Part shown: in pieces, positions 1 through 60,563 of the stretch
Layout: each line of letters starts with the position of its first letter
Numbering within the stretch: position 1 is the stretch's first letter
Source of the DNA: a virus
Length of the DNA stretch: 60,563 nt
IMG/VR virus record: IMGVR_UViG_3300036828_000612
Span: 1-60,563 of that record
Reading direction: 5' to 3' (one strand)
Position numbers and translations under genes: made by a program
Notes under the pieces: model-generated
What the model was told of the DNA's origin: nothing
Database searches by the model: none
What the model saw: only the letters and a program-made list of their open reading frames with translations

Positions 1-142
1 CCTTGCTCATATCATCGGTGTCGCTGGTTGGAATAACAACCTCGCCAACTTGGTAGGCAATCTCTTCATTGTCGTGGTCTAATTGCCACACTGTGGCAGA
101 CATTGGATTGAGATTGAAATCCATGCCGATGTGTAACGGCGC
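1..142. repeat. Left copy of the 142-bp terminal overlap
   Basis: These bases recur at 60422-60563 with a single mismatch (G at 128, A at 60549). The repeat lies inside the large terminase gene, and the reading frame is continuous when the ends are joined. This is best read as an assembly overlap of a circular or circularly permuted genome, not as a biological terminal repeat. The mismatch is synonymous (isoleucine). Confidence 0.9.
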
Positions 143-889
143 CCCAGGCTGGAGCGGACACGGCCGGACCGAACCCTCGCGCGTGAATGCATACAGCACA
201 ACGCCCGAGAACGCCTCGAAGCTGCCCTCATACTCCTGGCGGAATTCACGTTCATCGAGGCTGGCGCGGGCGGATTCGATCTCGGCAGGGTCGAGCACAG
301 TGCTGCTGAGCCACGTGTAGGCCCCCCATTCGCTCTCGGCACCGAGCAAGTCCATCGATGCACGCGCGCGTTGATACAGGTCGAAATAATGGTTACGGCC
401 CTCAGGCACCCCGATCATGTCGCACCAGCCGTGCCGGTCAGCAAGCGCTGGTCGAACATGGACTGACCACGCCTCCGACTTCATGTTCCCGTATTCGTCG
501 AGCACGCCGCCATCCCATGGCGCGCCCTCGATCCGCTCTGGCTTGTCCATGCCAACAACGCGGATTTCGCTGCCATTGCGTAAGATGATGGCGAGCTCGG
601 AAATCCGGATGTCCTTCAGGTCGCGCTTCGGCACGAGAGCCACGAGATCCTGCCAGAACACCGCCTTGGCCTGGTCCCGCGTCGGCGCCGCTGCGAAGTA
701 GCGCGCCTGTGCGTAATCGGACCCCATGAGCGCGCGCATGGTGAGCTTGCGCTTGGCGAGTTCAGTCTTGCCAGAACGGCGCCCCGCGGGGACGACGTTG
801 AACCGGTGCGGGCTATCAAAGTATGCGGTCTGCGCGGCATGTGGACGGAGCGGAAGCCACCTAGGTGTCAGCAATTGGCTCGTCGCCAT
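1..889 (-). CDS. terL: Terminase large subunit, N-terminal part (window edge)
   Basis: This is the ATPase half of the packaging motor that pumps DNA into the prohead and cuts it. From the ATG at 889 the protein shows Walker A AGRRSGKT near residue 45, then Walker B GGVLDEYG near residue 120. The gene runs off the window at base 1 and continues at 60421-60030, giving 426 residues in all. Its start overlaps the end of the small-subunit gene by 29 bases, the usual terS-terL arrangement. The start codon was chosen because the reading frame upstream of it offers no better site and the overlap suggests translational coupling. Confidence 0.92.
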   Translation of the reverse strand, partial: MATSQLLTPRWLPLRPHAAQTAYFDSPHRFNVVPAGRRSGKTELAKRKLTMRALMGSDYAQARYFAAAPTRDQAKAVFWQDLVALVPKRDLKDIRISELAIILRNGSEIRVVGMDKPERIEGAPWDGGVLDEYGNMKSEAWSVHVRPALADRHGWCDMIGVPEGRNHYFDLYQRARASMDLLGAESEWGAYTWLSSTVLDPAEIESARASLDEREFRQEYEGSFEAFSGVVLYAFTREGSVRPCPLQPGAPLHIGMDFNLNPMSATVWQLDHDNEEIAYQVGEVVIPTSDTDDMSK

Positions 890-1397
890 TCTCCGTATCA
901 CCACCGATCGTATTGCGCATGTCCTTCAGGGTCGTGCCGATCCGCATGGCGTGCTCAGCATGCGTTTCGGGCGGCTGATCCTCAGGCCGCGGCATCAGCT
1001 TCGGTGTTTCGTAAGGCGCGATCTCTTTGGCCATTGCGGCGGCCCTGATCCAATCGCCGTTGGCTGCATGCATTGCTTGGGCATGACGCATGACGTCGAG
1101 TGCGCTCATACCTGTTGTTTCGTGTGCAATATCTGGATCAGGCTCGTAGCCTTCGGGAATGTCTTCAACCGGTGGCCGGACTTTGCCGTAGCCGCGATCC
1201 AGCAGTTCCTTCATGGCTGCCATGGCGGTTACTTCCTGCTTGGCGGGGTTTTTCCCCTTGAGGCCGGCGAGCTCGGCGAGACGATCGATGATGGCAGGAC
1301 CCCATTTGCCGGCCATCGCTTTAAGCTCGGCCGTCGCTTTATTTGGAACGCCTTTCTTGCGTCCAGCACCAGGTTGCCTACCGCCTTTCCATGGCAT
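861..1397 (-). CDS. terS: Terminase small subunit-like protein
   Basis: This is the likely DNA-recognition subunit of the terminase, 178 residues. The N-terminus contains GRQPGAGRKKGVPNKAT, a basic motif common at the start of phage small terminases of this type, followed by an Ala-rich helical region and an acidic, proline-rich middle. It lies directly upstream of and overlaps terL. The assignment rests on the motif and position, not on a full domain match. The upstream region at 1398-1526 holds a palindrome that may control it. Confidence 0.7.
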   Translation of the reverse strand: MPWKGGRQPGAGRKKGVPNKATAELKAMAGKWGPAIIDRLAELAGLKGKNPAKQEVTAMAAMKELLDRGYGKVRPPVEDIPEGYEPDPDIAHETTGMSALDVMRHAQAMHAANGDWIRAAAMAKEIAPYETPKLMPRPEDQPPETHAEHAMRIGTTLKDMRNTIGGDTENGDEPIADT

Positions 1398-1475
1398 AGG
1401 TTTTGTGTCTCATTTTTTCTACACTCCACGCGGCACTAAATAAAAGCTGTCCCTCACACTTATGTTACTCGACAT

Positions 1476-1492
1476 GTCCGCATATTGCGGAC
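1476..1492. promoter_or_regulatory. Perfect palindrome in divergent intergenic region
   Basis: GTCCGCATATTGCGGAC is a 7-bp inverted repeat around a 3-base centre. It sits in the 129-bp gap (1398-1526) between the leftward terminase genes and the rightward small genes, where a divergent promoter would be expected. It is a plausible operator for a dimeric regulator. I see no convincing -35/-10 pair and nothing else of note in this gap. Confidence 0.4.
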
Positions 1493-1526
1493 TATGGTGT
1501 GTCTATCGAAACCGGAGACCAAGCAG

Positions 1527-1685
1527 ATGACCAAGTTCGAAATTCTCTACATCCGTGACGGTCAGGCAAGTGAGCGTCGCGCCATCGTTTCAGCCGAGAC
1601 CGATGCCGAAGCCCGCTCCGCTCTCCGTTGCCGCCCGGACAATATGGGATGGCTGATTCAGATTATAGCTTGCGATCGCCTGTAG
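1527..1685 (+). CDS. Small hypothetical protein
   Basis: This is a 52-residue protein starting at an ATG preceded by GGAG at a normal distance. A longer reading from 1485 lacks a ribosome site. It is the first of three small rightward genes between terminase and the early operon. I recognise no domain. The composition (beta strand then helix, ending IIACDRL) looks like a compact folded domain rather than a random ORF. Confidence 0.55.
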   Translation: MTKFEILYIRDGQASERRAIVSAETDAEARSALRCRPDNMGWLIQIIACDRL

Positions 1686-1698
1686 CCGGAGAAGTCAG

Positions 1699-1863
1699 AT
1701 GACCACCAGCCAACTAATCAGCACAATCGATCCGCGCGAGCCCGACGACAGCCGCAAAGGCATATTCCGCGACCACAACTGCTGGAAGTGCCAGGATGGC
1801 GCCAAGCCGTGCACCCAGGGCAGTCCAAACCGGTGCGAGTATCCGCATGCCAGGAACGACTGA
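1699..1863 (+). CDS. Small four-cysteine phage protein
   Basis: This is a 54-residue protein with the pattern CWKC, then cysteines 8 and 7 residues later, then EYPHARND at the C-terminus. It probably binds one metal ion such as zinc. Small proteins with this NCWKC...CEYPHARND pattern are, to my recollection, common in phages of alphaproteobacteria, but no function is known. The ATG follows a GGAG about nine bases upstream. It is 13 bases downstream of the previous gene and one base from the next, so the three genes likely form an operon. Confidence 0.65.
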   Translation: MTTSQLISTIDPREPDDSRKGIFRDHNCWKCQDGAKPCTQGSPNRCEYPHARND

Positions 1864-1864
1864 C

Positions 1865-2059
1865 ATGACACCGGATCGCTTGCAGGAATGCTTGGAGGTC
1901 CTGGGCTGGACACAACGGGGTTTGGCTCGGGAGATATGTTACGATGAGCAGCAGGTCCGCCGGTGGCTAGCCGGCGCGACTATCCCGGACACCGTTGCGG
2001 ATTGGATTGAGGCGATAGCAAAGTTTCATGCGCGGTTTCCATTCCCGTGCGTGCCTTAG
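1865..2059 (+). CDS. Small helix-turn-helix protein
   Basis: This is a 64-residue protein. Residues 3-48 fit an XRE-like helix-turn-helix: LQECLEVLGWTQRGLAREI, then QQVRRWLAGATIPDTVADWI. It is probably a DNA-binding regulator. It starts one base after the stop of the cysteine-rich gene. The nearby palindrome at 1476-1492 is a candidate target, although that link is only an inference. Confidence 0.65.
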   Translation: MTPDRLQECLEVLGWTQRGLAREICYDEQQVRRWLAGATIPDTVADWIEAIAKFHARFPFPCVP

Positions 2060-2104
2060 CCTGTGGTCAAAACGGCAATGTGCTCTGGGAATCGAGGCCC
2101 GGGT

Positions 2105-2139
2105 GGTCACGGGACCTGTCTCTACTCAGGCCCGTGACC
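2105..2139. terminator. Strong hairpin between convergent operons
   Basis: GGTCACGGG pairs with CCCGTGACC, and CCTG with CAGG just inside it, giving 13 pairs with one bulged A and an 8-base loop. It lies in the 2060-2286 gap between the end of the rightward trio and the end of the leftward early operon. A bidirectional terminator would make sense here, but neither side has a run of T, so the function is uncertain. A possible rightward ORF through this gap was not accepted. Confidence 0.35.
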
Positions 2140-2286
2140 GTTGCCGGAAAAAGCTAGAGCGAAGGAAACCGAGGGCATGGATCGGATCAGGGAGTGGTCG
2201 CGCAACTCACAGCCCGCGCCATGCTTGGTTTCCCCCTGCCACTTTTGCGGCAGTGTTGCAAGCGCCGTAATATCACGAACCCGTGT

Positions 2287-2949
2287 TCAACGCCACCGTC
2301 CGGTCCGATTGTCGGATTCTGGCTCTAGAGTGGCGCTGGACGCCGCCGAGCCACTTTCGGCATCCTTGGGCCAATAATGCTCGCGGAGCCGCTCTAGCGC
2401 GCTGTGAAGCCTGCCGTGGGCACGGTCCCGGTGAATATCGAGACTGGCTGCCAACCGGGTGATGGTCCAATTGCCCAATACGACGTGGTTGAGCACCATC
2501 GCTGAGTAGGTGCCGACTGCCCCGCAGGCCGCGCGATACCGGGCCATGGCCTCAAGACTGCTATCGGGCACGCCGCTATTGGTTCCTCCATCGATGTAAT
2601 CCATCGTTCCGGCGCCATGGGCACCGACATAGGCGCGCTCGTAATCGCTGAGCAGCCGGTCCGCCGCCCGGACATGGGCCGCAGTAATCTCCCGCGGACA
2701 TGAGGCATGCAGGCTGGCGATCGTCCAGACGCGGCGCCAGCCATGGACGTCGCGCGCGCCGTGCTGGCGGGCCCGATGCGACACGGTGTCGGTTGGGTCT
2801 TTCCAATCGGCAGGCTCGACCATGGCGGGGCGAATGACACTGCCGTCCGCCTCGGTGGCCGGCACACGCAGGATATCCGCGGGGCCATCTGGTAGGAGCT
2901 GATAGACCGCTGTGCCGTTTTGGTGACGGCGGTTCCGGCGCTTAGGCAT
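2287..2949 (-). CDS. DUF6456-like DNA-binding protein
   Basis: This is a 220-residue protein that ends the early operon. The C-terminal third contains a predicted helix-turn-helix (NWTITRLAASLDIHRDRA) and ends in LERLREHYWPK, resembling the DUF6456 family of alphaproteobacteria and their phages. The N-terminus is basic (MPKRRNRRHQ). The start overlaps the preceding gene by 8 bases, which argues for coupling and against the longer frame from 3096. It may act as a late transcription regulator, which is inferred from its position only. Confidence 0.6.
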   Translation of the reverse strand: MPKRRNRRHQNGTAVYQLLPDGPADILRVPATEADGSVIRPAMVEPADWKDPTDTVSHRARQHGARDVHGWRRVWTIASLHASCPREITAAHVRAADRLLSDYERAYVGAHGAGTMDYIDGGTNSGVPDSSLEAMARYRAACGAVGTYSAMVLNHVVLGNWTITRLAASLDIHRDRAHGRLHSALERLREHYWPKDAESGSAASSATLEPESDNRTGRWR

Positions 2950-3319
2950 CGGAAACGACCTCACGGGCAGCCAAGGCGGCAGCGGCGTTGCTAGCGCCGC
3001 TGGTATCGCGGCGAATGCCACGATCCGCCGCAACGCCGGTGATGTGGAAAATGTGCAAGAACACGCGATCTCTCGTGCGCGCATATGCGACGCCATGGGA
3101 GGCGCCCCAGGCTTCGCCGCGGGTGGCCCATTGGATGTTATGCTCTACCCCATACAGGGTGGCCGCGTCGACGGTCGCACCAGGTGGCGCTGCATTGACG
3201 GCGGCGCAAGAGGCGGTGCGAATGGCCTCGCGGGTTTCGCCAGCGCTGTACGTGGCGACGTCCATGGCCCAGCTGGTGGCAGCGATAGTGGCGGTTGTGA
3301 CAACGTCGCTGAATTTCAT
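2942..3319 (-). CDS. DAT-repeat-like protein (degenerate)
   Basis: This is a 125-residue protein of unknown function. Residues 8-38 show a four-residue period of Ala and Thr (TTATIAATSWAMDVATYSAG), a degenerate form of the Ala-Thr tetrapeptide repeat found at five other loci in this genome. The middle is non-repetitive and has several histidines and aromatics, and the C-terminus is Ala-rich. The start overlaps the upstream stop as TGATG. It looks like a repeat-family member that has gained or kept a unique domain. Confidence 0.6.
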   Translation of the reverse strand: MKFSDVVTTATIAATSWAMDVATYSAGETREAIRTASCAAVNAAPPGATVDAATLYGVEHNIQWATRGEAWGASHGVAYARTRDRVFLHIFHITGVAADRGIRRDTSGASNAAAALAAREVVSDA

Positions 3320-3570
3320 CAGGGCACCCTCTCCAAGAAATCCGGCGGCAGCAGGTGGGCGAGCTGCAGGACGTGCCGGGAAACGGCGGTCGCGAGAATA
3401 CCGCCGAGCGTGAGGCGCATGGGGTGGCCCTCCAGCGCACGGAGTTTGGCGCGAAGCTGCTCGGGGGTGAGGGTCTTCCAGGAAGCCTCTGCATCGGCGC
3501 GCTCGCGAGCGTGGCGGCCTCTCATGTCGTCGGCGGTCTCACCGACGCGGCGGTGGGTAAAGTCGCTCAC
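3319..3570 (-). CDS. Small hypothetical protein
   Basis: This is an 83-residue protein, charged and helical in its first half (RGRHARERADAEASWKTL), then LTPEQLRAKLRAL and a more hydrophobic C-terminus. No domain is recognised. It is coupled to the replication-type gene upstream by an ATGA overlap and to the next gene by TGATG, so it is translated as part of the early operon. Confidence 0.6.
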   Translation of the reverse strand: MSDFTHRRVGETADDMRGRHARERADAEASWKTLTPEQLRAKLRALEGHPMRLTLGGILATAVSRHVLQLAHLLPPDFLERVP

Positions 3571-4424
3571 AACGCGCTCCTGGCGAGGTGGCCATATCCG
3601 AGCGCTTCGAGCTGCTCGTCACGCGAGCGGATGGGGTCCTGGGCGTGCCATTGGCGCACCGGCGCTTCCTCGCGCTCCGGTTGCACTGCGGCGATCTGCT
3701 CCGAGACGGTCCGGACGGGTGGGTGGTAGAGCGGCTGGGCGCTCTCGCCGCGCAAGGATTTGCCCAGGGCGGCGGCAAGTTCGCCAACCGGTCCGGCCTC
3801 TCGAAGTTCCTCCCGGAATTGCTTCCGAGCGGTGCTGATGTCAGTCACTGACGGGTCGTCCTCTCGCGCGCTCGCGCGCACATTCCCCTTAGAAAGAAAG
3901 TAAGAAAGAGAATCTTCTTTCTTTCTTTCTTCTCTTTTCTCTGCTTCTGTCTCTGCTTCTGAGATTCTGGTTCTAGTAATAGGGTCCCTATTAGGGTCCC
4001 TTATAGGGGGGCTTGTAGGGTCCCTTGTAGGGGACCTATTAGGGGGGCTATTAGGGTCCTTGCCCTCCGCAGGGTCCTTCCAGCGTCTGGAAACATACTC
4101 CCGGCCCTCGTCGGAGCGGGCATAGTCACGCACCATTCTGCGACTGTAGATTGTGCCCGCCTCGGTCCGGCTGAACACACCATTGCCCTCCAACTCAGCC
4201 ATCAGCTTCCCGGCTACCTTCTCCGTGCAGCCCGCCCGGCCAGCGATCTGCTTTATGGTGGCCGCACCGCCATTGATCGTGAGGTGGCCGACCGGGGACC
4301 CCTCATGCGCCAGACACAGCATCTCCATCCATAATCCGCGCGCGGTCAGGCTGCACTCGCGCAACCCGGGGTCCCGCTGCCAGTCCTGCCACCAGAACTT
4401 CGACCACCTGTGTCCGTTGCTCAT
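3567..4424 (-). CDS. Replication initiator-like (DnaD/DUF1376-type) protein
   Basis: This is a 285-residue protein. Residues 1-110 resemble the winged-helix replication proteins of phages: KFWWQDWQRDPGLRECSL, then GLWMEMLCLAHE, then IKQIAGRAGCTEKVAGKL. A low-complexity Pro-Arg-Asp linker and a charged Glu-Lys region separate this from a C-terminal segment. It probably binds the origin or loads host replication proteins. The ATG at 4424 overlaps the upstream stop as ATGA, so I prefer it to 4433. The linker is encoded by short tandem DNA repeats. Confidence 0.65.
   Translation of the reverse strand: MSNGHRWSKFWWQDWQRDPGLRECSLTARGLWMEMLCLAHEGSPVGHLTINGGAATIKQIAGRAGCTEKVAGKLMAELEGNGVFSRTEAGTIYSRRMVRDYARSDEGREYVSRRWKDPAEGKDPNSPPNRSPTRDPTSPPIRDPNRDPITRTRISEAETEAEKREERKKEDSLSYFLSKGNVRASAREDDPSVTDISTARKQFREELREAGPVGELAAALGKSLRGESAQPLYHPPVRTVSEQIAAVQPEREEAPVRQWHAQDPIRSRDEQLEALGYGHLARSAL
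3891..4061. repeat. Polypurine/polypyrimidine hairpin and GGGTCCC-rich repeats
   Basis: Inside the replication-protein gene, 3891-3930 forms an imperfect inverted repeat of GAAA and TTTC blocks. Immediately beyond it, about 3982-4061 holds several copies of a TAGGGTCCC-like unit. Short iterated sequences within a replication initiator gene are typical of phage origins, so this is an origin candidate. It equally just encodes the low-complexity linker. Confidence 0.35.
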
Positions 4425-4936
4425 TGGCGCCACTCTTCCAGACGCTTGCCGCCCTTGCTGATGTTGCAGACCCGGCAGGACGTAATTAGGTTTTCCAGGA
4501 CGCTCATGCCGCCCTGACTACGCGGTATGACATGATCGCAATGAGGCTCGTCCAGACCTGAAATGCCGCAATATCCGCAGGTAAAGCTATCTCGATGAAA
4601 TACAGCATGACGTAGCCGCTGCCATGTGGCCGGCGGCACGTCGAGCGTATAGGGTCGCGCTCGATCAGCGTTCCACCGGTCCACCAGCGAAATCCCAAGC
4701 GAGCCGTCTTCCTTGGAGGTAAAGAACCGTTCCAAAGCTGGACGGAGAACGCGACGCCATCGTTTCAAGCCATAGTCTCGCGCGATCATCGCAAGCTGCT
4801 CATCATCGTCCGGCAACGAACCCTGCCACTGGTAGAACGACATCAACAGAATCAGCGCGCCGACTTGTTCAGCCGTCAGGCCGTTCGTTTCGACCATAAA
4901 CGAGCGGTGGTCGTATGAAAGATCGCGGCTACTCAT
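4421..4936 (-). CDS. DUF1376-HNH endonuclease fusion
   Basis: This is a 171-residue protein with two parts. Residues 1-100 look like DUF1376 (QVGALILLMSFYQWQGSLPDDDE, with conserved Trp and Arg later). Residues 105-171 form an HNH nuclease: CGYCG, DHVIPRSQGG, ENL and CRVCN, giving two zinc-binding CxxC pairs and the catalytic His. It probably nicks or cuts DNA in replication or recombination. Both ends overlap neighbours by ATGA. The fusion of a replication-type domain and a nuclease is less usual than either alone. Confidence 0.8.
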   Translation of the reverse strand: MSSRDLSYDHRSFMVETNGLTAEQVGALILLMSFYQWQGSLPDDDEQLAMIARDYGLKRWRRVLRPALERFFTSKEDGSLGISLVDRWNADRARPYTLDVPPATWQRLRHAVFHRDSFTCGYCGISGLDEPHCDHVIPRSQGGMSVLENLITSCRVCNISKGGKRLEEWRQ

Positions 4937-5415
4937 GCCACCCCCTTCCGCGGGCCGAACCGTGCTATTGTTTCGGCTCTAAGAGCGCGGCTGTGTCGCG
5001 TTGTCGCTATTGAGCGATGATCCAGCCGGTCGATGTTGTGCCAGCAATCATCTTCGCTCAGATACCCGCGCAACACATATTGAGGCTCTTCGTATGTTCC
5101 ATCCGGCGTGCGTAACCGCAGCTTTGGATAGCGGTCCTGCAATGCGTCGCCGAATCCCATCTCAATCTGTTCAGCTAAATACAATCCATCAGACTGCCCA
5201 GCTTGATCAAACCGCCCGCGCAATTGGGCGCGGGCTAGCTGTAGCATGTGCTGATAACCAGCATACCAGAGGGCATTGTTGTTGTCGTAGTCAGCCCCGA
5301 TGATCTTCATCGCACCATCGGCAATCGTATCAGGAGCGATCGACACAGATCCGGAGTTGATATCGATCATCCTCGAGATGGCATCTGAAAGCACATCTCT
5401 ATCTTTTTTGCTCAT
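4933..5415 (-). CDS. Hypothetical protein
   Basis: This is a 160-residue protein with no recognised domain. It is rich in Asp, Tyr and Arg, with a helical centre (ALWYAGYQHMLQLARAQLR) and an Arg-rich C-terminus. The ATG at 5415 overlaps the upstream stop as ATGA and is preferred to 5436. The ATGA overlap with the downstream HNH gene places it firmly in the early operon. Confidence 0.6.
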   Translation of the reverse strand: MSKKDRDVLSDAISRMIDINSGSVSIAPDTIADGAMKIIGADYDNNNALWYAGYQHMLQLARAQLRGRFDQAGQSDGLYLAEQIEMGFGDALQDRYPKLRLRTPDGTYEEPQYVLRGYLSEDDCWHNIDRLDHRSIATTRHSRALRAETIARFGPRKGVA

Positions 5416-6023
5416 TCGACTATTCTCCCTAGCCATTCGGCAACAAGAGGCGCCAACCGAAGCGTTGTCTCATCCATATGCGCCAACATTGTCGCTCTGA
5501 TCTCGGTCGGGTCGAGATCGAGTAAGCCGTGACGCTCAAACTCTTGCAGCGTGCCCCATAGCCATAGCGCATCGTTATCCACCTGCATCGGCGGCAGCGG
5601 CCCGCGTGCTCGCGCTTCGGCGCGTTCGATCAGTCCAGCCGTCGTTGGATGCCATGCCTGGTCAGCAAGATCGGCCTCGAATTGCTCGGTTGGAATTGCG
5701 GCAAGCCGCTCCCACTGCGAAGCCTGGACCTTGCTGATGCCTGCCTTCGTCAGTGAGGCCAACTTAGTATCATCGTGATACGAGGTTAAATCGGTGCGCG
5801 TGCCGGGTGCCGTGACCATCTCATCCGTCTTCTCGCCGCACTTGCGTTCCGCGCGCAGCCGGATTTCTGCCGCCTGCCTTTCAGCCACCCGGTTCTGCGC
5901 CTGGCGCGCATACATCTCGATCGCCCGCGCCTTGTCGCGGATCTCTTTCACCTCATCGATCTCCAAAGCTTCCGCGATGGCGCGGCACATGGCGTCATAG
6001 CGGACGAGTTGCGTGCCGCTCAT
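5412..6023 (-). CDS. Hypothetical phage protein, helical DNA-binding type
   Basis: This is a 203-residue protein. The N-terminal half is strongly helical and charged (EIDEVKEIRDKARAIEMYAR, then RAERKCGEK). Proteins with this LVRYDAMCRAIAEA start are common in phages of alphaproteobacteria and lie beside replication genes. A short helix-turn-helix-like stretch (LTKAGISKVQASQWERL) suggests DNA contact, as in ParB-like regulators. The function is not known. It is ATGA-coupled to the DnaA-like gene upstream. Confidence 0.6.
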   Translation of the reverse strand: MSGTQLVRYDAMCRAIAEALEIDEVKEIRDKARAIEMYARQAQNRVAERQAAEIRLRAERKCGEKTDEMVTAPGTRTDLTSYHDDTKLASLTKAGISKVQASQWERLAAIPTEQFEADLADQAWHPTTAGLIERAEARARGPLPPMQVDNDALWLWGTLQEFERHGLLDLDPTEIRATMLAHMDETTLRLAPLVAEWLGRIVE

Positions 6024-6376
6024 AATTTGCCGTTCCTACCCTTGCTGCGCCGCAATGCGGCGGCACTGGGTTGATCGATGGTTTCCAGGATCTCCCACAC
6101 GATATCCGCGAGCTCGCGGTCACACGCCATGAAGCCGTCAACGCGGTTGATCGCGTGGATAACCGTGGTGTGGTCACGCTTGCCAAATTCACGGCCGATT
6201 TCGACCAGCGATAGCGGTGTGCTGCGGCGACAGAGCCACATCGCGATTTGCCGCGGCCTGACCACCGCAACCGTCATTTGGTCGCTGACCAGATCCTGGC
6301 ACGTGATGCGGAAGCGCCACGCCACCGCCAGCTTGATATCAGCGGCCGAAGCCGACCATGTCAGCGCCGGGATCAT
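6020..6376 (-). CDS. DnaA domain IV-like protein
   Basis: This is a 118-residue protein matching only the C-terminal DNA-binding domain of DnaA. It has the sequence VRPRQIAMWLCRR, then SLVEIGREFGKRDHTTVIHA, the DnaA signature in which the DHTTVIHA helix reads DnaA boxes. The AAA+ domain is absent. A free domain IV could recruit or mask host DnaA boxes, or bind the phage origin. The ATG at 6376 overlaps the upstream stop as ATGA; the longer frame from 6469 is not needed. Confidence 0.8.
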   Translation of the reverse strand: MIPALTWSASAADIKLAVAWRFRITCQDLVSDQMTVAVVRPRQIAMWLCRRSTPLSLVEIGREFGKRDHTTVIHAINRVDGFMACDRELADIVWEILETIDQPSAAALRRSKGRNGKL

Positions 6377-6723
6377 GGCGGATGCAGCCGGCCAAGCCCT
6401 GGCATACACGCGCGGCACCAGCAGCGCATCGGCCGCCCGGCCGACAGAACAAACCCACCGGGGGCCCATCGCTCGGGGTCCGATCCGGGGTCGACGCAGA
6501 TGACCTCGGGCGACTGACAGCCGTCACAGACCAGGGGACCGGGCAACTCGTGACTTGGCTCGGGAATTATGGTCACCGTGGGAAAGCCTCCGTCGTCGCT
6601 GGGCAAAGCAATCCCCGCAAGGGAGCCACTTCGCTCAACTCTCCGCTGTTCGTAGCTCGCATAAATGAAGCCAAAGCCGGCACGCTCGTTACCGATCGAG
6701 TCGCGCCTGTTGCCCGAGTCCAT
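6373..6723 (-). CDS. Cysteine-rich (zinc-binding) phage protein
   Basis: This is a 116-residue protein with CDGC in the middle and CWCRAC near the C-terminus, which together could bind zinc. No family is named with confidence. It is coupled to the DnaA-like gene by ATGA. A 49-base gap precedes it on the upstream side. Confidence 0.55.
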   Translation of the reverse strand: MDSGNRRDSIGNERAGFGFIYASYEQRRVERSGSLAGIALPSDDGGFPTVTIIPEPSHELPGPLVCDGCQSPEVICVDPGSDPERWAPGGFVLSAGRPMRCWCRACMPGLGRLHPP

Positions 6724-6772
6724 CTTTAGCAGCGTTTCAAGACTGTCAACACATGTGATGGAATATTTCTGA

Positions 6773-7204
6773 TTATAGGATAACTCGCTGATTTCTGGGT
6801 ATTCCCCATTCGTCTAGCGCATCTGTTGTCATGTTGGCGTCGAAAACGGTTGCGCATCGTCCTCCCCCAATCAGGATCGCAGCCATCACCGCCTTCTGCG
6901 GCTCGCTCAAAACACCGGCCTGAGTCTTGATTTCGATGAAATGTGCACGCCCGCGATACAGCAGGAAGATATCGGGAATACCCGCAATTATGCCGCGGCC
7001 AACACGGATGCCGGGAACCTCCCCGGCATAGTTTGCATGGTCGACCGACCACCAGATGACGCCCAGCCGGGAGACCTTGCCGGCCGGGGCGATTTCCAAC
7101 CGCAGCACGTCGACAATCTGCCGCTGCACCGCGTGCTCCGGCACAACCGGCGCCGTGAGCCGATAGGGCGCCTTGCGGCCCACAACGACAGCGGCTTTCA
7201 GCAT
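6773..7204 (-). CDS. VRR-NUC domain nuclease
   Basis: This is a 143-residue protein with the VRR-NUC fold of phage nucleases: an N-terminal helical part, GIPDIFLLYRGRAHFIEIK (catalytic Asp, then E-x-K), then LSEPQKAVMA and a C-terminal strand pair. It probably processes branched DNA in replication or recombination. The ATG at 7204 was chosen because the extra residues from the GTG at 7240 are not conserved-looking and lie on a tRNA-arm-like sequence. Confidence 0.82.
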   Translation of the reverse strand: MLKAAVVVGRKAPYRLTAPVVPEHAVQRQIVDVLRLEIAPAGKVSRLGVIWWSVDHANYAGEVPGIRVGRGIIAGIPDIFLLYRGRAHFIEIKTQAGVLSEPQKAVMAAILIGGGRCATVFDANMTTDALDEWGIPRNQRVIL

Positions 7205-7307
7205 CAGGCGCGAGGGGGAGGAGTCGAACCCCCCGACCACATGGCAACCCGCCAGGAAGTATCATCGTGTCCGACAACCTTTTCCGTGCCTCGCATACCT
7301 CTGCCCA

Positions 7308-8051
7308 TCACGCCACCTGCGAACACCGCGATCTAGTGCCAAATACCCGATGGATTGGGCAAAATGGACCGTCTGGCACCGCTGCTGCGCTACAGCAGAT
7401 CCAGGCGCCGCGCTCGCCATCGGTCCACAGGCATGAGCGATACGATGTCGGCTGGATCGTTGCCGACGATGGGGCCGCCAGCCCGGCAAATCCGCCGGCA
7501 CCATCGGTTCGCAGTGACATTGGTTCCGGTTCCGGTTCCGGCTCGAGAAAGCTCCAATTGCGTTCGGTCTCACCACGTGCCGCAATCTCGCTCGACAACG
7601 GCGGTAACTTCGGCCGCGGCTTGGCGCGGTGCAGCCGCTTGAGGCTCACCGGCGGCAACCATACGCCGTTCCGCTTCATGGCGAGCTGTCGCTGCCGGCC
7701 GGCTGAGACTTCCGCAGCGTGCTGCGCGTTTATCGTGCGCTCGGTGTCATCCTCGACGTGGCGGCCGTGCCGTCTCAGAATGCCGGCAACAGTCCCGTCT
7801 GTCAGACGCAGTTCGCGGGCGATCGCCAGTCCGGAAAGCCCCTGGTCACGCAGCGTATTGACACGCTCGATAAGGACAGGATCCACTTTCGGCACACGCC
7901 CGTGTAGGCCAAGGCTTTTGCGTTTGGAAATGATCTGAGCCAACGGGCGGGAAAGCGCCCCGGCCATGCCATCCAATGGCACGTAGTCAGCGTCCATCTG
8001 ACGCAGCTTTGCTACGTCGTCCGGAGACCATCTCGGATACGTATAACCCAC
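7308..8051 (-). CDS. GcrA-like cell-cycle regulator homologue
   Basis: This is a 247-residue protein. Residues 6-50 resemble the GcrA N-terminal helix-turn-helix (RWSPDDVAKLRQM, then ISKRKSLGL). Residues 57-95 are a second helix-turn-helix (QGLSGLAIARELRLTDGTV). Residues 205-240 carry the GcrA-like cysteine/tryptophan tail (CLWTDGE, CC, FCPIH). GcrA works with sigma-70 at methylated promoters in alphaproteobacteria, so the phage copy may redirect host transcription. The start is a GTG. It heads the early operon, just downstream of the terminator at 8115-8154. Confidence 0.72.
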   Translation of the reverse strand: MGYTYPRWSPDDVAKLRQMDADYVPLDGMAGALSRPLAQIISKRKSLGLHGRVPKVDPVLIERVNTLRDQGLSGLAIARELRLTDGTVAGILRRHGRHVEDDTERTINAQHAAEVSAGRQRQLAMKRNGVWLPPVSLKRLHRAKPRPKLPPLSSEIAARGETERNWSFLEPEPEPEPMSLRTDGAGGFAGLAAPSSATIQPTSYRSCLWTDGERGAWICCSAAAVPDGPFCPIHRVFGTRSRCSQVA

Positions 8052-8114
8052 AACGACGCACCCCCGTTTTACCAGGTGAAATCGGTTGATCGGAATCTGA
8101 TGCCGGTTTCCTCC

Positions 8115-8154
8115 AAAAAGCGCCGGGCAGCAGCCAAGGGGAGCGCTGCCCGGC
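8115..8154 (-). terminator. Intrinsic terminator downstream of the repressor operon
   Basis: Read leftward, GCCGGGCAGC pairs perfectly with GCTGCCCGGC (10 bp, 13-base loop) and is followed by GCTTTTT. This has the form of a rho-independent terminator. It separates the repressor and small membrane gene (ending at 8223) from the GcrA-led operon, implying that the latter has its own promoter in 8052-8114. The 8052-8222 stretch has no convincing gene. Confidence 0.75.
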
Positions 8155-8222
8155 CAGTCTTGGGGAGGAATCAGCCGGCCGTCGTCCCGCGCCGGCCGCG
8201 GGTGGATGGGCGCTCAGAAACG

Positions 8223-8333
8223 TCAGCGAGCGCGCTTGAGGTCCCGATGCGCCATGACAGACAGCGCGATAGCCCAAGCCGCAGTGGCTACCCACAAACC
8301 GATCATGCCGCCAAACAGCCAATACGTAATCAT
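8223..8333 (-). CDS. Small membrane protein
   Basis: This is a 36-residue protein with one hydrophobic helix (FGGMIGLWVATAAWAIALSV) and a basic end (HRDLKRAR). It is coupled to the repressor-like gene by an ATGA overlap, with AGGA just ahead of the ATG. A tiny inner-membrane protein co-expressed with a repressor might act in superinfection exclusion, but that is speculation. Confidence 0.55.
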   Translation of the reverse strand: MITYWLFGGMIGLWVATAAWAIALSVMAHRDLKRAR

Positions 8334-8881
8334 TTCCTGGCCTTTGTCATGGTCTCGATCGCAAGGCGCGCTGCGGTGCGCCCAAGGCCGGCGGCCAGCA
8401 TTCTCTGGTAATAACGCTTGTGCTCTGGGGGTGGTTTCCATGCGTGCTTTGCCGCTGAAATCTGCGCCCGAACGCTCGGCGTCTGCATGGCTCGCGAGAT
8501 CCCAGCGGCCATTTTGCGGGCCCGCGCCGGATCGGCCCATGCAGCCTTTCGGATGGCGGACATTTTCGCCCGGGTCGCCGAAGTGTGGGGCGGCTGTTGT
8601 TGCTCCCCGTTGGCCAGGAACTCGACTGGCTGGCGCCTGTCCGTGATCGGCCGGGTGGTTCGCAGGGTCGCCAGCGTCACGCCCTTGATCCCCAGGCGAT
8701 CGGCCGCTTCGGTAAGCGCTTGCCAGTGCTTGTACGGGACTCCCTGTGCCCGCCAGTTGTAGATCGCCACCCGCGATGAGCGCGTGATGTCCATTAGGGC
8801 GTCGCGCCCGCCGAATAAGGCAAAGAGGTCATCAACTGTCATGCCAACAGGGCTAGCAGCCTTCCGGAAAATATGCAACAT
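8330..8881 (-). CDS. HTH repressor-like protein with NUMOD3-like repeats
   Basis: This is a 183-residue protein. Residues 14-60 form a Cro/CI-type helix-turn-helix (DDLFALFGGRDALM, SRVAIYNWRAQGVP), similar to YdaS-like regulators. Residues 100-150 are basic and resemble NUMOD3-type DNA-binding repeats (RAKMSAIRKAAWADP). It is divergent from the rightward operon at 8992, the usual place for a switch repressor. Starts at 8881 or 8842 are possible; neither has a strong ribosome site. No integrase is present, so any lysogeny would be extrachromosomal or rely on the host. Confidence 0.65.
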   Translation of the reverse strand: MLHIFRKAASPVGMTVDDLFALFGGRDALMDITRSSRVAIYNWRAQGVPYKHWQALTEAADRLGIKGVTLATLRTTRPITDRRQPVEFLANGEQQQPPHTSATRAKMSAIRKAAWADPARARKMAAGISRAMQTPSVRAQISAAKHAWKPPPEHKRYYQRMLAAGLGRTAARLAIETMTKARK

Positions 8882-8991
8882 TAAATTTTCGGGCGGCGCA
8901 CTTTTCCTATGGACATGAAAGAAAAACTTACATAAGGTCTTTCCCAACGAAAAGCCGGAGAACCGGCCCCAGCGGGAAAGGAAGCACACAA
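8882..8991. promoter_or_regulatory. Divergent promoter/operator region (switch region)
   Basis: This is the AT-richest stretch of the left arm, lying between the leftward repressor-like gene and the rightward operon. It must hold both promoters. I see GAAA/TTTC blocks flanking about 8926-8944 that could form an operator half-site pair, and a weak inverted repeat around 8953-8968. No promoter hexamers can be named with confidence. Confidence 0.4.
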
Positions 8992-9213
8992 ATGGCATGG
9001 ACGCTGTATATGGAGGCAGCAATGAACACTACGCTTGCTCTGCAAGACGTTGTCCGTGAAAGAAGACTCAAGAAATACGCGTCTTCCGCAAGATACCTCA
9101 AGATTGCAGGGGACAATCTGAGGAAGGCTGCTGAGTTGGCTGGACCGGATGACAACCCTTCATTGGAGGAATTGAAGCGCGCTGTTGCCAGGGCTGTTGC
9201 CACGTTTAGCTAG
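8992..9213 (+). CDS. Small hypothetical protein, first of rightward operon
   Basis: This is a 73-residue protein, helical and basic in the middle (RERRLKKYASSARYLK), then Leu-rich. The ATG at 8992 follows AAAGGAAGCACA, the same ribosome-site sequence used by the next gene. A second ATG at 9022 follows GGAGG and is also possible. The function is unknown. It is probably the first gene transcribed from the switch region. Confidence 0.6.
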   Translation: MAWTLYMEAAMNTTLALQDVVRERRLKKYASSARYLKIAGDNLRKAAELAGPDDNPSLEELKRAVARAVATFS

Positions 9214-9225
9214 AAAGGAAGCACA

Positions 9226-9435
9226 ATGTCAGTTCCGATCAGCATGACCGAGATCCTAGAGCGCCAGGCTTGGCGCGACCGATCAGCCGCCATGGCCGAT
9301 TTCTGGCATGCCGGCTCGACCAAGGAGCGGCGCATTGCCCTGATTTGGCTGCGCGCATGTGACCGCACATGGAAATTCTACGAAACAGGGGTGCAGGAAC
9401 AGTTCAGGGCCATGATACGGGGGGCGTACAAATGA
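9226..9435 (+). CDS. Small hypothetical protein
   Basis: This is a 69-residue protein rich in Trp and Arg (ILERQAWRDRSAAMADFW). No domain is recognised. The ribosome site AAAGGAAGCACA precedes it and is nearly identical to that of the upstream gene, suggesting local duplication of the initiation region. Its stop overlaps the next ATG as ATGA. Confidence 0.6.
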   Translation: MSVPISMTEILERQAWRDRSAAMADFWHAGSTKERRIALIWLRACDRTWKFYETGVQEQFRAMIRGAYK

Positions 9436-9725
9436 CCAACATCACCATGACCGCCACACCACGCGAAGATGATGACCTAAAGGACCTGCTGCTTAAAAGC
9501 ATCATCGCAGCACTGGAAACGGATCTGGCAGCAGCGGCCGGCGCGGTGGATTACCTGTCGCGCTTCACCGAGCGGCAGCTGCGGTGCCTGAAAGCCGCCG
9601 CGAACATCGTTGACGCCATGCGCGAATTGTTCGTGCATCTGCCCACCACCCAGGCCGCGGTCGTTCGTGACCTGATTAGCGTCTACGACGCCACACGCCT
9701 GGCGGACACGGATCAGCAACAATGA
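9432..9725 (+). CDS. Small helical protein
   Basis: This is a 97-residue protein, acidic N-terminus (TPREDDDLKDLLLKS) then long amphipathic helices. The C-terminus contains VYDATRLADTD, which echoes the DAT motif of the repeat family. The start is fixed by the ATGA overlap. The longer frame from 9369 is a read-through of the previous gene region. Confidence 0.6.
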   Translation: MTNITMTATPREDDDLKDLLLKSIIAALETDLAAAAGAVDYLSRFTERQLRCLKAAANIVDAMRELFVHLPTTQAAVVRDLISVYDATRLADTDQQQ

Positions 9726-9784
9726 CATCCAATATCTTCTTTGCCACGCTCGACGCCACCCGCACCGCCACCGAGAAGGACTGA
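9722..9784 (+). CDS. 20-residue DAT-repeat mini-ORF
   Basis: The ATG overlaps the preceding stop as ATGA and the ORF ends after 20 residues, four bases before the next gene. The peptide contains FFATLDATRTAT, i.e. three Ala-Thr tetrapeptide units like those of the long repeat proteins at 11855-12654. It is either a minimal family member, a remnant of a deleted repeat gene, or a coupling linker between its neighbours. Confidence 0.4.
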   Translation: MTSNIFFATLDATRTATEKD

Positions 9785-9788
9785 CAAA

Positions 9789-10064
9789 ATGGACCCCGAA
9801 ACCCTGGCGGCACGCGCCGCCACAATGATCGAACGGTTGACCGTGGAGCTCACCGATCTCGACCGAAGCATCGAGATGCTGGAAGCCCGCCGCAGCTTCT
9901 TGCTCGAAATGCTGGAAATGCTGAATCCGACCTTCCAGGACGTGCGCCCACGTCAGCGCCGCCGGCGGGCGGCGGCTGAAGTCCCCGCGCCGGAAGTGGA
10001 AAAACCGCTGTCTCCGCAGCTACGCACTGCTAGTATTAACTGGGCCAATGGAGAACAGCAATGA
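9789..10064 (+). CDS. Coiled-coil protein
   Basis: This is a 91-residue protein. Residues 8-50 are a strong coiled coil (MIERLTVELTDLDRSIEMLE), followed by an Arg-rich stretch (RPRQRRRRAA) and an acidic tail. It may bridge DNA and protein. The ATG at 9789 lies a few bases after the mini-ORF stop. Its stop overlaps the next ATG. Confidence 0.6.
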   Translation: MDPETLAARAATMIERLTVELTDLDRSIEMLEARRSFLLEMLEMLNPTFQDVRPRQRRRRAAAEVPAPEVEKPLSPQLRTASINWANGEQQ

Positions 10065-10243
10065 ACAGGCCAGCGATCGAACATCTGTCTATGGCCATCG
10101 CCAAGCTTGGCCATACTATGAGCCTGCTTGAGCTAGCACTAGATGAAGAGTCACGTGTTGGAACCACTAGCAGCATAAGCGAAGACAAACGCAATGAGGT
10201 CTGTCATGAACAAGCCGCAGCCGATCGACAAAAACGTCAATGA
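10061..10243 (+). CDS. Small hypothetical protein
   Basis: This is a 60-residue protein with a helical N-terminal half (MAIAKLGHTMSLLELALDEE) and a polar C-terminus. The start is coupled by ATGA. Its last 38 bases overlap the next gene in another frame, so the C-terminal end may be dispensable. The function is unknown. Confidence 0.5.
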   Translation: MNRPAIEHLSMAIAKLGHTMSLLELALDEESRVGTTSSISEDKRNEVCHEQAAADRQKRQ

Positions 10244-10355
10244 GTTGCTTAAGGCGTTAGATAAGCTATTCCAGGAATTGGAGGATATCCAGGACACCAT
10301 AAACCTGCTGGATGCGCTGAAGAAGAAAACACAAGAGAATGAGGAGTCGTCATGA
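10206..10355 (+). CDS. Small coiled-coil protein
   Basis: This is a 49-residue, acidic, heptad-patterned protein (VNELLKALDKLFQELEDIQD). The ATG follows GAGG and the stop overlaps the next ATG as ATGA. It resembles the N-terminus of the previous small protein in size and starts similarly (MNKP versus MNRP), so the two may be related tandem copies. The function is unknown. Confidence 0.55.
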   Translation: MNKPQPIDKNVNELLKALDKLFQELEDIQDTINLLDALKKKTQENEESS

Positions 10356-10888
10356 GCAAATTTATGACCAAGCCACCCAGTTCCTTCGCTCTGGAAGCAG
10401 CGATGACCGCGCTGTTGCAGGCACGCGAACAGCTCATGACCATCTCGCCGAACATCGCCGAAGATGTGACCCTGTACCTCGACAGCCTCGAAGGACTCGC
10501 GGAAGGCGATCCGCTCGGTGTGATCGATCGCATTGTTGATCGCAAGCTTCATCTTGAAGACATGCGGCAGGTCGTGGGCGCCAGAAAAACCGATCTCGCC
10601 CAACGGGGCGCCAGACTAGAGCGCGAGGAAGAATACTGGGGCTACGTCCTTTGCCAATTTCTCGATGCGCTTCGCCAAAAATCCTTGGAGCGTCCGACTC
10701 ACACGCTGAGCATTCACGACGGTCTGCCAGAGTTGATCTTGGAAGAGGAAAAGCTGGCCGAGCGGTTTCTGCGGGTCTACAAGACCCCAAACAAGACCGA
10801 GATTCGTCAGGCGTTGAAAGCCGGAGAGCATGTCAATGGTGCAGAGCTCGGTGATAAAAAGCCAATTCTCACGATAAGGACAAAGTAA
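10352..10888 (+). CDS. Siphovirus Gp157-like protein
   Basis: This is a 178-residue protein. The architecture matches the Gp157 family: an N-terminal helical region, two long helices around residues 60-110 (ARKTDLAQRGARLEREEEYW), and a C-terminal LP-E-x-x-LE region. In other phages, Gp157 members lie beside single-strand annealing proteins and are thought to aid resistance or recombination. Here it directly precedes the RecT-like gene, which supports the call. Confidence 0.65.
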   Translation: MSKFMTKPPSSFALEAAMTALLQAREQLMTISPNIAEDVTLYLDSLEGLAEGDPLGVIDRIVDRKLHLEDMRQVVGARKTDLAQRGARLEREEEYWGYVLCQFLDALRQKSLERPTHTLSIHDGLPELILEEEKLAERFLRVYKTPNKTEIRQALKAGEHVNGAELGDKKPILTIRTK

Positions 10889-10889
10889 C

Positions 10890-11858
10890 ATGGCAGATTT
10901 GCCGGTTGCATCCTCCCATCACGCAGCCCCGATGCGCTATGACGACATAGAACGCTTGGCCGGCGCCATAGCTAAAAGCCGTCTGTTCGGTATCACGACT
11001 CAGGATCAGGCCATAGCCCTGATGATGATCGCCCATGCGGAAGGCCGTCATCCGGCCCTTGCCGCGAGGGATTATGATATCATTAGCGGGCGCCCCGCCA
11101 AGAAAGCGGAGTCCATGCTGCGAGACTTTCTCGATGCCGGCGGCAAGGTGGAGTGGCACGCTCTAAGCGACGAAATTGCTGATGCGACATTCTCGCACCC
11201 CGCTGGCGGCAAGGCGCGTATTTCCTGGGATATGGCCAGAGCTGAAAAGGCCGGATTGGCAGGAAAGGACATGTACAAGAAGTTTCCCCGCCAAATGCTC
11301 CGTAGCCGCACTGTATCAGAGGGCGTACGCACTATCTGGCCGACAGCAACAAGTGGGTTATATGTTCCTGAAGAGGCCCACGACATGGCCACAGACGACA
11401 CGAATAGCAACAAGACAACGTTGGATCATGTGCCGTCGCCAAAGATGCAACAGTCTCCCCGCCTGGAAGCTCCTGCCCCCGTCGCGTACGCTGTGCATAC
11501 TGTGTCCGCAGCGTCGGGACCGATCTCATTCAACAATTCCGCAGCGACACCGCCGCCGCCGAACCAGCAGAACGACCCGCCACCCCCGTCGTCGGACGAC
11601 AACGATGACACCGCTTTGTGGATAGCAAACCTGCGTGCCAAGCTAGCTGGCGCCGAGTACGGGACTGTCCTGAAGATTTCCAAGCTCAGGACCGTCACCG
11701 AGGCTCTGGCGCATGGACCGCCGGAAGTCCAGCGGATAGTGAACGAGCTGCTAGCTGATGCTTATGAAGCATGCGCGCAACGCGCAGACGAGCCGGTAAT
11801 CGAAAACGACCCACTGAGCGAAGTATTTCCGCCACAACTGCGGACACCGCTAGTATGA
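10890..11858 (+). CDS. RecT-like single-strand annealing protein
   Basis: This is a 322-residue protein. Residues 18-165 carry the pattern of this phage family: GITTQDQAIALMMIAHAEG, AARDYDIISGRPAKKAE, then KKFPRQMLRSRTVSEGVRT. The family is linked to RecT/Red-beta annealing proteins of phage recombination. The C-terminal part is a long Pro/Ser/Asp linker and an acidic helical tail. The gene sits after a Gp157-like gene and overlaps the first DAT-repeat gene by ATGA. Confidence 0.65.
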   Translation: MADLPVASSHHAAPMRYDDIERLAGAIAKSRLFGITTQDQAIALMMIAHAEGRHPALAARDYDIISGRPAKKAESMLRDFLDAGGKVEWHALSDEIADATFSHPAGGKARISWDMARAEKAGLAGKDMYKKFPRQMLRSRTVSEGVRTIWPTATSGLYVPEEAHDMATDDTNSNKTTLDHVPSPKMQQSPRLEAPAPVAYAVHTVSAASGPISFNNSAATPPPPNQQNDPPPPSSDDNDDTALWIANLRAKLAGAEYGTVLKISKLRTVTEALAHGPPEVQRIVNELLADAYEACAQRADEPVIENDPLSEVFPPQLRTPLV

Positions 11859-12394
11859 GCGCCACCTACGCCGCCACCCGCGCCACCGACGCCGCCACCC
11901 GCGCCGCTACGCTCGACGCCACCTGGGCCGCCACCCGCGTCGCCACCGCCGCCGCCACCATCGATGACACCTGGGCCGCCATTGCCGCCACCACCGACGC
12001 CGCCACCCGCCTCGCCACCGACCTCGCCACCTACGCCGCCACCGACCGCGCCACCTACGCCGCCACCCGCGACGCCACCCGCGACGCCACCCGCGACGCC
12101 ACCTGGGCCGCCACCTACGCCGCCACCCGCGACGCCACCCGCGACGCCACCCGCGACGCCACCTGGGCCGCCACCTACGCCGCCACCGACCGCGCCACCT
12201 ACGCCGCCACCCGCGACGCCACCCGCGACGCCACCTCCGCCGCCACCGACCGCGCCACCTGGGCCGCCACTCGCGACGCCACCCGCGCCACTCGCGACGC
12301 CGCCACTCGCGACGCCACTCGCGCCACTCGCGACGCCACCAGTGCCGCCACCGACGCCGCCACCCGAGCCGCGGCCTTGAAAGCTGCCCAATGA
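11855..12394 (+). CDS. DAT tetrapeptide-repeat protein, main copy
   Basis: This is a 179-residue protein made almost entirely of a four-residue repeat, Ala-Thr-x-(Asp/Ala), about 40 units. It runs MSATYAATRATDAATRAATL and onward, with x mostly Arg, Tyr, Trp or Ser. No signal peptide, cysteine or membrane segment is seen. The repeat is highly regular at the DNA level (12-base period, mostly GCCACC). The ATG at 11855 overlaps the upstream stop as ATGA, and the stop overlaps the next DAT gene as ATGA, so the frame is secure. The function and fold are unknown; a regular helix or solenoid is plausible. Confidence 0.7.
   Translation: MSATYAATRATDAATRAATLDATWAATRVATAAATIDDTWAAIAATTDAATRLATDLATYAATDRATYAATRDATRDATRDATWAATYAATRDATRDATRDATWAATYAATDRATYAATRDATRDATSAATDRATWAATRDATRATRDAATRDATRATRDATSAATDAATRAAALKAAQ
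12061..12180 (+). repeat. Two perfect 60-bp tandem copies in the DAT gene
   Basis: Bases 12061-12120 and 12121-12180 are identical. Each encodes five tetrapeptide units. The surrounding 11855-12394 is a looser 12-base repeat. Perfect identity suggests recent expansion by slippage or unequal recombination. Confidence 0.9.
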
Positions 12395-12654
12395 TGAACA
12401 CCAGTGTCCGCGATGCCATCTGGGCCGCCACCCTCTACGCCACCCGAATTGCCACCTCCGATGCTACCTATTGGGCCACTTACACTGCCACCTATGCCGC
12501 CACGCTCGACGCCACCAGTGAAGCCACCGGCGACGCCACCATCGATGCCACCGATGCCGGCACCCTCGCCGCCACCATCGATGCCACCGACGCCGCCACC
12601 CGCGCCGCCACCGACGCCGCCATTCTTGACACAACAAGCGCAAAAGGAGACTGA
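12391..12654 (+). CDS. DAT tetrapeptide-repeat protein, second copy
   Basis: This is an 87-residue protein of the same Ala-Thr-x-(Asp/Ala) repeat, with a more varied third residue (WAATLYATRIATSDATYWAT). It is ATGA-coupled to the main copy and two bases from the DUF6745-like gene. Its codons are less uniform than those of the main copy, so it is probably an older copy and not a fresh duplication. Confidence 0.65.
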   Translation: MMNTSVRDAIWAATLYATRIATSDATYWATYTATYAATLDATSEATGDATIDATDAGTLAATIDATDAATRAATDAAILDTTSAKGD

Positions 12655-12655
12655 A

Positions 12656-13702
12656 ATGGCAAAAACCAAAATCAAGGCGACAAAATATAGCCTGACACCA
12701 GAACACCGGGCGCAATTCGAGCCATGGCGGGACAAATGGATTAGCAACGCTATGTCCACCGCGGCCATGACGAACGAAGATCAAGAAATCTGTCGAGATG
12801 CCGTCGTTCGGCTCTATCGAGCCGCGAATCTACCGCCGCCGCAAAACATTGTCTTTACGACATCGCCCTTTGCTGCGCGTTTTGCGGCGGGCTTCGCCGC
12901 ATGGATTTGGCATCTGCGCGCCACAAATTTGCCTGTTCCCACCCCCAGGGAACCCATCTTTACCGCATCAGAACCCAACCTGGACAACTGGTATGTCTGT
13001 TCATCGGGGATGGTCGAGCTCGCAGATGCCCTAGGCGTTGGGAAAGCCGGACTGGATTGCGCCGTGATGGCTGGCGATCGCCTCCACCAAGGTGGCAACC
13101 AATGGCCGTCCTACGATTCCTTCCTGTCCTTCTTTCGTCACATCGCCAAGCTGCCATTGGACTACTCCAAATGGGATGCATGGGAGACGCTCGCGCTGCA
13201 TTCGGGCCCTCGGTACGTGCACGCTAATTTCTGCATCATATCCGACCGGCCGGAACTCTTGGTGGTCGACGACGCCAGGCGCCCACACAGCTTGACGGGG
13301 CCGTTCTGCCGCTGGCGGGATGGCTCGGCGCTCTATGCGGTGCACGGGACGCGAATACCGGCAAAGTGGATCGAAGACAAAGACTTCCTAACCCCGTCAA
13401 TGGCTCTTAAATGGGGAAATATCGAGGAACGCCGCGCGGCATGCGAGATTCTGGGATGGAACAACATCCTAGACGAATTGCGTGCAAAAGTGATAGACAC
13501 GGACTACGACCCTGAAATTGGTCAACTCGTTGAGGTAACGATGCCAAATGTTGGCCGACAGAGGTTTCTGCGCGTTCGATGCGGAACCGGCCGTGACTTC
13601 GCCATTCCGGTGGCACTATCGGAGACGACCGCGTTAGAAGCAAATGCCAGAAGCTATGGAATATCGCCTGACTTTCTACGAAAAAAGGAGCATCGCACAT
13701 GA
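12656..13702 (+). CDS. DUF6745-like protein
   Basis: This is a 348-residue protein. The ATG at 12656 follows AAAGGAGA; the longer frame starting at 12404 is an artefact of the repeat. Residues 140-345 carry features I associate with DUF6745: GGNQWPSYDSFLSFFRHIA, HSGPRYVHANFCIISDRPE, GPFCRWRDGSALYAVHGTRI, then NIEERRAACEILGWNN and FLRVRCGTGRDFAIPV near the end. The biochemical role is unknown. In other phages I recall the DAT repeat fused to this domain, so the split arrangement here suggests one functional unit. Confidence 0.65.
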   Translation: MAKTKIKATKYSLTPEHRAQFEPWRDKWISNAMSTAAMTNEDQEICRDAVVRLYRAANLPPPQNIVFTTSPFAARFAAGFAAWIWHLRATNLPVPTPREPIFTASEPNLDNWYVCSSGMVELADALGVGKAGLDCAVMAGDRLHQGGNQWPSYDSFLSFFRHIAKLPLDYSKWDAWETLALHSGPRYVHANFCIISDRPELLVVDDARRPHSLTGPFCRWRDGSALYAVHGTRIPAKWIEDKDFLTPSMALKWGNIEERRAACEILGWNNILDELRAKVIDTDYDPEIGQLVEVTMPNVGRQRFLRVRCGTGRDFAIPVALSETTALEANARSYGISPDFLRKKEHRT

Positions 13703-14043
13703 CCAAACCAGTCACTAAATCTCCCAGCTTTCAGGGAGACATTGCTGTCTTTCGAATCCAAAGCATCCCAAAGGACGCCGTCCGGATGGACACTGCCGGC
13801 CAGCATCATGTTTTGGCGCACAGCGAAACCGGGCATCATCATGTTATCGGCACGAAGTCGGCGACATTGTTCATCGACAAAATGAACGCATTCATCATGT
13901 ATTTGGATGTCGCGGAATCCTCTGCGATTGAGCACCTGAAGGACTTTGACCAGCACGAGCCGCTGGGCCTCACTCCCGGAAAGTACGAGCTCCATCGGCA
14001 ACAGGAATACATCGCTGACGCATGGCGTCCCGTGACGGACTGA
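13699..14043 (+). CDS. Small companion of DUF6745 protein
   Basis: This is a 114-residue, His-rich protein (QHHVLAHSETGHHHVIG) with a beta-rich core and the C-terminal motif LHRQQEYIADAWRPVTD. Proteins of this FQGDIAVFRI...GHHHV type are often found just downstream of DUF6745 genes. The clustered histidines could bind a metal. It overlaps the DUF6745 stop as ATGA and ends the rightward operon, seven bases from the convergent structural operon. Confidence 0.6.
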   Translation: MTKPVTKSPSFQGDIAVFRIQSIPKDAVRMDTAGQHHVLAHSETGHHHVIGTKSATLFIDKMNAFIMYLDVAESSAIEHLKDFDQHEPLGLTPGKYELHRQQEYIADAWRPVTD

Positions 14044-14049
14044 GCTTCT

Positions 14050-14841
14050 TCAGCCAACGATCTGTGGAACTATCGTCTTGATGGCGATGGTCTTAGAGGC
14101 TGGTGGTGGCGGTGTCACCACCAGCCTCGGGTCTGTGAAAGGACCAGTCCAGGACGGCATCGCGGGCGGCACAGCTACGTCCTGATACCACTGGTTGCCC
14201 GCATTGACATGCCACATGCCGCCGGGCGCGAGCTTCAACACACCTGTGACGTTGGCGGTGTTCGCATCTGTCACACCAGCCACCGCCACTTTTGCGCCCG
14301 TCGTGATAGTCCACGCACGTAATGTGTGATCGATGACTGATGGCACGCCGTTGACGGCCTGGGTGGATATGAACGTACCATCGGGGCTCTCGGTGACAGC
14401 CGGCGGCGGTGTCACCACCAGTCTTGGGTCCGACTTAGGACCAGTCCACGATGGCATGGCAGGCGCGGCGGCCGTGTTCTGATACCACTGCCCGGCCTTG
14501 TTGACCTGCCACATGACACCGGCCAGCTTCAGAATGCCGGCAACATTGGCTGTGTTTGTGTCAGTCACACCGGCAACCGCCACTTGCAAGCCAGCCGTGA
14601 TGGTCCACGCACGCAATGCATGATCGATGATCGATGGCACGCCATTGACGGCCACGGTGGTAACGAATGTGCCGTCCGGGCTCTCGGTAACAGTCGGTGG
14701 CGGGGGCGGCGGGAGCGTCCCTGCTGCGGTTTCCAGTGCTGCGACTTTTGTCGCGGTGGCAGTGATTGTGGCAACAGCCGTGGTGATGGCGGCGGCAGAC
14801 GCGCGCAGCTGATCCGCCAGTGGGGTTGGTACAGTGGCCAT
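14050..14841 (-). CDS. Virion-associated protein with two WY-rich repeats
   Basis: This is a 263-residue protein at the end of the leftward structural operon. The N-terminus is a helical Ala-Thr-rich segment (QLRASAAAITTAVATITATA), then a Pro run. Two repeats of about 95 residues follow, each with ESPDGTF, NGVPS-IDH-LRAWTIT, QWYQ and PAMPSW. Repeats of this kind are found as appended modules in carbohydrate-active and tail proteins. It is probably a tail or envelope-directed accessory protein; the function is not proven. Confidence 0.55.
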   Translation of the reverse strand: MATVPTPLADQLRASAAAITTAVATITATATKVAALETAAGTLPPPPPPTVTESPDGTFVTTVAVNGVPSIIDHALRAWTITAGLQVAVAGVTDTNTANVAGILKLAGVMWQVNKAGQWYQNTAAAPAMPSWTGPKSDPRLVVTPPPAVTESPDGTFISTQAVNGVPSVIDHTLRAWTITTGAKVAVAGVTDANTANVTGVLKLAPGGMWHVNAGNQWYQDVAVPPAMPSWTGPFTDPRLVVTPPPPASKTIAIKTIVPQIVG

Positions 14842-14854
14842 AATATCAGGTATC

Positions 14855-15130
14855 CTAAAGCGGCGAAGGGGTTGGCGCTACCACAACACCAACCGGTGCG
14901 GCGGTAAAAGCGGCACATGCAGAAACGATGGTGGGATGTAGAAGCGCCTCGTCGAGTGTGGCAATGGGCGCGCCTGGGGGATAGACGATAGGTGCGATCT
15001 CCACGACCAGTGGCTGCGTCAAGGCGTCGGCCTGGCAGAGCGCGCCGATCACTCTCTGTTGTTGCGGCGTTGGCGCGGTGCATCCCGCCATGAGGACCGC
15101 CGCCCAAACGCAGAGATTATGACGAGCCAT
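14855..15130 (-). CDS. Lipoprotein, outer-spanin-like
   Basis: This is a 91-residue protein with a signal peptide and lipobox (LMAGC, Cys 17) then a small Pro/Val-rich domain. A small lipoprotein beside a holin-like gene would suit an outer-membrane spanin subunit, but the sequence is not Rz1-like enough to be sure. The start at 15130 overlaps the end of the preceding gene by 14 bases. Confidence 0.55.
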   Translation of the reverse strand: MARHNLCVWAAVLMAGCTAPTPQQQRVIGALCQADALTQPLVVEIAPIVYPPGAPIATLDEALLHPTIVSACAAFTAAPVGVVVAPTPSPL

Positions 15131-15383
15131 AGCGAATGGCTCGCCCGAGCGCTTCGTCAGCCCCGGCCCGGCCGTCCAGTGGCTTGTCGGCCTTGTCCAG
15201 CGCCCCTCGCAGTCTCGAGCGGTCCGGCGCCCCCACCAGCCGACGATCCAGCGCATCGATCGCTGCGTCGACCGGGGTTTGCGCCGCTGGGTCAGGCGCT
15301 GCATCCTCAACCGGGAGCAGCATGACACGGCCATCCGGTAGGACAAGCAGCTTCATCTGTATAGTAAAGGGCTTGATTTCCAT
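15117..15383 (-). CDS. Small hypothetical protein of lysis region
   Basis: This is an 88-residue protein with a beta-strand N-terminus (MEIKPFTIQMKLLVLPDGRV) and a charged helical C-terminus (DAAIDALDRRLVGAPDRSR). GAGGA lies eight or more bases upstream of the ATG pair at 15386/15383. It lies between the holin-like and lipoprotein genes. The function is unknown. Confidence 0.55.
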   Translation of the reverse strand: MEIKPFTIQMKLLVLPDGRVMLLPVEDAAPDPAAQTPVDAAIDALDRRLVGAPDRSRLRGALDKADKPLDGRAGADEALGRAIRYGSS

Positions 15384-15399
15384 CATCGGGTCCTCTGTT

Positions 15400-15807
15400 T
15401 CAGGGAGTATTGGCGGGCCGTGCTAGGATGGCGGCAATCGCGGGAACAGCGGCAGCTTTTACCGCCAGCGCCTGCAGCCCCATTTTGGCGGCAATCTTGT
15501 CAGCGATTGCCGATTGCGTCAGCCCCAGTCTATCCGCCGCGTCCCCGGCGTGATTGAGCACATAGGACAGCGCCACTGCTTCATGCGTAGAGATTCCAGG
15601 GATATTAACCTCGGGCGATAGATTTCGCACCCCGGTTACCGCTGCCTGCTCGGCCGCCCCCACGGCATTGGTTACGGCCAGGCCGATCAGGTCTGCTGCT
15701 TGCTTATCCTTCATGTGGGATTGCAACCAGATCAGGAACACGGGGCCAACGACGCCGAATATCGCGCCGATCGCGGACACGGCAATGCCGGTTAAATCAA
15801 CAGTCAT
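15400..15807 (-). CDS. Holin-like membrane protein (LLH-type)
   Basis: This is a 135-residue protein with one N-terminal hydrophobic helix (AVSAIGAIFGVVGPVFLIWL) followed by an Ala-rich helical cytoplasmic or periplasmic part with ISTHEAVALSYVLNHAGDAA. This resembles the LL-H-type holin superfamily. AAGGAG precedes the ATG. Its neighbours are small lysis-type genes, although no endolysin is recognisable nearby. Confidence 0.55.
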   Translation of the reverse strand: MTVDLTGIAVSAIGAIFGVVGPVFLIWLQSHMKDKQAADLIGLAVTNAVGAAEQAAVTGVRNLSPEVNIPGISTHEAVALSYVLNHAGDAADRLGLTQSAIADKIAAKMGLQALAVKAAAVPAIAAILARPANTP

Positions 15808-15927
15808 CTAATCCTTACTCCTTTAGGGGTAGCCGCACGACTGGCATTAATTAGTAGTGGACTTTCCCGCCATGGAGGCATAGATGTTACCCCATCGAAT
15901 AGTACATCCACACCAAAGGGGACGGCC

Positions 15928-16668
15928 ATGAAAACCATCACAATGACACACGGCGGCACGCTACATCTGAACGGGGGTGCGCCGGTTGATGTCTCGCTTG
16001 GGGGGGTCTTTAACGCACCGCCGGTCACCGTCGACGTGCGCGGCGTGCAGCCACTCACGTTCTCCGACATCGGCTACTATGACGGAATCACGGTCAATCT
16101 GGCGGCGCACAGCGAATGGATTGGAACATTTGGCAGCACCGAGGTTGGAGCGAACATTCACGTCAACGGGCCCGGCGTATGGGATAACAATGGCGCCTCG
16201 TCTGTCACGGGCACCGCAATCATCGGGGCCAACGTTGTCGGCAACGGTGGAATTTCCCAATTCAATTCCCATACGAATGGCAAGCTGGAATTCCTGCATT
16301 CTGTGGGGCCAGGCCAGTCAATTCACATCGCCGGATATGCGCAGTATGGCGGCGAGCATGGCGTGCTGCAAATCGACGATCCGTCAGCATTCCATGCGGA
16401 AGAGACCGATCTGGGGTTCGGCGAAATCATCCTCAAGGGGATGCATGCGACAAGCTACGCCTGGCAGCACGACATGCTTTCGATGTACCAAGGCAATCGC
16501 GTAGTCGACACAATGCACGTCTACACTGACAGGACATGGAATGCGGCTTTTGGTGCCAGCCAGTTCGGAGTCTCACAAGTCGGCAATAACGTTGTCATCC
16601 ACGCGGACACAAACGGCTATTATGCTGGCGGCGGCGCTGGCGGGGTTGCACTTGGCGTGCATGGATGA
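15928..16668 (+). CDS. Beta-helix-like protein on the opposite strand
   Basis: This is a 246-residue protein, Gly, Asn and His rich, with repeated short strands (GVWDNNGASSVTGTAIIGAN, then VGNGGISQFNSHTNGKLEF). This suggests a right-handed beta-helix like those of adhesins and autotransporter passengers. No signal peptide is seen. It is transcribed against the surrounding lysis genes with AAAGGGGA before the ATG, so it is moron-like. It may be a virion decoration or a lysogenic-conversion surface factor. Confidence 0.55.
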   Translation: MKTITMTHGGTLHLNGGAPVDVSLGGVFNAPPVTVDVRGVQPLTFSDIGYYDGITVNLAAHSEWIGTFGSTEVGANIHVNGPGVWDNNGASSVTGTAIIGANVVGNGGISQFNSHTNGKLEFLHSVGPGQSIHIAGYAQYGGEHGVLQIDDPSAFHAEETDLGFGEIILKGMHATSYAWQHDMLSMYQGNRVVDTMHVYTDRTWNAAFGASQFGVSQVGNNVVIHADTNGYYAGGGAGGVALGVHG

Positions 16669-16679
16669 GGGAGATCAAC

Positions 16680-16826
16680 ATGGAATACTTCGTTTTCGGG
16701 GTGACTTTGCTGGTTATCGTCTTGTTCGTTGTGGGCATTGCAGCGTTTCGTGTATGGCGTGAGGACCGACGCCTCCGCGCCGAGCTGCGACCGCGCGGCA
16801 GGACCGTCGATGAGGTGATTTTCTAA
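16680..16826 (+). CDS. Small single-pass membrane protein
   Basis: This is a 48-residue protein with one membrane helix near the N-terminus (FGVTLLVIVLFVVGIAAF) and a basic cytoplasmic tail. GGGAGAT precedes the ATG. It is 11 bases downstream of the beta-helix-like gene on the same strand, so the two form a small opposite-strand unit inside the lysis region. Confidence 0.6.
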   Translation: MEYFVFGVTLLVIVLFVVGIAAFRVWREDRRLRAELRPRGRTVDEVIF

Positions 16827-16829
16827 TAG

Positions 16830-17282
16830 CTACTTAAGCGGAGAGTGCGGATCATCTGGCACGCAATCTGCTGGTGTGTGTAGATAGCAGACATCATAGG
16901 GGCCGCCGATGATAGCGTAATCCACAAATCTTTGGATTCCGACAATTGCAGAGTTTCCGGCAATCGAGTCTACGGCTAACGTGATCTGCCCGATGACTTG
17001 CTGGTTTTTGCTTGAGTCATTAAACATCCCCGCCGGTTGCGGCGTGTGGTCGGACTGTTCAAGCACCAGCGCGTCGTTCAGGATACCCGTAATAGCGACC
17101 ATGTCTGGCACTGACTCACCAAGGCGATTAGAGGCATCGCGGAGAAGCCCCAGCACGGCTGGGTCAGTCACTGGTGTCGGGAAATTCTCGAATGGCAACC
17201 ACGGATAGAAATGTCGGCTGTCCGCCAGCGCCGGTGAGGCTGCTAATAGCAATCCGGCCGCAAGCACAAGGTATTGACGCAT
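16830..17282 (-). CDS. Secreted hypothetical protein
   Basis: This is a 150-residue protein with a clear signal peptide (VLAAGLLLAASPALA) and mature start near residue 22. The rest is Pro/Asp rich with two cysteines near the C-terminus (CYLHTPADC) that may form a disulfide. It probably acts in the periplasm. The function is unknown. Start 17282 is preferred to 17288 by the signal peptide length. Confidence 0.55.
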   Translation of the reverse strand: MRQYLVLAAGLLLAASPALADSRHFYPWLPFENFPTPVTDPAVLGLLRDASNRLGESVPDMVAITGILNDALVLEQSDHTPQPAGMFNDSSKNQQVIGQITLAVDSIAGNSAIVGIQRFVDYAIIGGPYDVCYLHTPADCVPDDPHSPLK

Positions 17283-17288
17283 GACCAC

Positions 17289-17879
17289 CTACCTAGGATG
17301 AACCAACACGGCGTCCGGAGCGCCTGTCACGGGCGTTGTCGGCACTCTGCCGGTATAGAGGGTCAACACAACGACAATCATGATGCTGACAAATGACACA
17401 CAGAGTCCGACGATGCCCAGGATGGTGCCAACGGACATGGCGGTGTCCTGCCTCACCTCACGGACCACGACCGCAGCACTTTCGGTCCGGTTCAGCCGGC
17501 CGGCAATGTCCTGCAGCTTGTCGTCCATGGCAGTGCGGTTGGTGGCCATCACAATCTTTAGGCTGTCGATTTCTTTGGTGACCCCGCGCTCGGTCTTCTC
17601 GGCCGTGGCCTCATTCGCATGTCTTTCCTGAGTGCGACGCACATCCCGTTCGTCAAATTGCATCTGGATCGAGCTGAATTTTTCCTTATACAGCTCGGCT
17701 ATCCGTGCCATGTCCCGATCCAGCAGGGTCGGCACGCGGCGCAAATCGTCCGAAAAAATAGCCGTCGCTTTCTCCATGGCGTCGAGCCGCGTTGCGATTT
17801 GGATATACAGACTGTGCAGCCGCTGATCGAGTTCCCGCCGCATGTCAGCTACGGAAACCGGCTCGGGCACTTCGGCCAT
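17289..17879 (-). CDS. Coiled-coil protein with C-terminal membrane anchor
   Basis: This is a 196-residue protein. Residues 10-135 form charged coiled coil with a QMQFDERDVRRTQERHA segment known from many phage lysis-cassette proteins. One membrane helix lies near residues 150-175 (IVGLCVSFVSIMIVVVLTLY). It could be an inner-membrane spanin-like or holin-assisting protein. It overlaps the preceding gene end by one base. Confidence 0.6.
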   Translation of the reverse strand: MAEVPEPVSVADMRRELDQRLHSLYIQIATRLDAMEKATAIFSDDLRRVPTLLDRDMARIAELYKEKFSSIQMQFDERDVRRTQERHANEATAEKTERGVTKEIDSLKIVMATNRTAMDDKLQDIAGRLNRTESAAVVVREVRQDTAMSVGTILGIVGLCVSFVSIMIVVVLTLYTGRVPTTPVTGAPDAVLVHPR

Positions 17880-18223
17880 CAGGTGCCCGCGGCGCCGACC
17901 ATGCAGCGGATCTGGCCGGCGATCTCGCAGGCAACCACCTTGCCGGTTGGATTGTCATAGCGTTTCAGGATGTATTTCGGATCGACCGGCAGCGCTTCCG
18001 GCATGGATGGCAACCGCACCCAGTAGACACCATCGCGGATATCCCACTCAACCGCACAGTCGCAATCCACCTGATTGCAGCACAACCCCATGCCATCCGG
18101 GCGCATCAGGGACGTGAACCATGCCGCAAAAGCTGGATCATTCAGCTCCGAGCAATGCATCGGCGAGTGCGCGCTAGCCGACGCGCCAGCCAGTATGAGA
18201 CAGATTGCAAAGAGTAAACGCAT
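17879..18223 (-). CDS. Secreted cysteine-rich protein
   Basis: This is a 114-residue protein with a signal peptide (LLFAICLILAGASASA) and seven further cysteines, including LCCNQVDCDCAV. This pattern recurs in small proteins of phages of alphaproteobacteria. Disulfides and a periplasmic location are likely. No enzymatic motif is seen, so its role in lysis is unproven. Confidence 0.6.
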   Translation of the reverse strand: MRLLFAICLILAGASASAHSPMHCSELNDPAFAAWFTSLMRPDGMGLCCNQVDCDCAVEWDIRDGVYWVRLPSMPEALPVDPKYILKRYDNPTGKVVACEIAGQIRCMVGAAGT

Positions 18224-18229
18224 GTCAGC

Positions 18230-21200
18230 TCACCATTGGATTAACAGGAGAATTTGCCGGCTGATTATCCTGCCTTGCACGTCGTGCCATGAGACGATCG
18301 TGGTATAGGTCTTGCCAACCGTGCCGCCCGAAAGCTGCGCCTGAATGCGCGGGCCGGGGTCCGTATAGGGCACGCCCGGCGGTATGATGACCTGCCGTAC
18401 CCCCAAGTCCACGCTGACAGAGCCAACAACGAGCGGATTGGTATCGCCATGGATCGGCACGACCGCCACCGCCGGGGTGTTGACGGAGTCGCCCGCCGGG
18501 AGCCATCGCGCCAGGCTTACCCAATACAAATCCGTGTCTGCACTGGCCGCCGGTGACCATTGGGGGGGCGCCTGGGGCATCGTATTATCGTCCGGTTGCA
18601 GCAAGACTGTGCGTGCGTCGGGCCACAGCAGCATGGCCCGGATATCGGGAGACAGAACGATCGCGCGCGCATCTGGCGCCAGCAGATTGGCGCGCACGTC
18701 AGATGCTTCGACGATTGCCCGAATGTCGGGTGAGAGTGCGAATTCACGGCCGGGCAGCGGCGACCGCGCGCTGCTGAGCGCCTGCGTCGGGTAAAGCCGC
18801 TGCGGCTGTGGGTCCGGTGGCTGCCAGGCGCCTGCGACCACCCGCATTGACGTGACGCGCGCCGGGTAGCCGAACGGCGGCGGATTGACCACCGGCGGCG
18901 GGATGAACACCGCCACGTAGTGAATCACCGGCACCGCGAGCGGCACCGGCTCCCATGCGCGCAGGACGTCCTGCTGCCACCGCCGGCTGACGATCGGTGG
19001 ATTGTCCACCGAGAGCGTCTGGCGCGCCGGGCGCTGCCACGGCATCGGATCCGGCGGCTGCCAGGCCCATGGCGCCACCTGCCTCCACTCCACGCTCGAA
19101 CGAAGCGGCGGCGGGTCTACGCTGACGATCTGTGCCGGTCGGCGCAGCATCGGCGCCGGCTCGGGCGCAACCCACGCGCTGAGCACCGTTGTAAGCCACG
19201 GCCAGAGGCTGACCGGCTGCGCCGCAGCAATGGCCGCGGAGAACGGAATAAGCCGCGTGGTGGGAGCCTGTGGCGGCCCGGGCGGGGTATCCCACGAGGA
19301 ACGGACGATCGCCGCTTGCAACGCGAAATCGATGCCCGGCGGATTGTCCACCCGCACCCCGGTGAACTGCGCTGGCAAGTTCCGCGGCAACGTCGGCAAC
19401 GGATCCGGCGGGATCCAGGCTCCCATCACGGTCGAAACCCAGCGGGTCGTAATGCCGGGCGGATTGTCGGACCGAACGCCGGTGATAGCGAGCGGCAGAT
19501 ACCGCAACAGCGTGGGCTGCGGATCGGGCGGCACCCATGAGCCGAGGACCGCTTGCACCCAGTTGGTCGTGATGCCGGGCGGCTGGTCGACGCGGACCGC
19601 CGTGAGCTGGGCCGGGAGGTTCCGCGGTAGTGTGGGCGGAGGGTCCGGCGGCACCCATGAGAGCGAAACCCGCAGGTGCGCCGTGAGGCCAGGGCTAACG
19701 CCCGGCGGCCGGTCAACCGAGACGATCTGCCGGGGAGGCAATTGCCACGGTGCCGGGTCTGGCGGCTGCCAAGCCGTTATGAGCGGCGGCAGCCAGGCGC
19801 CAGAGCGCACTGGCGGGTTGTCGACCGAGACAGTCTGCCGGGGCGGACGCTGCCACGGCGCCGGATTGGGCGGCACCCACGACTGAAGGAGCGCCGCATA
19901 TTCGGGCTGTGCCGGGATGTAGCCGCCGATCGGCGGCTGGTCGACCTGTACCGCCGTGATCGACGGCGGCAGGTTCCGCGGCAGCGTGGGCGCTGGATCC
20001 GGTGGCGTCCAGGCCGAGACGATGCCCGAGAGCCATGGCCACAAAACCGCCGGTTGCGGCGCAATGACGGCCGTCGTGCCTTGTGCCAGGAAGGGCCCGC
20101 GCTGCGACGGCGGGTCCGGCGGCTGCCAGGTTCCCAGGATATGCGGCAACCACCCACCGGAACGCGCCGGCGGCTGGTCGACCTGCACCGCCGTGAACTG
20201 CGCCGGGAGGTTGCGTGGCAGCGTGGGCTGCGGATCTGGCGGCACCCACGAGAGCGAAACCCGCAAGTGCGCTGTAAGCCCGGGGTTTACACCCGGCGGC
20301 CGATCAACCGAGACGGTCTGCCGCGGCGGCATCTGCCATGGTGCCGGGTCGGGAGGTGTCCAGGCGGCCAGGATGTGTGGCAACCACGCGCCAGAGTGCA
20401 CCGGCGGTCGGTCGACCGAGACAGTCTGCCGGGGCGGCATCTGCCACGGCTGAGGATCGGGCGGCTGCCAGGTTCCGAGGATATGCGGCAGCCACGCGCC
20501 GGAGTGCACCGGCGGCTGATCGACCGAAACTATCTGTCGTGGCGGTAGCTGCCACGGTTGCGGATCGGGCGGCACCCACGACTGAAGCATAGTCGTGTAT
20601 TCTGGCTGTGCCGGGATGTAGCCACCAATTGGTGGCTGATCGATTTGCGCCGGCGCAGGGCCAGCCGGGAAAACGCGGGGAATGAGCGCCTGATGCGGCA
20701 GCAAACCACCCGGATGACGCGACCGCGGCTGGTGTCCGAAAAGGACAGGCCCGCTCGGGGTATACGTCGCAACGATGATGCCTTGGGCGCCGGCACCTCC
20801 CGTCGACCCGAAACTATTACCCCCACCACCGCCGCCATAAAGACCGCCCGTGCCAGCCGTGAGGCCACCACCATTACCAGCGCCACCGCCGCCACCGCCC
20901 GGCCCTGCCGTTGTGCTATCGGATGTCTGCGTCCATTTCGCCGGACCCGTTGCCCCATTCCCGGCGCTCTGGGCAAAGCTGCCGCCGCCGCCGCCAGCGC
21001 CAGTGCCAGCCGTGCCAGCCGTGCCAGGACTGCCCCCGGTGCCGTGGCCGGTCCCGCCGGTACCGTCGCCGCCATTGCCGCCAGTAGAGCCAGAGTTTGA
21101 GGCTCCGGCAGTAGACGAGCCACCATCCGACCCGCCGCCGCCGCTACCTGCATTCGTGCTGGCAATGGTGGCGCCGCCGTTTTTGCCGGCGCCATCTGGC

Positions 21201-21886
21201 CCAGCAGCGCCGCCGCCGCCTGTGGAACCGCTGCCGGTCGTTGATGTGCCGCCAGAGCCACCGGAGAACGCGCCCGTCGTCGGCACGCAAGATGCCGCCG
21301 CGCCGCCCGCACCAGGCGTCGTGCCGGATGCATTTGCGCCCCGCTTGGCGGTAAGCGACGCCCCGACTATCGAGTCATTGCCGCTACCGCCAGAACCAAG
21401 CGTGTAAGTCGCGGTGCCGCTTGGCGTTAACGTGACATTGGGCGCTATGGCATAAGCACCGCCACCGCCGCCGGTATTGCTATTTGATCCTGCGGAACTG
21501 GTGCCGTTGCCGCCCTCGCCGATCCCTTCTATCGTATTGGAGGCGCTGTTCCAATCGGCCGGCACCGGCCACGATTGACTAACGCCCGTCGTGGTAATGA
21601 ACGCCGTGGTCGCCGCTGCCCACGGAAAGATCCCATCCCAGAACCAAGCGCGCGATGGACAGTCCGCCAGATGTCCAGGCCAGCCGCAGATCGCCTGACC
21701 CCATGCGTCATTCTCGACCGTGCAGATGGTCGTATAGACAGAGTTCCGCCCCGGCACCGGCTGCGGGCAGACGCTCTCAGTTCGGAGACGCAGCAGCGTC
21801 TTGCGATCGGGGAGCCGGATGTCCCGGTAGGTGGACGGGCCACCGTAGACGAAAAGCGGGCTATAGCGCTGGCGGTGGTCAGTCAT
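18230..21886 (-). CDS. Giant Gly-rich and PPDP-repeat tail fibre-type protein
   Basis: This is a 1218-residue virion protein. Residues 1-105 form a globular start. Residues about 110-375 are Gly-rich with GGGGG runs, as in receptor-binding fibre tips. Residues about 430-1030 hold roughly 15 copies of a W-x-PPDP-x-P unit of 32-45 residues that also includes V-D-x-PP. Residues 1047-1098 repeat a 9-residue PD-x-RA-x-x-L unit. The last 105 residues form a folded domain resembling phage fibre-adaptor proteins (DLYWVSLARWLPAGDS). It shares the PPDP unit with the 30913-33309 protein. Confidence 0.7.
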   Translation of the reverse strand: MTDHRQRYSPLFVYGGPSTYRDIRLPDRKTLLRLRTESVCPQPVPGRNSVYTTICTVENDAWGQAICGWPGHLADCPSRAWFWDGIFPWAAATTAFITTTGVSQSWPVPADWNSASNTIEGIGEGGNGTSSAGSNSNTGGGGGAYAIAPNVTLTPSGTATYTLGSGGSGNDSIVGASLTAKRGANASGTTPGAGGAAASCVPTTGAFSGGSGGTSTTGSGSTGGGGAAGPDGAGKNGGATIASTNAGSGGGGSDGGSSTAGASNSGSTGGNGGDGTGGTGHGTGGSPGTAGTAGTGAGGGGGSFAQSAGNGATGPAKWTQTSDSTTAGPGGGGGGAGNGGGLTAGTGGLYGGGGGGNSFGSTGGAGAQGIIVATYTPSGPVLFGHQPRSRHPGGLLPHQALIPRVFPAGPAPAQIDQPPIGGYIPAQPEYTTMLQSWVPPDPQPWQLPPRQIVSVDQPPVHSGAWLPHILGTWQPPDPQPWQMPPRQTVSVDRPPVHSGAWLPHILAAWTPPDPAPWQMPPRQTVSVDRPPGVNPGLTAHLRVSLSWVPPDPQPTLPRNLPAQFTAVQVDQPPARSGGWLPHILGTWQPPDPPSQRGPFLAQGTTAVIAPQPAVLWPWLSGIVSAWTPPDPAPTLPRNLPPSITAVQVDQPPIGGYIPAQPEYAALLQSWVPPNPAPWQRPPRQTVSVDNPPVRSGAWLPPLITAWQPPDPAPWQLPPRQIVSVDRPPGVSPGLTAHLRVSLSWVPPDPPPTLPRNLPAQLTAVRVDQPPGITTNWVQAVLGSWVPPDPQPTLLRYLPLAITGVRSDNPPGITTRWVSTVMGAWIPPDPLPTLPRNLPAQFTGVRVDNPPGIDFALQAAIVRSSWDTPPGPPQAPTTRLIPFSAAIAAAQPVSLWPWLTTVLSAWVAPEPAPMLRRPAQIVSVDPPPLRSSVEWRQVAPWAWQPPDPMPWQRPARQTLSVDNPPIVSRRWQQDVLRAWEPVPLAVPVIHYVAVFIPPPVVNPPPFGYPARVTSMRVVAGAWQPPDPQPQRLYPTQALSSARSPLPGREFALSPDIRAIVEASDVRANLLAPDARAIVLSPDIRAMLLWPDARTVLLQPDDNTMPQAPPQWSPAASADTDLYWVSLARWLPAGDSVNTPAVAVVPIHGDTNPLVVGSVSVDLGVRQVIIPPGVPYTDPGPRIQAQLSGGTVGKTYTTIVSWHDVQGRIISRQILLLIQW

Positions 21887-21905
21887 GGACTGGCACCGCC
21901 CGGCT

Positions 21906-22490
21906 CTAGAAGGATGCGATCGCGCCGATATCGACCCGAGCGAAATGCACCGTGAGCGAACCCGTGGCTACGGTCTGCGTAAAGAACATGTCAAACGGGT
22001 TGGTAACCGTGGTGTCAAAGTTCGTCGACACTGCTGCGGGGGCGCTGTCAATGCCGCTCGACGATGCCGACAGAGCATTGCCGGGCGCCGGACCCGTTGT
22101 CGCCACAGCCTGATTGATCAGCGCTTCCGAGGTGAACTTGCTCATGCCGAAGAAGCTGGCAGTGCCGGCCAGCCCGGTTACGCGGACCGTGCCGATGATA
22201 TCCAGCCACCACGGCAGCGTAGTCTTAGCGATGATGTTGAGCGACATAGCGCCGCTGTCGAAAAAAATCTGATTGTTCAGCCGCAGATCGAACCTGGCGG
22301 TGCCGGGAGTGGTCACGGCGCACGAGATGCGGCCCCATGCGATAACGTGAATCGTTGTGCCCTGCACGAGAGTATTGGGGGGGATGCTGAAGTTGGCTGT
22401 CTTCGGCAGACACGTTGCCGCCGCCGCCGCGGTCAGTATCGGGCCGTCCTCTTTGGTTATGAGATATGGCTGAAAATAACCGCCGGGCAT
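21906..22490 (-). CDS. Virion structural protein (decoration or fibre-associated)
   Basis: This is a 194-residue beta-rich protein, with strands such as TIHVIAWGRISCAVTTPGTA and FDLRLNNQIFFDSGAM, low in charge. It resembles a jelly-roll-like virion surface protein. AAAGGA precedes the ATG. It lies between fibre genes and the glycosyltransferase. The exact role is unknown. Confidence 0.55.
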   Translation of the reverse strand: MPGGYFQPYLITKEDGPILTAAAAATCLPKTANFSIPPNTLVQGTTIHVIAWGRISCAVTTPGTARFDLRLNNQIFFDSGAMSLNIIAKTTLPWWLDIIGTVRVTGLAGTASFFGMSKFTSEALINQAVATTGPAPGNALSASSSGIDSAPAAVSTNFDTTVTNPFDMFFTQTVATGSLTVHFARVDIGAIASF

Positions 22491-22501
22491 GGTTCAATCC
22501 T

Positions 22502-23908
22502 TTATTTGCGCCAGTGAGCGGACCGAAGCGCCACAAGCTCGGCAACCCGGTCGGTGACCGTGCTGATGACCCCTGGCCAGTCACCGTCCCGTGTCTGCTT
22601 GAAGCAGCGCATAGATGGATACCACGGCGTAGTGTCCTGTCCGGCAAGCCAGAGCCAATACGTGCGGAACTTTGTCAGCAAGACGAATGTCGGCACCCCA
22701 ACAGTGCCGGCCATGTGCGCAACCGAGGTGTCGCAGGTAATCATCAGATCCAGACAGCCCATAGCGTGCGCGGTCTCGCGGAAGTCGGTAAATCGCGGAC
22801 CGAGATTGAGAATATCGAGACCCTGCAATGCCTCACGGTCACTGTCTCGAACGGTCTGCTGGAACCCATAGAACCGGACCGGATGCTTGCGCGCCAGAGC
22901 GACCAGCGGCGCTAGCAACGCGGCGGGGATCGTGCGATGCGCGTCATACTTGGACTCTGGGTTCCCGGCCCAGCACAACCCAATATTGTAGCGCCCGCTG
23001 TTCGGCTGCATCTGGTGCAGCCATTTCATGAACCCTTCCTCGTCGGGCCTGATGATGATGGTCGGTCGCGGCACGGTCTCAAGCGTCGTGTTGAAACAAT
23101 ACGCCAGACTCATGAGCCGCACCCAGTAGTCGGTGCGCGGCCACGATTCCGGGTCCTCGGTGCAGAATGTAACCCCGGTCATGCCATCGAGCAGCGGCGT
23201 GAGACCTGGGTGCACGACAGCATAAACGTGTGCCCCGCGGTCCACCATCATCGGCAGGTAGCGGGAAAACTGGATTGTATCGCCCGAACCCATCTCGGCA
23301 TGAACGAGGATTGTACGCCCCATAAGGGACTGATCGCCGATCCATTCCTCGCCGCCTGCTGCCGGGACCTCGTCCTTTTCTCGGTTCTCGAAATCGCGGA
23401 AGCCTTCCATGTAGTTCCCCAATACGAGATTGGCGAACCCCCGAGCATATTCTATGTTGCCATATGACGCGCTCGGCGCAAGCTTGAGCGAGCGTTCGAA
23501 ATCCTCAATGGCCTCGTGCCATTGTTCGACCTGCATTCGCAGAAGACCACGATTATAGAGCGCAGTCGCGTTATTCGGCGAAAGCCGCAGCAGGTCATCC
23601 AATGTTCGCAAAGCGTCGTGCGACCGCCCTGTCTCGCCGAGCGCGGTCGCCTTATTCAACGCTGTCGCAATCAGCTGTGTCAGACTGACGGCGCCAGCCC
23701 GATCATACCATCTGATTGCCTCGTCGTACTGCTTCAGAGAAGAATGGCATAACGCGACGCCGTGCACCGCGTCGTAATTGCCGTTCTCGGCAATCGCGAC
23801 GCCTTGATACACACGCGCTGCCTCGGCATAGTGGCCTGCCGAGAACAGCTTGTGCGCAAGCGACATTCCATCCGCTGGATTTAGATCCATGCGTTCCATG
23901 GGCGTCAC
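22502..23908 (-). CDS. TPR-glycosyltransferase (GT9-like)
   Basis: This is a 468-residue protein. Residues 14-165 hold about four TPR units (AGHYAEAARVYQGVAIAENG, and later NNATALYNRGLLRMQVEQWHE). Residues 200-440 resemble heptosyltransferase-type family 9 enzymes: NIGLCWAGNP, PVRFYGFQQ, then CDTSVAHMAGTVGVPTFVLL. Such TPR-GT9 fusions transfer sugars to proteins or surface glycans. Being within the tail-fibre cluster, it may glycosylate virion proteins or alter the host surface. Start is a GTG at 23908 or an ATG at 23899. Confidence 0.72.
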   Translation of the reverse strand: MTPMERMDLNPADGMSLAHKLFSAGHYAEAARVYQGVAIAENGNYDAVHGVALCHSSLKQYDEAIRWYDRAGAVSLTQLIATALNKATALGETGRSHDALRTLDDLLRLSPNNATALYNRGLLRMQVEQWHEAIEDFERSLKLAPSASYGNIEYARGFANLVLGNYMEGFRDFENREKDEVPAAGGEEWIGDQSLMGRTILVHAEMGSGDTIQFSRYLPMMVDRGAHVYAVVHPGLTPLLDGMTGVTFCTEDPESWPRTDYWVRLMSLAYCFNTTLETVPRPTIIIRPDEEGFMKWLHQMQPNSGRYNIGLCWAGNPESKYDAHRTIPAALLAPLVALARKHPVRFYGFQQTVRDSDREALQGLDILNLGPRFTDFRETAHAMGCLDLMITCDTSVAHMAGTVGVPTFVLLTKFRTYWLWLAGQDTTPWYPSMRCFKQTRDGDWPGVISTVTDRVAELVALRSAHWRK

Positions 23909-23914
23909 ACCGGG

Positions 23915-24403
23915 TTAGACTTCGCGATACACCAGGCCAGCAACCCATACCGTCAGGTTGGCAGGAGCCACCGGGAAATAGAGCTCCAGGCCGAGACCGA
24001 GGCCGGCAGGCATCACGCGGGTTTCCGCCGGCGTCGGAACATGCAGCCACCCGTTCAGCACGTTGAACGCGTCTTCCCAATAGAGCGCCTGCACCCCGGC
24101 GCCCTCAGCGGATGCATTGATACCGGCCGTGCCAATGGCGCCGGCCGTGCCGCCGACAATGTAGGATGCGTTCGGGTCGGATGGCTTCAGTTTGGCCGGG
24201 GTCGTGGTCACCAGTGTCGGAAAGATCGACGCCTTGGATGCCAGCTGGATACGCTGCTGGGCCGACGTGGCGTTCGCTGCCTGGCCCACCCAGAAACGCA
24301 TGAATTCCAGGTTGGGGTTGGGTGCCGCGCCGGGAGCAATATAAACCATCGTAGTGGCGCCTGCCACGCTGATGGATGAGGTGGAAATCGAAAACTCACG
24401 CAT
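23915..24403 (-). CDS. Virion structural protein
   Basis: This is a 162-residue, low-charge protein with a beta-rich C-terminus (LELYFPVAPANLTVWVAGLV). It is preceded by AGGAGATAACC and an ATG. The neighbours are tail-fibre genes. The function is unknown; the composition suits a particle component. Confidence 0.55.
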   Translation of the reverse strand: MREFSISTSSISVAGATTMVYIAPGAAPNPNLEFMRFWVGQAANATSAQQRIQLASKASIFPTLVTTTPAKLKPSDPNASYIVGGTAGAIGTAGINASAEGAGVQALYWEDAFNVLNGWLHVPTPAETRVMPAGLGLGLELYFPVAPANLTVWVAGLVYREV

Positions 24404-24427
24404 GGTTATCTCCTGTGTGGAACGCTC

Positions 24428-24745
24428 TCAGATGAAATGCCGGCGGTTACGGCTGAATGACTTCCAGCCGCTCTTTCCGAAGATGCGCACGAGCTTGCCG
24501 TCATAGGTGATCCGGCTCGCAAACTCTCCGGTATCAACGTCATTGCGAAGGACGTTGAATTCCATATGGACGTTGTATTCCGTCCCGAGACTGAAGACCG
24601 CGCCATCGCTGTCGGTGATGATCAGCGCGGGAGGTATTTCGACATAGGCATGGGTTTTGTTCTCACGCCGCCACAGCTCGCCACCGAGGCGGCCGATCAG
24701 CAGATGCGCGTCGTCAGAGCCGCGCGGGAAACGTGCTGTCCGCAT
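24428..24745 (-). CDS. Small hypothetical structural-region protein
   Basis: This is a 105-residue protein, charged and beta-rich (DAHLLIGRLGGELWRRENKT, ALIITDSDGAVFSLGTEY). The ATG at 24745 lies five bases after the stop of the Gly-rich fibre gene; the longer frame from 24922 overlaps that gene and was rejected. The function is unknown. Confidence 0.55.
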   Translation of the reverse strand: MRTARFPRGSDDAHLLIGRLGGELWRRENKTHAYVEIPPALIITDSDGAVFSLGTEYNVHMEFNVLRNDVDTGEFASRITYDGKLVRIFGKSGWKSFSRNRRHFI

Positions 24746-24750
24746 TGGAA

Positions 24751-26007
24751 CTACCACTCGATGGTGACAACGCCATTGCCACCGAATGTGCCGCTGACGG
24801 TCTGTGTTGTGAGTGTGTAAGGAGCTCCACCACCGACACCAGGTGCCCCGCCGACTTGGGCGGCATTGACAGCCGCGCGTCTTCCGCCTGCCCAGTAAGA
24901 AGAGCCCGATAAGCCGGGCCAATAATCGCCGTTGGCCACATTCGAGCCGTCAGAACCGTCGCCACCGCGCAGGTTGAGCTGTCCGCCAGATGCTCCGCCA
25001 CCGACGCCACCGTTTACACCGGAGGCACCAGCACCCTGGCCGCCGTTCCCAATCAATGCGCCGAACGAACTAGCGGTACCACTGGCTGCCGTAGACAGAG
25101 CTGCCGCACCGGCACCAGCAGTGCCGACCGTGATGGTCATCGATGTCCCTGGCGTTAGAGCGACGACGCCAAGTGCCGTGCCGCCACCACCGCCAGAGGC
25201 GCCAACGTGACTTGCTGGATTGCAGCCCGAGGACCCGCCGCCTGCACCGGTCACGGTGACTTTCGCCGACGTTACACCGTTCGGCACAACCCATGTGGTA
25301 CTCGATCCAAACGTCTGCAAATTGGAATAGCCGAACAAGCTGCCGACCCCGAGTTTTTCGGGAATGAATGGGGCGCCGGGAAACGGGTTTATGTTGCCCG
25401 CCAGAAGCGTAGCAGTGCCGTTCGCGATGGTTACCACCCACAAGCCAATCCAGCCGATGTCAGGCGCTGGCGTGGTCTGCGAGCCCGTCGTAGCTGCGAC
25501 ACCGGCCTTGACCTGCAAGCTGACCGTCTGCGTGCGTATCGTGTTCTGCGCGGCCCCGGTGTTGGCCGGCCCACCGAAGGGGATGGCTGGATTGGCGCTA
25601 TTGTAATATGGCAGCACGACAGGACTGCCATCCGTTTCGGCGAAGCTGGCTTCGATCAGGAAATTCTGCGATTGGCCGGCTGACGATGGCGCGGTGAACG
25701 GCCCAATGGTGGTCGTGGTTAGATTGGTGCCGATTTTCATAAGCGTGTCGGCGGTATCGAGCGGCAGGGAGCCGAAGCCCGCCGCGAGTGTATCTACGGT
25801 CGTATTGAATAGAATCGACCCAGGGCCGATGCTCACCGACATGGACGCCGGGCTTGTCGGAATGCATAGCAGTCCGTCCGCAACGGTGCTGGTGCCGAAC
25901 GCAGCGCGCAGAATGAACCCCACCGCAATCTCCAGATTGCGTTGCGGCTGCAAAAGATCGATGTCGAGCGGGATGGCGCCCGGATAAACAATGCGCTTGT
26001 CGGTTAT
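24751..26007 (-). CDS. Gly-rich tail fibre protein, possible AUA start
   Basis: This is a protein of up to 418 residues. Residues 1-210 are a beta-rich shaft, then WVVPNGVTSAKVTVTGAGGG begins a Gly-rich receptor-binding domain of about 190 residues ending in a GNGVVTIEW strand. A TTG start at 25953 is the first standard codon, but the frame is open upstream and has ITDKRIVYPGAIPLDIDLLQ beginning at an ATA (26007), with CCGGAG about nine bases ahead. I prefer this start, because the upstream residues look like coding sequence of the fibre. Confidence 0.65.
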   Translation of the reverse strand: MTDKRIVYPGAIPLDIDLLQPQRNLEIAVGFILRAAFGTSTVADGLLCIPTSPASMSVSIGPGSILFNTTVDTLAAGFGSLPLDTADTLMKIGTNLTTTTIGPFTAPSSAGQSQNFLIEASFAETDGSPVVLPYYNSANPAIPFGGPANTGAAQNTIRTQTVSLQVKAGVAATTGSQTTPAPDIGWIGLWVVTIANGTATLLAGNINPFPGAPFIPEKLGVGSLFGYSNLQTFGSSTTWVVPNGVTSAKVTVTGAGGGSSGCNPASHVGASGGGGGTALGVVALTPGTSMTITVGTAGAGAAALSTAASGTASSFGALIGNGGQGAGASGVNGGVGGGASGGQLNLRGGDGSDGSNVANGDYWPGLSGSSYWAGGRRAAVNAAQVGGAPGVGGGAPYTLTTQTVSGTFGGNGVVTIEW

Positions 26008-26038
26008 GACACGAGACTCCGGCTAATGGTGCGAACGC

Positions 26039-29000
26039 TTAGAACGGCTTGCTCGGCCAGACTGTGACGTCTTGGACCGTGATGCCATCAGGCCACGGAT
26101 CGCCCGCATTGATGATGTCGCCGCCCCACCAAGCGCCGCCAGTATTTACATACGTCGAGATTAGTAAATACATCGGTCCATTGATGGATGCTGGCGTCGG
26201 ACCGGAGACGACAAGATTCCTGTCAAAATACCATTCAAGTGTGCTGGCCGTCCAGTTAATCCCATACTTATGAAAACCGGTGCCTTCATCCGCAGTGGTG
26301 ACGTCCTGCGGATTAGCGGTATTATCCGGATGCGAAGTCATATGCATGTTGGTCGGATTAGAACTGGCAGTTTCAGTGATGTCGACTTCCTCTTTTGGCC
26401 AATTCGCCTCGTCACTAGCAAACAGCCAGATGGCCGACAAACACCCTTTATTGTGAATCAACTTCGCAGTCACTTCCCAGTAGCCGTAAGTATGCGTGAA
26501 AGCGTCGTGAGTGTTCAGCAACCCATTCAACCAGAATGCTCCGCCGGTTTTCGACGTGTCAGGTGCGGGCTTGACCTGCACCTGCACTGTATTGTTGGCG
26601 ACCACGTAAACGTTCATGTTGGGATTTGCGGCAATGTTGTTTACGGAGGCTGTGAAGCCGCCGCCACTGTCCGTTCCGCCGCCATCCGGTTGCCAGAAAT
26701 ACCCGAGATTCCATTTTGACCGATCGATCGTGTTTCCCGGGAAAGTAGCCCAGAAGATGGAGCCCGGTGGCTGCCCCGATGACACGGACGAGATCGAGCC
26801 AGTGATCATCACGATGCTCTCGCTCGGCACGCTAATACCCGACAGGTTCGGAATGGTGGTGATTGTCGGAGCGTTCCCGCCTGGCGCATTCTTGCCGTGC
26901 GTCCACTTAGTAATCGTGCCTTGTGGAGTGCCACCGGCCAGACCAATCGTAACCGTCTGGTTATTGTTGAGATCGTAATTCACCATATGGATGGCGAACG
27001 TCGTTGGCGTCGGCATGGTGGCCAGCACCTGAAGATTGGCGAGCGATGTGGACGACGTAACCTCGCCACCTGCCATATTCCTTGAGAAGTATCCGCCCCA
27101 ATACCCGGTTGGAATCATAATGGTATCGTCGTCGCCGTTGGCGGCATTTCCGGTCAAGCCATAGTAGTTGTCCTGGTATCCGTCCCAGTGCAGATAGCCG
27201 GCCCAGTTCACATCGCGCGTGTAGTTATCAACCGCCGCCAGCGCATCATACAACATGCCGACATAGGTTGCCTCTTCCGGCATCGGCACCTCGGGTCTTC
27301 CTTCCATATTGGCCTCGCCCAGAAGGATGGGCACACTGTCGGAAATGCCGTGATTGCGCATCTGGGTGCGAGCGCCAGGCAGACCAAATCCGCTCAGAGC
27401 AGAGCTATAATACTGATCGTGCGGCTCGCCTGTGTGGCTCGTATAGGAATGATAGCAAAGAAAGCCGAGCTTTGAACCGACAGTGCTTAGGAAAGTGTCC
27501 CCGTTGTTGTTCGTGCCCGGCCAGTAGGACGTGGTCGGGCCACCGACCTTGTAGGCTGCATTGTGCGCGTGAATGACATCGGCAACCGCGACGAACGTAT
27601 TGGCCGTTTGTTGTTCGGGTCTATTGCCGTCGGGTTCCTCGTCAACTTCAATCCACATGTTGGTCGGGTTTCGTCCGTGGTTGTTCTCCATATACTGGAC
27701 CAGGGCGAGAGCATCCGATGCATACTGCGCATCGGACCTGTCGACAGCCCCCGGACCAACCCCGGGGATCAAGAGATAGTCTGGCGTCATAAATGCCGGC
27801 TCGTTCGCAATCCAGTTTGACAGCGAGCCGCCATTCGCGATCATGTTGGCGGCGTCGTCATTGGCGTTGATCCGAATGGCGCGCCAGCCACCCGCCAGCG
27901 CCAGCGTGCCCTTGAGCGCTGGATGTCGGCCAAAGTCGGCACAGTTTTCCTGCCAGTTGAAACCGGCCGACAGGCCCCAGATGCTCTTCGGCACGATGCG
28001 CTGTGCGCCGCCGATGCCAGCGAGAACCGGGCTGGCGAGGTTGACCGACACGTTGCTTGCGCCGGTCGCCGTACCGGTAATGGTAAAGGGCGCCGACGTC
28101 AGCGGCGAACCGGTGGCACCTGCCTGCGTCGCAGTTATTGTGACGCTATAGTTGCCCGCCTGGTCGGTGCCCAGCGTTTGCAGCGTTGAGCCGGCAATCT
28201 GGAAATTCGCTGCGTTCGTGCCGCCCTTGGCGAGCGTGCCGGTGAAAGCGCTCGGGCCGCCGCCGCCACCAGGACCGCCAGTGGGCTTGCTGGTATAGAC
28301 GCTGACATCATACACATCCATGTAAGCTGGCAGACTGGCCGGGTTCGGATCGACGCCAATCGAAACGTCGCCATATGCGTTGGCGTTGACGTTCAGATAA
28401 CAGAACATCGGGTTGTTGTAGGTGCCATCTGTCGGCGTGGGGAAGGTCCCGAACACCACGTCATCGATGTAGATTCGGATAATGCTGGCCGTCCACTCGA
28501 TCCCGTACGCGTGCTTGACCGTCGCGTCGATCGAAGTTGTGTCAAAGACGTTCGTCAGCCAGTAACCGCCGGAGTTCCAACCGGAGACATTGCATATGAC
28601 ATGCTGAGTGTTGTCGCCGCGGGTGATGATGTCGACGTCGATTTCAGAGGACCACGGGGTCGCCGGGCCATTCTCAATATTCCATTGCGCGCCAAACCCT
28701 GGGATTCTGGGTACGGCGAGATTTGCCACCCAGTAACCATGAAGTTGCAGGTTCGTGAGCTGATCATTGATCAAGGTGCCGATGTAGTTGACGTTGCCGC
28801 CTGGCAGAGTGGACAGGTATCCGCGGATGTTGGATGGCATGTTCAGGATGCCAAGCTGCACGTGGCCGCCCGCTGCGCGGACCAGGTTCGGCACGAGGGA
28901 CTGCGGGTTGTTCGGGTTCGGCCAGAATCCCGAGCTATTGGCCGCCTCGCCGTTGGCCGATTCTGACGTGGTAATCCAACCCCACTTGTCGCCGGCCTGC

Positions 29001-30901
29001 TGGGTCTGATGCGTTGCCCATGGGATGGACGAGAAATCGTCGAAAAACGTCGTGCCCGATCCTGGGGGCGCCGTCCCGCCCGTCGTCTGCACCGAGATCG
29101 TCCCAACCGCGGTGCCGCTCGGGGCCCCGCCGGTCGGCACGAGGAAGGTGTTATTGGATAGCGAAATCCCAATCAGCGTCACCGTGCCGGCCACGGTTAC
29201 CGCGAACGGGTTTGACAGAGCCGCCACCGTGATGGTGTTTGCATCGCGTACGCCCACCACCATGGCAGCAATAGCCGACCCTACGGCGGGATGAGTGAAG
29301 CTAAAGGCGGTTGTCGATACCGTCGAGCCGGATGGCAGCGCGAGCCATGAACCCGTCTGGTTATCCTGGTATTGCAGCGTCGGTGCAACGGCATAGCCTA
29401 CTAACGTGCCGGACACTGGAAATGTCACTAGCGTGTTCTCCGCTGGAATAGTCGAGATCAGAATGAATTGCCCGGAAGTGGGCTTGCCTTGATAGATGCG
29501 GACGTAACGGACTGTCGCATAGGCGGGCAACGATGCCGGCGCGGGATCGAGCCCAATGACGTTGCCTAATGCGTAATTCCCCGCGGTCATCATGAACACG
29601 GTCATCGTACCGTTGAACGACCCATCGGTCGGGGTGGCCTGCTGCGCTACCAGAATGCCATCGATGTAGAACCGGATGATGCTGACGGTCCATTCGATCC
29701 CATACTCGTGTTGGATCCGAGGATCGAAGCCGCTAGCGGATGTTGTAGAATAGACGACGTTGCCGAACTGTCCTGTGCTGGCATTGAATCCCGAGAGCTT
29801 GAATTGCAGCGTCTGCACGCCGCTGGCATCGGTCCAGATGCCGACGTCGAGTTCCTCGGTCCACGGCACGCCTTTTGGACTTTGCAGAGCAATCTGGAAG
29901 CCGAAGCCGGGAATGCGCGGAACAGATACGGCAAATGCATAATAGGCACGGAACTGAATGCCGCCTGGCGCAAGCTGGGTCGTGAGCAGACTGCCAACCG
30001 TGGCACAGGCGACACCGCCATTGCCAGCCGTGATAAAGGCTTGCTCTGCCGGCGGGGTTGTCATGACACCGAGTTGCAACCCACCGGCACCGAGAAGATC
30101 GAGACTGGCAACGATCGTGTTGGGATTGAGCGGGTTGGCCCACCATGAATTCGTGCCGCTGGGCTGTCCAACGGTGTTGTCCGCGGCGCCGTAGGACCAC
30201 AGGTCACCGGTCTGCGACGTCTGATGCGTCAGCCACGTCGCCGACGTAAACTCGTCGTCGAATATGGTGACTTGTGCAACGTTGAATGCATTCGACGTTG
30301 CGACGACCGTTGGAGCGTTCGTGTCCTGCACGCTGACCGTCGCCGCGGAATTCAGCTGCATGGCGGGATGGATGAAACTGAAGCTGGTTGCTGTCACCGT
30401 TGCGCCGGATGGCAGTGGCAACCACGTACCGGCCGTGCCGTTGTCCTGGTATTGCAATGTCGGCGGCTGTGTGTAGCCGGTCAGCGTGCCCGAGATCGTA
30501 AATGTGGTGTTGACATGCTGCGACAGGATGGTCGCAATCGCAATTGACCGGGCCACAGTTGTGCCGCCGACCGGCGGCGCTGAAGCAGGCCCATTTCCTG
30601 CCGCGTCGAAGCCAAAGACATCGAACAGATATGCCGTTCCCGGCTGTAGCCCGGTGACGGTCTGCTGCATCAATGGGCTGAGATTCTGCGTGCGTGGATC
30701 GGCTCCAACCGGCGTCCATGTGCCGGCTGAGACGAAGATGAACCACGACCCAGTGCCGGTCTGAGCGTAGACCCGCTGATACCAGAACAAAAGCAACTGA
30801 GAGACCGGCGAAGCTGTATCCACAGTGCCATTTATCGCCACCTGATGGCCGGGACCGATCGTAAATACGTTGCCCTGTGGGTCGATAATCTGAAATGCCA
30901 T
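26039..30901 (-). CDS. Giant multi-domain glycan-targeting fibre
   Basis: This is a 1620-residue protein. It starts with an Fn3-like region. GH16/concanavalin-like domain 1 (about 205-470) has ELDVGI at the catalytic site, and domain 2 (about 600-840) has EIDVDI; both lack the last glutamate. Ig-like linkers follow. A TIM barrel of clan GH-A type (about 935-1385) has DEEPDG near 1084 and LLGEANME near 1195. Domain 3 (about 1390-1620) has EVDITE near 1504, the intact GH16 triad. It probably binds and cuts a host polysaccharide. The ATG at 30901 replaces a longer frame from 31048. Confidence 0.78.
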   Translation of the reverse strand: MAFQIIDPQGNVFTIGPGHQVAINGTVDTASPVSQLLLFWYQRVYAQTGTGSWFIFVSAGTWTPVGADPRTQNLSPLMQQTVTGLQPGTAYLFDVFGFDAAGNGPASAPPVGGTTVARSIAIATILSQHVNTTFTISGTLTGYTQPPTLQYQDNGTAGTWLPLPSGATVTATSFSFIHPAMQLNSAATVSVQDTNAPTVVATSNAFNVAQVTIFDDEFTSATWLTHQTSQTGDLWSYGAADNTVGQPSGTNSWWANPLNPNTIVASLDLLGAGGLQLGVMTTPPAEQAFITAGNGGVACATVGSLLTTQLAPGGIQFRAYYAFAVSVPRIPGFGFQIALQSPKGVPWTEELDVGIWTDASGVQTLQFKLSGFNASTGQFGNVVYSTTSASGFDPRIQHEYGIEWTVSIIRFYIDGILVAQQATPTDGSFNGTMTVFMMTAGNYALGNVIGLDPAPASLPAYATVRYVRIYQGKPTSGQFILISTIPAENTLVTFPVSGTLVGYAVAPTLQYQDNQTGSWLALPSGSTVSTTAFSFTHPAVGSAIAAMVVGVRDANTITVAALSNPFAVTVAGTVTLIGISLSNNTFLVPTGGAPSGTAVGTISVQTTGGTAPPGSGTTFFDDFSSIPWATHQTQQAGDKWGWITTSESANGEAANSSGFWPNPNNPQSLVPNLVRAAGGHVQLGILNMPSNIRGYLSTLPGGNVNYIGTLINDQLTNLQLHGYWVANLAVPRIPGFGAQWNIENGPATPWSSEIDVDIITRGDNTQHVICNVSGWNSGGYWLTNVFDTTSIDATVKHAYGIEWTASIIRIYIDDVVFGTFPTPTDGTYNNPMFCYLNVNANAYGDVSIGVDPNPASLPAYMDVYDVSVYTSKPTGGPGGGGGPSAFTGTLAKGGTNAANFQIAGSTLQTLGTDQAGNYSVTITATQAGATGSPLTSAPFTITGTATGASNVSVNLASPVLAGIGGAQRIVPKSIWGLSAGFNWQENCADFGRHPALKGTLALAGGWRAIRINANDDAANMIANGGSLSNWIANEPAFMTPDYLLIPGVGPGAVDRSDAQYASDALALVQYMENNHGRNPTNMWIEVDEEPDGNRPEQQTANTFVAVADVIHAHNAAYKVGGPTTSYWPGTNNNGDTFLSTVGSKLGFLCYHSYTSHTGEPHDQYYSSALSGFGLPGARTQMRNHGISDSVPILLGEANMEGRPEVPMPEEATYVGMLYDALAAVDNYTRDVNWAGYLHWDGYQDNYYGLTGNAANGDDDTIMIPTGYWGGYFSRNMAGGEVTSSTSLANLQVLATMPTPTTFAIHMVNYDLNNNQTVTIGLAGGTPQGTITKWTHGKNAPGGNAPTITTIPNLSGISVPSESIVMITGSISSVSSGQPPGSIFWATFPGNTIDRSKWNLGYFWQPDGGGTDSGGGFTASVNNIAANPNMNVYVVANNTVQVQVKPAPDTSKTGGAFWLNGLLNTHDAFTHTYGYWEVTAKLIHNKGCLSAIWLFASDEANWPKEEVDITETASSNPTNMHMTSHPDNTANPQDVTTADEGTGFHKYGINWTASTLEWYFDRNLVVSGPTPASINGPMYLLISTYVNTGGAWWGGDIINAGDPWPDGITVQDVTVWPSKPF

Positions 30902-30912
30902 GGCAGGGTTCG

Positions 30913-33309
30913 CTATCCGATGACCGTAACCGTGGTTCCGTTGGGCGACTCTGGCGAAAGTGCGAAATTGACAAAAGACGACGGTGTGACGAACCTGTAT
31001 TGAACCTGAAACCCCGTAGACGGGAAACCGGTTGTCGGATACAGCCACCGCACCGTGGCGGTTGATGCCGTGGTTGCTGGTACCGTCACGCCGGCCACCG
31101 GATCGGGCACGCCAATCAACCCGAGGGTCGTTGCCGCCGCCGCGGTAGAAGCTGCGCCAGTGCCGGCCGCATTCGATGCATATGCGCGGAACAGATAGGC
31201 GGTTGCCGACTGCAACCCTGTGACGGTCACCGGGCTATTGTTCGGCGGCGTGCCGGCATAGTCCTGGAAGTTCGCTCCGCCATCAGTCGAGTATTGAATA
31301 TTGTGGGTAAATGGCGATGTCCCGGTCGACGGATCTGTAAATGTGACAACGGCGCTTGAGGCGGTCAGCTGTCCGACACCAAGCCCGGTGATCTGGCCGG
31401 GAGCAACGACATTCGACCCGCCGCCGCCACCCGAGCCCCCCCATGTCGGGAAGCCCGATGGGAAGGTGATGGAGAAAGCCGAAGAGCCGGCATTCAGTAC
31501 GGCAACGCCGCCGGCTTCCTGCGTGGTAAATGCGATAAAGTAAGGGCCGGCGAACCCTATTGCCAGGCCGCCAGCGCCAGTTGCCGGGTTGGCTGTCGCC
31601 GAATCATTCCACGTTGCCGCCCCGTAGAATGTGCGCTCAGCCGGAGTTGTCGCCCAGATTTTCTGATTTGTTGCATCGACGCAGAACGATACCGTAACGG
31701 GGGTAACGTCGGCAGGCGGCGAGTTGGGGGGGTTCAAGAGGAAGTTGTTATTAAAGAACCAGCTTTGCGGGATCTGGGAATTCGGCCCGGTGAATGGATA
31801 GAAGCCGACCGACACATTGTCGCCGCCCAAGCCGCCGGCGCTGGCCAGATTATAGCCGGCCGTGCACAGGCCGACCGTGCAGTTTTGCGTTTTTGCGGTG
31901 AATGTCACCTCGAAGCTTGCGGTGGTTCCCGACGAAATAGACGTCGTGCTGTGAATGCCCTGCGGCGTTGCATAGACGGTTGCCGAACCGCCGGCGGTTA
32001 CTGTCAGACCGCCATTGCTCGTAACCATCGTAGATGTGGCGCCGATCGACTGCCAGGTGACGATTGGGGTTCCCGATCCCGCCGTCGTCATGGTGATCGC
32101 CGCGGAGAACGCGCCGGTGCCTATGGCGTTGGTCGCAGAGACTCGGGCATCGTAATTCGTGGCGGCAGTCAGCCCGGTGACTTGTGCACTCAGCCCGGGC
32201 ACATTGGGCCCGGTTTGCCAGTTATTCTGACCGGTCAGCGAGTATTGCACCTGGTAGGACAGCACCTCCCGGCCGCCGGGATTGGTCCAGGCCAGGGTAA
32301 ATGCCGTTGTGCCGATCAATGAGGCTACGAGACCCGTGGGCGTATTCGGCAGGACATCCCAGGCAGCGCCATGCGTGGCATACAGGGCGCTTCCAGGCAC
32401 CTGGATGGGATCCGGCGGCTGCCAGGCCGAGAGGATGGTCGACAGCCACAGGCGACGCCCAGCGGACGGCGGCGGCACATCCACCCTGTTATCGAGCAGT
32501 GCCGGCGGCAGTCGCCGTTGTGGCGTCGGCAGTGGGTCTGGCGGAATCCAGGCGGTCAGGACCGCCGTATTGGTGTTCACACCTCGCCCGCGGTGAGCGA
32601 ATGGGCTGTTGTCGACCTGAATTCCCAGCAGCGACGGCGGCAGTCGCCGCTGCGGCGTCGGCATCGGGTCCGGCGGTATCCACGATATGAGGATGCTGTT
32701 CGCTTCGGCTTGGTTCGACGTCCAGCCCCCGGCAACCGGCGGCTGATCCACCCGCGCGCCAATCAGGGCCGGCGGCAGCTTTTTCTGTGGTGTTGGCAGT
32801 GGGTCCGGCGGGATCCAGGCGGTCAGGATAGCGGAATTGGTCGTAGCGCCACGGCCGCGATTGGCGAATGGGCTGTTGTTTACCACCGCCGCCATGATCG
32901 ATGGCGGGAGCTGCCGCTGCGGCGTCGGCATCGGGTCCGGCGGTATCCACCAAGTCAGCAGGCCTATCGCCCCGGGGCGGCCTGCCGTCCAGCCGCCGGC
33001 GATTGGTGGATTGTCTGGGATGAACGGCGGCGGCGGCGGTGGCGGGATAATAAGTGGCGGCGGCGGCGTCAGATTCGCAACCTGCTGCCCCTGGATCGTG
33101 ACCTGCCCCTGGACCGTGACCGGCTGAAACGGCAGGCCGCCGGTTGCCGCCAGATCGACCGGCGACAGCGTCACCGTCACCACGCCGGTGAGAAACGGGT
33201 CGAGAAGGTTGTTGCCGCCCGCTAGACGGTTTGCCTGCGTCGCATCGCCAAGGTTCTGCGCGGCCAAACGCCAAAGATTGCCGCCGGCTTGGGAGACCTT
33301 GCGCGCCAT
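30913..33309 (-). CDS. PPDP-repeat and Fn3 fibre or baseplate protein
   Basis: This is a 798-residue protein. The N-terminus (VSQAGGNLWRLAAQNLGDAT) resembles LysM-like baseplate proteins. A proline run follows, then five W-x-PPDP-x-P repeats (about residues 115-305), the same unit as in the 18230-21886 protein. After this come three Fn3-like domains (first near TPTGLVASLIGTTAFTLAW) and a lectin-like region between them. It probably links baseplate and fibres. GGAG precedes the ATG. Confidence 0.7.
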   Translation of the reverse strand: MARKVSQAGGNLWRLAAQNLGDATQANRLAGGNNLLDPFLTGVVTVTLSPVDLAATGGLPFQPVTVQGQVTIQGQQVANLTPPPPLIIPPPPPPPFIPDNPPIAGGWTAGRPGAIGLLTWWIPPDPMPTPQRQLPPSIMAAVVNNSPFANRGRGATTNSAILTAWIPPDPLPTPQKKLPPALIGARVDQPPVAGGWTSNQAEANSILISWIPPDPMPTPQRRLPPSLLGIQVDNSPFAHRGRGVNTNTAVLTAWIPPDPLPTPQRRLPPALLDNRVDVPPPSAGRRLWLSTILSAWQPPDPIQVPGSALYATHGAAWDVLPNTPTGLVASLIGTTAFTLAWTNPGGREVLSYQVQYSLTGQNNWQTGPNVPGLSAQVTGLTAATNYDARVSATNAIGTGAFSAAITMTTAGSGTPIVTWQSIGATSTMVTSNGGLTVTAGGSATVYATPQGIHSTTSISSGTTASFEVTFTAKTQNCTVGLCTAGYNLASAGGLGGDNVSVGFYPFTGPNSQIPQSWFFNNNFLLNPPNSPPADVTPVTVSFCVDATNQKIWATTPAERTFYGAATWNDSATANPATGAGGLAIGFAGPYFIAFTTQEAGGVAVLNAGSSAFSITFPSGFPTWGGSGGGGGSNVVAPGQITGLGVGQLTASSAVVTFTDPSTGTSPFTHNIQYSTDGGANFQDYAGTPPNNSPVTVTGLQSATAYLFRAYASNAAGTGAASTAAAATTLGLIGVPDPVAGVTVPATTASTATVRWLYPTTGFPSTGFQVQYRFVTPSSFVNFALSPESPNGTTVTVIG

Positions 33310-33342
33310 GAGGTCTCCGTTGATTTGCGCCCGGCGGCGGCC

Positions 33343-34968
33343 TTATGCCGCAACCGCCCAATTGGTTCCGTCGAATACAAACTGATGATCGGTACCGGCG
33401 CCGGAATTCGTCCAGAGCGTGCCGCCGGCAACGCCGCCGTTCACGACCAGCAGATTGTTGGCAAACGAGCCGGCCTGCCGGTTGATGCGCACGGTATTGC
33501 CGGGGATCGGCACAGTCGTGCTGCCGGTGCCACTGGCTTTCCGCTGATTGGAAAGGGTAATCGTAGTGACACCGGCCAGCGTCGCCGGCACTTGCAGCGT
33601 CGCGTCAATGTCCGAACCATAATGCGTATAGTTGGCCGAGACCGGCCGCACGGCGCTGTCAATCTTGGATAGATTGTATCCGAAGATATAATCCGACGCT
33701 GTTCGCGGCGTGGCGAAGTTCGCCAGCGGCGTATTGGCATCGAAGAAGACGTTGGTCTTTAGGCCCGCATTCGTATCATCGCGAATGGCAAAGCCGCGCA
33801 TGGTCACCGATGCAGGCGTGTCGCCGGTCACCACGGCAGAAACCATCTGGAATGGCACATTGACAGCGCCGCTATCGCTGAATTGGCTTAGCAGCTGGAT
33901 GTTCGTGCAGGTGATGTTGTCGGCGCCAAATGTCGCCAGAAAGTTTCCCGTCCCGCTCATGCCGTCTGCGGTGTGGCAGCGGAAGTCGAGAGAGCAGCCA
34001 TCGATATGTACGCTCGACCCGGAGAAGGCCCAGACTACCGCGCCGTTGGCTGTCAGCGAGATCGTTTCCAGGTGAGTGTCGGCGAAAACCACACCGCGCG
34101 CACCGGGGAAGTTCAGCAGCGGATGCGCGCCAACCGAGACGGCTTCCACGTTGAGCTGTTCGAACAAGCCGTTGGTGATCCCGTTGTTGCTACAGCCCAC
34201 GGCATAGTCGCTAAGCGCGGTCGGCGCATTCAGGTTGCCGACCGTGCAATAAATGTTGCGATAAATGTTGCCACTCGTCGCAGCGGATTGGGTGAGCCGG
34301 ATGATCGACTGCTGGCCGCCCTGGATGTTCCAGGTGTCATTGACGACGGAAAAGCTGCCGCCGGTCTCGGTGACGCATACATAAGCCGGATTGGTGCCGC
34401 CGGCGGTGAATTTGTTCACTGCCAGATGACGGATGGTCGAGCTTGCCCATGGGCCAAGCCGAATGGCCAGCGCGCCAGTATTCCCGGTCTGGGAGTTGCG
34501 ATAGCCTACCCCGACACCATCAAACTCCATGTTGCCGCCAAGATTCGTGTTGGTCACGTCACCAATGTCTAAGCACGGCATATTGTCGGAGCATTGAAGG
34601 ACGGATGAGTTCATGCTGCCGCGCCAGACGAAACCGCTCTGACTCCACGGCACGGTAAGCTGAGCGCCGGCAATCTCGTAATCGGCCGGCTCAATCTCAA
34701 AGAATTTCTTATTTGCCACTGCGTAATTGATGGCGGCCTGTAACCCGGCCGTCGTGGCAAGCCGCACGGCGCCGGACAGTCCGAGGCCCTGAGTGACGCT
34801 GGCGCACTTATGGGCCTCTACGGTGCCACGCAGAATTGCTGGCGCCCCCAGACCGGAAACATTGGTAGGATCATCGAACGGCACCGCAGCGGCAGCAACG
34901 GCGGCTGTCGCGGCCTGATCGGCATTAAGCTGCGAAGCGCTAAGGATCTGGCCTGTGATATATGCCAT
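33343..34968 (-). CDS. Tail spike with pectate lyase-like beta-helix
   Basis: This is a 541-residue protein. The N-terminus (AYITGQILSASQLN) is a typical particle-binding start. Residues about 70-450 carry strand-rich beta-helix repeats (FEQLNVEAVSVGAHPLL, THLETISLTANGAVVWAFSG). The C-terminus is beta-rich, ending HQFVFDGTNWAVAA. It probably binds or cleaves a surface polysaccharide. GGGAG lies seven bases before the ATG. The spike lies just after the baseplate genes. Confidence 0.72.
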   Translation of the reverse strand: MAYITGQILSASQLNADQAATAAVAAAAVPFDDPTNVSGLGAPAILRGTVEAHKCASVTQGLGLSGAVRLATTAGLQAAINYAVANKKFFEIEPADYEIAGAQLTVPWSQSGFVWRGSMNSSVLQCSDNMPCLDIGDVTNTNLGGNMEFDGVGVGYRNSQTGNTGALAIRLGPWASSTIRHLAVNKFTAGGTNPAYVCVTETGGSFSVVNDTWNIQGGQQSIIRLTQSAATSGNIYRNIYCTVGNLNAPTALSDYAVGCSNNGITNGLFEQLNVEAVSVGAHPLLNFPGARGVVFADTHLETISLTANGAVVWAFSGSSVHIDGCSLDFRCHTADGMSGTGNFLATFGADNITCTNIQLLSQFSDSGAVNVPFQMVSAVVTGDTPASVTMRGFAIRDDTNAGLKTNVFFDANTPLANFATPRTASDYIFGYNLSKIDSAVRPVSANYTHYGSDIDATLQVPATLAGVTTITLSNQRKASGTGSTTVPIPGNTVRINRQAGSFANNLLVVNGGVAGGTLWTNSGAGTDHQFVFDGTNWAVAA

Positions 34969-34985
34969 CAGATCAGACCGCTCCC

Positions 34986-35795
34986 CTACCCGAGCACATT
35001 CGGGCCTCCCAACACCGAGGAACCAAGAACAAATAGCGGCGCCGATGATATCAGCGAGCCATTAGAAATCCGGGTCCACGCCGTGGTCGCGACTGGAAGC
35101 ACGCTCGCAATGGCCGCATTAATGTCGTCATCCGTGACCTGACCGCCGCTCATGGAGAGCGAGGCCCATTCGATCGCGCCGATGCCGTAGCCGCCGGTCG
35201 CCGGTCCGGTGCCGATGCGATAGTAGCCGCCGACATTAGGTATGCCGCCGCCGCTGCCACGAAAGGCCGTGACGAACAGCTGGAAGGGCAAAGTGAGTGA
35301 GCCCCAGCCGCCGGCCCCCGGGATGGTGCCGTTGGCAGAGCCGTATTCCAGCCCAGTTCCAACAGCCATGCCCAGGCTGCCCCAACCGCCGGTGTCTGGC
35401 GGCCAGCGTGGCTCGAAGACGATCGGCGCATGCCCGGTCAGGTCCAAGAGCACCTGGATCAGCGCCGGCCGTGTGGCGCGCGCCCGTACGATCTCCCGCA
35501 TGATGCGTATACGGAAGCTCGGATCTCCCTGACCCGGCTTCCGTACAATCCGGCTGCCCAGATAGTCCTGGGCGATGATGTCGAGGAACGACCCGGTAGC
35601 CGTGGCAATCCGGCCCTGTAGCTTGGTAAACTGCAAGAGCGCCCAGACTTGCGCCCATGCATAGGCTAGACCGGTCAGAACGCCATCGAGCACTGGCGTA
35701 TTGGAAGATCCATCCGAATTCGGCTCTGGGAACCATCGCGGCGGCAGCACCGCCTTGATGCGGACCACCATGTCAGCAACATCGCCCGTTGCCAT
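34986..35795 (-). CDS. Baseplate wedge protein, P2 gpI-like
   Basis: This is a 269-residue protein. The N-terminus holds VLDGVLTGLAYAWAQVWALLQ and the start of the FLDIIAQDYLG region seen in phage tail protein I-type wedges. The C-terminal half is Gly-rich with repeats of GGWGSL. It directly follows baseplate J, with the ATG two bases beyond the J stop, and precedes the spike, as in other contractile tails. Confidence 0.7.
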   Translation of the reverse strand: MATGDVADMVVRIKAVLPPRWFPEPNSDGSSNTPVLDGVLTGLAYAWAQVWALLQFTKLQGRIATATGSFLDIIAQDYLGSRIVRKPGQGDPSFRIRIMREIVRARATRPALIQVLLDLTGHAPIVFEPRWPPDTGGWGSLGMAVGTGLEYGSANGTIPGAGGWGSLTLPFQLFVTAFRGSGGGIPNVGGYYRIGTGPATGGYGIGAIEWASLSMSGGQVTDDDINAAIASVLPVATTAWTRISNGSLISSAPLFVLGSSVLGGPNVLG

Positions 35796-35796
35796 T

Positions 35797-36915
35797 TTAA
35801 CTCGCCACGCAGCTGGTGCATTTGATGACGGTGGTCGGCCCGACCACGATATCAACCGCCGCGCCATTAATCCGCAGCAGCGTCACATTGGTGATCGCTC
35901 CGGCAGTGGCTGCGTCGTAAGCCACCTGTGCCAGCTTCGTATAAGATAGCGTCTGCCCGATTTGCAAAGCATTGATAAACGTCACGACCGCAGTGTCCAC
36001 GGCGGCAAGCAGACCCAGCTTGTTGATGCCGGCCGCCACCGTGAGCGATAGGGTTACGAATACATTGAGCAGGATGGGCGCAATAACAGTGAACGACGTT
36101 CCCACCGGGCGCACCAGGTCAACGGCCGAGAATACCAGCTGTTGCAGCGCCAAAGAGGGATTGCCGGTGCCATCGTCCACAACCACGACAAAGAACCCGG
36201 CTGCCGGGCTGTTCTCAACGATATTGTAATTTAGCCCCTGCTGCGTGCTGACAATGGCGAACCCGACAGCTGCCAATGTTGCTTTCGACAACCCGCTGAT
36301 GAAAAGCACGAAGCGCGCCTTCAGCGCAACGTCGGTCTCTGCATCAATCCCTGTCGTAAAGGCAGCGGCATTGTTGACCGCATCGATGCCGGGAACAGCC
36401 GATGCCAGCAGGGTGATGCTATTGGCTTGCGCGTTGCCGGCGCTTCCCGATGTCAGCGCCTGCACGGGAACCGTCACGCTTGATGTGGCGGCTGCCAGAT
36501 CGTAACCCACCTGCACCGCATCCCATGCCGGATTGGTCGTGTCGGCGATTACCGAAAATATTGGACTATTCGTATCCGCCGTTCTCGCTTGCGCACCGAA
36601 AGGAACCAGTGTGGCAACGCCCGTCGAGATACGCGAGAACGTAACCAAGCCGGTTGCCGCTACGGCTGGCAGTCTGACCAGCGAAAAGTCGCCCACGTAT
36701 GTGTCAACATCCTGCCCGAGCGAACTTCCGAGCCGGGACGCAGACAGCGTCTGAGTGATCAGCCACTGAATCCACAGTGCGATTGATGCGTTGGCTTGCA
36801 GAATGGCGCGCAGTGTGGAGCCAACGGTAAGATTGAGCAGCTGCGAGCTGGCGCCCTGGACCGCGGCGGCGCTGTTCTGCACCAAGGTCTGGAAATTCTG
36901 GAACGACAGGATCAT
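35797..36915 (-). CDS. Baseplate J-like protein
   Basis: This is a 372-residue baseplate wedge protein. Features of the family are LTVGSTLRAILQANASIALWIQ near the start, GVATLVPFGAQARTAD, then GNAQANSITLLASAVPGIDAVNN, and a C-terminal LSYTKLAQVAYDAA. It lies between the gp25/W-like and gpI-like genes, the conserved order of contractile baseplates. The final VVGPTTVIKCTSCVAS adds two cysteines at the end, which is unusual. Confidence 0.88.
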   Translation of the reverse strand: MILSFQNFQTLVQNSAAAVQGASSQLLNLTVGSTLRAILQANASIALWIQWLITQTLSASRLGSSLGQDVDTYVGDFSLVRLPAVAATGLVTFSRISTGVATLVPFGAQARTADTNSPIFSVIADTTNPAWDAVQVGYDLAAATSSVTVPVQALTSGSAGNAQANSITLLASAVPGIDAVNNAAAFTTGIDAETDVALKARFVLFISGLSKATLAAVGFAIVSTQQGLNYNIVENSPAAGFFVVVVDDGTGNPSLALQQLVFSAVDLVRPVGTSFTVIAPILLNVFVTLSLTVAAGINKLGLLAAVDTAVVTFINALQIGQTLSYTKLAQVAYDAATAGAITNVTLLRINGAAVDIVVGPTTVIKCTSCVAS

Positions 36916-36917
36916 CG

Positions 36918-37286
36918 CTATACGGCCAGATTGAATTGCAGCACTTGTTGCTGGCCGGTCGGCGCATCTACATAGACGATATTCTCGGTTACCACGCCGG
37001 TGGCGCGGACGCTAACGGTCACCAGAGGCGCCGGGTCGCGAGCCACCACGTCTTCAAGGTACATCTGCGCGCGTGTAACGGCCTCAATGCGGGCCTTGTT
37101 GGCCGGCTGTCCGATAAAGTTCGGTAGGCCAGCGCCGTATTCCAGTTGCCAGATGTAATCCCCGGGATTCGTGAGCAACCGGCGCAGCACCCTTTGTTGC
37201 CCCAGCAGCGTGCCGTCCACGGTCGCAATGTCCCCGGTGCTGCTCAGCACGAGATCACTGCCAAACTCGTGAAAGAGATCCGCCAT
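36918..37286 (-). CDS. Baseplate W/gp25-like protein
   Basis: This is a 122-residue protein of the W/gp25 family of lysozyme-like wedge proteins: QRVLRRLLTNPGDYIWQLEY, then GAGLPNFIGQP, IEAVTRAQMYLE. It initiates sheath polymerisation at the baseplate. It is followed two bases later by baseplate J. Confidence 0.85.
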   Translation of the reverse strand: MADLFHEFGSDLVLSSTGDIATVDGTLLGQQRVLRRLLTNPGDYIWQLEYGAGLPNFIGQPANKARIEAVTRAQMYLEDVVARDPAPLVTVSVRATGVVTENIVYVDAPTGQQQVLQFNLAV

Positions 37287-37289
37287 CGG

Positions 37290-37922
37290 TCAGGTCCCCG
37301 GCGTCGGAACGATCGTCGCCGCAGCAGTGCTGCCAACGGTCCCGTGACGATGCTGTAGCAGCGTGACCTGGTCGGCGGTGCCGAAGCCGCCAATGATATT
37401 TCCATCCACGTGGAGGTCGCCATTCGTAATGTGCACCGGGCTTCCGCCGCCGTTGATAGTGATGCCGGTGGAGTTCATGAAAACCGATGCGCCTTGCTGG
37501 CTGACAAGCAGCACGGACCCGTCGGCGGATAGCCGCACATAGTTTCCGTTCTGCGCGAACGCGGCCCATTCGCCAGGTTTCACTGCGACATTCTGGCCGC
37601 CTGGTGTGGTGGGCGGCTGCGGCGCAGCCGATGATTGGCTCCATGTGCCCCCAAGGATGATGCCGTGCTCGTGGTCGCCGGTATCGGCAATGACATTGAC
37701 TTGCTGGCCCAGGACCGGTGGCGAGACCGCACCAAACCCCGAACCGACCCATGGCGACACGACCGGCAGCCAGCCCGTCAGCACGCCTTCCGGCTGCAAC
37801 AGAACCTTTGCGGTGTAATGCACCGGATCGACACTCTGCACCGTGCCCCAGCGGGGCTGCGCCACCTGTGCGTCCATGCCGCCCATATGCATACGCATGG
37901 CGTTGATGAGCCGCGCGGTCAT
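37290..37922 (-). CDS. Baseplate spike protein, gpV/Gp45-like
   Basis: This is a 210-residue spike protein. It shows an OB-fold region (PRWGTVQSVDPVHYTAKVLL), then GVLTGWLPVVSPWVGSGFG and LGQQVNVIADTGDHEHGIILG, the pattern of phage V proteins, with a beta-helical C-terminus (GITINGGGSPVHITNGDLHV) and a histidine pair (QHRHG). It forms the piercing tip. Its start overlaps the hub gene stop by one base. Confidence 0.85.
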   Translation of the reverse strand: MTARLINAMRMHMGGMDAQVAQPRWGTVQSVDPVHYTAKVLLQPEGVLTGWLPVVSPWVGSGFGAVSPPVLGQQVNVIADTGDHEHGIILGGTWSQSSAAPQPPTTPGGQNVAVKPGEWAAFAQNGNYVRLSADGSVLLVSQQGASVFMNSTGITINGGGSPVHITNGDLHVDGNIIGGFGTADQVTLLQHRHGTVGSTAAATIVPTPGT

Positions 37923-39169
37923 CAGGTCACCTGCGTTTGCGACCGCGGCGACGAGTTTTTCGCGCGTATTGACATGCGAAACCCTTCGTGAAAGCTGAGC
38001 GACCGGCGCAATTCTGAAATGTAGTATGTCTGATCGAAGGACGTCGACGTGCCGGTGAGCTGCACCAGATTGCGCGCGGTCAGGGCCAGCTCCCCTGGCA
38101 TCTGGATCTCAAGAACGCGCTCGTGCCTTGTGAGGTCGGCGGCAATCTGGTTTGCCAGCGCTTGAGCCGCTGCTTCGGTCAAGTTCGGCCGCACGTAGGT
38201 ATAGCGCTGTGTCGTGTTCGAACTGCCGCTGCTATTGCCGGAGACGGCGCTTGCCCTGCGGGTTCCGCTGGCACGGCTCTTGCGTACAAATCCCTTGCCG
38301 CGCTGAGAGCTCCACGACCGCACCCAAACTTCGATATCCTTGGCCAAGGTAAGACTGCGTTGCATCTGCAACGTCGTGATATTCATACGCGGTATGGCCG
38401 ATGCATGATCCCAGCGAACGACAAATGGATTGGAGTCCGGCGACGTAATCGGCTCAAAATGCAGTGTCGTGCCCGAGACAAAAACGTCAAACCCTTCGCG
38501 CTGGGCAAGATAGATCAACAGATCCCATTCGGTTGTCGTACGGCTAAACTGATTGGCGGTATCCCGCACATGATCGCCTTCATAATAGCGCCCGACGAGC
38601 GTCGACGTTGGCGTTACTTGAGCCGATAGGTTATGCCGGCCGGCCAAGATCGTCGCAACCTGCGATGATGTCTGATTGACGAAAGCTTCCTGCGTCGGAC
38701 TTTCGATCAGTCTCGACGAAAGGTCATGACCGTCGACCAGCAGCGTACCGGTCTGCAAGTTCATGACCATGTGGTTCACTTCGCCGATCAGCAGTGAGGT
38801 CCACGAGGCGGCGGCATTGAGGCTGAACTGAACATCAAGCAGCCACGGCGGCTCGACATCCCACCATCCCGGCGGCGCGGCTGAGGCAGCGAACTCAAGA
38901 TGGAAACTATCGGCCTGATAGTAGGAGTTGTTTTCCACTTCAGCGCGAATGAGCCCCGCCAGCGGCTGCCCGTCCTGTAGCGCCTGCACGAGAGGACGGC
39001 GAACGGCGCCTTGTGGGCCGGCCGGATCGTTGAGCGGCGCGCCTGGCGCGGTCTGGCCGGCGACATCCTGTGCTGGCGTCGGCGGAGCGGGCGGCGGTAT
39101 CGGCGGGGTGGGCAAGTCCCGCTTGGCCGTGACGGTGATTTCCGGCAGTTGCGTCGGCGCTACACCCAC
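37922..39169 (-). CDS. Baseplate hub protein, gpD/Mu P-like
   Basis: This is a 415-residue hub protein. The pattern WDVEPPWLLDVQFS, LLIGEVNHMVMNL, DLSSRLIESPTQEAF and REGFDVFVSGTTLHFEP fits late-control D or hub proteins. The N-terminus is a Pro-rich extension. The start is a GTG at 39169, overlapping the previous gene stop by 10 bases. It precedes the spike gene, as expected. Confidence 0.85.
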   Translation of the reverse strand: MGVAPTQLPEITVTAKRDLPTPPIPPPAPPTPAQDVAGQTAPGAPLNDPAGPQGAVRRPLVQALQDGQPLAGLIRAEVENNSYYQADSFHLEFAASAAPPGWWDVEPPWLLDVQFSLNAAASWTSLLIGEVNHMVMNLQTGTLLVDGHDLSSRLIESPTQEAFVNQTSSQVATILAGRHNLSAQVTPTSTLVGRYYEGDHVRDTANQFSRTTTEWDLLIYLAQREGFDVFVSGTTLHFEPITSPDSNPFVVRWDHASAIPRMNITTLQMQRSLTLAKDIEVWVRSWSSQRGKGFVRKSRASGTRRASAVSGNSSGSSNTTQRYTYVRPNLTEAAAQALANQIAADLTRHERVLEIQMPGELALTARNLVQLTGTSTSFDQTYYISELRRSLSFHEGFRMSIRAKNSSPRSQTQVT

Positions 39170-39492
39170 GGGGCGCCAGCCAGGTTCACCGCAGCGCGGC
39201 CAAGGTACCCCTGGGCCTGCGTTGCGACGGCGACCAAGCCGGTCTGCGTCACGGCGGCCAACAGGTCAGCGGCATTGCTCACAAGCCCGCCAGGAGCCGC
39301 CCCAGCCTCAATAGCGAGCAGCCCCACATCTGCGGCCTGCCTGGCGGCAAGCAGTGCACCCTGGGCGTTCTGAATGGCCAGCAACGCTTGCTGCGCGGTG
39401 CCCGCGTCCTCAGATAGCGTCCCGAGCGCGGTCAGCGTCGCTTGGGCCGTTGCTACCGCATCGATCGCCGGCTGGATTGCCATATCAATCAA
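39160..39492 (-). CDS. Small helical tail protein
   Basis: This is a 110-residue Ala-rich helical protein (AIDAVATAQATLTALGTL), low in charge. It is coupled to both neighbours by overlaps. It lies between the hub and the upstream tail protein. It is probably a minor tail component of unknown role. Confidence 0.6.
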   Translation of the reverse strand: MIDMAIQPAIDAVATAQATLTALGTLSEDAGTAQQALLAIQNAQGALLAARQAADVGLLAIEAGAAPGGLVSNAADLLAAVTQTGLVAVATQAQGYLGRAAVNLAGAPWV

Positions 39493-40013
39493 CCATTGGC
39501 CGGTGCTGTATTGAGCGAGGCGGCCGAGCTGTTGACATCGTTATTAACCGCACCTGTCAGGCTCGGTTGCTGGGCTGTTGGGGCTGAGGGTCCACTACCC
39601 AACACCAGACATGAAATACGGTATTGTAGCGGCCCGCTGGTGCGATCGTCAGCGGCAAAATCATCAATCAGCACCGTGTAGTAGTAGTTACCCCATGTCA
39701 GAGGAAGCGGATTGCCGTCGACCCGCATCTGATCGAGCCGCTGCACGCTCTGAGACGGGAACTGGTTCAGAAACGCGCCAGACCATTGCAGATAGTGATC
39801 GTCTGGCCCGAGCAGATCGACCACACGCTCCCCGCCAGGCAGACGGTGCACGGTCATTGCCTGCTTGCCACCAAAGGTGACATGTGGCGGCACTTCGAAG
39901 CCCGTGAAGACGAAATCTCCCAATACGACTGGACCAAGGGCGCCAAAATCCAGTATGCCAACGACATTGACCGCCTGAAGCCCGACATCGAAGGCGATAA
40001 GTGCGCCGCTCAT
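39489..40013 (-). CDS. Tail protein, hub-associated
   Basis: This is a 174-residue protein with FTGFEVPPHVTFGGKQAMTV, HRLPGGERVVDLLGPDDHY and LQWSGAF. This pattern recurs in phage proteins next to hub genes (a DNA-circularisation or LysM-neighbour type). It overlaps the tape-measure stop as ATGA. It probably connects tape measure and hub. Confidence 0.6.
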   Translation of the reverse strand: MSGALIAFDVGLQAVNVVGILDFGALGPVVLGDFVFTGFEVPPHVTFGGKQAMTVHRLPGGERVVDLLGPDDHYLQWSGAFLNQFPSQSVQRLDQMRVDGNPLPLTWGNYYYTVLIDDFAADDRTSGPLQYRISCLVLGSGPSAPTAQQPSLTGAVNNDVNSSAASLNTAPANG

Positions 40014-42043
40014 GGCGCCACCCAGCTGGCCGACAGTGCCGTGTGAAGCGGAGTCATGCGCAGGTCAGGCTGTGCCGAGCCGGCCGGCGCGCGCGAGGCT
40101 TGATCGGCCACGTGATTGGCTACGCCGGTGGCGAGATCGCGCCCGTTCAGGACGTTGACATTCAGCGCGTGGGCGAAGATGTCTTTCAGCGCACCGATGA
40201 ATTTGTCGGTGAGCGTGGCAATGGCGGCCGCGGTATTGTCTTTCTGGACATCCTGGCTGATCCGCGGCGCGCCCGCGTGGTGGTAGAGGTCTTCGGCCAT
40301 GCCGGCATAGGGTGAGAACATCGGCACCAGAACGGCTCGATTGCCACGCTCTATCATAGGCGTTGCATCGAAACCCGGTGTTGTCGGGCGGCCCGTGGGC
40401 GTGCCGGGCGGGCGCACCAGCTTTGGAAAGCGTTCTGCCATGGATTTGCCGCCATAAGGCGCACGGTCATCCTCTGGGGACTGTGTCGACGATGGCAGCA
40501 TTCCCATAATGAAGCCGAGCGGCCCGAGTAACCGCGTCAGTCCAGCAGCAAGCACCCCCAGACCGGTCCCGACCGCACCGAGGTTCGCGCCCATGGTTGC
40601 CAGCCCGGCAATCGCGGCAAGGCCGCGCAGTGGCAGCAAAAGACCACCGAGAACTATCCTCAGCACGAGGATTGATCCACGGAGGGCCGCAAGCGCTGCT
40701 AGAGAGGTGGTCAGCCCCATCAAAACCGCCGCTATGGTCTGATGCCCCTCGGACAAGCGGGTAAAGTAGTGAATGCCGTCTGTCAGTCCGTGCAGGATTG
40801 CAATTGCCGCTGGAATGCCAGCGCTTCCGAGACTTTCCATGAGACCGGCCCAAGCTGCGGAAAACTGCATGATATTATAATCCAGGTTTTCGTTTTGCAG
40901 CCTGTTGAATGCCTTTTGCAGTTCATCGATATTCTTAAACATGCCGCGCGCGCGCTCGAACTGTGGCGCCGCTGACAATGCTTCCCCGACAAAGCGCTGT
41001 GTCGTCTGCCGCCCGAATAGACGGAAAACCTCTAGCAGTTTCTGATGGTCGTCCAGTCCTTGCTTCGTCATGAGGTCGTTGAGCGGACCGGTGATGTAGG
41101 CGATCGGGTCCTTCATGGCTTCACCGAAGCGTGCGGTAGCCGCCGGCGAGAGGTTCACCGAACCCCCGCGGTTGGTGGTGAACTCACCAGGCTCTAGCAA
41201 TCCCTCTCGGGCCATTTCCTTGGCAACACGCACCGGCATGATGCCGCCGACCAACTGGCTGAACAACGACGTCACGGAAGTGCCCGCGCGCTGGAAGCCT
41301 TGCGAAATACCCATTTCAACCATGGCCGCGTAGAAGGCTTCTTGCGTCATCGTCTTGACAGGCAGGCCTGCTTGACGCGCCATCGCAACCAAGTCATTCG
41401 ATTTCATATAGTTGCCGCCCAGGATCAGCCCCTTCCTGGCCGCTTCCAGCTCCGGCATGAACTTGGTAGGGTCAATAAACTCTTTGCCGCTGGCGTCTTT
41501 GGAAAACAGTTTTGCCCTGATATCAATGGTCTTGATCAGGTTTTTGATGATATCGTCTTGCTCTTCCCCGGTATATTGATGGACGAGCGCCGCCACCTTT
41601 GCGGCCTCTGTCAGAAGATTGGTGCCCCTGCCGGACAGCATCTCGGTGACGGCCTGCGGGCTCTGCAACTGCGTTCCAAGCTCGCGCTGCATACGCACCA
41701 ACTCGGAAGGCTTGAATGTGCCGACCTGCTCGGCCGTCCGGAAAGCTGCCGTTCTGGCTGCGCCGATCGTCGAGGCGAATTCGCCGCCCAGCTGCTGCGT
41801 GCGGATAAGCTCGTTGTTCAGTTCCTTCGACGCCTTGATGACGTGCCAGATGCCCTCTATGGTTTTGAACCCAGCGAATGCAGTAACCGCGCCGCCGACC
41901 AGCAGCGCCATCTTCCCCAGGTTCGCATTTATATGCCCGATCGAGGCATTCACACCGGTCAGGTGGCGCAGCATGAGCTGAAGCACCTGGCCGGCATTAC
42001 TGGTCATGCCGATGTGGACGCCGATGCGGAAAACGTCGATCAT
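40010..42043 (-). CDS. Tail tape measure protein
   Basis: This is a 677-residue protein. The N-terminus is helical (GQVLQLMLRHLTGVNASIGH), followed by hydrophobic segments (VGGAVTAFAG, then VLMGLTTSLAALAALRGS and LGGLLLPLRGLAAIAGLA, about residues 410-470). It sets tail length and helps deliver DNA. It lies downstream of the tail chaperones and upstream of the baseplate genes. It is short for a contractile phage, which predicts a short tail. Confidence 0.85.
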   Translation of the reverse strand: MIDVFRIGVHIGMTSNAGQVLQLMLRHLTGVNASIGHINANLGKMALLVGGAVTAFAGFKTIEGIWHVIKASKELNNELIRTQQLGGEFASTIGAARTAAFRTAEQVGTFKPSELVRMQRELGTQLQSPQAVTEMLSGRGTNLLTEAAKVAALVHQYTGEEQDDIIKNLIKTIDIRAKLFSKDASGKEFIDPTKFMPELEAARKGLILGGNYMKSNDLVAMARQAGLPVKTMTQEAFYAAMVEMGISQGFQRAGTSVTSLFSQLVGGIMPVRVAKEMAREGLLEPGEFTTNRGGSVNLSPAATARFGEAMKDPIAYITGPLNDLMTKQGLDDHQKLLEVFRLFGRQTTQRFVGEALSAAPQFERARGMFKNIDELQKAFNRLQNENLDYNIMQFSAAWAGLMESLGSAGIPAAIAILHGLTDGIHYFTRLSEGHQTIAAVLMGLTTSLAALAALRGSILVLRIVLGGLLLPLRGLAAIAGLATMGANLGAVGTGLGVLAAGLTRLLGPLGFIMGMLPSSTQSPEDDRAPYGGKSMAERFPKLVRPPGTPTGRPTTPGFDATPMIERGNRAVLVPMFSPYAGMAEDLYHHAGAPRISQDVQKDNTAAAIATLTDKFIGALKDIFAHALNVNVLNGRDLATGVANHVADQASRAPAGSAQPDLRMTPLHTALSASWVAP

Positions 42044-42072
42044 CGTAACGGTTACTCCGATCGACTAGAATG

Positions 42073-42081
42073 TGTTATAGT
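42073..42081 (+). promoter_or_regulatory. Extended -10 promoter for the opposite-strand gene
   Basis: TGTTATAGT has a TGn extended element and a TATAGT -10 hexamer, with ATG of the next plus gene 23 bases beyond. Its -35 (TTACTC around 42052) is weak, as an extended -10 permits. It would give the isolated 42104-42346 gene its own transcription. Confidence 0.45.
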
Positions 42082-42103
42082 GACCGCCTAGGGAGAAAAA
42101 TAG

Positions 42104-42346
42104 ATGGAATTTCAAGATGATGGCGGAACACCCGCTTGGCGACAGCGTCACCAGCCAGGATGGGGGCCGCAAATCGATGTATACCCGAACCGCAGAGCGG
42201 CATTGAAGGCGCATTTCCAGAAACATCCGTTCCATTGGATCGTGCTTGGCATCTGGGCCGGGCTGCTGCCATGGATCGTGTTCTTCGTCGGGGTAATCCT
42301 ACTGATGCTCTATGACACTACGCTAAGGATCTTTTGGAGCTTCTAA
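42104..42346 (+). CDS. Opposite-strand small membrane protein (moron-like)
   Basis: This is an 80-residue protein with a soluble start (QDDGGTPAWRQRHQPGWGPQ) and one or two hydrophobic helices (IVLGIWAGLLPWIVFFVGVI). It lies on the plus strand in the middle of the minus tail operon, between tape measure and the next gene, with GGGAG and its own extended -10. This is the classic moron pattern. A membrane role such as superinfection exclusion is possible but unproven. Confidence 0.6.
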   Translation: MEFQDDGGTPAWRQRHQPGWGPQIDVYPNRRAALKAHFQKHPFHWIVLGIWAGLLPWIVFFVGVILLMLYDTTLRIFWSF

Positions 42347-42356
42347 GCTGGCAGAG

Positions 42357-42863
42357 CTATTCTGGTCCCTCATCTAGGGGAATCCTCAGCGCTCGGCCCG
42401 CCACCTCTTCCCCAACCAGGGCAACCACTGGGGACAGCCCTAAAATACGCGCCAGCTGCGGCCCCTTACGAGCCGCTGCGCCGCCAAGGAATGACCTCGG
42501 GGGAATGCGCGCGGTGCCCAATTCCTGATATTCAGCAATATCATCGTTGCTGCCAACAACGCCCTCACGCTCACCAACCGCAATACCGATTGAATCCCGC
42601 ATGATGCCGGTTCGCAGCAGAGGATCATCGGCCGATTTCTGGCCGGTGTAACCCAGCTTGAACTTTTCCTCCAACGTGCTTTCGGCCAGCGGTTGCCAAG
42701 CCATGAACGGCCCGATTGCACCCTGATATTTGCCGATCTCACGCTTTGCCTCACGCTGGACCATCTTACAGGCCCGTTCCATGGCGCGGTGCTCGTGGTG
42801 ATGCAGTGCTGCCGCCGCACCCGCCAGATGGCCAATAAAGCCAGGCAGCGTCATGGATCGCAT
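42357..42863 (-). CDS. Minor tail or head-tail protein, HK97 gp10-like
   Basis: This is a 168-residue protein with RAMERACKMVQREAKREIGK, then LLRTGIMRDSIGIAVGE, and QELGTARIPPRSFLGG. This pattern is that of HK97 gp10/minor tail proteins, and here it lies on the tail side of the chaperones. It overlaps the frameshifted chaperone stop as TGATG. Confidence 0.65.
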   Translation of the reverse strand: MRSMTLPGFIGHLAGAAAALHHHEHRAMERACKMVQREAKREIGKYQGAIGPFMAWQPLAESTLEEKFKLGYTGQKSADDPLLRTGIMRDSIGIAVGEREGVVGSNDDIAEYQELGTARIPPRSFLGGAAARKGPQLARILGLSPVVALVGEEVAGRALRIPLDEGPE

Positions 42864-43398
42864 CAGGGCCTCGGTTTCCAGCGGCCGGTCGACCAGTCCA
42901 TGGTCCCGCCGTTGTGTTCTCCCTTGATGATGACCAGCGCCGAGCGAAACTCATCATCTGCCTCGTTCACCAAATCGAACGGTAGGTTGCCTTCGCAGAG
43001 GTAGACCATATCGCGCAGCGGCCGGAACTCGACTAGGAGCCGGATGGCGTCAAAGGGCCAGCACGCGTTGCCCCTTCAGCCGCTGCTGCCTCAGCCGCTT
43101 CGATGCCCCGACGAACCTCAGCCATGCGAACGGCCATGAGCGAATTCACGCCGTCATCGCCAAGCCGGGTCAGCACGGCATCGATCTGCACTTCGTTGGT
43201 TGGGAATGGAATCGGCACGCCGTCAATGTCGGCCGCCATGCAAGCCACTTCGACTACTTGCACGTATGGCTGGTTTTCCGCCTGTCTTGGCCCGATCGCC
43301 CGCAGGATCTTGACCTGATCGACCACGGTGAGCTTGCGCAGTCCTATCTTGCGACCGCCCGCGTCTGTGACAGAGGTAGGCGACACGGTGTCGCTCAT
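42863..43398 (-). CDS. Frameshifted tail assembly chaperone (G-GT type)
   Basis: This is the predicted -1 frameshift product of the chaperone gene, about 178 residues. Shifting at CCCTTTG joins ATRAGPL to DAIRLLVEFRPLRDMVY and continues to PRP at a stop that overlaps the next ATG. The extension contains the acidic LCEGNLPFDLVNEADDEF. In contractile and siphophage tails, the short and long products chaperone the tape measure. The reading frame extension, the position and the slippery heptamer all agree. Confidence 0.75.
43033..43398 (-). CDS. Tail assembly chaperone, short form
   Basis: This is a 121-residue protein: KIGLRKLTVVDQVKILRAIG, then EVACMAADIDGVPIPFP and LGDDGVNSLMAVRMAEVRRG, with a C-terminal Ala/Glu-rich end. 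The length, position between tube and tape measure, and the frameshift overlap make it the short chaperone. Its start overlaps the preceding small gene as ATGA. Confidence 0.75.
   Translation of the reverse strand: MSDTVSPTSVTDAGGRKIGLRKLTVVDQVKILRAIGPRQAENQPYVQVVEVACMAADIDGVPIPFPTNEVQIDAVLTRLGDDGVNSLMAVRMAEVRRGIEAAEAAAAEGATRAGPLTPSGS
43051..43057 (-). other. Programmed -1 ribosomal frameshift site CCCTTTG
   Basis: Read leftward the sequence is C CCT TTG in the zero frame, the canonical X XXY YYZ heptamer. It lies in the last codons of the short chaperone, upstream of the TAG at 43035-43033, exactly where the -1 frame extension begins. Confidence 0.72.
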
Positions 43399-43577
43399 GG
43401 CTTTACACCGTCATACGGCGTCGGAATGAAACCGTAGACGTCATGACGCCCGGGCGTATCCAGAATCACCAGTCGGCGCCCGCTGGCCATGACCATGACG
43501 GTCACGTAGCCTCGTTTGACGGTCGCCGTCACAACATCTCCGACAAGAGCCTGCAAGGGAATCCGCTGGGGAATCAC
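43395..43577 (-). CDS. Small hypothetical tail-region protein
   Basis: This is a 60-residue protein starting at GTG with GGGAG six bases upstream. It is beta-rich (VTVMVMASGRRLVILDTPGR). It overlaps the chaperone start as ATGA and the upstream small gene as GTGA. The function is unknown. Confidence 0.55.
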   Translation of the reverse strand: MIPQRIPLQALVGDVVTATVKRGYVTVMVMASGRRLVILDTPGRHDVYGFIPTPYDGVKP

Positions 43578-43708
43578 CGATATCTCCCATGCGCCACCCG
43601 ATCGGCGTAACGGTAGCCGTCCTGATCACCGGCGGCGCGGCCGTAGCCGGTGGCGGCCACACTGTTGGTCAGCAGTAGCGTCAACATTACAATAACAGTC
43701 CAGATCAT
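43574..43708 (-). CDS. Small secreted peptide
   Basis: This is a 44-residue protein beginning with a signal peptide (MIWTVIVMLTLLLTNSVAA) and a short polar mature part. GTGA coupling to the next gene supports that it is translated. A secreted peptide of 25 residues in a tail operon is unusual. Confidence 0.5.
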   Translation of the reverse strand: MIWTVIVMLTLLLTNSVAATGYGRAAGDQDGYRYADRVAHGRYR

Positions 43709-43781
43709 AGCGCTTTCCTATGCGTAGCGGGCCGAACCACATGACCACCATGAACACCAACAAGATGAGATCGACGATCAC
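43626..43781 (-). CDS. Small membrane protein
   Basis: This is a 51-residue ORF from a GTG that overlaps the previous stop as GTGA. It has a hydrophobic segment (VIVDLILLVFMVVMWF) and a basic tail. An extended reading from 43883 also exists but includes a basic leader that overlaps the other small membrane gene. Moderate confidence only. Confidence 0.42.
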   Translation of the reverse strand: MIVDLILLVFMVVMWFGPLRIGKRYDLDCYCNVDATADQQCGRHRLRPRRR

Positions 43782-43885
43782 AGCGGCCACCGATAGAACC
43801 GCGGTGGACCGTCCGACACGGACGCGATATGCCACACGAGACGGATCATCACGAAAACGCCAACCGCGCCAATAAGCCACCACAT
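43778..43885 (-). CDS. Small membrane protein after tail tube
   Basis: This is a 35-residue protein with one hydrophobic helix (MWWLIGAVGVFVMIRLVWHI) and a polar tail. The ATG overlaps the tube stop as TGATG and its own stop overlaps the next GTG as GTGA. The set of three tiny membrane or secreted ORFs in 300 bases looks like a deliberate, coupled cluster. Confidence 0.45.
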   Translation of the reverse strand: MWWLIGAVGVFVMIRLVWHIASVSDGPPRFYRWPL

Positions 43886-44328
43886 CACGTCAGCTTCCTT
43901 TGGGCGTAGCCTTCGAAGGTCTGCTTGATCGGCTGATCGGTTTTAAAGTCGCCGCCCTGTGTCACCTTGATTGTCATCCCGGCAAAAGACCACGTCGTCT
44001 GCGAGCCGTCCACCTCGTTAATGAAGAAGAACGCCGTGCCATTGGCGCTGGTGCCCGGATCGGCCGAGCCGACAGCCCACCACCCTGCCTCAATGGCGGT
44101 AACCAGGGTGTCGTTTGCCGGGCCATTCCGATCGACGGTAAACCGCAGGCGATGGCCGGCCGGCAGAAACCGCTCGATCGGCGGCCCGTTCAACAGGTCG
44201 GAGCGCGCCGTTTTGTATTCCGGCGTCCAGTCAAAATCGGTCACGCCACTGAGGTCGAACCGAACACCGTTTGGTGCAATAAACACAGCTTGTGCGTCGC
44301 GGCCAACGGTAAACGTGCCGAGTGCCAT
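43885..44328 (-). CDS. Tail tube protein
   Basis: This is a 147-residue protein: GTFTVGRDAQAVFIAPNGVR, DFDWTPEYKTA, SDLLNGPPIERFLPAGHRLR and a TTWSFAGMTIKVTQGG strand. Length, fold pattern and place after the sheath fit a myovirus tail tube. It assembles as hexameric rings inside the sheath. Confidence 0.75.
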   Translation of the reverse strand: MALGTFTVGRDAQAVFIAPNGVRFDLSGVTDFDWTPEYKTARSDLLNGPPIERFLPAGHRLRFTVDRNGPANDTLVTAIEAGWWAVGSADPGTSANGTAFFFINEVDGSQTTWSFAGMTIKVTQGGDFKTDQPIKQTFEGYAQRKLT

Positions 44329-44343
44329 CTAAATCTCCGGGGA

Positions 44344-44652
44344 CTAATCGAGGCTTACGAGCGATGAAAGAGGCGGCAGGGTAATGTCGCCGCGGCGAGA
44401 GCCGGGCCGCGGATGTGGCGTCGGCAATTGTGCTGCGGCTGATGCCTCTCGCGCCGCGGCAACAGCGGCTGCGCCGCCCAAGGGATGGGACCGCCGCGGG
44501 AGGTACAGCTTCTTGATCTGATGATCCAAGACCAGCTCGGAGACGCCAAGAATTCGGGCGATTCTTCGGCGCGTTAAGCAAGGCTCAAAGGCCCACAGCT
44601 CACGCAGTTGCGTAAGCTGCCCATTCGACCATATGGCCCCGGGCCGGCCCAT
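44344..44652 (-). CDS. Helix-turn-helix protein between sheath and tube
   Basis: This is a 102-residue protein. Residues 8-58 form a GcrA-like helix-turn-helix (IWSNGQLTQLRELW, RRRIARILGVSELVLDHQIK), then a Pro-rich tail. It is odd to have a DNA-binding regulator between the sheath and tube genes, which suggests feedback on late transcription. The ATG at 44652 is five bases after the sheath stop. Confidence 0.6.
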   Translation of the reverse strand: MGRPGAIWSNGQLTQLRELWAFEPCLTRRRIARILGVSELVLDHQIKKLYLPRRSHPLGGAAAVAAAREASAAAQLPTPHPRPGSRRGDITLPPLSSLVSLD

Positions 44653-44656
44653 GCGA

Positions 44657-46720
44657 TCAGGCGGCGCCCGGCGGTAGCGTCTGACGCAACACCTGCACGG
44701 TTGTGCCACCTTCCAGGTTAACAATGAATTTCTCGTTGATCGCCTGATACCGGACTTGAATGTCTGCCTGGACGTAGCCAAGCGATGTGCGGGTAAACGG
44801 ATTGTTGGTCACGTCGCAGACCACGCTGAACGGCACGCCACCGACAATCGAGCCGGTGTTGCCGCCGCCGGTGCCGTCGAGCGTCGCAAGCAGGCCCTGT
44901 TGAAGCAGGTTCCCGAGGTATGACAGGATCGTCGAGCGAATGCGGCGCAACAGATCGTTGTTGATCACCTGCCCAACGAACTTGCCCATGCCACCCGCCA
45001 GCGTCGAGGCGATGTAATTAGTCATGCGCGTGTAATTGTCGCCGCTCACAGCTACATTGCTGGACGAATTATGCCCAGCGCGCACGCCCCAATAGAAACC
45101 ACCCGGTTGCGGATTGGAAATGACATCGATGCCGGCAATAAACAGGACCTGCAAGTCTGCGCTGCTGTATTGCTGCACTGCACCAAGCCCCTGCAGGCCG
45201 GACTTCTGGCTGCCAACCACCCCGTAAAGCTGCTTGTTGAGGGTGGACTGTTCGGGCGAGAGATTGCCCAACCGGCCGGCAACAAACCCCTGTGGGGAAA
45301 TCAGCCGCAGGCCGTTGATCGGGTCGTTCCACCAGATCCAATCGCCATGCATCAACTTGCTGGCGTAATCGTCGAGCCCGGCATTCTGCTTGAGGGTAAC
45401 CGCGCTGGTAATGGAGGTGCCGGCCGGCAGCACCTGGATCATGTAAATGCCCTCGGTCAGGCCGAAGCCATCGATGGTGGTCCACTGGGTGCTGTCATCG
45501 GCGTCGCACAGGTCGCCGACCGAGCAGCCGGTGCCACGCAGGGCAAACATCCCGGTGCGTGTGGCGCCCACGGCGCTGTCGGTGCCGACCAGGGTGGCCA
45601 CGGTGCAGCCGGCGGCCCCGTCAGTGCCCCCGGAGAGCGTGTAGGTGGCCGTGGCGGGTGCCGTCGTGCCGGTGCCAGCCGCTGCGGTGACAATCCCGCT
45701 GGGGCCGCGCTGGACGGCCTGGCCCTTGTTGATGGCCGCTGCCGCGGCGCCCCAGAACGAGGCGATAGGAGTGACCGTGCCGGGCGTGCCGGTGCCGCTC
45801 TGCACAGTGCAGGTCGGGCTGGCAGTGTAGAGCGTGCCGTTGTTGGTCATGGTGACCGTGCCCAGGCCCCAGGCAAACGTGGCGGTTACCGGGCCGACGC
45901 CAACGCCAGATGTCGAGATCATGGTCAGAGGATTGGTCGGGATTGCCGTGCCCGCGCCAATTACCGAACCGAGCGCAGTGCCGGCAACGCCCTGTGCCGA
46001 GAACGTCAGGATTGCGCCGGACGACACAGTCAGAACCTTGGCGACGACGCCATTGGTGAACGAGACCGTGTCGCCGATCACGAAGCCGGTGCCGGGCGAT
46101 CCGATCGTTGGTGTGCCTACAGTCGCCAGATTGACGATGCCGGTCGCGGTCGTGCCGAGCGGGTTGGTCGGCGCGGCGAATGTGAGCGTCGGAACCACAG
46201 TAATGCCGGTGCCGGGGACAACGGTATTGGAGTAGACGCCGCTGGACAAATTGTCGAAGCGTTCCGGCGCCAGGCCGGGCAGCCCGATGGTTACCGAGTT
46301 TGTGCCGGTGCGCGAGCCAGGTCCGACCGTCGCGGTGATCAGGCTGCCGAGCGAACCGGTGAACGCAGCGGTAAATGTAATGTTACTGCCGGCCGGTCCG
46401 GTGCCGGTTGCCGCCGTGTCGGTGCCATCGGTCACACGGACGCAGCGGAAGCTCGCGGCGCCCTGCTGCACGGCGGTCGCGACATGCGTTCCGAGGTCGA
46501 ATTTCCGCGCCTGTAAAGCGCCGAATTGCTGGGTAAACTGCTGCATGGACCCGACGATACCGGGGCTGTTCACGGGTCCCCAATTGGCCGTGCCCACCAC
46601 GCCAACGGTGTTGCTCGGCACGCCGTTGAGCATGAGGTTCTGCGGCGGCACGATCTGCACATACAGATCGGGCACGATCAGGGCAGTTGTATTGAGACTG
46701 CCGCTTTGGGTAATGGGAAT
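44657..46720 (-). CDS. Tail sheath protein, likely AUU start
   Basis: This is a 687-residue contractile sheath. The first standard codon is a GTG at 46675, with no ribosome site. The frame is open to an ATT at 46720 that lies five bases after a perfect AGGAGG, giving PITQSGSLNTTALIVPDLYV at the start, a typical sheath N-terminus. Later come GVVGTANWGPVNSPGIVGS, a variable Gly/Thr-rich surface insertion, and SVVCDVTNNPF near the C-terminus. It contracts on DNA injection. Rare initiation could limit its yield. Confidence 0.8.
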   Translation of the reverse strand: MPITQSGSLNTTALIVPDLYVQIVPPQNLMLNGVPSNTVGVVGTANWGPVNSPGIVGSMQQFTQQFGALQARKFDLGTHVATAVQQGAASFRCVRVTDGTDTAATGTGPAGSNITFTAAFTGSLGSLITATVGPGSRTGTNSVTIGLPGLAPERFDNLSSGVYSNTVVPGTGITVVPTLTFAAPTNPLGTTATGIVNLATVGTPTIGSPGTGFVIGDTVSFTNGVVAKVLTVSSGAILTFSAQGVAGTALGSVIGAGTAIPTNPLTMISTSGVGVGPVTATFAWGLGTVTMTNNGTLYTASPTCTVQSGTGTPGTVTPIASFWGAAAAAINKGQAVQRGPSGIVTAAAGTGTTAPATATYTLSGGTDGAAGCTVATLVGTDSAVGATRTGMFALRGTGCSVGDLCDADDSTQWTTIDGFGLTEGIYMIQVLPAGTSITSAVTLKQNAGLDDYASKLMHGDWIWWNDPINGLRLISPQGFVAGRLGNLSPEQSTLNKQLYGVVGSQKSGLQGLGAVQQYSSADLQVLFIAGIDVISNPQPGGFYWGVRAGHNSSSNVAVSGDNYTRMTNYIASTLAGGMGKFVGQVINNDLLRRIRSTILSYLGNLLQQGLLATLDGTGGGNTGSIVGGVPFSVVCDVTNNPFTRTSLGYVQADIQVRYQAINEKFIVNLEGGTTVQVLRQTLPPGAA

Positions 46721-46754
46721 GGGAACCTCCTAAGGCCGGCGCGCTAAAATGGCG

Positions 46755-46814
46755 TCAGTTCAAAGCCGCCCATGTGAGGGCCAATAAACAGGTGGCAACC
46801 AGCAGCGTGGTTAT
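46755..46814 (-). CDS. Very small membrane ORF with ATA start
   Basis: Nineteen residues (TTLLVATCLLALTWAALN after the first codon) form a single hydrophobic helix. The first codon is an ATA that overlaps the preceding stop as ATAA, so it would have to use a rare start. This is tentative; it is reported since two other genes here look alike. Confidence 0.25.
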   Translation of the reverse strand: MTTLLVATCLLALTWAALN

Positions 46815-47008
46815 GACGCCGGGTCCGCGCCAAAGGCGCTTGCAAGCTCTTGCTCGGCAAGCACGACCAGATGCGGATGCGGCGAGGTCACTTGCACAAC
46901 GTCGGCCCGGTGGTCGCCATTGATGATCTCAGTCACATAAATCGGGTCGTCAATGATGTCGCCGCGCTCGTAGCCGTCGAACGGGTTAAGGACGACGAGA
47001 TGGAACAT
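46811..47008 (-). CDS. Small hypothetical protein
   Basis: This is a 65-residue protein, beta-rich and acidic (DIIDDPIYVTEIINGDHRAD). It lies upstream of the sheath in the same operon. The function is unknown; it resembles small head-tail joining proteins in size and position. Confidence 0.6.
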   Translation of the reverse strand: MFHLVVLNPFDGYERGDIIDDPIYVTEIINGDHRADVVQVTSPHPHLVVLAEQELASAFGADPAS

Positions 47009-47156
47009 GATTCAATTCCTTGGTTTCCAGCAAATAATGCCAGCATTCGATTTCCCAGGCGGTAAACGCTGCGCGCTCCTTGGCGTGCTTCACCTCAAGG
47101 TCGCGCATGGCATTCCGGTATTCTCGCCACGCTTGCCATGGCCAGATCAGGTCCAT
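46986..47156 (-). CDS. Small charged helical protein
   Basis: This is a 56-residue protein, rich in Trp, Arg and Glu (WPWQAWREYRNAMRDLEVK). Too short for a computed ORF list but a good ATG with consistent coupling; its last 23 bases overlap the next gene. The function is unknown. Confidence 0.5.
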   Translation of the reverse strand: MDLIWPWQAWREYRNAMRDLEVKHAKERAAFTAWEIECWHYLLETKELNHVPSRRP

Positions 47157-47166
47157 GGCAAAAGCC

Positions 47167-48114
47167 CTAGAACGAAGTGGTGAATTTCGGTGGCTGAAAT
47201 TGGCTGACGGTTGTCAATGCCGTAGTGCCTGCCTGGACACTCTCGGTCGGCACAATAAGCGTCGGCAACAGGCCATCAGCATTCACGGCGTATTCAATCA
47301 TGTAGCAAAGGTCACGCCGCCAAAGTCTGGCCTTCTCTGGCCGGTCATCGATGTAAGTGGTCCGGTAGGTGATATGCGCTGTCGTGCCGTCGCTAAGCGG
47401 GAAGAATTCAGTTAGGTTGCCGAATGCGTCTTTGAGACCGGATATGCCCATGTCGACCAGCGAGGCGAGCACGTCGCGCGCCGCCGGCGTTGCCGCCCAG
47501 ATGGACACGCGGAACCCCTGCTTTTGCCGCCGAACCTCAGCCTGGGTTGCCGCCCAGACACCAACGCGAGCAATGAGCGTATGCGCTCCTGGAATCGTAA
47601 TGGCCGCGCCGACAACGTTGACCGTGCGCTTTGGCGAGATCAGCGCAGCCAGGGCGGCCGCGGCGGCAGGCAATGTGTCGTTGGCCTGCACTGCGTAGGC
47701 AATGCCGAACCCGTCGACCACGATGGCAATGTTCTGCGGCACGGTGACGGTGCCGGTCAACGTGGCCACGTTCCCTGCAACAGTCCAGCCCAGCGTGGCT
47801 GCTGGGATTTCCACCGCCGCATCATCCACCGGGAAATAGCGGGTGGTGATCTGGGTCATGCCCTGTTCGGGGAACACGCTTACATGCGCCCGGCCGATTG
47901 CCAGGTCGGCGTCCATCGTGGCTTCCTCGGGCCAGCCGCGATAGGTCTTGGTGATGATCGGCACCAGCGGCGGGGCTGGTGTTGTAGATGTCGGGGGCGG
48001 AAACGCCGCGAGAGCGTTGCTAGCCTGATAATCGCCCGAATTGTAGGGCGCCGGGTAAATAATCCCCGCGAGGACGCCGACTAATGTGGTTTCAACATCG
48101 GATAGGTCTGCCAC
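47167..48114 (-). CDS. Neck or tail terminator-type protein
   Basis: This is a 315-residue protein: DLSDVETTLVGVLAGIIYP, LAIGRAHVSVFPEQGMTQIT, LGWTVAGNVATLTGTVTV and YMIEYAVNADG. The order between neck protein and sheath and the mixed alpha-beta pattern fit a tail terminator or neck component of contractile phages. No closer family is named. Confidence 0.6.
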   Translation of the reverse strand: MADLSDVETTLVGVLAGIIYPAPYNSGDYQASNALAAFPPPTSTTPAPPLVPIITKTYRGWPEEATMDADLAIGRAHVSVFPEQGMTQITTRYFPVDDAAVEIPAATLGWTVAGNVATLTGTVTVPQNIAIVVDGFGIAYAVQANDTLPAAAAALAALISPKRTVNVVGAAITIPGAHTLIARVGVWAATQAEVRRQKQGFRVSIWAATPAARDVLASLVDMGISGLKDAFGNLTEFFPLSDGTTAHITYRTTYIDDRPEKARLWRRDLCYMIEYAVNADGLLPTLIVPTESVQAGTTALTTVSQFQPPKFTTSF

Positions 48115-48115
48115 G

Positions 48116-48547
48116 TCATAGCTTCGCTAGAACGGCCAGAGATACGGCCACATTGACGGCCTCAATAATGGCATCGGTGGCGTTCGCGGTGTCGTTGGTG
48201 AGGTCCACCAGCGCATCGTGAAGGGTCTCGCCGCTGATGCTGTCTTCGGTGGCCTCGGTGACAACATCGGTGGCAGCCGCCCAGGTGGCGTCGTCGGTGG
48301 CGGTGGCAGCATCGGTGGCATCGCGGGTGGCAGCGTCGGTGGCTGGTTCACTTTCAGCCCCCGCGGCCTGATAGAGCGCCGTGCGGGAGGCTTCCCAGTG
48401 TTCCTCGCTGAGCGTGGCTAGGGTGGCAGTGTAAGTGGCACCGAGAGCGGCAGCGAGGATACCAGTGTGGGCGACGGCGAGTGCAGCATCGCTGATGATG
48501 GCGTCGCCGATGGCGGCGCTGGCGTCGTCAATGTCGCCCATGGTCAT
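48116..48547 (-). CDS. DAT-repeat protein within the neck operon
   Basis: This is a 143-residue protein. A central run (DAATRDATDAATATDDATWA) has the Ala-Thr tetrapeptide repeat, flanked by a less regular Ala-rich helical N-terminus (AAALGATYTATLATLSEEHW) and an acidic Asn/Thr-rich C-terminus. The ATG overlaps the upstream neck gene stop as ATGA. Co-transcription with head and tail genes suggests either a particle-linked or morphogenesis role. Confidence 0.65.
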   Translation of the reverse strand: MTMGDIDDASAAIGDAIISDAALAVAHTGILAAALGATYTATLATLSEEHWEASRTALYQAAGAESEPATDAATRDATDAATATDDATWAAATDVVTEATEDSISGETLHDALVDLTNDTANATDAIIEAVNVAVSLAVLAKL

Positions 48548-49212
48548 GTGGTTTCCTGGTTGGCCGTCAGCCGATAGCCGAGTGCGGTCAGTTCCGTCGA
48601 ACTCACGATATAGCGTTGCGTGATAGCCTGCTCATCGGTGACAACGTCACCGGCCCTGATCTGCACCCCGAACGGAATTGAGGATGGCAAGAGGATCGTC
48701 ACCCACGGCATCTTCACATCGCCCGGCAGCCGCGCGAACGGATCGGCCTCATTCCCCTTTGGTCCCTGCACCACGGCCGCGGGCCACGCGGTGAGGATGC
48801 GGGTTTCAGTCGCCGTCTCGTCGCCACCGTAGTAGCCTATCCCAGATGGAGGCGCCCCCGGACGACCGATCGTCAACGCGCGATTGCAGCGCGCCACATA
48901 GGCCGGCAGGTAGGTTTCCAGCGACGCAATGAAAAAGGTGCCGAGATTTGGATCAACGACATAGTCGCCAACCAGCACCAGCGAGGCGTCCAAGATACCC
49001 ACCCATTCCGGCTTACCGTATTTGCTCGGGAGGGTAAAGTTGAGGGTGGACCACGGATAGAACAGCGCCATAATCGGAGGCAGCGGGTTGCCAGAGACAA
49101 TCGGGTCGGCAGTGCTGATCGGGCGATAGTGGGCGCACGGCAAGCCGGCCTTTTGTGCTGACTTGCCGTAGCCGAATTGAACTTTGGTGGTGATCAGGTA
49201 TTGGTCGACCAC
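48544..49212 (-). CDS. Neck or head completion protein
   Basis: This is a 222-residue protein with SKYGKPEWVGILDASLVLVG, FFIASLETYLPAYVARCNRA, then MPWVTILLPSSIPFGVQIRA. The position between small head genes and the terminator-type gene fits a neck or head-completion factor. The start is a GTG at 49212. No family is named. Confidence 0.6.
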   Translation of the reverse strand: MVDQYLITTKVQFGYGKSAQKAGLPCAHYRPISTADPIVSGNPLPPIMALFYPWSTLNFTLPSKYGKPEWVGILDASLVLVGDYVVDPNLGTFFIASLETYLPAYVARCNRALTIGRPGAPPSGIGYYGGDETATETRILTAWPAAVVQGPKGNEADPFARLPGDVKMPWVTILLPSSIPFGVQIRAGDVVTDEQAITQRYIVSSTELTALGYRLTANQETT

Positions 49213-49237
49213 AGCGCCAGCCTTTCAACAGGGATGA

Positions 49238-49495
49238 TCAGCCGGATGATCGGCCGCCGATTTCCATTACGGCAGCCCAGATCGCATTGCGGCGCTTTAC
49301 CTGCATATCCATGCGCCAGGCGCGCTCTGCCTTGATCTCATTGTATTCTGCCTCGCTGAGTTTGCCGTAATGAGCAATGTCGGACTTGCCGATATCCTCT
49401 TTTTGGGTGTTCTCGATTGCCGACCACAGGCGGAAGCACGTCGCGCAGGCGTCGCCATAGGTGGTGGGAATGAAACTGTGCCCAGCGATTGTCAC
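49238..49495 (-). CDS. Small protein with CxxC
   Basis: This is an 85-residue protein with HSFIPTTYGDACATCFRLW, a helical charged middle and IWAAVMEIGGRSSG. It may bind a metal or be redox active. It is coupled to the upstream gene as ATGA. The function is unknown. Confidence 0.55.
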   Translation of the reverse strand: MTIAGHSFIPTTYGDACATCFRLWSAIENTQKEDIGKSDIAHYGKLSEAEYNEIKAERAWRMDMQVKRRNAIWAAVMEIGGRSSG

Positions 49496-49725
49496 GGGTT
49501 ATCAATCTGATCTTTGATCTCTTCCGCTGAGAGGCCGCACTTGACGGCGTATCGCTCGAAAAGCCCCCGCAGCCGGCGGATTTCTCTCTGCTCTGCTCCG
49601 CAATACATGTCGCACATCCTGCAACGATCCATGAGCTCGTCCATCATATCGGCAATATCATGCAGCTCGGCCGCACGCAGACGCTCGCCGTAGCCGCTCG
49701 CTTCCGGTTCCGGCGTTTCATTCAT
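49492..49725 (-). CDS. Small paralogous protein 1
   Basis: This is a 77-residue protein with ERLRAAELHDIADMMDELMD, then CRMCDMYCGAEQ. It is a paralogue of the adjacent 49718-49918 protein, which has ERLRAAGLHDIADEMAGLI and CNEYCG. CxxC-x2-C residues suggest metal binding. The function is unknown. Confidence 0.6.
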   Translation of the reverse strand: MNETPEPEASGYGERLRAAELHDIADMMDELMDRCRMCDMYCGAEQREIRRLRGLFERYAVKCGLSAEEIKDQIDNP

Positions 49726-49918
49726 CGCCAGGCCCGAGCAACCGTTCCAACTCTCGCATGGTAACGCCTTTTCTACGCGCGTCGCCACAGTATTCGTTGC
49801 ACATCCGTTCGCGGCGAATAAGCCCGGCCATTTCGTCAGCGATATCGTGCAAGCCGGCCGCGCGCAGACGCTCGTCAAAACCGGTGTAGAGTTTCTCGTT
49901 ATCGCCAGGCTGTGTCAT
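49718..49918 (-). CDS. Small paralogous protein 2
   Basis: This is a 66-residue protein, the tandem partner of the 49492-49725 gene. It has TGFDERLRAAGLHDIADEMA and RMCNEYCGDARR. The eight-base overlap and matching pattern imply gene duplication. The function is unknown. Confidence 0.6.
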   Translation of the reverse strand: MTQPGDNEKLYTGFDERLRAAGLHDIADEMAGLIRRERMCNEYCGDARRKGVTMRELERLLGPGDE

Positions 49919-50087
49919 GATCGTCCGGCTCCTGATGGGCGGCCCGCATGGCCGCCCAGAGTAACTTGGCCTCATTCACGGCGTGCTTCATTTGGTCCAT
50001 TTTCTCGGCATGATGATCCGAATGGATCATGTGCCGTGATGCGTAGAACACCATGGCAGCGAGAAAGATCGCGCCATCGTGGTCCAT
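49899..50087 (-). CDS. Small His-rich protein with hydrophobic start
   Basis: This is a 62-residue protein with a short hydrophobic N-terminus (GAIFLAAMVFYASRHM) and then a histidine-rich helical region (HSDHHAEKMDQMKHA). It may be membrane-associated. The start overlaps no gene; its end overlaps the next gene. The function is unknown. Confidence 0.5.
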   Translation of the reverse strand: MDHDGAIFLAAMVFYASRHMIHSDHHAEKMDQMKHAVNEAKLLWAAMRAAHQEPDDHDTAWR

Positions 50088-50094
50088 GGCGCCG

Positions 50095-50451
50095 TTACGG
50101 CGTTGCCGGCGGCGGTGGCGGCGGGGCAGCGAGGGTGTTGAGGCTCGCCACGCTACCGCCAAGCATGCTGTCAACAGCGGCGTGCAAAGCAGCAGCGTCG
50201 GCCGGAGTAACGACGGTTCCCGCAGCCGGAAGCATCGCCTTTAGCGCAAGCACGTCATTGGCGATTGTCTGAGCCGCAGCAAGAACCGCGGCAGTGTCGG
50301 CCTGGACTTCCTGTTGAATTGTCGTGCTCATGGTGATTACCTTTTGCTGTAGCGTTGCGATTGCCGAAAGAACCTGTTGCTGTAGCGTGCGAATTGCCGA
50401 AAGAACGTCCTGATTCCCCGAGCCGTAGAACCGAGATGGGAAAAGCGCCAT
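50095..50451 (-). CDS. Coiled-coil protein
   Basis: This is a 118-residue protein. It starts MALFPSRFYGSGNQDVL, then repeats LQQ-V-LSAIxTLQQ-V (two short copies), followed by Ala-rich helices and a Pro-rich end. It suggests a trimeric coiled coil as in fibritin-type neck proteins, although that is inference. It starts two bases before the preceding stop ends. Confidence 0.5.
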   Translation of the reverse strand: MALFPSRFYGSGNQDVLSAIRTLQQQVLSAIATLQQKVITMSTTIQQEVQADTAAVLAAAQTIANDVLALKAMLPAAGTVVTPADAAALHAAVDSMLGGSVASLNTLAAPPPPPPATP

Positions 50452-50452
50452 C

Positions 50453-50863
50453 TCAGGCCCGGACCAGCCGGTTGCTGGCCTGAATGCCCGGGCCAGGGGA
50501 AAACCCCAGCCAGTGGCAAAGCTCAACCCGCAGTTCCATGAACATACTGCGGCGTTCGGAGACTTCCGACTTGTTGTGCGTCCAGATTGCCGCCTTATCC
50601 GTGTCCAAGTTCGCGCTGGCGGCCTGTATGTCAGCCTCGCGCGCGGTGAGCGTCGGCAGATAGTAGGTTGTCAGCGTGGTCTCTTCCTCAGGACTCAGAT
50701 GCGCAAGGCGGCCGCCGACCCCGGTCGGGTCGTCCAGCGCAATGCCCATGTAGGACACGTCAGAATAGACCAGCTCGCGGAAGTTGGCATAAAACGCATC
50801 GCCGGTTACCGAATACCCCATGTAACGGCGGGTATCGACCAGCTGCTGCGCGCTCAAGGTCAT
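50453..50863 (-). CDS. Head-tail joining protein candidate
   Basis: This is a 136-residue protein with MTLSAQQLVDTRRYMGYSVT, DDPTGVGGRLAHLSPEEETT and ELCHWLGFSP. Its size and its location after the coat gene fit a head-tail connector. It is ATGA-coupled with the upstream gene. No family is named with confidence. Confidence 0.55.
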   Translation of the reverse strand: MTLSAQQLVDTRRYMGYSVTGDAFYANFRELVYSDVSYMGIALDDPTGVGGRLAHLSPEEETTLTTYYLPTLTAREADIQAASANLDTDKAAIWTHNKSEVSERRSMFMELRVELCHWLGFSPGPGIQASNRLVRA

Positions 50864-51165
50864 GACAGGCGCTCCCGTGGCAGATCGCGCGCTTGTCGCC
50901 AGCCCGCCAGACGGTGAGCTTCGAGCGTGGACGGATGGATATGCAGTACCTCGCCAAGTTCGTTCACGACCGCCACCAGGCCCTTCGGCGCGGGGGGCGG
51001 CGTGGGAGCCGGGTTCATGGCGTCGTGGCCCTCCAGCCCCTCGCCATAGCCTTTTTCGAAGCCTTCATCGAACCCACGACGGTAGGCAGCCTTGCGCGCC
51101 TGCTCGGCCGCCACGAGCTCGGGTGACGGTCCAACAGGTGCAGGCGGCCTGGGCTCGCCGTGCAT
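50860..51165 (-). CDS. Small virion-region protein with VAV-HPS domain
   Basis: This is a 101-residue protein with a helical charged N-terminal part (RGFDEGFEKGYGEGLEGHD), a proline linker, and a small C-terminal domain (LVAVVNELGEVLHIHPSTLE, then RLAGW). The last domain resembles repeats in the next protein upstream. An alternative GTG start at 51192 lies just after the previous stop. Confidence 0.5.
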   Translation of the reverse strand: MHGEPRPPAPVGPSPELVAAEQARKAAYRRGFDEGFEKGYGEGLEGHDAMNPAPTPPPAPKGLVAVVNELGEVLHIHPSTLEAHRLAGWRQARDLPRERLS

Positions 51166-51194
51166 CTGTGCCAGGGGCTTGCTGCCTGACACGG

Positions 51195-51581
51195 TCAGGC
51201 TTCCGCCGCCGGCAGCTTCGGATCTGCGGCCCAACCATCGGCCTCATGCAGCGCCACCTGCGTCGCGTTGTGCTCCATCTTTGCTTTGATGACACCAGCA
51301 ACCGCCGCATGCTTTGCCGATACCGGCACGCCGACATGGCGCACACGGCCAGCTTTGACCATGCGCGTCTGGCCCTCAACAGGAGCTGCGGCGGGGTCGA
51401 CGTCTGGGTGATGCAGGGTCCAACCAACCGCCTGATGGGCGGAGACGGCGCTTAGGTCGACGTCGCTCTGCTCGCCGTCTTTGACCATCGCCACCATGCC
51501 AGGCGGGGGCAAGGTTGGCGCTGCCTCAGAGGCGGCCGCGGCGGCGTCTGCAACAGCGGGATCGGCGGAAGCCTTGGCCAT
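51195..51581 (-). CDS. Small virion-region protein with two related domains
   Basis: This is a 128-residue protein. After an Ala-rich start it has two copies of a small domain: VAMVKDGEQSDVDLSAVSAH then QAVGW, and RMVKAGRVRHVGVPVSAKHA then EADGW. These resemble the C-terminal domain of the next gene downstream (LVAVVNELGEVLHIHPSTLE), suggesting internal duplication. It may be a coat decoration. It lies just downstream of the coat gene. Confidence 0.5.
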   Translation of the reverse strand: MAKASADPAVADAAAAASEAAPTLPPPGMVAMVKDGEQSDVDLSAVSAHQAVGWTLHHPDVDPAAAPVEGQTRMVKAGRVRHVGVPVSAKHAAVAGVIKAKMEHNATQVALHEADGWAADPKLPAAEA

Positions 51582-51601
51582 AGTGTGACTTGCTCCTATT
51601 G

Positions 51602-52771
51602 TTAACCCATCAGAATGGCAATGTGGTTCGGCTTGATCGCCGCAAAACCCCACGCAAGCCGCACCAGATAAACCAACTGCATGAACTGGCGATACAGCGC
51701 CACCTCGAACGTGATGCCGGAGAACGGATCGGTTACCTGCATCACGTCGTCGGCCATGTCGCGGGCTTCCCCGTTCGGGCCGATCGGCGAGAGCGGCACG
51801 CGGGTGATCAGTTGGATAGCACTGCGCTGGAATGCAACGTTGGGCGTGTAGTTTGCACCGACGGTCAAGGCGTTGGCGGTAGCGATCACGACCTTGGCGC
51901 CAGGCGCTCCGATGGTGATCGTGCCGGGCGCGGCGACGCCGGTATTGACCACGTACTTGTTAGTAGCGTCGGCCGCGAACGTGACCACGTCGCCTGCGAG
52001 CACAGTGCCGGTGCCGGTCACCAGCGCGATGCTATTGACACCAACCGCAGTCGAGCCCGATGTGACATAGGATGCGCCGGTGCCTTTGGTGACCTGGGTA
52101 ATGGCGTTGCTGTTGTGCAACTCGAAACCGGCCAACGGCACATCGGCAATGGCGCCAGTGCGGCGGAAGGCGTTGTTGCCCTCTTCGTTCGATTTCAACA
52201 GGATGGTCTGCTTGCCGCGCAAGTTGGCGACCGCGGCCGAGCCGAGCACCAGGTGCAGGTCCGACTGTGGCGCGCCGTTGTCATCGAGCACCTGACGGGT
52301 GAATGCGGCATCGGTCAAGTCTGTTGCCGTGCCAAAGGGCGTCTGGGCTGCGGTGCCGACCGCGCGGGATGCGCCCTGGTAGGCCGTCTGCCACAGGTTC
52401 ACCTCGATAGCATTGGTGAGCGTGCGGAATGCCTGGGTGAACTGGTTGCGGAGAATACCGCTATATTCACCGGCATTGATTAGACCGCGCTGCTCTTCAC
52501 CCTGCCACCGGATGGGGACATAGTTGGACTGCGAGATCGTCATTGCGGTGTTGCCGATGGTCTGGTCACCAGTGTTGGGCGCGGTCACGGCCGGGGCGTT
52601 CGACGCCATTGCCTGCGACTGCGTGATCGGCACCAGAATGGACTGGTTGAGCGCGGCCCGCTCGGCCGAACTGTTGCGCTCAACGGCTGGGATGAATCCC
52701 ACCATTTCGCGCGATACAATATCGAGAGACTCGTAAATAGTCGGCGTAAGGCCGGTAAGGGTGTTCGCCAC
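51602..52771 (-). CDS. Major capsid protein, P22 coat-like
   Basis: This is a 389-residue coat protein. It has TIYESLDIVSREMVGFIPAV, then SQSNYVPIRWQGEEQRGLIN, LVLGSAAVANLRGKQTIL and a C-terminal LYRQFMQLVYLVRLAWGFAA, the pattern of P22-type coat proteins with a HK97 fold. The start is a GTG with AGGAG seven bases before. The scaffold-type gene precedes it, separated by 97 bases with no gene. Confidence 0.88.
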   Translation of the reverse strand: MANTLTGLTPTIYESLDIVSREMVGFIPAVERNSSAERAALNQSILVPITQSQAMASNAPAVTAPNTGDQTIGNTAMTISQSNYVPIRWQGEEQRGLINAGEYSGILRNQFTQAFRTLTNAIEVNLWQTAYQGASRAVGTAAQTPFGTATDLTDAAFTRQVLDDNGAPQSDLHLVLGSAAVANLRGKQTILLKSNEEGNNAFRRTGAIADVPLAGFELHNSNAITQVTKGTGASYVTSGSTAVGVNSIALVTGTGTVLAGDVVTFAADATNKYVVNTGVAAPGTITIGAPGAKVVIATANALTVGANYTPNVAFQRSAIQLITRVPLSPIGPNGEARDMADDVMQVTDPFSGITFEVALYRQFMQLVYLVRLAWGFAAIKPNHIAILMG

Positions 52772-52868
52772 CGAAAAGCTCCTGTGATGGGATGGGTTTG
52801 AAAATACGCGCTAAAATCAGCGGGTATCCTCGCTCAAGTGTCCCCATCCTGGAGCGCTCGGCGAGTAA

Positions 52869-53642
52869 TCAGGAATCGACGATCTGCGTTTTGCCTTCGC
52901 GCATAAGCTGGACGCGCGCGACGGGTGTGAGTGATTCAAAATGGGCCCGCGTCATCGTGCCGGCTTGGCTGGTGCCCTGCCCGCCGCCGTTGGCGCCGGA
53001 GCCTGACGCACCGGACCCCTTGAGGATACTGGCGCGGTAGGGGTATTGGCCGACCAGCGTTTCCAGCGCCTCGTCGAAGTCAGCCACTTCGCCGGGCCGC
53101 TCGCGGCTGAAAATCCGGTTGCCCGACGCATCCTTTGCGACGATCTTTCCCTCGTCGATCGCGAAGTGCGGCCCAAAGCGTGCCTGCACGAAATCCGGAG
53201 GAATGGCGAGCTTGTCGGCGATGTATTTTGAGCGTGCGAACGAGCCGCCAATAATTTCCTGGAACAGCTGGCCGCGGAGCGCGTCGCGTTCGGCAACCAC
53301 CGGATTATACAGCGACTCAATCTGGGCCTTGTAGGCTTTCTCTGCTTCGGCCTTTACCTCGTCCAACTTGCCGGCGTGGATTAGGTTGCCGAGCTGGACG
53401 TCTTTCACCTTTTGCAGCGCATCACGCGCGGCGGCGGGATCCGCTATACCGTCGAACAGCTTCAGGCGGTTCTCGAACGATGTTGCTCTATCGCGATGCG
53501 ACCGGGCCTCGTCATTCAGCCGCGCGATTGTCGCGAGCGTGCCAGTGTAGTCGAACGCGACTTCACGCCCGTCATCGGCCACGTACACAGGCTTGCCATC
53601 CTGGACGACAGCAGCGCCATCGTCGGCGAGTTTCAGCTTCAT
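52869..53642 (-). CDS. Scaffolding protein candidate
   Basis: This is a 257-residue protein, acidic and coiled in its first half (FDYTGTLATIARLNDEARSH, VKAEAEKAYKAQIESLYNP), with a Gly/Ser linker and a basic end (HFESLTPVARVQLMREGKTQ). This is the pattern of phage scaffolds: coiled coil and C-terminal coat-binding helix. It lies directly before the coat gene. The upstream gap holds two hairpins. Confidence 0.72.
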   Translation of the reverse strand: MKLKLADDGAAVVQDGKPVYVADDGREVAFDYTGTLATIARLNDEARSHRDRATSFENRLKLFDGIADPAAARDALQKVKDVQLGNLIHAGKLDEVKAEAEKAYKAQIESLYNPVVAERDALRGQLFQEIIGGSFARSKYIADKLAIPPDFVQARFGPHFAIDEGKIVAKDASGNRIFSRERPGEVADFDEALETLVGQYPYRASILKGSGASGSGANGGGQGTSQAGTMTRAHFESLTPVARVQLMREGKTQIVDS

Positions 53643-53669
53643 GGTGTGGGTGTCCTGGTCATCCGACCG

Positions 53670-53716
53670 TTACGGGCCATCCGGCCCGGTAAGCTGGGTG
53701 GCATCCGCCACCCAGC
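53670..53716. promoter_or_regulatory. Two tandem hairpins before scaffold and coat
   Basis: The outer hairpin pairs GCTGGGTGGC with GCCACCCAGC across a 4-base ATCC loop (53693-53716). The second pairs TTACGGGCC with GGCCCGGTAA (one bulge) across the same ATCC loop (53670-53692). They lie in the gap before the scaffold ATG. Leftward transcription would read both. They could protect the mRNA 5' end after processing or partly terminate transcription. Confidence 0.6.
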
Positions 53717-53733
53717 AAAGACGTGTAGGCTAG

Positions 53734-53928
53734 CTACTTCTTCCCGATACCGGGGTACTTTTTTGCAACTGCACGGCGCACGCGAGCTTTCAGCGCCGGG
53801 GATTTGTTGGCAACGCGGGCCAGCGCATTGCGCGCATGGCTCGCGTTCTCGATGGGATAGCTGCGGTCAGGTCCCGCGAACGACTTGGTAGGGATGGAGC
53901 GGCGCCCGGCCGCGGTGAGCTTCGCCAT
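53734..53928 (-). CDS. Small basic protein, DUF6582-like
   Basis: This is a 64-residue, very basic protein with TAAGRRSIPTKSFAGPDRSY, then SHARNALARVANKSP and KKYPGIGKK. It resembles small phage proteins of the DUF6582 type. It probably binds DNA or RNA. It lies just before the scaffold hairpins. Confidence 0.6.
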   Translation of the reverse strand: MAKLTAAGRRSIPTKSFAGPDRSYPIENASHARNALARVANKSPALKARVRRAVAKKYPGIGKK

Positions 53929-53931
53929 GAC

Positions 53932-54108
53932 CTATCTGCCCTTGCCGGGAAAGCCCTTCTTGGATGGTATGAGCTTACTGCCAGGGCCGATCCTGCCCTC
54001 GCCGTCCTTATTGCCCATGGCGCGGTTTTTGGCTTCGGCGGCAAGCTCGGCCTTCGCTCCATGCCGGGTATCCGACATGGCGGGCTGCTTTTTAGGCGTG
54101 AAGGTCAT
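53932..54108 (-). CDS. Small basic protein
   Basis: This is a 58-residue basic protein (MTFTPKKQPAMSDTRHGAKA, SKLIPSKKGFPGKGR). The ATG at 54108 is internal to a longer frame that has no supporting ribosome site. The function is unknown. Confidence 0.45.
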   Translation of the reverse strand: MTFTPKKQPAMSDTRHGAKAELAAEAKNRAMGNKDGEGRIGPGSKLIPSKKGFPGKGR

Positions 54109-54118
54109 GGCGAGTTTC

Positions 54119-54379
54119 TCACTTTCCGCTGCGAGGCGGTGCCAGGGTTGGAGCAAAGGCACCCAGGCGCACCTTGCCGGCATCGGCGGTGGGTGCGAGG
54201 GTTGGGGCGAAGGCGCCGAGACGGACCTTGCCGGCGTCGGCGACGGTATCATTGAGAATATTTCTGATTTTCTGGATCGTATCCTCGCGAGCTTCCTCGC
54301 GAGTGCAATCCTCAGGCGTTTCATCGTTGAGACAGTCCAGCGCCTGCGTGAGGACTTCCTTCATGTGCTCGGTTTCCAT
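54119..54379 (-). CDS. Small protein with a tandem 17-residue repeat
   Basis: This is an 86-residue protein. The N-terminal part is acidic and helical (METEHMKEVLTQALDCLND). The C-terminus contains DAGKVRLGAFAPTLAP twice, separated by a short linker. The repeat is visible in DNA with a few changes. The function is unknown. Confidence 0.55.
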   Translation of the reverse strand: METEHMKEVLTQALDCLNDETPEDCTREEAREDTIQKIRNILNDTVADAGKVRLGAFAPTLAPTADAGKVRLGAFAPTLAPPRSGK

Positions 54380-54391
54380 TGCGACGATCCT

Positions 54392-54565
54392 TTATTTGTT
54401 GACGTTGTCCGGTCTGCCGCGGGGTGTATTCTGCGTGGCCAGTCCCTTTGGCGTCATACGATCCACGGTCGGCTTGGGCGACGCGCGCTTGTATTCCCGT
54501 TCATCTGCGAGCACACGTGTCGTGCTGGCGCCGCTCGACCGATTGTCACCAAAGTTTTTCGGCAT
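54392..54565 (-). CDS. Small basic protein
   Basis: This is a 57-residue protein of basic, Pro/Arg-rich composition (MPKNFGDNRSSGASTTRVLA, later RMTPKGLATQ). It is found upstream of the 54119 gene, 12 bases away. No domain is recognised. It is probably a small DNA-binding or structural protein. Confidence 0.45.
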   Translation of the reverse strand: MPKNFGDNRSSGASTTRVLADEREYKRASPKPTVDRMTPKGLATQNTPRGRPDNVNK

Positions 54566-54596
54566 TGTCTATTCCTCAAATGAGGTAGGGAAAACC

Positions 54597-54917
54597 ATGA
54601 ATGATCGTATAGAAAGAGCTATCTATTCTGCCACCTTTGGGGACATTTGGCGTTTGACCGATAAAGTCTTGCCCATGAGCCGTGATGTGTGGCTTGAGTT
54701 TGCAAGAATATGGGACCCGATTCCGATTATCGAAACAGCTGTCGTTCAGGCGTGCCACGATGCCATCGCCCAGGCTTATGTCACGTATGCCGCTGCGAAC
54801 GCACCTATGCCACAGGCCGCGCCCCAGAACAGCTCGCCGAGCTCGGAGCCGCCACGAAGACCGAGTGGCAGCCCCGGTCGGCCTGCTTTGCCGGTAATAC
54901 GCCAGCCAAGCTCGTAG
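54597..54917 (+). CDS. Small opposite-strand protein
   Basis: This is a 106-residue protein: MNDRIERAIYSATFGDIWRL, PMSRDVWLEFARIWDPIPII, then AVVQACHDAIAQAYVTYAAA, a natural-looking helical sequence, then a Pro/Ser tail that is antisense to the membrane gene at 54776-55303. The plus orientation inside the minus operon is moron-like. The 142-base convergent overlap makes the last third doubtful. Confidence 0.5.
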   Translation: MNDRIERAIYSATFGDIWRLTDKVLPMSRDVWLEFARIWDPIPIIETAVVQACHDAIAQAYVTYAAANAPMPQAAPQNSSPSSEPPRRPSGSPGRPALPVIRQPSS

Positions 54918-55303
54918 AACGGCACGATGGCATAGCCGGCCGCGATGATGAAAATCAGGCCGTGCCAATTGAAGTAGGCGAGCGGCAGCGCCGTGATGCC
55001 CATGCTGTAGGTGCCATGGGAATTGAGCCCGCCCGCATCTTGCTGCCATGGATTGCCAGAGCGGCCCATCCCGATACCGCCGAAGTTAGGGATGGCGCAG
55101 CCCAGAAAGCCCGATAGGATCAGCGTGAGTGACCAGAGCTGATGCGAGCCCAGGAAGCAGCCGGCGGCGAGCGTTGCGCCGAAGAACGCCCGGACCGGAT
55201 AATCACCGAGGTTGATGCCCGTCCATTGCTCGAATGATCCGCCCGCCACTCGGCGACCGAGGCCACCCAGCAACGCGGAAGCAATGACCAGCAGCGCTAT
55301 CAC
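54776..55303 (-). CDS. Polytopic membrane protein of phage
   Basis: This is a 175-residue protein with about four membrane helices: VIALLVIASALLGGLG, FFGATLAAGCFLG, LTLILSGFLGCAIPNFGG and LIFIIAAGYAIVPFYELGW. It begins at GTG, overlapping the PAPS-type gene stop as GTGA. The SELGELFWGAACGIGAFAAA end is typical of a family seen in phages of alphaproteobacteria. It might modulate the host membrane; the function is unknown. Confidence 0.6.
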   Translation of the reverse strand: MIALLVIASALLGGLGRRVAGGSFEQWTGINLGDYPVRAFFGATLAAGCFLGSHQLWSLTLILSGFLGCAIPNFGGIGMGRSGNPWQQDAGGLNSHGTYSMGITALPLAYFNWHGLIFIIAAGYAIVPFYELGWRITGKAGRPGLPLGLRGGSELGELFWGAACGIGAFAAAYVT

Positions 55304-56079
55304 TTGGATGCCGCCGCCCTCGCCCGATGCGCTGCCTCGATGGTGCCCAAGTCCTGCGCTGCGATCTGGCACAGGAAGTCGCAGGCTGGCGCGATCGGTT
55401 CCAGCGTCGGCCAATCCGCGGGGATCTCGTCGATGAACAGCCGCACATCGGCGATGCGTGTCAGCCGCGCGCCCAGTCGCCGGGACAGATCGGCCATGCG
55501 CGCGAACTCGACCGGGAAATGCAGCCTGATTGCCGCCCAGTAATCCGGTGACGTGGCTTTCGGGCAAGGCAGGCAGTTGTTGTTCTGGAACCCGAGGCCA
55601 TACATTGCCGGCAATGCAATGCCGGCGCCGCGCACGATCGCATGGCAGGCGGCCTTATCGAGCCCGGCTGCGATCAGCGGTGTCTCGATTGTCAACTCGT
55701 GGAACACATGCCGCAGCCGTGCCGCCCGTGCCTGGTCGTTCGCGTCGCAGGTATAGCCGAACACGTGCACATCATCGCCATGCTGGAAGGCATGCCGCGG
55801 AGCGACCTTGAGGATGCCGGTGCATGGAGCGCCATCGTTGCCGGCGAGGTATTTCCGGCGCTCCCACACGTCCCATGTGTCGGCGTATTCGTCGGAGCGC
55901 AGACGGACGACATCAACACCCCACCAGCGCTGGCAGTCGTGCAAGAACCGCTCATTGTCCGGGTGCTCGGCGTTGGTCTCGCAGTAGGCTACGACACCGC
56001 CGGGGTGCGCTTTGATGTCGAGCGCGATGGCAACGGCGGACGCAGTGCCGCAGCCGAACCAGCGGACGCGCCGGGTCAT
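55300..56079 (-). CDS. PAPS reductase-family protein
   Basis: This is a 259-residue protein of the PP-loop/PAPS reductase type. It begins MTRRVRWFGCGTASAVAIAL, where the PP-loop follows the first strand, then CETNAEHPDNERFLHD, PCTGILKVAPRHAF, and NNNCLPCPKA. Phage members are thought to modify sulphur or DNA and often flank methylases. Cysteines near 94 and 175 could bind a cluster. It overlaps the small gene upstream as ATGA. Its role is not demonstrated. Confidence 0.7.
   Translation of the reverse strand: MTRRVRWFGCGTASAVAIALDIKAHPGGVVAYCETNAEHPDNERFLHDCQRWWGVDVVRLRSDEYADTWDVWERRKYLAGNDGAPCTGILKVAPRHAFQHGDDVHVFGYTCDANDQARAARLRHVFHELTIETPLIAAGLDKAACHAIVRGAGIALPAMYGLGFQNNNCLPCPKATSPDYWAAIRLHFPVEFARMADLSRRLGARLTRIADVRLFIDEIPADWPTLEPIAPACDFLCQIAAQDLGTIEAAHRARAAASK
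55308..55336. repeat. Direct repeat flanking the PAPS gene, copy 1
   Basis: A 29-base sequence recurs at 56078-56106 without mismatches. It encodes AAHRARAAA at the C-terminus of the PAPS gene here. The repeats are 770 bases apart and bracket the gene, which could reflect cassette insertion or duplication. Confidence 0.8.
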
Positions 56080-56192
56080 GCCGCCGCCCTCGCCCGATGC
56101 GCTGCCGCCAATTCGGCGCGCAGCCGTGCTATCTCCATTCGGGCTGACGCGATTTCGTTGATTGCTTCCAGGATCAGCGCCCCCGCGCTCAC
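56076..56192 (-). CDS. Small helical linker protein
   Basis: This is a 38-residue helical protein beginning at GTG (overlapping the methylase stop as GTGA) and ending at a TGA that overlaps the PAPS ATG. It contains MEIARLRAELAAAHRARAAA. Its last nine residues match the C-terminus of the PAPS protein because of the 29-base repeat. It may be a coupling ORF or an adaptor. Confidence 0.5.
   Translation of the reverse strand: MSAGALILEAINEIASARMEIARLRAELAAAHRARAAA
56078..56106. repeat. Direct repeat flanking the PAPS gene, copy 2
   Basis: This copy is identical to 55308-55336. It overlaps the ATG of the PAPS gene at its left edge and encodes AAHRARAAA at the end of the 38-residue ORF. The pair brackets one gene. 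Confidence 0.8.
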
Positions 56193-57385
56193 GTTGCCGC
56201 TCCGCGTCGGACGATCGTCGCTCGCCACCCCAGGCGGCGGAAGCTCGCACGCAGCCTGTCCGCATGCTGCCCGCGATAGTGGTGAAGGATCGGTGCGGTT
56301 ATCAGATCAAGCGCCTGGTCGAGACTGTCTTCCACCGCCTCGGGATCGCTCATCGTCCACAGCGCTGCGAGGTCGGCCTGCCGCTTCGGCAAACATGCCG
56401 GCGAATACCAGATGCACTCTTTGTCGGTCGTACCGTTGCCAGAATATGTGTGCTTGCCGCGCGACCACTCGACCGCATCCCATCTTGGCAGATCGTAATC
56501 GCCGAGATGCCCGCACAGCGCGATTCTGAGATGAGCGTTGTTACGAGCCCACGCTTCGACCGCGTCGGCCACCGGTGCCGCGTTGCCATACAGCCGTTCG
56601 TAGGAGCGATAGGGCGGATCGAGGAACACCGCCGTATCGTTGCCGCCGAAATGGTTGTTGAGGCACCGCGACCAGTCACCATGCACGATGCGGACCCGCT
56701 CAAGCCGCGCGGCGAGCTGGTGCAGCCAGCGCCATGCCGTCCGGCCCGAGGATGTCCAGAGGATCGGTTCGCCCATCCCCGCGTTGCTGGCGTGGGGCAC
56801 CTGGCCGATGGCCTGCACGCCCATCCCCGCGTCGCTGGCGTGGGGCACCTGGCCGATGGCCTGCACGCCCATCCCCGCGTCGCTGGCGTGGGGCACCTGG
56901 CCGATGGCCTGCACGCCCATCCCCGCGTCGCTGGCGTGGGGCACTTGATCCCACTTATCCGAGTTGCGCGGGCTATCCTCGCACCAACCCGAACCGATCC
57001 AACTGCACTGGCCCCACAGCCACCATCCCGCCACGGTCGCATCGCCAGGCCAGTGCGGATCGGCCAACGCCGCGCCAATGCGCTCGCGCTGTGCCATCAG
57101 CCAACCATGCCGCGCGCCGAGATCGATGTGCGATACCGGATAGTCGGCGGCTTCCGCCACCGCGCCTGGCTGGTGTTTGGTCGCGCGCCAGAAGTTCGCG
57201 AGGAAGCCCGAGGCGTCGTTGACCACTTCCAGGTCGGCGATGCGGGGGGCGGCCAGCAGCACGGCGCAGGAGCCCATGAACGGCTCGATATATTGCGACG
57301 GGGCGCCGAGACGTTCCCAGACCTCCGATGCAATGGAGCGCTTGCCACCGAAGTAGGGGAATGGTGCCAACAGCGCGGCGCTCAT
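56189..57385 (-). CDS. dam: D12-class DNA adenine methylase, repeat-expanded
   Basis: This is a 398-residue methylase. Motif I is PFPYFGGKRSIASEVWERLG near residue 8 and the catalytic DPPY is at FLDPPYRSYERL. Between them, about residues 145-205, four copies of VPHASDAGMG with a short linker come from a 48-bp DNA repeat. The C-terminal end is a mosaic of a segment from the 57417 gene and one from portal. It probably methylates adenine, protecting the phage or acting with GcrA. A start-linked mini-ORF (57382-57417) precedes it. Confidence 0.82.
   Translation of the reverse strand: MSAALLAPFPYFGGKRSIASEVWERLGAPSQYIEPFMGSCAVLLAAPRIADLEVVNDASGFLANFWRATKHQPGAVAEAADYPVSHIDLGARHGWLMAQRERIGAALADPHWPGDATVAGWWLWGQCSWIGSGWCEDSPRNSDKWDQVPHASDAGMGVQAIGQVPHASDAGMGVQAIGQVPHASDAGMGVQAIGQVPHASNAGMGEPILWTSSGRTAWRWLHQLAARLERVRIVHGDWSRCLNNHFGGNDTAVFLDPPYRSYERLYGNAAPVADAVEAWARNNAHLRIALCGHLGDYDLPRWDAVEWSRGKHTYSGNGTTDKECIWYSPACLPKRQADLAALWTMSDPEAVEDSLDQALDLITAPILHHYRGQHADRLRASFRRLGWRATIVRRGAAT
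56211..56340. repeat. Mosaic segment: two duplicated pieces joined
   Basis: Bases 56211-56302 match 57439-57530 with six mismatches in 92. The next base starts a 38-base perfect match of 56303-56340 to 58081-58118 in the portal gene. The two matches meet at 56302/56303 without a gap. Thus the methylase 3' end is built from two other parts of the same genome. Confidence 0.85.
56771..56944. repeat. 48-bp tandem repeat in methylase gene
   Basis: A 48-base unit starting GCCCATCCCCGCG recurs at 56771, 56819, 56867 and partly 56915, almost identical. It encodes four copies of a 16-residue unit (VPHASDAGMGVQAIGQ). Perfect spacing and identity imply recent expansion. Confidence 0.9.
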
Positions 57386-57417
57386 GCCCGCCCCCCGTCG
57401 GGGATCCTTGCGCTCAT
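57382..57417 (-). CDS. 11-residue linker ORF before methylase
   Basis: The ATG overlaps the 57417 gene stop as TGATG, and the TGA overlaps the methylase ATG as ATGA. The ORF encodes MSARIPDGGRA. It would let ribosomes pass from one gene to the other. Tentative. Confidence 0.3.
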   Translation of the reverse strand: MSARIPDGGRA

Positions 57418-57626
57418 CAGTCGGCGGCCTGGCGGCTTACGATCGTCGCTCGCCACCCCAAGCGGCGAAAGATCGCCCGCAGCTTGTCCACATGCTGCCC
57501 GCGATAGTGGTGAAGGATCGGTGCGGTTATGACCGCGCGCTGTGTGTCGCGGTCAATGATGAGGCCGGCGACAAATGGCCTTGGACCGTCGCATACCACC
57601 CGTACCAACATGCCGGTCGCGCTCAC
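57417..57626 (-). CDS. Small protein sharing its C-terminus with methylase
   Basis: This is a 69-residue protein, GTG start, overlapping the previous stop as GTGA. The first half has MLVRVVCDGPRPFVAGLIID. The second half, VITAPILHHYRGQHVDKLRA then FRRLGWRATIVSR, matches the C-terminus of the methylase (PILHHYRGQHADRL and onward). This protein may be the donor of that segment. The function is unknown. Confidence 0.55.
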   Translation of the reverse strand: MSATGMLVRVVCDGPRPFVAGLIIDRDTQRAVITAPILHHYRGQHVDKLRAIFRRLGWRATIVSRQAAD

Positions 57627-57829
57627 GGCGCCACCGCAGGCGATGCCCGTGCATCGCGTACCCATTTGTTCCAACCATCGAAGCGGGAAAACTCATGCGC
57701 GTTCGGAGCAGCGGTCCATTCCACGCCGGCCGGCTGAATGGCAATGATCGTGCGCCACATGCCACCACGCTCCGGTCGCCAGACCTGCCCGACCGCCGGA
57801 CACGGCAGAAGTTCGGCATCATCGTTCAT
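57623..57829 (-). CDS. Small hypothetical protein after portal
   Basis: This is a 68-residue protein with a Trp-rich core (AVGQVWRPERGGMWRTIIAI, EFSRFDGWNKWVRDA). It is coupled to the portal stop by ATGA and to the next gene by GTGA. The composition suggests a compact beta-rich fold. The function is unknown. Confidence 0.55.
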   Translation of the reverse strand: MNDDAELLPCPAVGQVWRPERGGMWRTIIAIQPAGVEWTAAPNAHEFSRFDGWNKWVRDARASPAVAP

Positions 57830-59214
57830 GGGCTGACATTCTCCGTGACTTCAACCGGTGGCGCGTCGGCCTTAGCTGCCACAATTTCCTCGTCAATGTC
57901 CAAATCTGGACTGAGAATGCCGCGGCGCTTCAGCTCGCTCAGCATCGTCTCGTTGCTCAGCTTGCCGGTGCTGTTCATCTCGAACAGCAGTGCCGCCGAC
58001 GACTCGGCCAGCGTGGCCGCGCCGAAGTCGCGGTAGATCGAAACATGCCCGCCCTTTGCCTCTCCGATCCACTTGGCCGTCAGATCAAGCGCCTGGTCGA
58101 GACTGTCTTCCACCGCCTGCATGATGCGTTGCAGATCGCACATGCCCTGTTCATTGTCGGCGATCGTCTGAACTTCGGTCGTGTTGCCCGGCTTAATGAT
58201 CAGCAGCTCGGCGCCAACCTGGCGCATCCGGTCTTCGAGGTCAAGCAGGGACATGCGGCCGGCCTCGATCGCTTTGCCAGAATGTTCGACATATTTCAGA
58301 TCGGCATTTTCACTGTCGGCGCGCACCAAACTGTTGGCGCCAACCTCAATCGGTGCGCCGCCCAGGCCGTTGGCGAACAGGATCGGCACACGCGCCACGT
58401 GCAGAATGTTCTGTTGGTCGGAGGCGCTCTGCCAATGCTCAACATTCGAAAACGCCAGCTCCATCATCGGTGGACAGCCGATCATGAAGTCGCGGCGGAA
58501 GCCGTACACCGGCACGAACGGTATCACATCCAGGGTGGTCGGGCCTTCCGCGAACAGCACCCACTGGTCCTCGTTGTCCGGCCGCACCGGGTCTTCGGCC
58601 CGGCGATAGATGGCCCAATAGCCAGGCTCGAGTACACGCACCTGCTCGATCGTCTTGGTGGCCCACCGGCCATCGTTGACCTCGACGGACTCCAGCAGCC
58701 GCAGCTGCGTCAGCTTTTGCTCGCCGGCACTTATCTCCGAGCGCCACCCGATGATGTTGGTCGGATGGATGTGGAGCCAGTAAGGACGAATACCGGCAGC
58801 CTTTTCATCAGCGACGGTGCGCGCGCCATTGGCGGGCGGGCAGTCTACCAGGATACCGCACAGACCGTAAGCCATGGCCTCGTGGCACACGCTGGCAGCG
58901 AACACATGCAGGTTGTTGTTCAGCAGATCGATGTTTTCCAGCCATTCGACCAGCGTGGGCGGCACATCCTCGCCGATGGTAACAGGCTTGGAGAATGGCT
59001 TGCCAGTCAGCACGGATACGGTGCGATGATAAGCTGGGAACAGTGTCGCGGTGTCTTTGCGTATCTCGTAGCTCTTATGGTCTTCCGCCGGCCATTTCGG
59101 CAGATACTTGATGCCGGCACGGCGCATCGTCTTCGTGCCGCCCATCAGGGCGTCGATCAGATGCCAGTCCTCAAGCATCTTGTCGACAACGGCCGTAGTA
59201 GTGCGAACGCTCAT
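57826..59214 (-). CDS. Portal protein, DUF4055-like
   Basis: This is a 462-residue portal-type protein. It has RAGIKYLPKWPAEDHKSYEI, LLNNNLHVFAASVCHEAMAY, GLCGILVDCPPANG, DFMIGCPPMMELAFSNVEHW and QSASDQQNILHVARVPILFA, features of DUF4055 portals. The ATG at 59214 has GGGGAG seven bases upstream; a longer ATG at 59229 lacks it. The segment EDSLDQALDL near residue 370 is copied in the methylase. It begins the structural operon, divergent from the DAT gene at 59265. Confidence 0.8.
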   Translation of the reverse strand: MSVRTTTAVVDKMLEDWHLIDALMGGTKTMRRAGIKYLPKWPAEDHKSYEIRKDTATLFPAYHRTVSVLTGKPFSKPVTIGEDVPPTLVEWLENIDLLNNNLHVFAASVCHEAMAYGLCGILVDCPPANGARTVADEKAAGIRPYWLHIHPTNIIGWRSEISAGEQKLTQLRLLESVEVNDGRWATKTIEQVRVLEPGYWAIYRRAEDPVRPDNEDQWVLFAEGPTTLDVIPFVPVYGFRRDFMIGCPPMMELAFSNVEHWQSASDQQNILHVARVPILFANGLGGAPIEVGANSLVRADSENADLKYVEHSGKAIEAGRMSLLDLEDRMRQVGAELLIIKPGNTTEVQTIADNEQGMCDLQRIMQAVEDSLDQALDLTAKWIGEAKGGHVSIYRDFGAATLAESSAALLFEMNSTGKLSNETMLSELKRRGILSPDLDIDEEIVAAKADAPPVEVTENVSP

Positions 59215-59264
59215 GCACGCACTCCCCATTGCCGGCTGCCAGCTATCGGGTTATTTATTGGCCC

Positions 59265-59534
59265 ATGACATATGAAACCTGGATCGCCATGGCCACGGAC
59301 GCCACCCGCGACGCCATCGAAAAGGCCATCAACGGAGAGGCCGAAAAGATGCGCGCCAGCACCTCTGATGCCATCTTCGATGCCGTTTACTGGGCCACCC
59401 GTGATGGCACCGACGCTACCTATATGGCCACACTCAAGGCCACCAGGGATGCTACTCACCAAGCCACCAGCATGGCGGCCGCCATCTATAGGCAACAAAA
59501 TAACTTATTGCTTTCTGTCGCCGCTGAGCTATAG
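59265..59534 (+). CDS. DAT-repeat protein upstream of portal
   Basis: This is an 89-residue protein. It begins MTYETWIAMATDATRDAIEK, has VYWATRDGTDATYMATLKAT and DATHQATS, a looser Ala-Thr four-residue repeat with intervening non-repeat stretches. It diverges from the portal gene with a 50-base gap. Sequence and orientation show the family is not confined to one operon. Confidence 0.6.
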   Translation: MTYETWIAMATDATRDAIEKAINGEAEKMRASTSDAIFDAVYWATRDGTDATYMATLKATRDATHQATSMAAAIYRQQNNLLLSVAAEL

Positions 59535-59584
59535 AGGAAGCGGGTAGACCGGCCCTGACCACAACGAGAGGCGATCTCGCTGCA

Positions 59585-59797
59585 ATGACTGATTCCACCG
59601 ACATCGTCACGGCGATGCGAAGGACTGACGCCTATTACGATCCGTCGGAAGCAAATGACTTGCTGAGGGCAGGAGCGCAAGAAATTACGCGGCTCCGCGA
59701 GCTCGGCAAGAAGATCGCGCGGCCTTGGATCGATGGAGGCGTAACGGCCAAGGAGTGGATCGAGGCCGTGGACACATTCACTAACAGGTCGTCATGA
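59585..59797 (+). CDS. Small hypothetical protein
   Basis: This is a 70-residue protein with SEANDLLRAGAQEITRLREL, which is helical, and GVTAKEWIEAVDTF. GAGAGGC lies upstream of the ATG. The 50 bases before it (59535-59584) hold only this ribosome site and a small hairpin. It is ATGA-coupled to the next gene. The function is unknown. Confidence 0.55.
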   Translation: MTDSTDIVTAMRRTDAYYDPSEANDLLRAGAQEITRLRELGKKIARPWIDGGVTAKEWIEAVDTFTNRSS

Positions 59798-60027
59798 CCA
59801 TCCCCGCCCAACTTCGCTACTGGTTAGCCCGATGCGGATTGCTTCGTTCCGATCGACAAGCTGCGACTCATGCGATGATCTATGAACTACAGCGTGCGCG
59901 GGGAGCACTTGAGCATGCACGCAAGGTTGCCTACGCCCTGGCGATGGATCGTGATGTTGCTCGGCTGGAAGCTGCGCTAGGTGCGTTGATCGACCAAGCG
60001 TGGCCGATCAACAATGGTCCCCGCTAA
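59794..60027 (+). CDS. Small helical protein
   Basis: This is a 77-residue helical protein (YELQRARGALEHARKVAYAL, DVARLEAALGALIDQ) with an N-terminal LRYWLARCGLLRSDRQA. It is coupled to the previous gene and ends two bases before the terminase stop on the other strand. The function is unknown. Confidence 0.55.
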   Translation: MTIPAQLRYWLARCGLLRSDRQAATHAMIYELQRARGALEHARKVAYALAMDRDVARLEAALGALIDQAWPINNGPR

Positions 60028-60029
60028 TC

Positions 60030-60563
60030 TCATATCCGCAAAGGTTCGCTCGTTGTCTTTTCGAAGCCCCACCGAACGAACATGAAATAACCGCATGCAT
60101 CAACCAGATGATCATAGCCGCTGGCTTTGTCAGGTTCGTTTGTTCCTTCTCGATACGATAGCTTTTCGTATGACTCGATCGATTTCCTGCAACTTGGATC
60201 AACGAAAGCGCGACGTGTCCCATCAGCGGTGCAGAAGCGCGCATTGGTGACATTGAGCCTGTCACGCACCAACGGGTGGCTGCTCATAGACAGCACGCGA
60301 AAGCCGTGTTCGCGCAAAATAGATATATCGGTTTTGCCTTGAGCGGATGTTCGCCGTTGTGCGCCTGCCGGATCTGGGTAAATCACGATGTTTGCCGGCG
60401 TGCCGTAGCGACGAACAATCTCCTTGCTCATATCATCGGTGTCGCTGGTTGGAATAACAACCTCGCCAACTTGGTAGGCAATCTCTTCATTGTCGTGGTC
60501 TAATTGCCACACTGTGGCAGACATTGGATTGAGATTGAAATCCATGCCAATGTGTAACGGCGC
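60030..60563 (-). CDS. terL: Terminase large subunit, C-terminal nuclease part
   Basis: This is the nuclease half of the terminase, continuing from the window start through the circular join. It carries the catalytic acid in IGMDFNLNPMSATV, then VIYPDPAGAQ and later DHLVDACGYFMFVRWG, in the RNase H-like order. It is the C-terminal part of the same 426-residue protein. It ends two bases from the convergent small gene. Confidence 0.9.
   Translation of the reverse strand, partial: APLHIGMDFNLNPMSATVWQLDHDNEEIAYQVGEVVIPTSDTDDMSKEIVRRYGTPANIVIYPDPAGAQRRTSAQGKTDISILREHGFRVLSMSSHPLVRDRLNVTNARFCTADGTRRAFVDPSCRKSIESYEKLSYREGTNEPDKASGYDHLVDACGYFMFVRWGFEKTTSEPLRI
60422..60563. repeat. Right copy of the 142-bp terminal overlap
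   Basis: This matches bases 1-142 with one mismatch (A at 60549 for G at 128). It shows that the two window ends are adjacent in the genome. Confidence 0.9.

Follow-up and report, generated by a model that had tools for sequence, protein, structure and literature searches.

Stand-alone Ala-Thr tetrapeptide arrays beside a repeat-less DUF6745 gene in a phage: split form of a module found in other phages and prophages

An early phage operon encodes two translationally coupled proteins, AT1 and AT2, that are nearly pure (Ala-Thr-x-Ala/Asp)n, followed by a DUF6745 protein devoid of repeats and by a small conserved protein. In most DUF6745 members found in other phages and prophages the array is inserted in the protein itself, and stand-alone arrays occur beside other repeat-less members; the window is accordingly an instance of the split form, seen at few loci, of a widespread module made up of array, DUF6745 and the small neighbour (13699-14043). 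We propose, with a probability of roughly 45%, that AT1 and AT2 are the detached arm of this module, and that this arm is helical, changes fast and has a counter-defence role.

Results

Tetrapeptide arrays in the window

The window is the complete IMG/VR virus record IMGVR_UViG_3300036828_000612 (60,563 bases). When its open frames are scored with a tetrad profile derived from other phages, the top six are the six repeat loci that a previous sequence-only reading had named (Table 1). In residue-shuffled genomes (60 shuffles) the maximum score averages 15.1, with a highest value of 19.5. The arrays at 11855-12394, 12391-12654, 48116-48547 and 59265-59534 are far above chance, and those at 9722-9784 and 2942-3319 are marginal, at the edge of chance; when the sequence of 2942-3319 itself is shuffled, 12 of 5000 versions score as high. 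A strict five-unit DNA pattern with at most three mismatches gives 40 matches, all within 11870-12641, and none in the shuffles. At the four minor loci the arrays are shorter or decayed.

The period of the array DNA is 12 nt, in agreement with the earlier description of a four-residue rather than five-residue repeat. No match for AT1 or AT2 was found in Pfam, NCBIfam or PADLOC, and none of the window proteins matched a PADLOC defence family. The family phrog_18326 was considered for AT1 and AT2 and rejected (E=0.011, too weak). A tblastn search of phage records with AT1 returned no match, low-complexity masking hiding the repeat.

The start of AT1 overlaps the stop of the RecT-like gene as ATGA, as does the start of AT2 the stop of AT1, and the same overlap occurs at 9722 and, on the minus strand, at 48547. 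Coupling by ATGA, proposed for the loci in general, is thus present at these four starts; at 3319 the overlapping start is TGATG, and no gene is coupled to 59265-59534.

Other tandem repeats in the window include a 48-bp repeat in the late region (56770-56944; 3.6 copies, 99% identical), two-copy duplications of 294 and 267 bp that are ~75% alike (14108-14703 and 32519-33000), and a 36-bp repeat, alternatively read as a 12-bp unit, inside the minus-strand ORF 3567-4433 (3980-4059).

Table 1. Array loci and genes of the AT1/AT2 operon in the window
Feature	Position	Strand	Tetrad-profile score	Evidence
ORF of 125 aa with decayed array, marginal	2942..3319	-	19.2	tetrad profile
Mini-ORF of 20 aa, three tetrads, marginal	9722..9784	+	20.8	tetrad profile
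Mu Gam-like protein for DNA end protection, opens the operon considered	10352..10888	+		phrog_253 E=1.3e-16
RecT-like single-strand annealing protein	10890..11858	+		phrog_561 E=5e-13
AT1, stand-alone (Ala-Thr-x-Ala/Asp) array, 179 aa	11855..12394	+	324	profile, DNA pattern, AlphaFold
AT2, second stand-alone array, 87 aa	12391..12654	+	131	tetrad profile; start overlaps AT1 stop
Repeat-less DUF6745 protein, 348 aa, conserved N-terminal domain, without array	12656..13702	+		PF20530 E=1.6e-14, alignment
Small conserved DUF6745 neighbour, phrog_27831-like, 114 aa	13699..14043	+		phrog_27831 E=4e-7
ORF of 143 aa with short array, between two late genes adjacent in relatives	48116..48547	-	38	profile, relatives
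ORF of 89 aa, mostly degenerate array (A[T/I/V]xx), beside portal gene on opposite strand	59265..59534	+	30	

A DUF6745 gene without an array and its conserved neighbour

The gene that starts one base past the end of AT2 belongs to DUF6745 (PF20530; 54.1 bits against a curated cut-off of 27), and lacks an internal array between its N- and C-domains. The protein encoded at 13699-14043 has no Pfam or PDB match and is recognized by the motifs GHxH...HEEH...RQREYTPEG and ...HEEH...YEVRRQREYTPEGxRRVxD, with kin at loci that include L149, L035, L049, L227 and L229. A neighbour of this type lies on the same strand, within 1.6 kb of the DUF6745 gene, at 95 of 121 loci; in many of the remaining 26 the contig stops close to the gene. 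It also accompanies the stand-alone arrays of L035 and L049, two records, possibly fragments, in which DUF6745 was not detected. Genes surrounding DUF6745 comprise early, recombination and regulator genes, and indicate no single clear function.

Arrays inside DUF6745 in other phages and prophages

The sequence-only reading had suggested a search for the repeat, with gene neighbours, in phages and metagenomes. Viral contigs contain the five-unit DNA pattern at over 100 positions, and many of the matches with a readable frame are DUF6745 proteins that carry the array between an N-terminal domain (...SPxVMAFAxGFAAAIWxxRK) and a C-terminal domain (...YQGGNMW...). Selection bias was removed by searching with an alignment of the DUF6745 C-domain alone. 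This brought up 229 relatives from viral contigs, of which 80 were kept, and 22 from bacterial genomes; a scan with the window DUF6745 as the single query gave no viral-contig match. In this unbiased set an array is present, at one fixed place, in 79 of 94 distinct DUF6745 genes and in 48 of the 54 that are complete, with a median length of 37 and a maximum of 82 units (longest unbroken stretch, same detector). Metagenomic contigs often stop in the array (e.g. L125, L132, L154), which indicates that assemblies break there, and the copy numbers of such contigs are lower bounds. Two isolated phages have other tetrads at the DUF6745 array site, [GRW][DG]QL in prophiGD102-1 and [GREW]SSL in cta39025.

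Frameshifts within the array shorten the protein in L239 (phage Ardmore gp46) and in L032/L188, and may be natural losses or sequencing errors.

The split form and the late copies

Repeat-less DUF6745 genes with adjacent stand-alone arrays occur in the window, L147 and L151 (five arrays each), L099 (one) and L041 (one, directly downstream). Repeat-less DUF6745 and stand-alone arrays are associated with p=0.0011 when every curated locus is counted, some of these loci having been found through the repeat itself, and with p=0.010 when the count is confined to the unbiased subset, where the association rests on two loci. The region 11855-12654, previously taken for a free-standing family, is better described as the split form of a module that is usually fused. 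The array is not essential, since some repeat-less DUF6745 genes (L131, L144, L160, L225 and L229) lack a stand-alone array in their vicinity.

In the position of the array mini-ORFs of L147, L131 has a tandem series of four to five non-array ORFs of ~75 aa (L131:6588-7669), and one non-array ORF of the L131 type (L147:7229-7429) continues the array series of L147.

The ORF at 48116-48547 is missing in ten relatives and in Komagataeibacter phage phiKX2, and because its two flanking genes touch in these genomes we interpret it as an insertion. Searching with the late gene 48547-49212 gave no viral-contig relative; its neighbour gene did yield relatives. Similarly, eight related portal genes have no counterpart of 59265-59534 beside them. 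Judged from these comparisons, both ORFs look like a recent lineage-specific spread of the repeat rather than conserved genes, and the earlier view of a family kept in several operons does not extend to these two minor copies.

DNA of the unit and turnover of the arrays

Within arrays, nine of the 12 unit positions are fixed, synonymous ones included, and the hypervariable positions are bases 1 and 2 of codon 3 and base 2 of codon 4. The AT1 unit reads GCC ACC NNC GMC, with C as the third base of the x codon in 30 of 35 units, and AT2 is looser. The same pattern of fixed synonymous bases and variable codon bases 1-2 recurs in ~120 arrays. Mean heterozygosity over 125 arrays lies between 0.02 and 0.07 for the six bases of Ala-Thr; for bases 1, 2 and 3 it is 0.63, 0.52 and 0.15 in codon 3, and 0.13, 0.37 and 0.11 in codon 4. 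Departures from an array's own favourite codon number 82 for Ala and 28 for Thr in 2741 units. In 52 of 87 arrays the Ala codon favoured at position 1 is not the one favoured at position 4 (in L031, GCT 94 times at position 1 versus GCC 67 times at position 4), and such position-specific preference means that codon bias is no explanation.

Of the single-step differences between unit types, 406 affect the three variable bases (x1, x2 and y2) and 20 the two fourfold-synonymous ones; the search required Ala-Thr, so that only synonymous change can be scored at the Ala-Thr codons. Per site, changes in the variable codons are 12-15 times commoner than changes at synonymous sites, and residue x is not dominated by one amino acid in any array. 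Genes with identical (100%) DUF6745 C-domains have arrays that differ by whole units, and at 97% or 91% flank identity the arrays cannot be aligned. In our reading, the arrays undergo frequent gain and loss of units combined with strong diversifying selection.

Predicted structure

AlphaFold models AT1 as a single helix (residues 3-178; pLDDT 81, pTM 0.37), in line with the helix envisaged in the sequence-only reading. In a fused protein the array is modelled as two long helices (71-139 and 147-198; block pLDDT about 49-81), placed around a confidently modelled DUF6745 core. AlphaFold often outputs long helices for Ala-rich repeats, and we regard these predictions as suggestive only. Ala recurs at every fourth array residue, which conforms to an AxxxA small-residue pattern on a helix that is itself predicted. 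A fold search of the PDB with the fused protein gave the winter flounder antifreeze helix as its best, non-significant hit (E=0.88) and no structural match for DUF6745; a search of a viral library returned solely DUF6745 relatives and fragments.

Comparison with known repeat systems

The sequence-only reading knew of no role for such repeats, and a precedent with a tested role is found in gp54 of mycobacteriophage Tweety, which has 40-48 tetrapeptide copies (PMC9262239, PMC8549241). Escape mutants overcoming prophage defence by Phrann gp29/gp30 or by MichelleMyBell have gained or lost repeats in gp54, and each change in repeat number is specific to one defence or the other (PMC9262239, PMC8549241). 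Tweety gp54 is the sole tested protein with repeats of this style, and its counter-defence activity is tuned by the number of repeats. Either gp54 or a relative occurs in 148 mycobacteriophage records.

Like the arrays described here, gp54 has a long tetrapeptide array with two fixed small and two variable residues, encoded by a 12-nt unit with fixed third codon positions and W/R/G/E/K/Q at the variable place. Its base pattern is the same, and was attributed by the Tweety authors to selection for variation (PMC2884959). Its copy number also varies between phages with near-identical flanks, and the gene likewise sits among small genes of unknown function. However, the gp54 unit is AAxx, whereas that of the window and DUF6745 arrays is ATxx. 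The gp54 array is flanked by N- and C-terminal domains, as in fused DUF6745 relatives but not in AT1 or AT2. With an hhalign probability of 0.3%, the gp54 N-terminal part is no homologue of DUF6745; gp54 has no Pfam match and contains no DUF6745, and its surroundings did not yield the DUF6745 neighbour gene.

Other systems share fewer features. The GxxxG(xxxG)n repeats of FliH/YscL also have a small residue at every fourth position, a variable copy number and a predicted helix (PMC2674601), but belong to an unrelated protein and use Gly rather than Ala-Thr; window-type arrays are far longer and hypervariable at positions 3 and 4, and neither AT1 nor AT2 has an NCBIfam match that would indicate FliH homology. 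As described in PMC2884959, VR2 of bbp36 in Bordetella phage BMP-1 is also a tandem coding repeat with variable copy number, non-essential for the phage, with a unit of 24 bp as opposed to 12 nt here. Pentapeptide repeat proteins likewise have a short-period coding repeat, but with period 5 and a beta-helix; the arrays, with period 4 and a predicted alpha-helix, fall outside that class.

Discussion

The literature library searched contains no paper on DUF6745, and no member is known to have an assigned function. In most phages the array separates the N-terminal from the C-terminal domain of DUF6745, and AT1 and AT2, placed just before a repeat-less DUF6745 gene, could act in trans with its product. 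The array would most likely form a long alpha-helix, with Ala as the small residue of an AxxxA stripe, and its length and exposed third and fourth residues change very fast. It might set spacing and binding specificity toward a fast-evolving target of the host or a prophage, most likely a defence complex. The early operon, running from the Gam-like and RecT-like genes through AT1, AT2 and DUF6745 to the neighbour, could then be an operon for intracellular takeover or counter-defence. In gp54, repeat number decides which prophage defence is countered, and for that reason we propose ATxx arrays as tunable arms. Counter-defence is demonstrated for gp54 and suggested by analogy for the window genes; because the gp54 N-terminal part is unrelated to DUF6745, the function would be carried over by repeat style alone.

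The array might instead be a passive, length-variable helical or flexible linker within DUF6745, its sequence nearly irrelevant, with AT1 and AT2 as split-off linker debris. Copy number is indeed free to vary, ranging from 4 to more than 80 units, whole arrays are replaced between near relatives, and DUF6745 proteins without repeats exist. We nevertheless consider a mere spacer unlikely, given that it predicts neither the excess of change in the variable codons nor the lack of a dominant residue x, and that tandem stand-alone arrays with their own starts (L147, L151 and L035) are unexpected of debris.

Equally unlikely, in our view, is that the arrays work without DUF6745, as multivalent baits or sponges that capture nucleic acid or several defence proteins, and merely share an accessory gene region with it. 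Such a role would suit the tandem stand-alone arrays of records without detected DUF6745 (L035 and L049) and the extra lineage-specific copies among the late genes of the window, as well as the fusion of an ATxx array with a DUF7666-like protein (L006:5864-6625; sub-threshold Pfam match) in a record where DUF6745 was not detected. In the unbiased sample, however, nearly every array sits at one and the same position within DUF6745, and the neighbour gene of DUF6745 is retained even in L035 and L049.

We think it rather improbable, though conceivable, that these phages hold a diversification system other than a classical diversity-generating retroelement, one that builds each array anew from one 12-base unit and then varies almost solely two to three fixed bases per unit. 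Such a system would produce modular helical binders whose residue series is new in every lineage, to serve as quickly re-tunable counter-defence arms both in DUF6745 and as separate proteins. A dedicated mutator acting on the arrays, in the manner of diversity-generating retroelements, is in our judgement distinctly improbable. Variation is indeed limited to 2-3 of 12 bases, with x codons mostly NNC or NNG. A classical retroelement, however, does not fit: it mutates all template adenines, whereas the adenines of ACN (Thr) and AGC are fixed and A is missing at x1 in 55 of 111 arrays, and a search for sequence motifs found no reverse transcriptase in 245 sequences.

That the arrays are non-coding or neutral satellite DNA, open in frame by chance, is scarcely credible and already refuted in relatives: GC-rich 12-nt tandem repeats are often stop-free, and the antisense frame is open too, but in other phages only the Ala-Thr frame is kept, across arrays that differ in their Ala (GCC, GCG, GCA or GCT) and Thr (ACC, ACG, ACA or ACT) codons, and this frame has overlapping starts and stops and runs on into conserved DUF6745 domains. 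The claim that the repeat is coding is borne out by ~120 arrays with different codons, with rare frameshifts only (L032/L188). Loss of the frame in relatives or a codon pattern without selection, named earlier as observations that would overturn it, is not what these arrays show.

If the gp54 analogy is true, a tested but unexplained counter-defence protein would be one case of a repeat style present at more than 100 phage and prophage loci, most of them inside the uncharacterised DUF6745 family and accompanied by a conserved neighbour of an unnamed family. The split form offers a clean experimental handle, with repeat and core as separate proteins, and the combination of fixed synonymous bases with hypervariable third and fourth residues makes the way in which arrays diversify a testable question.
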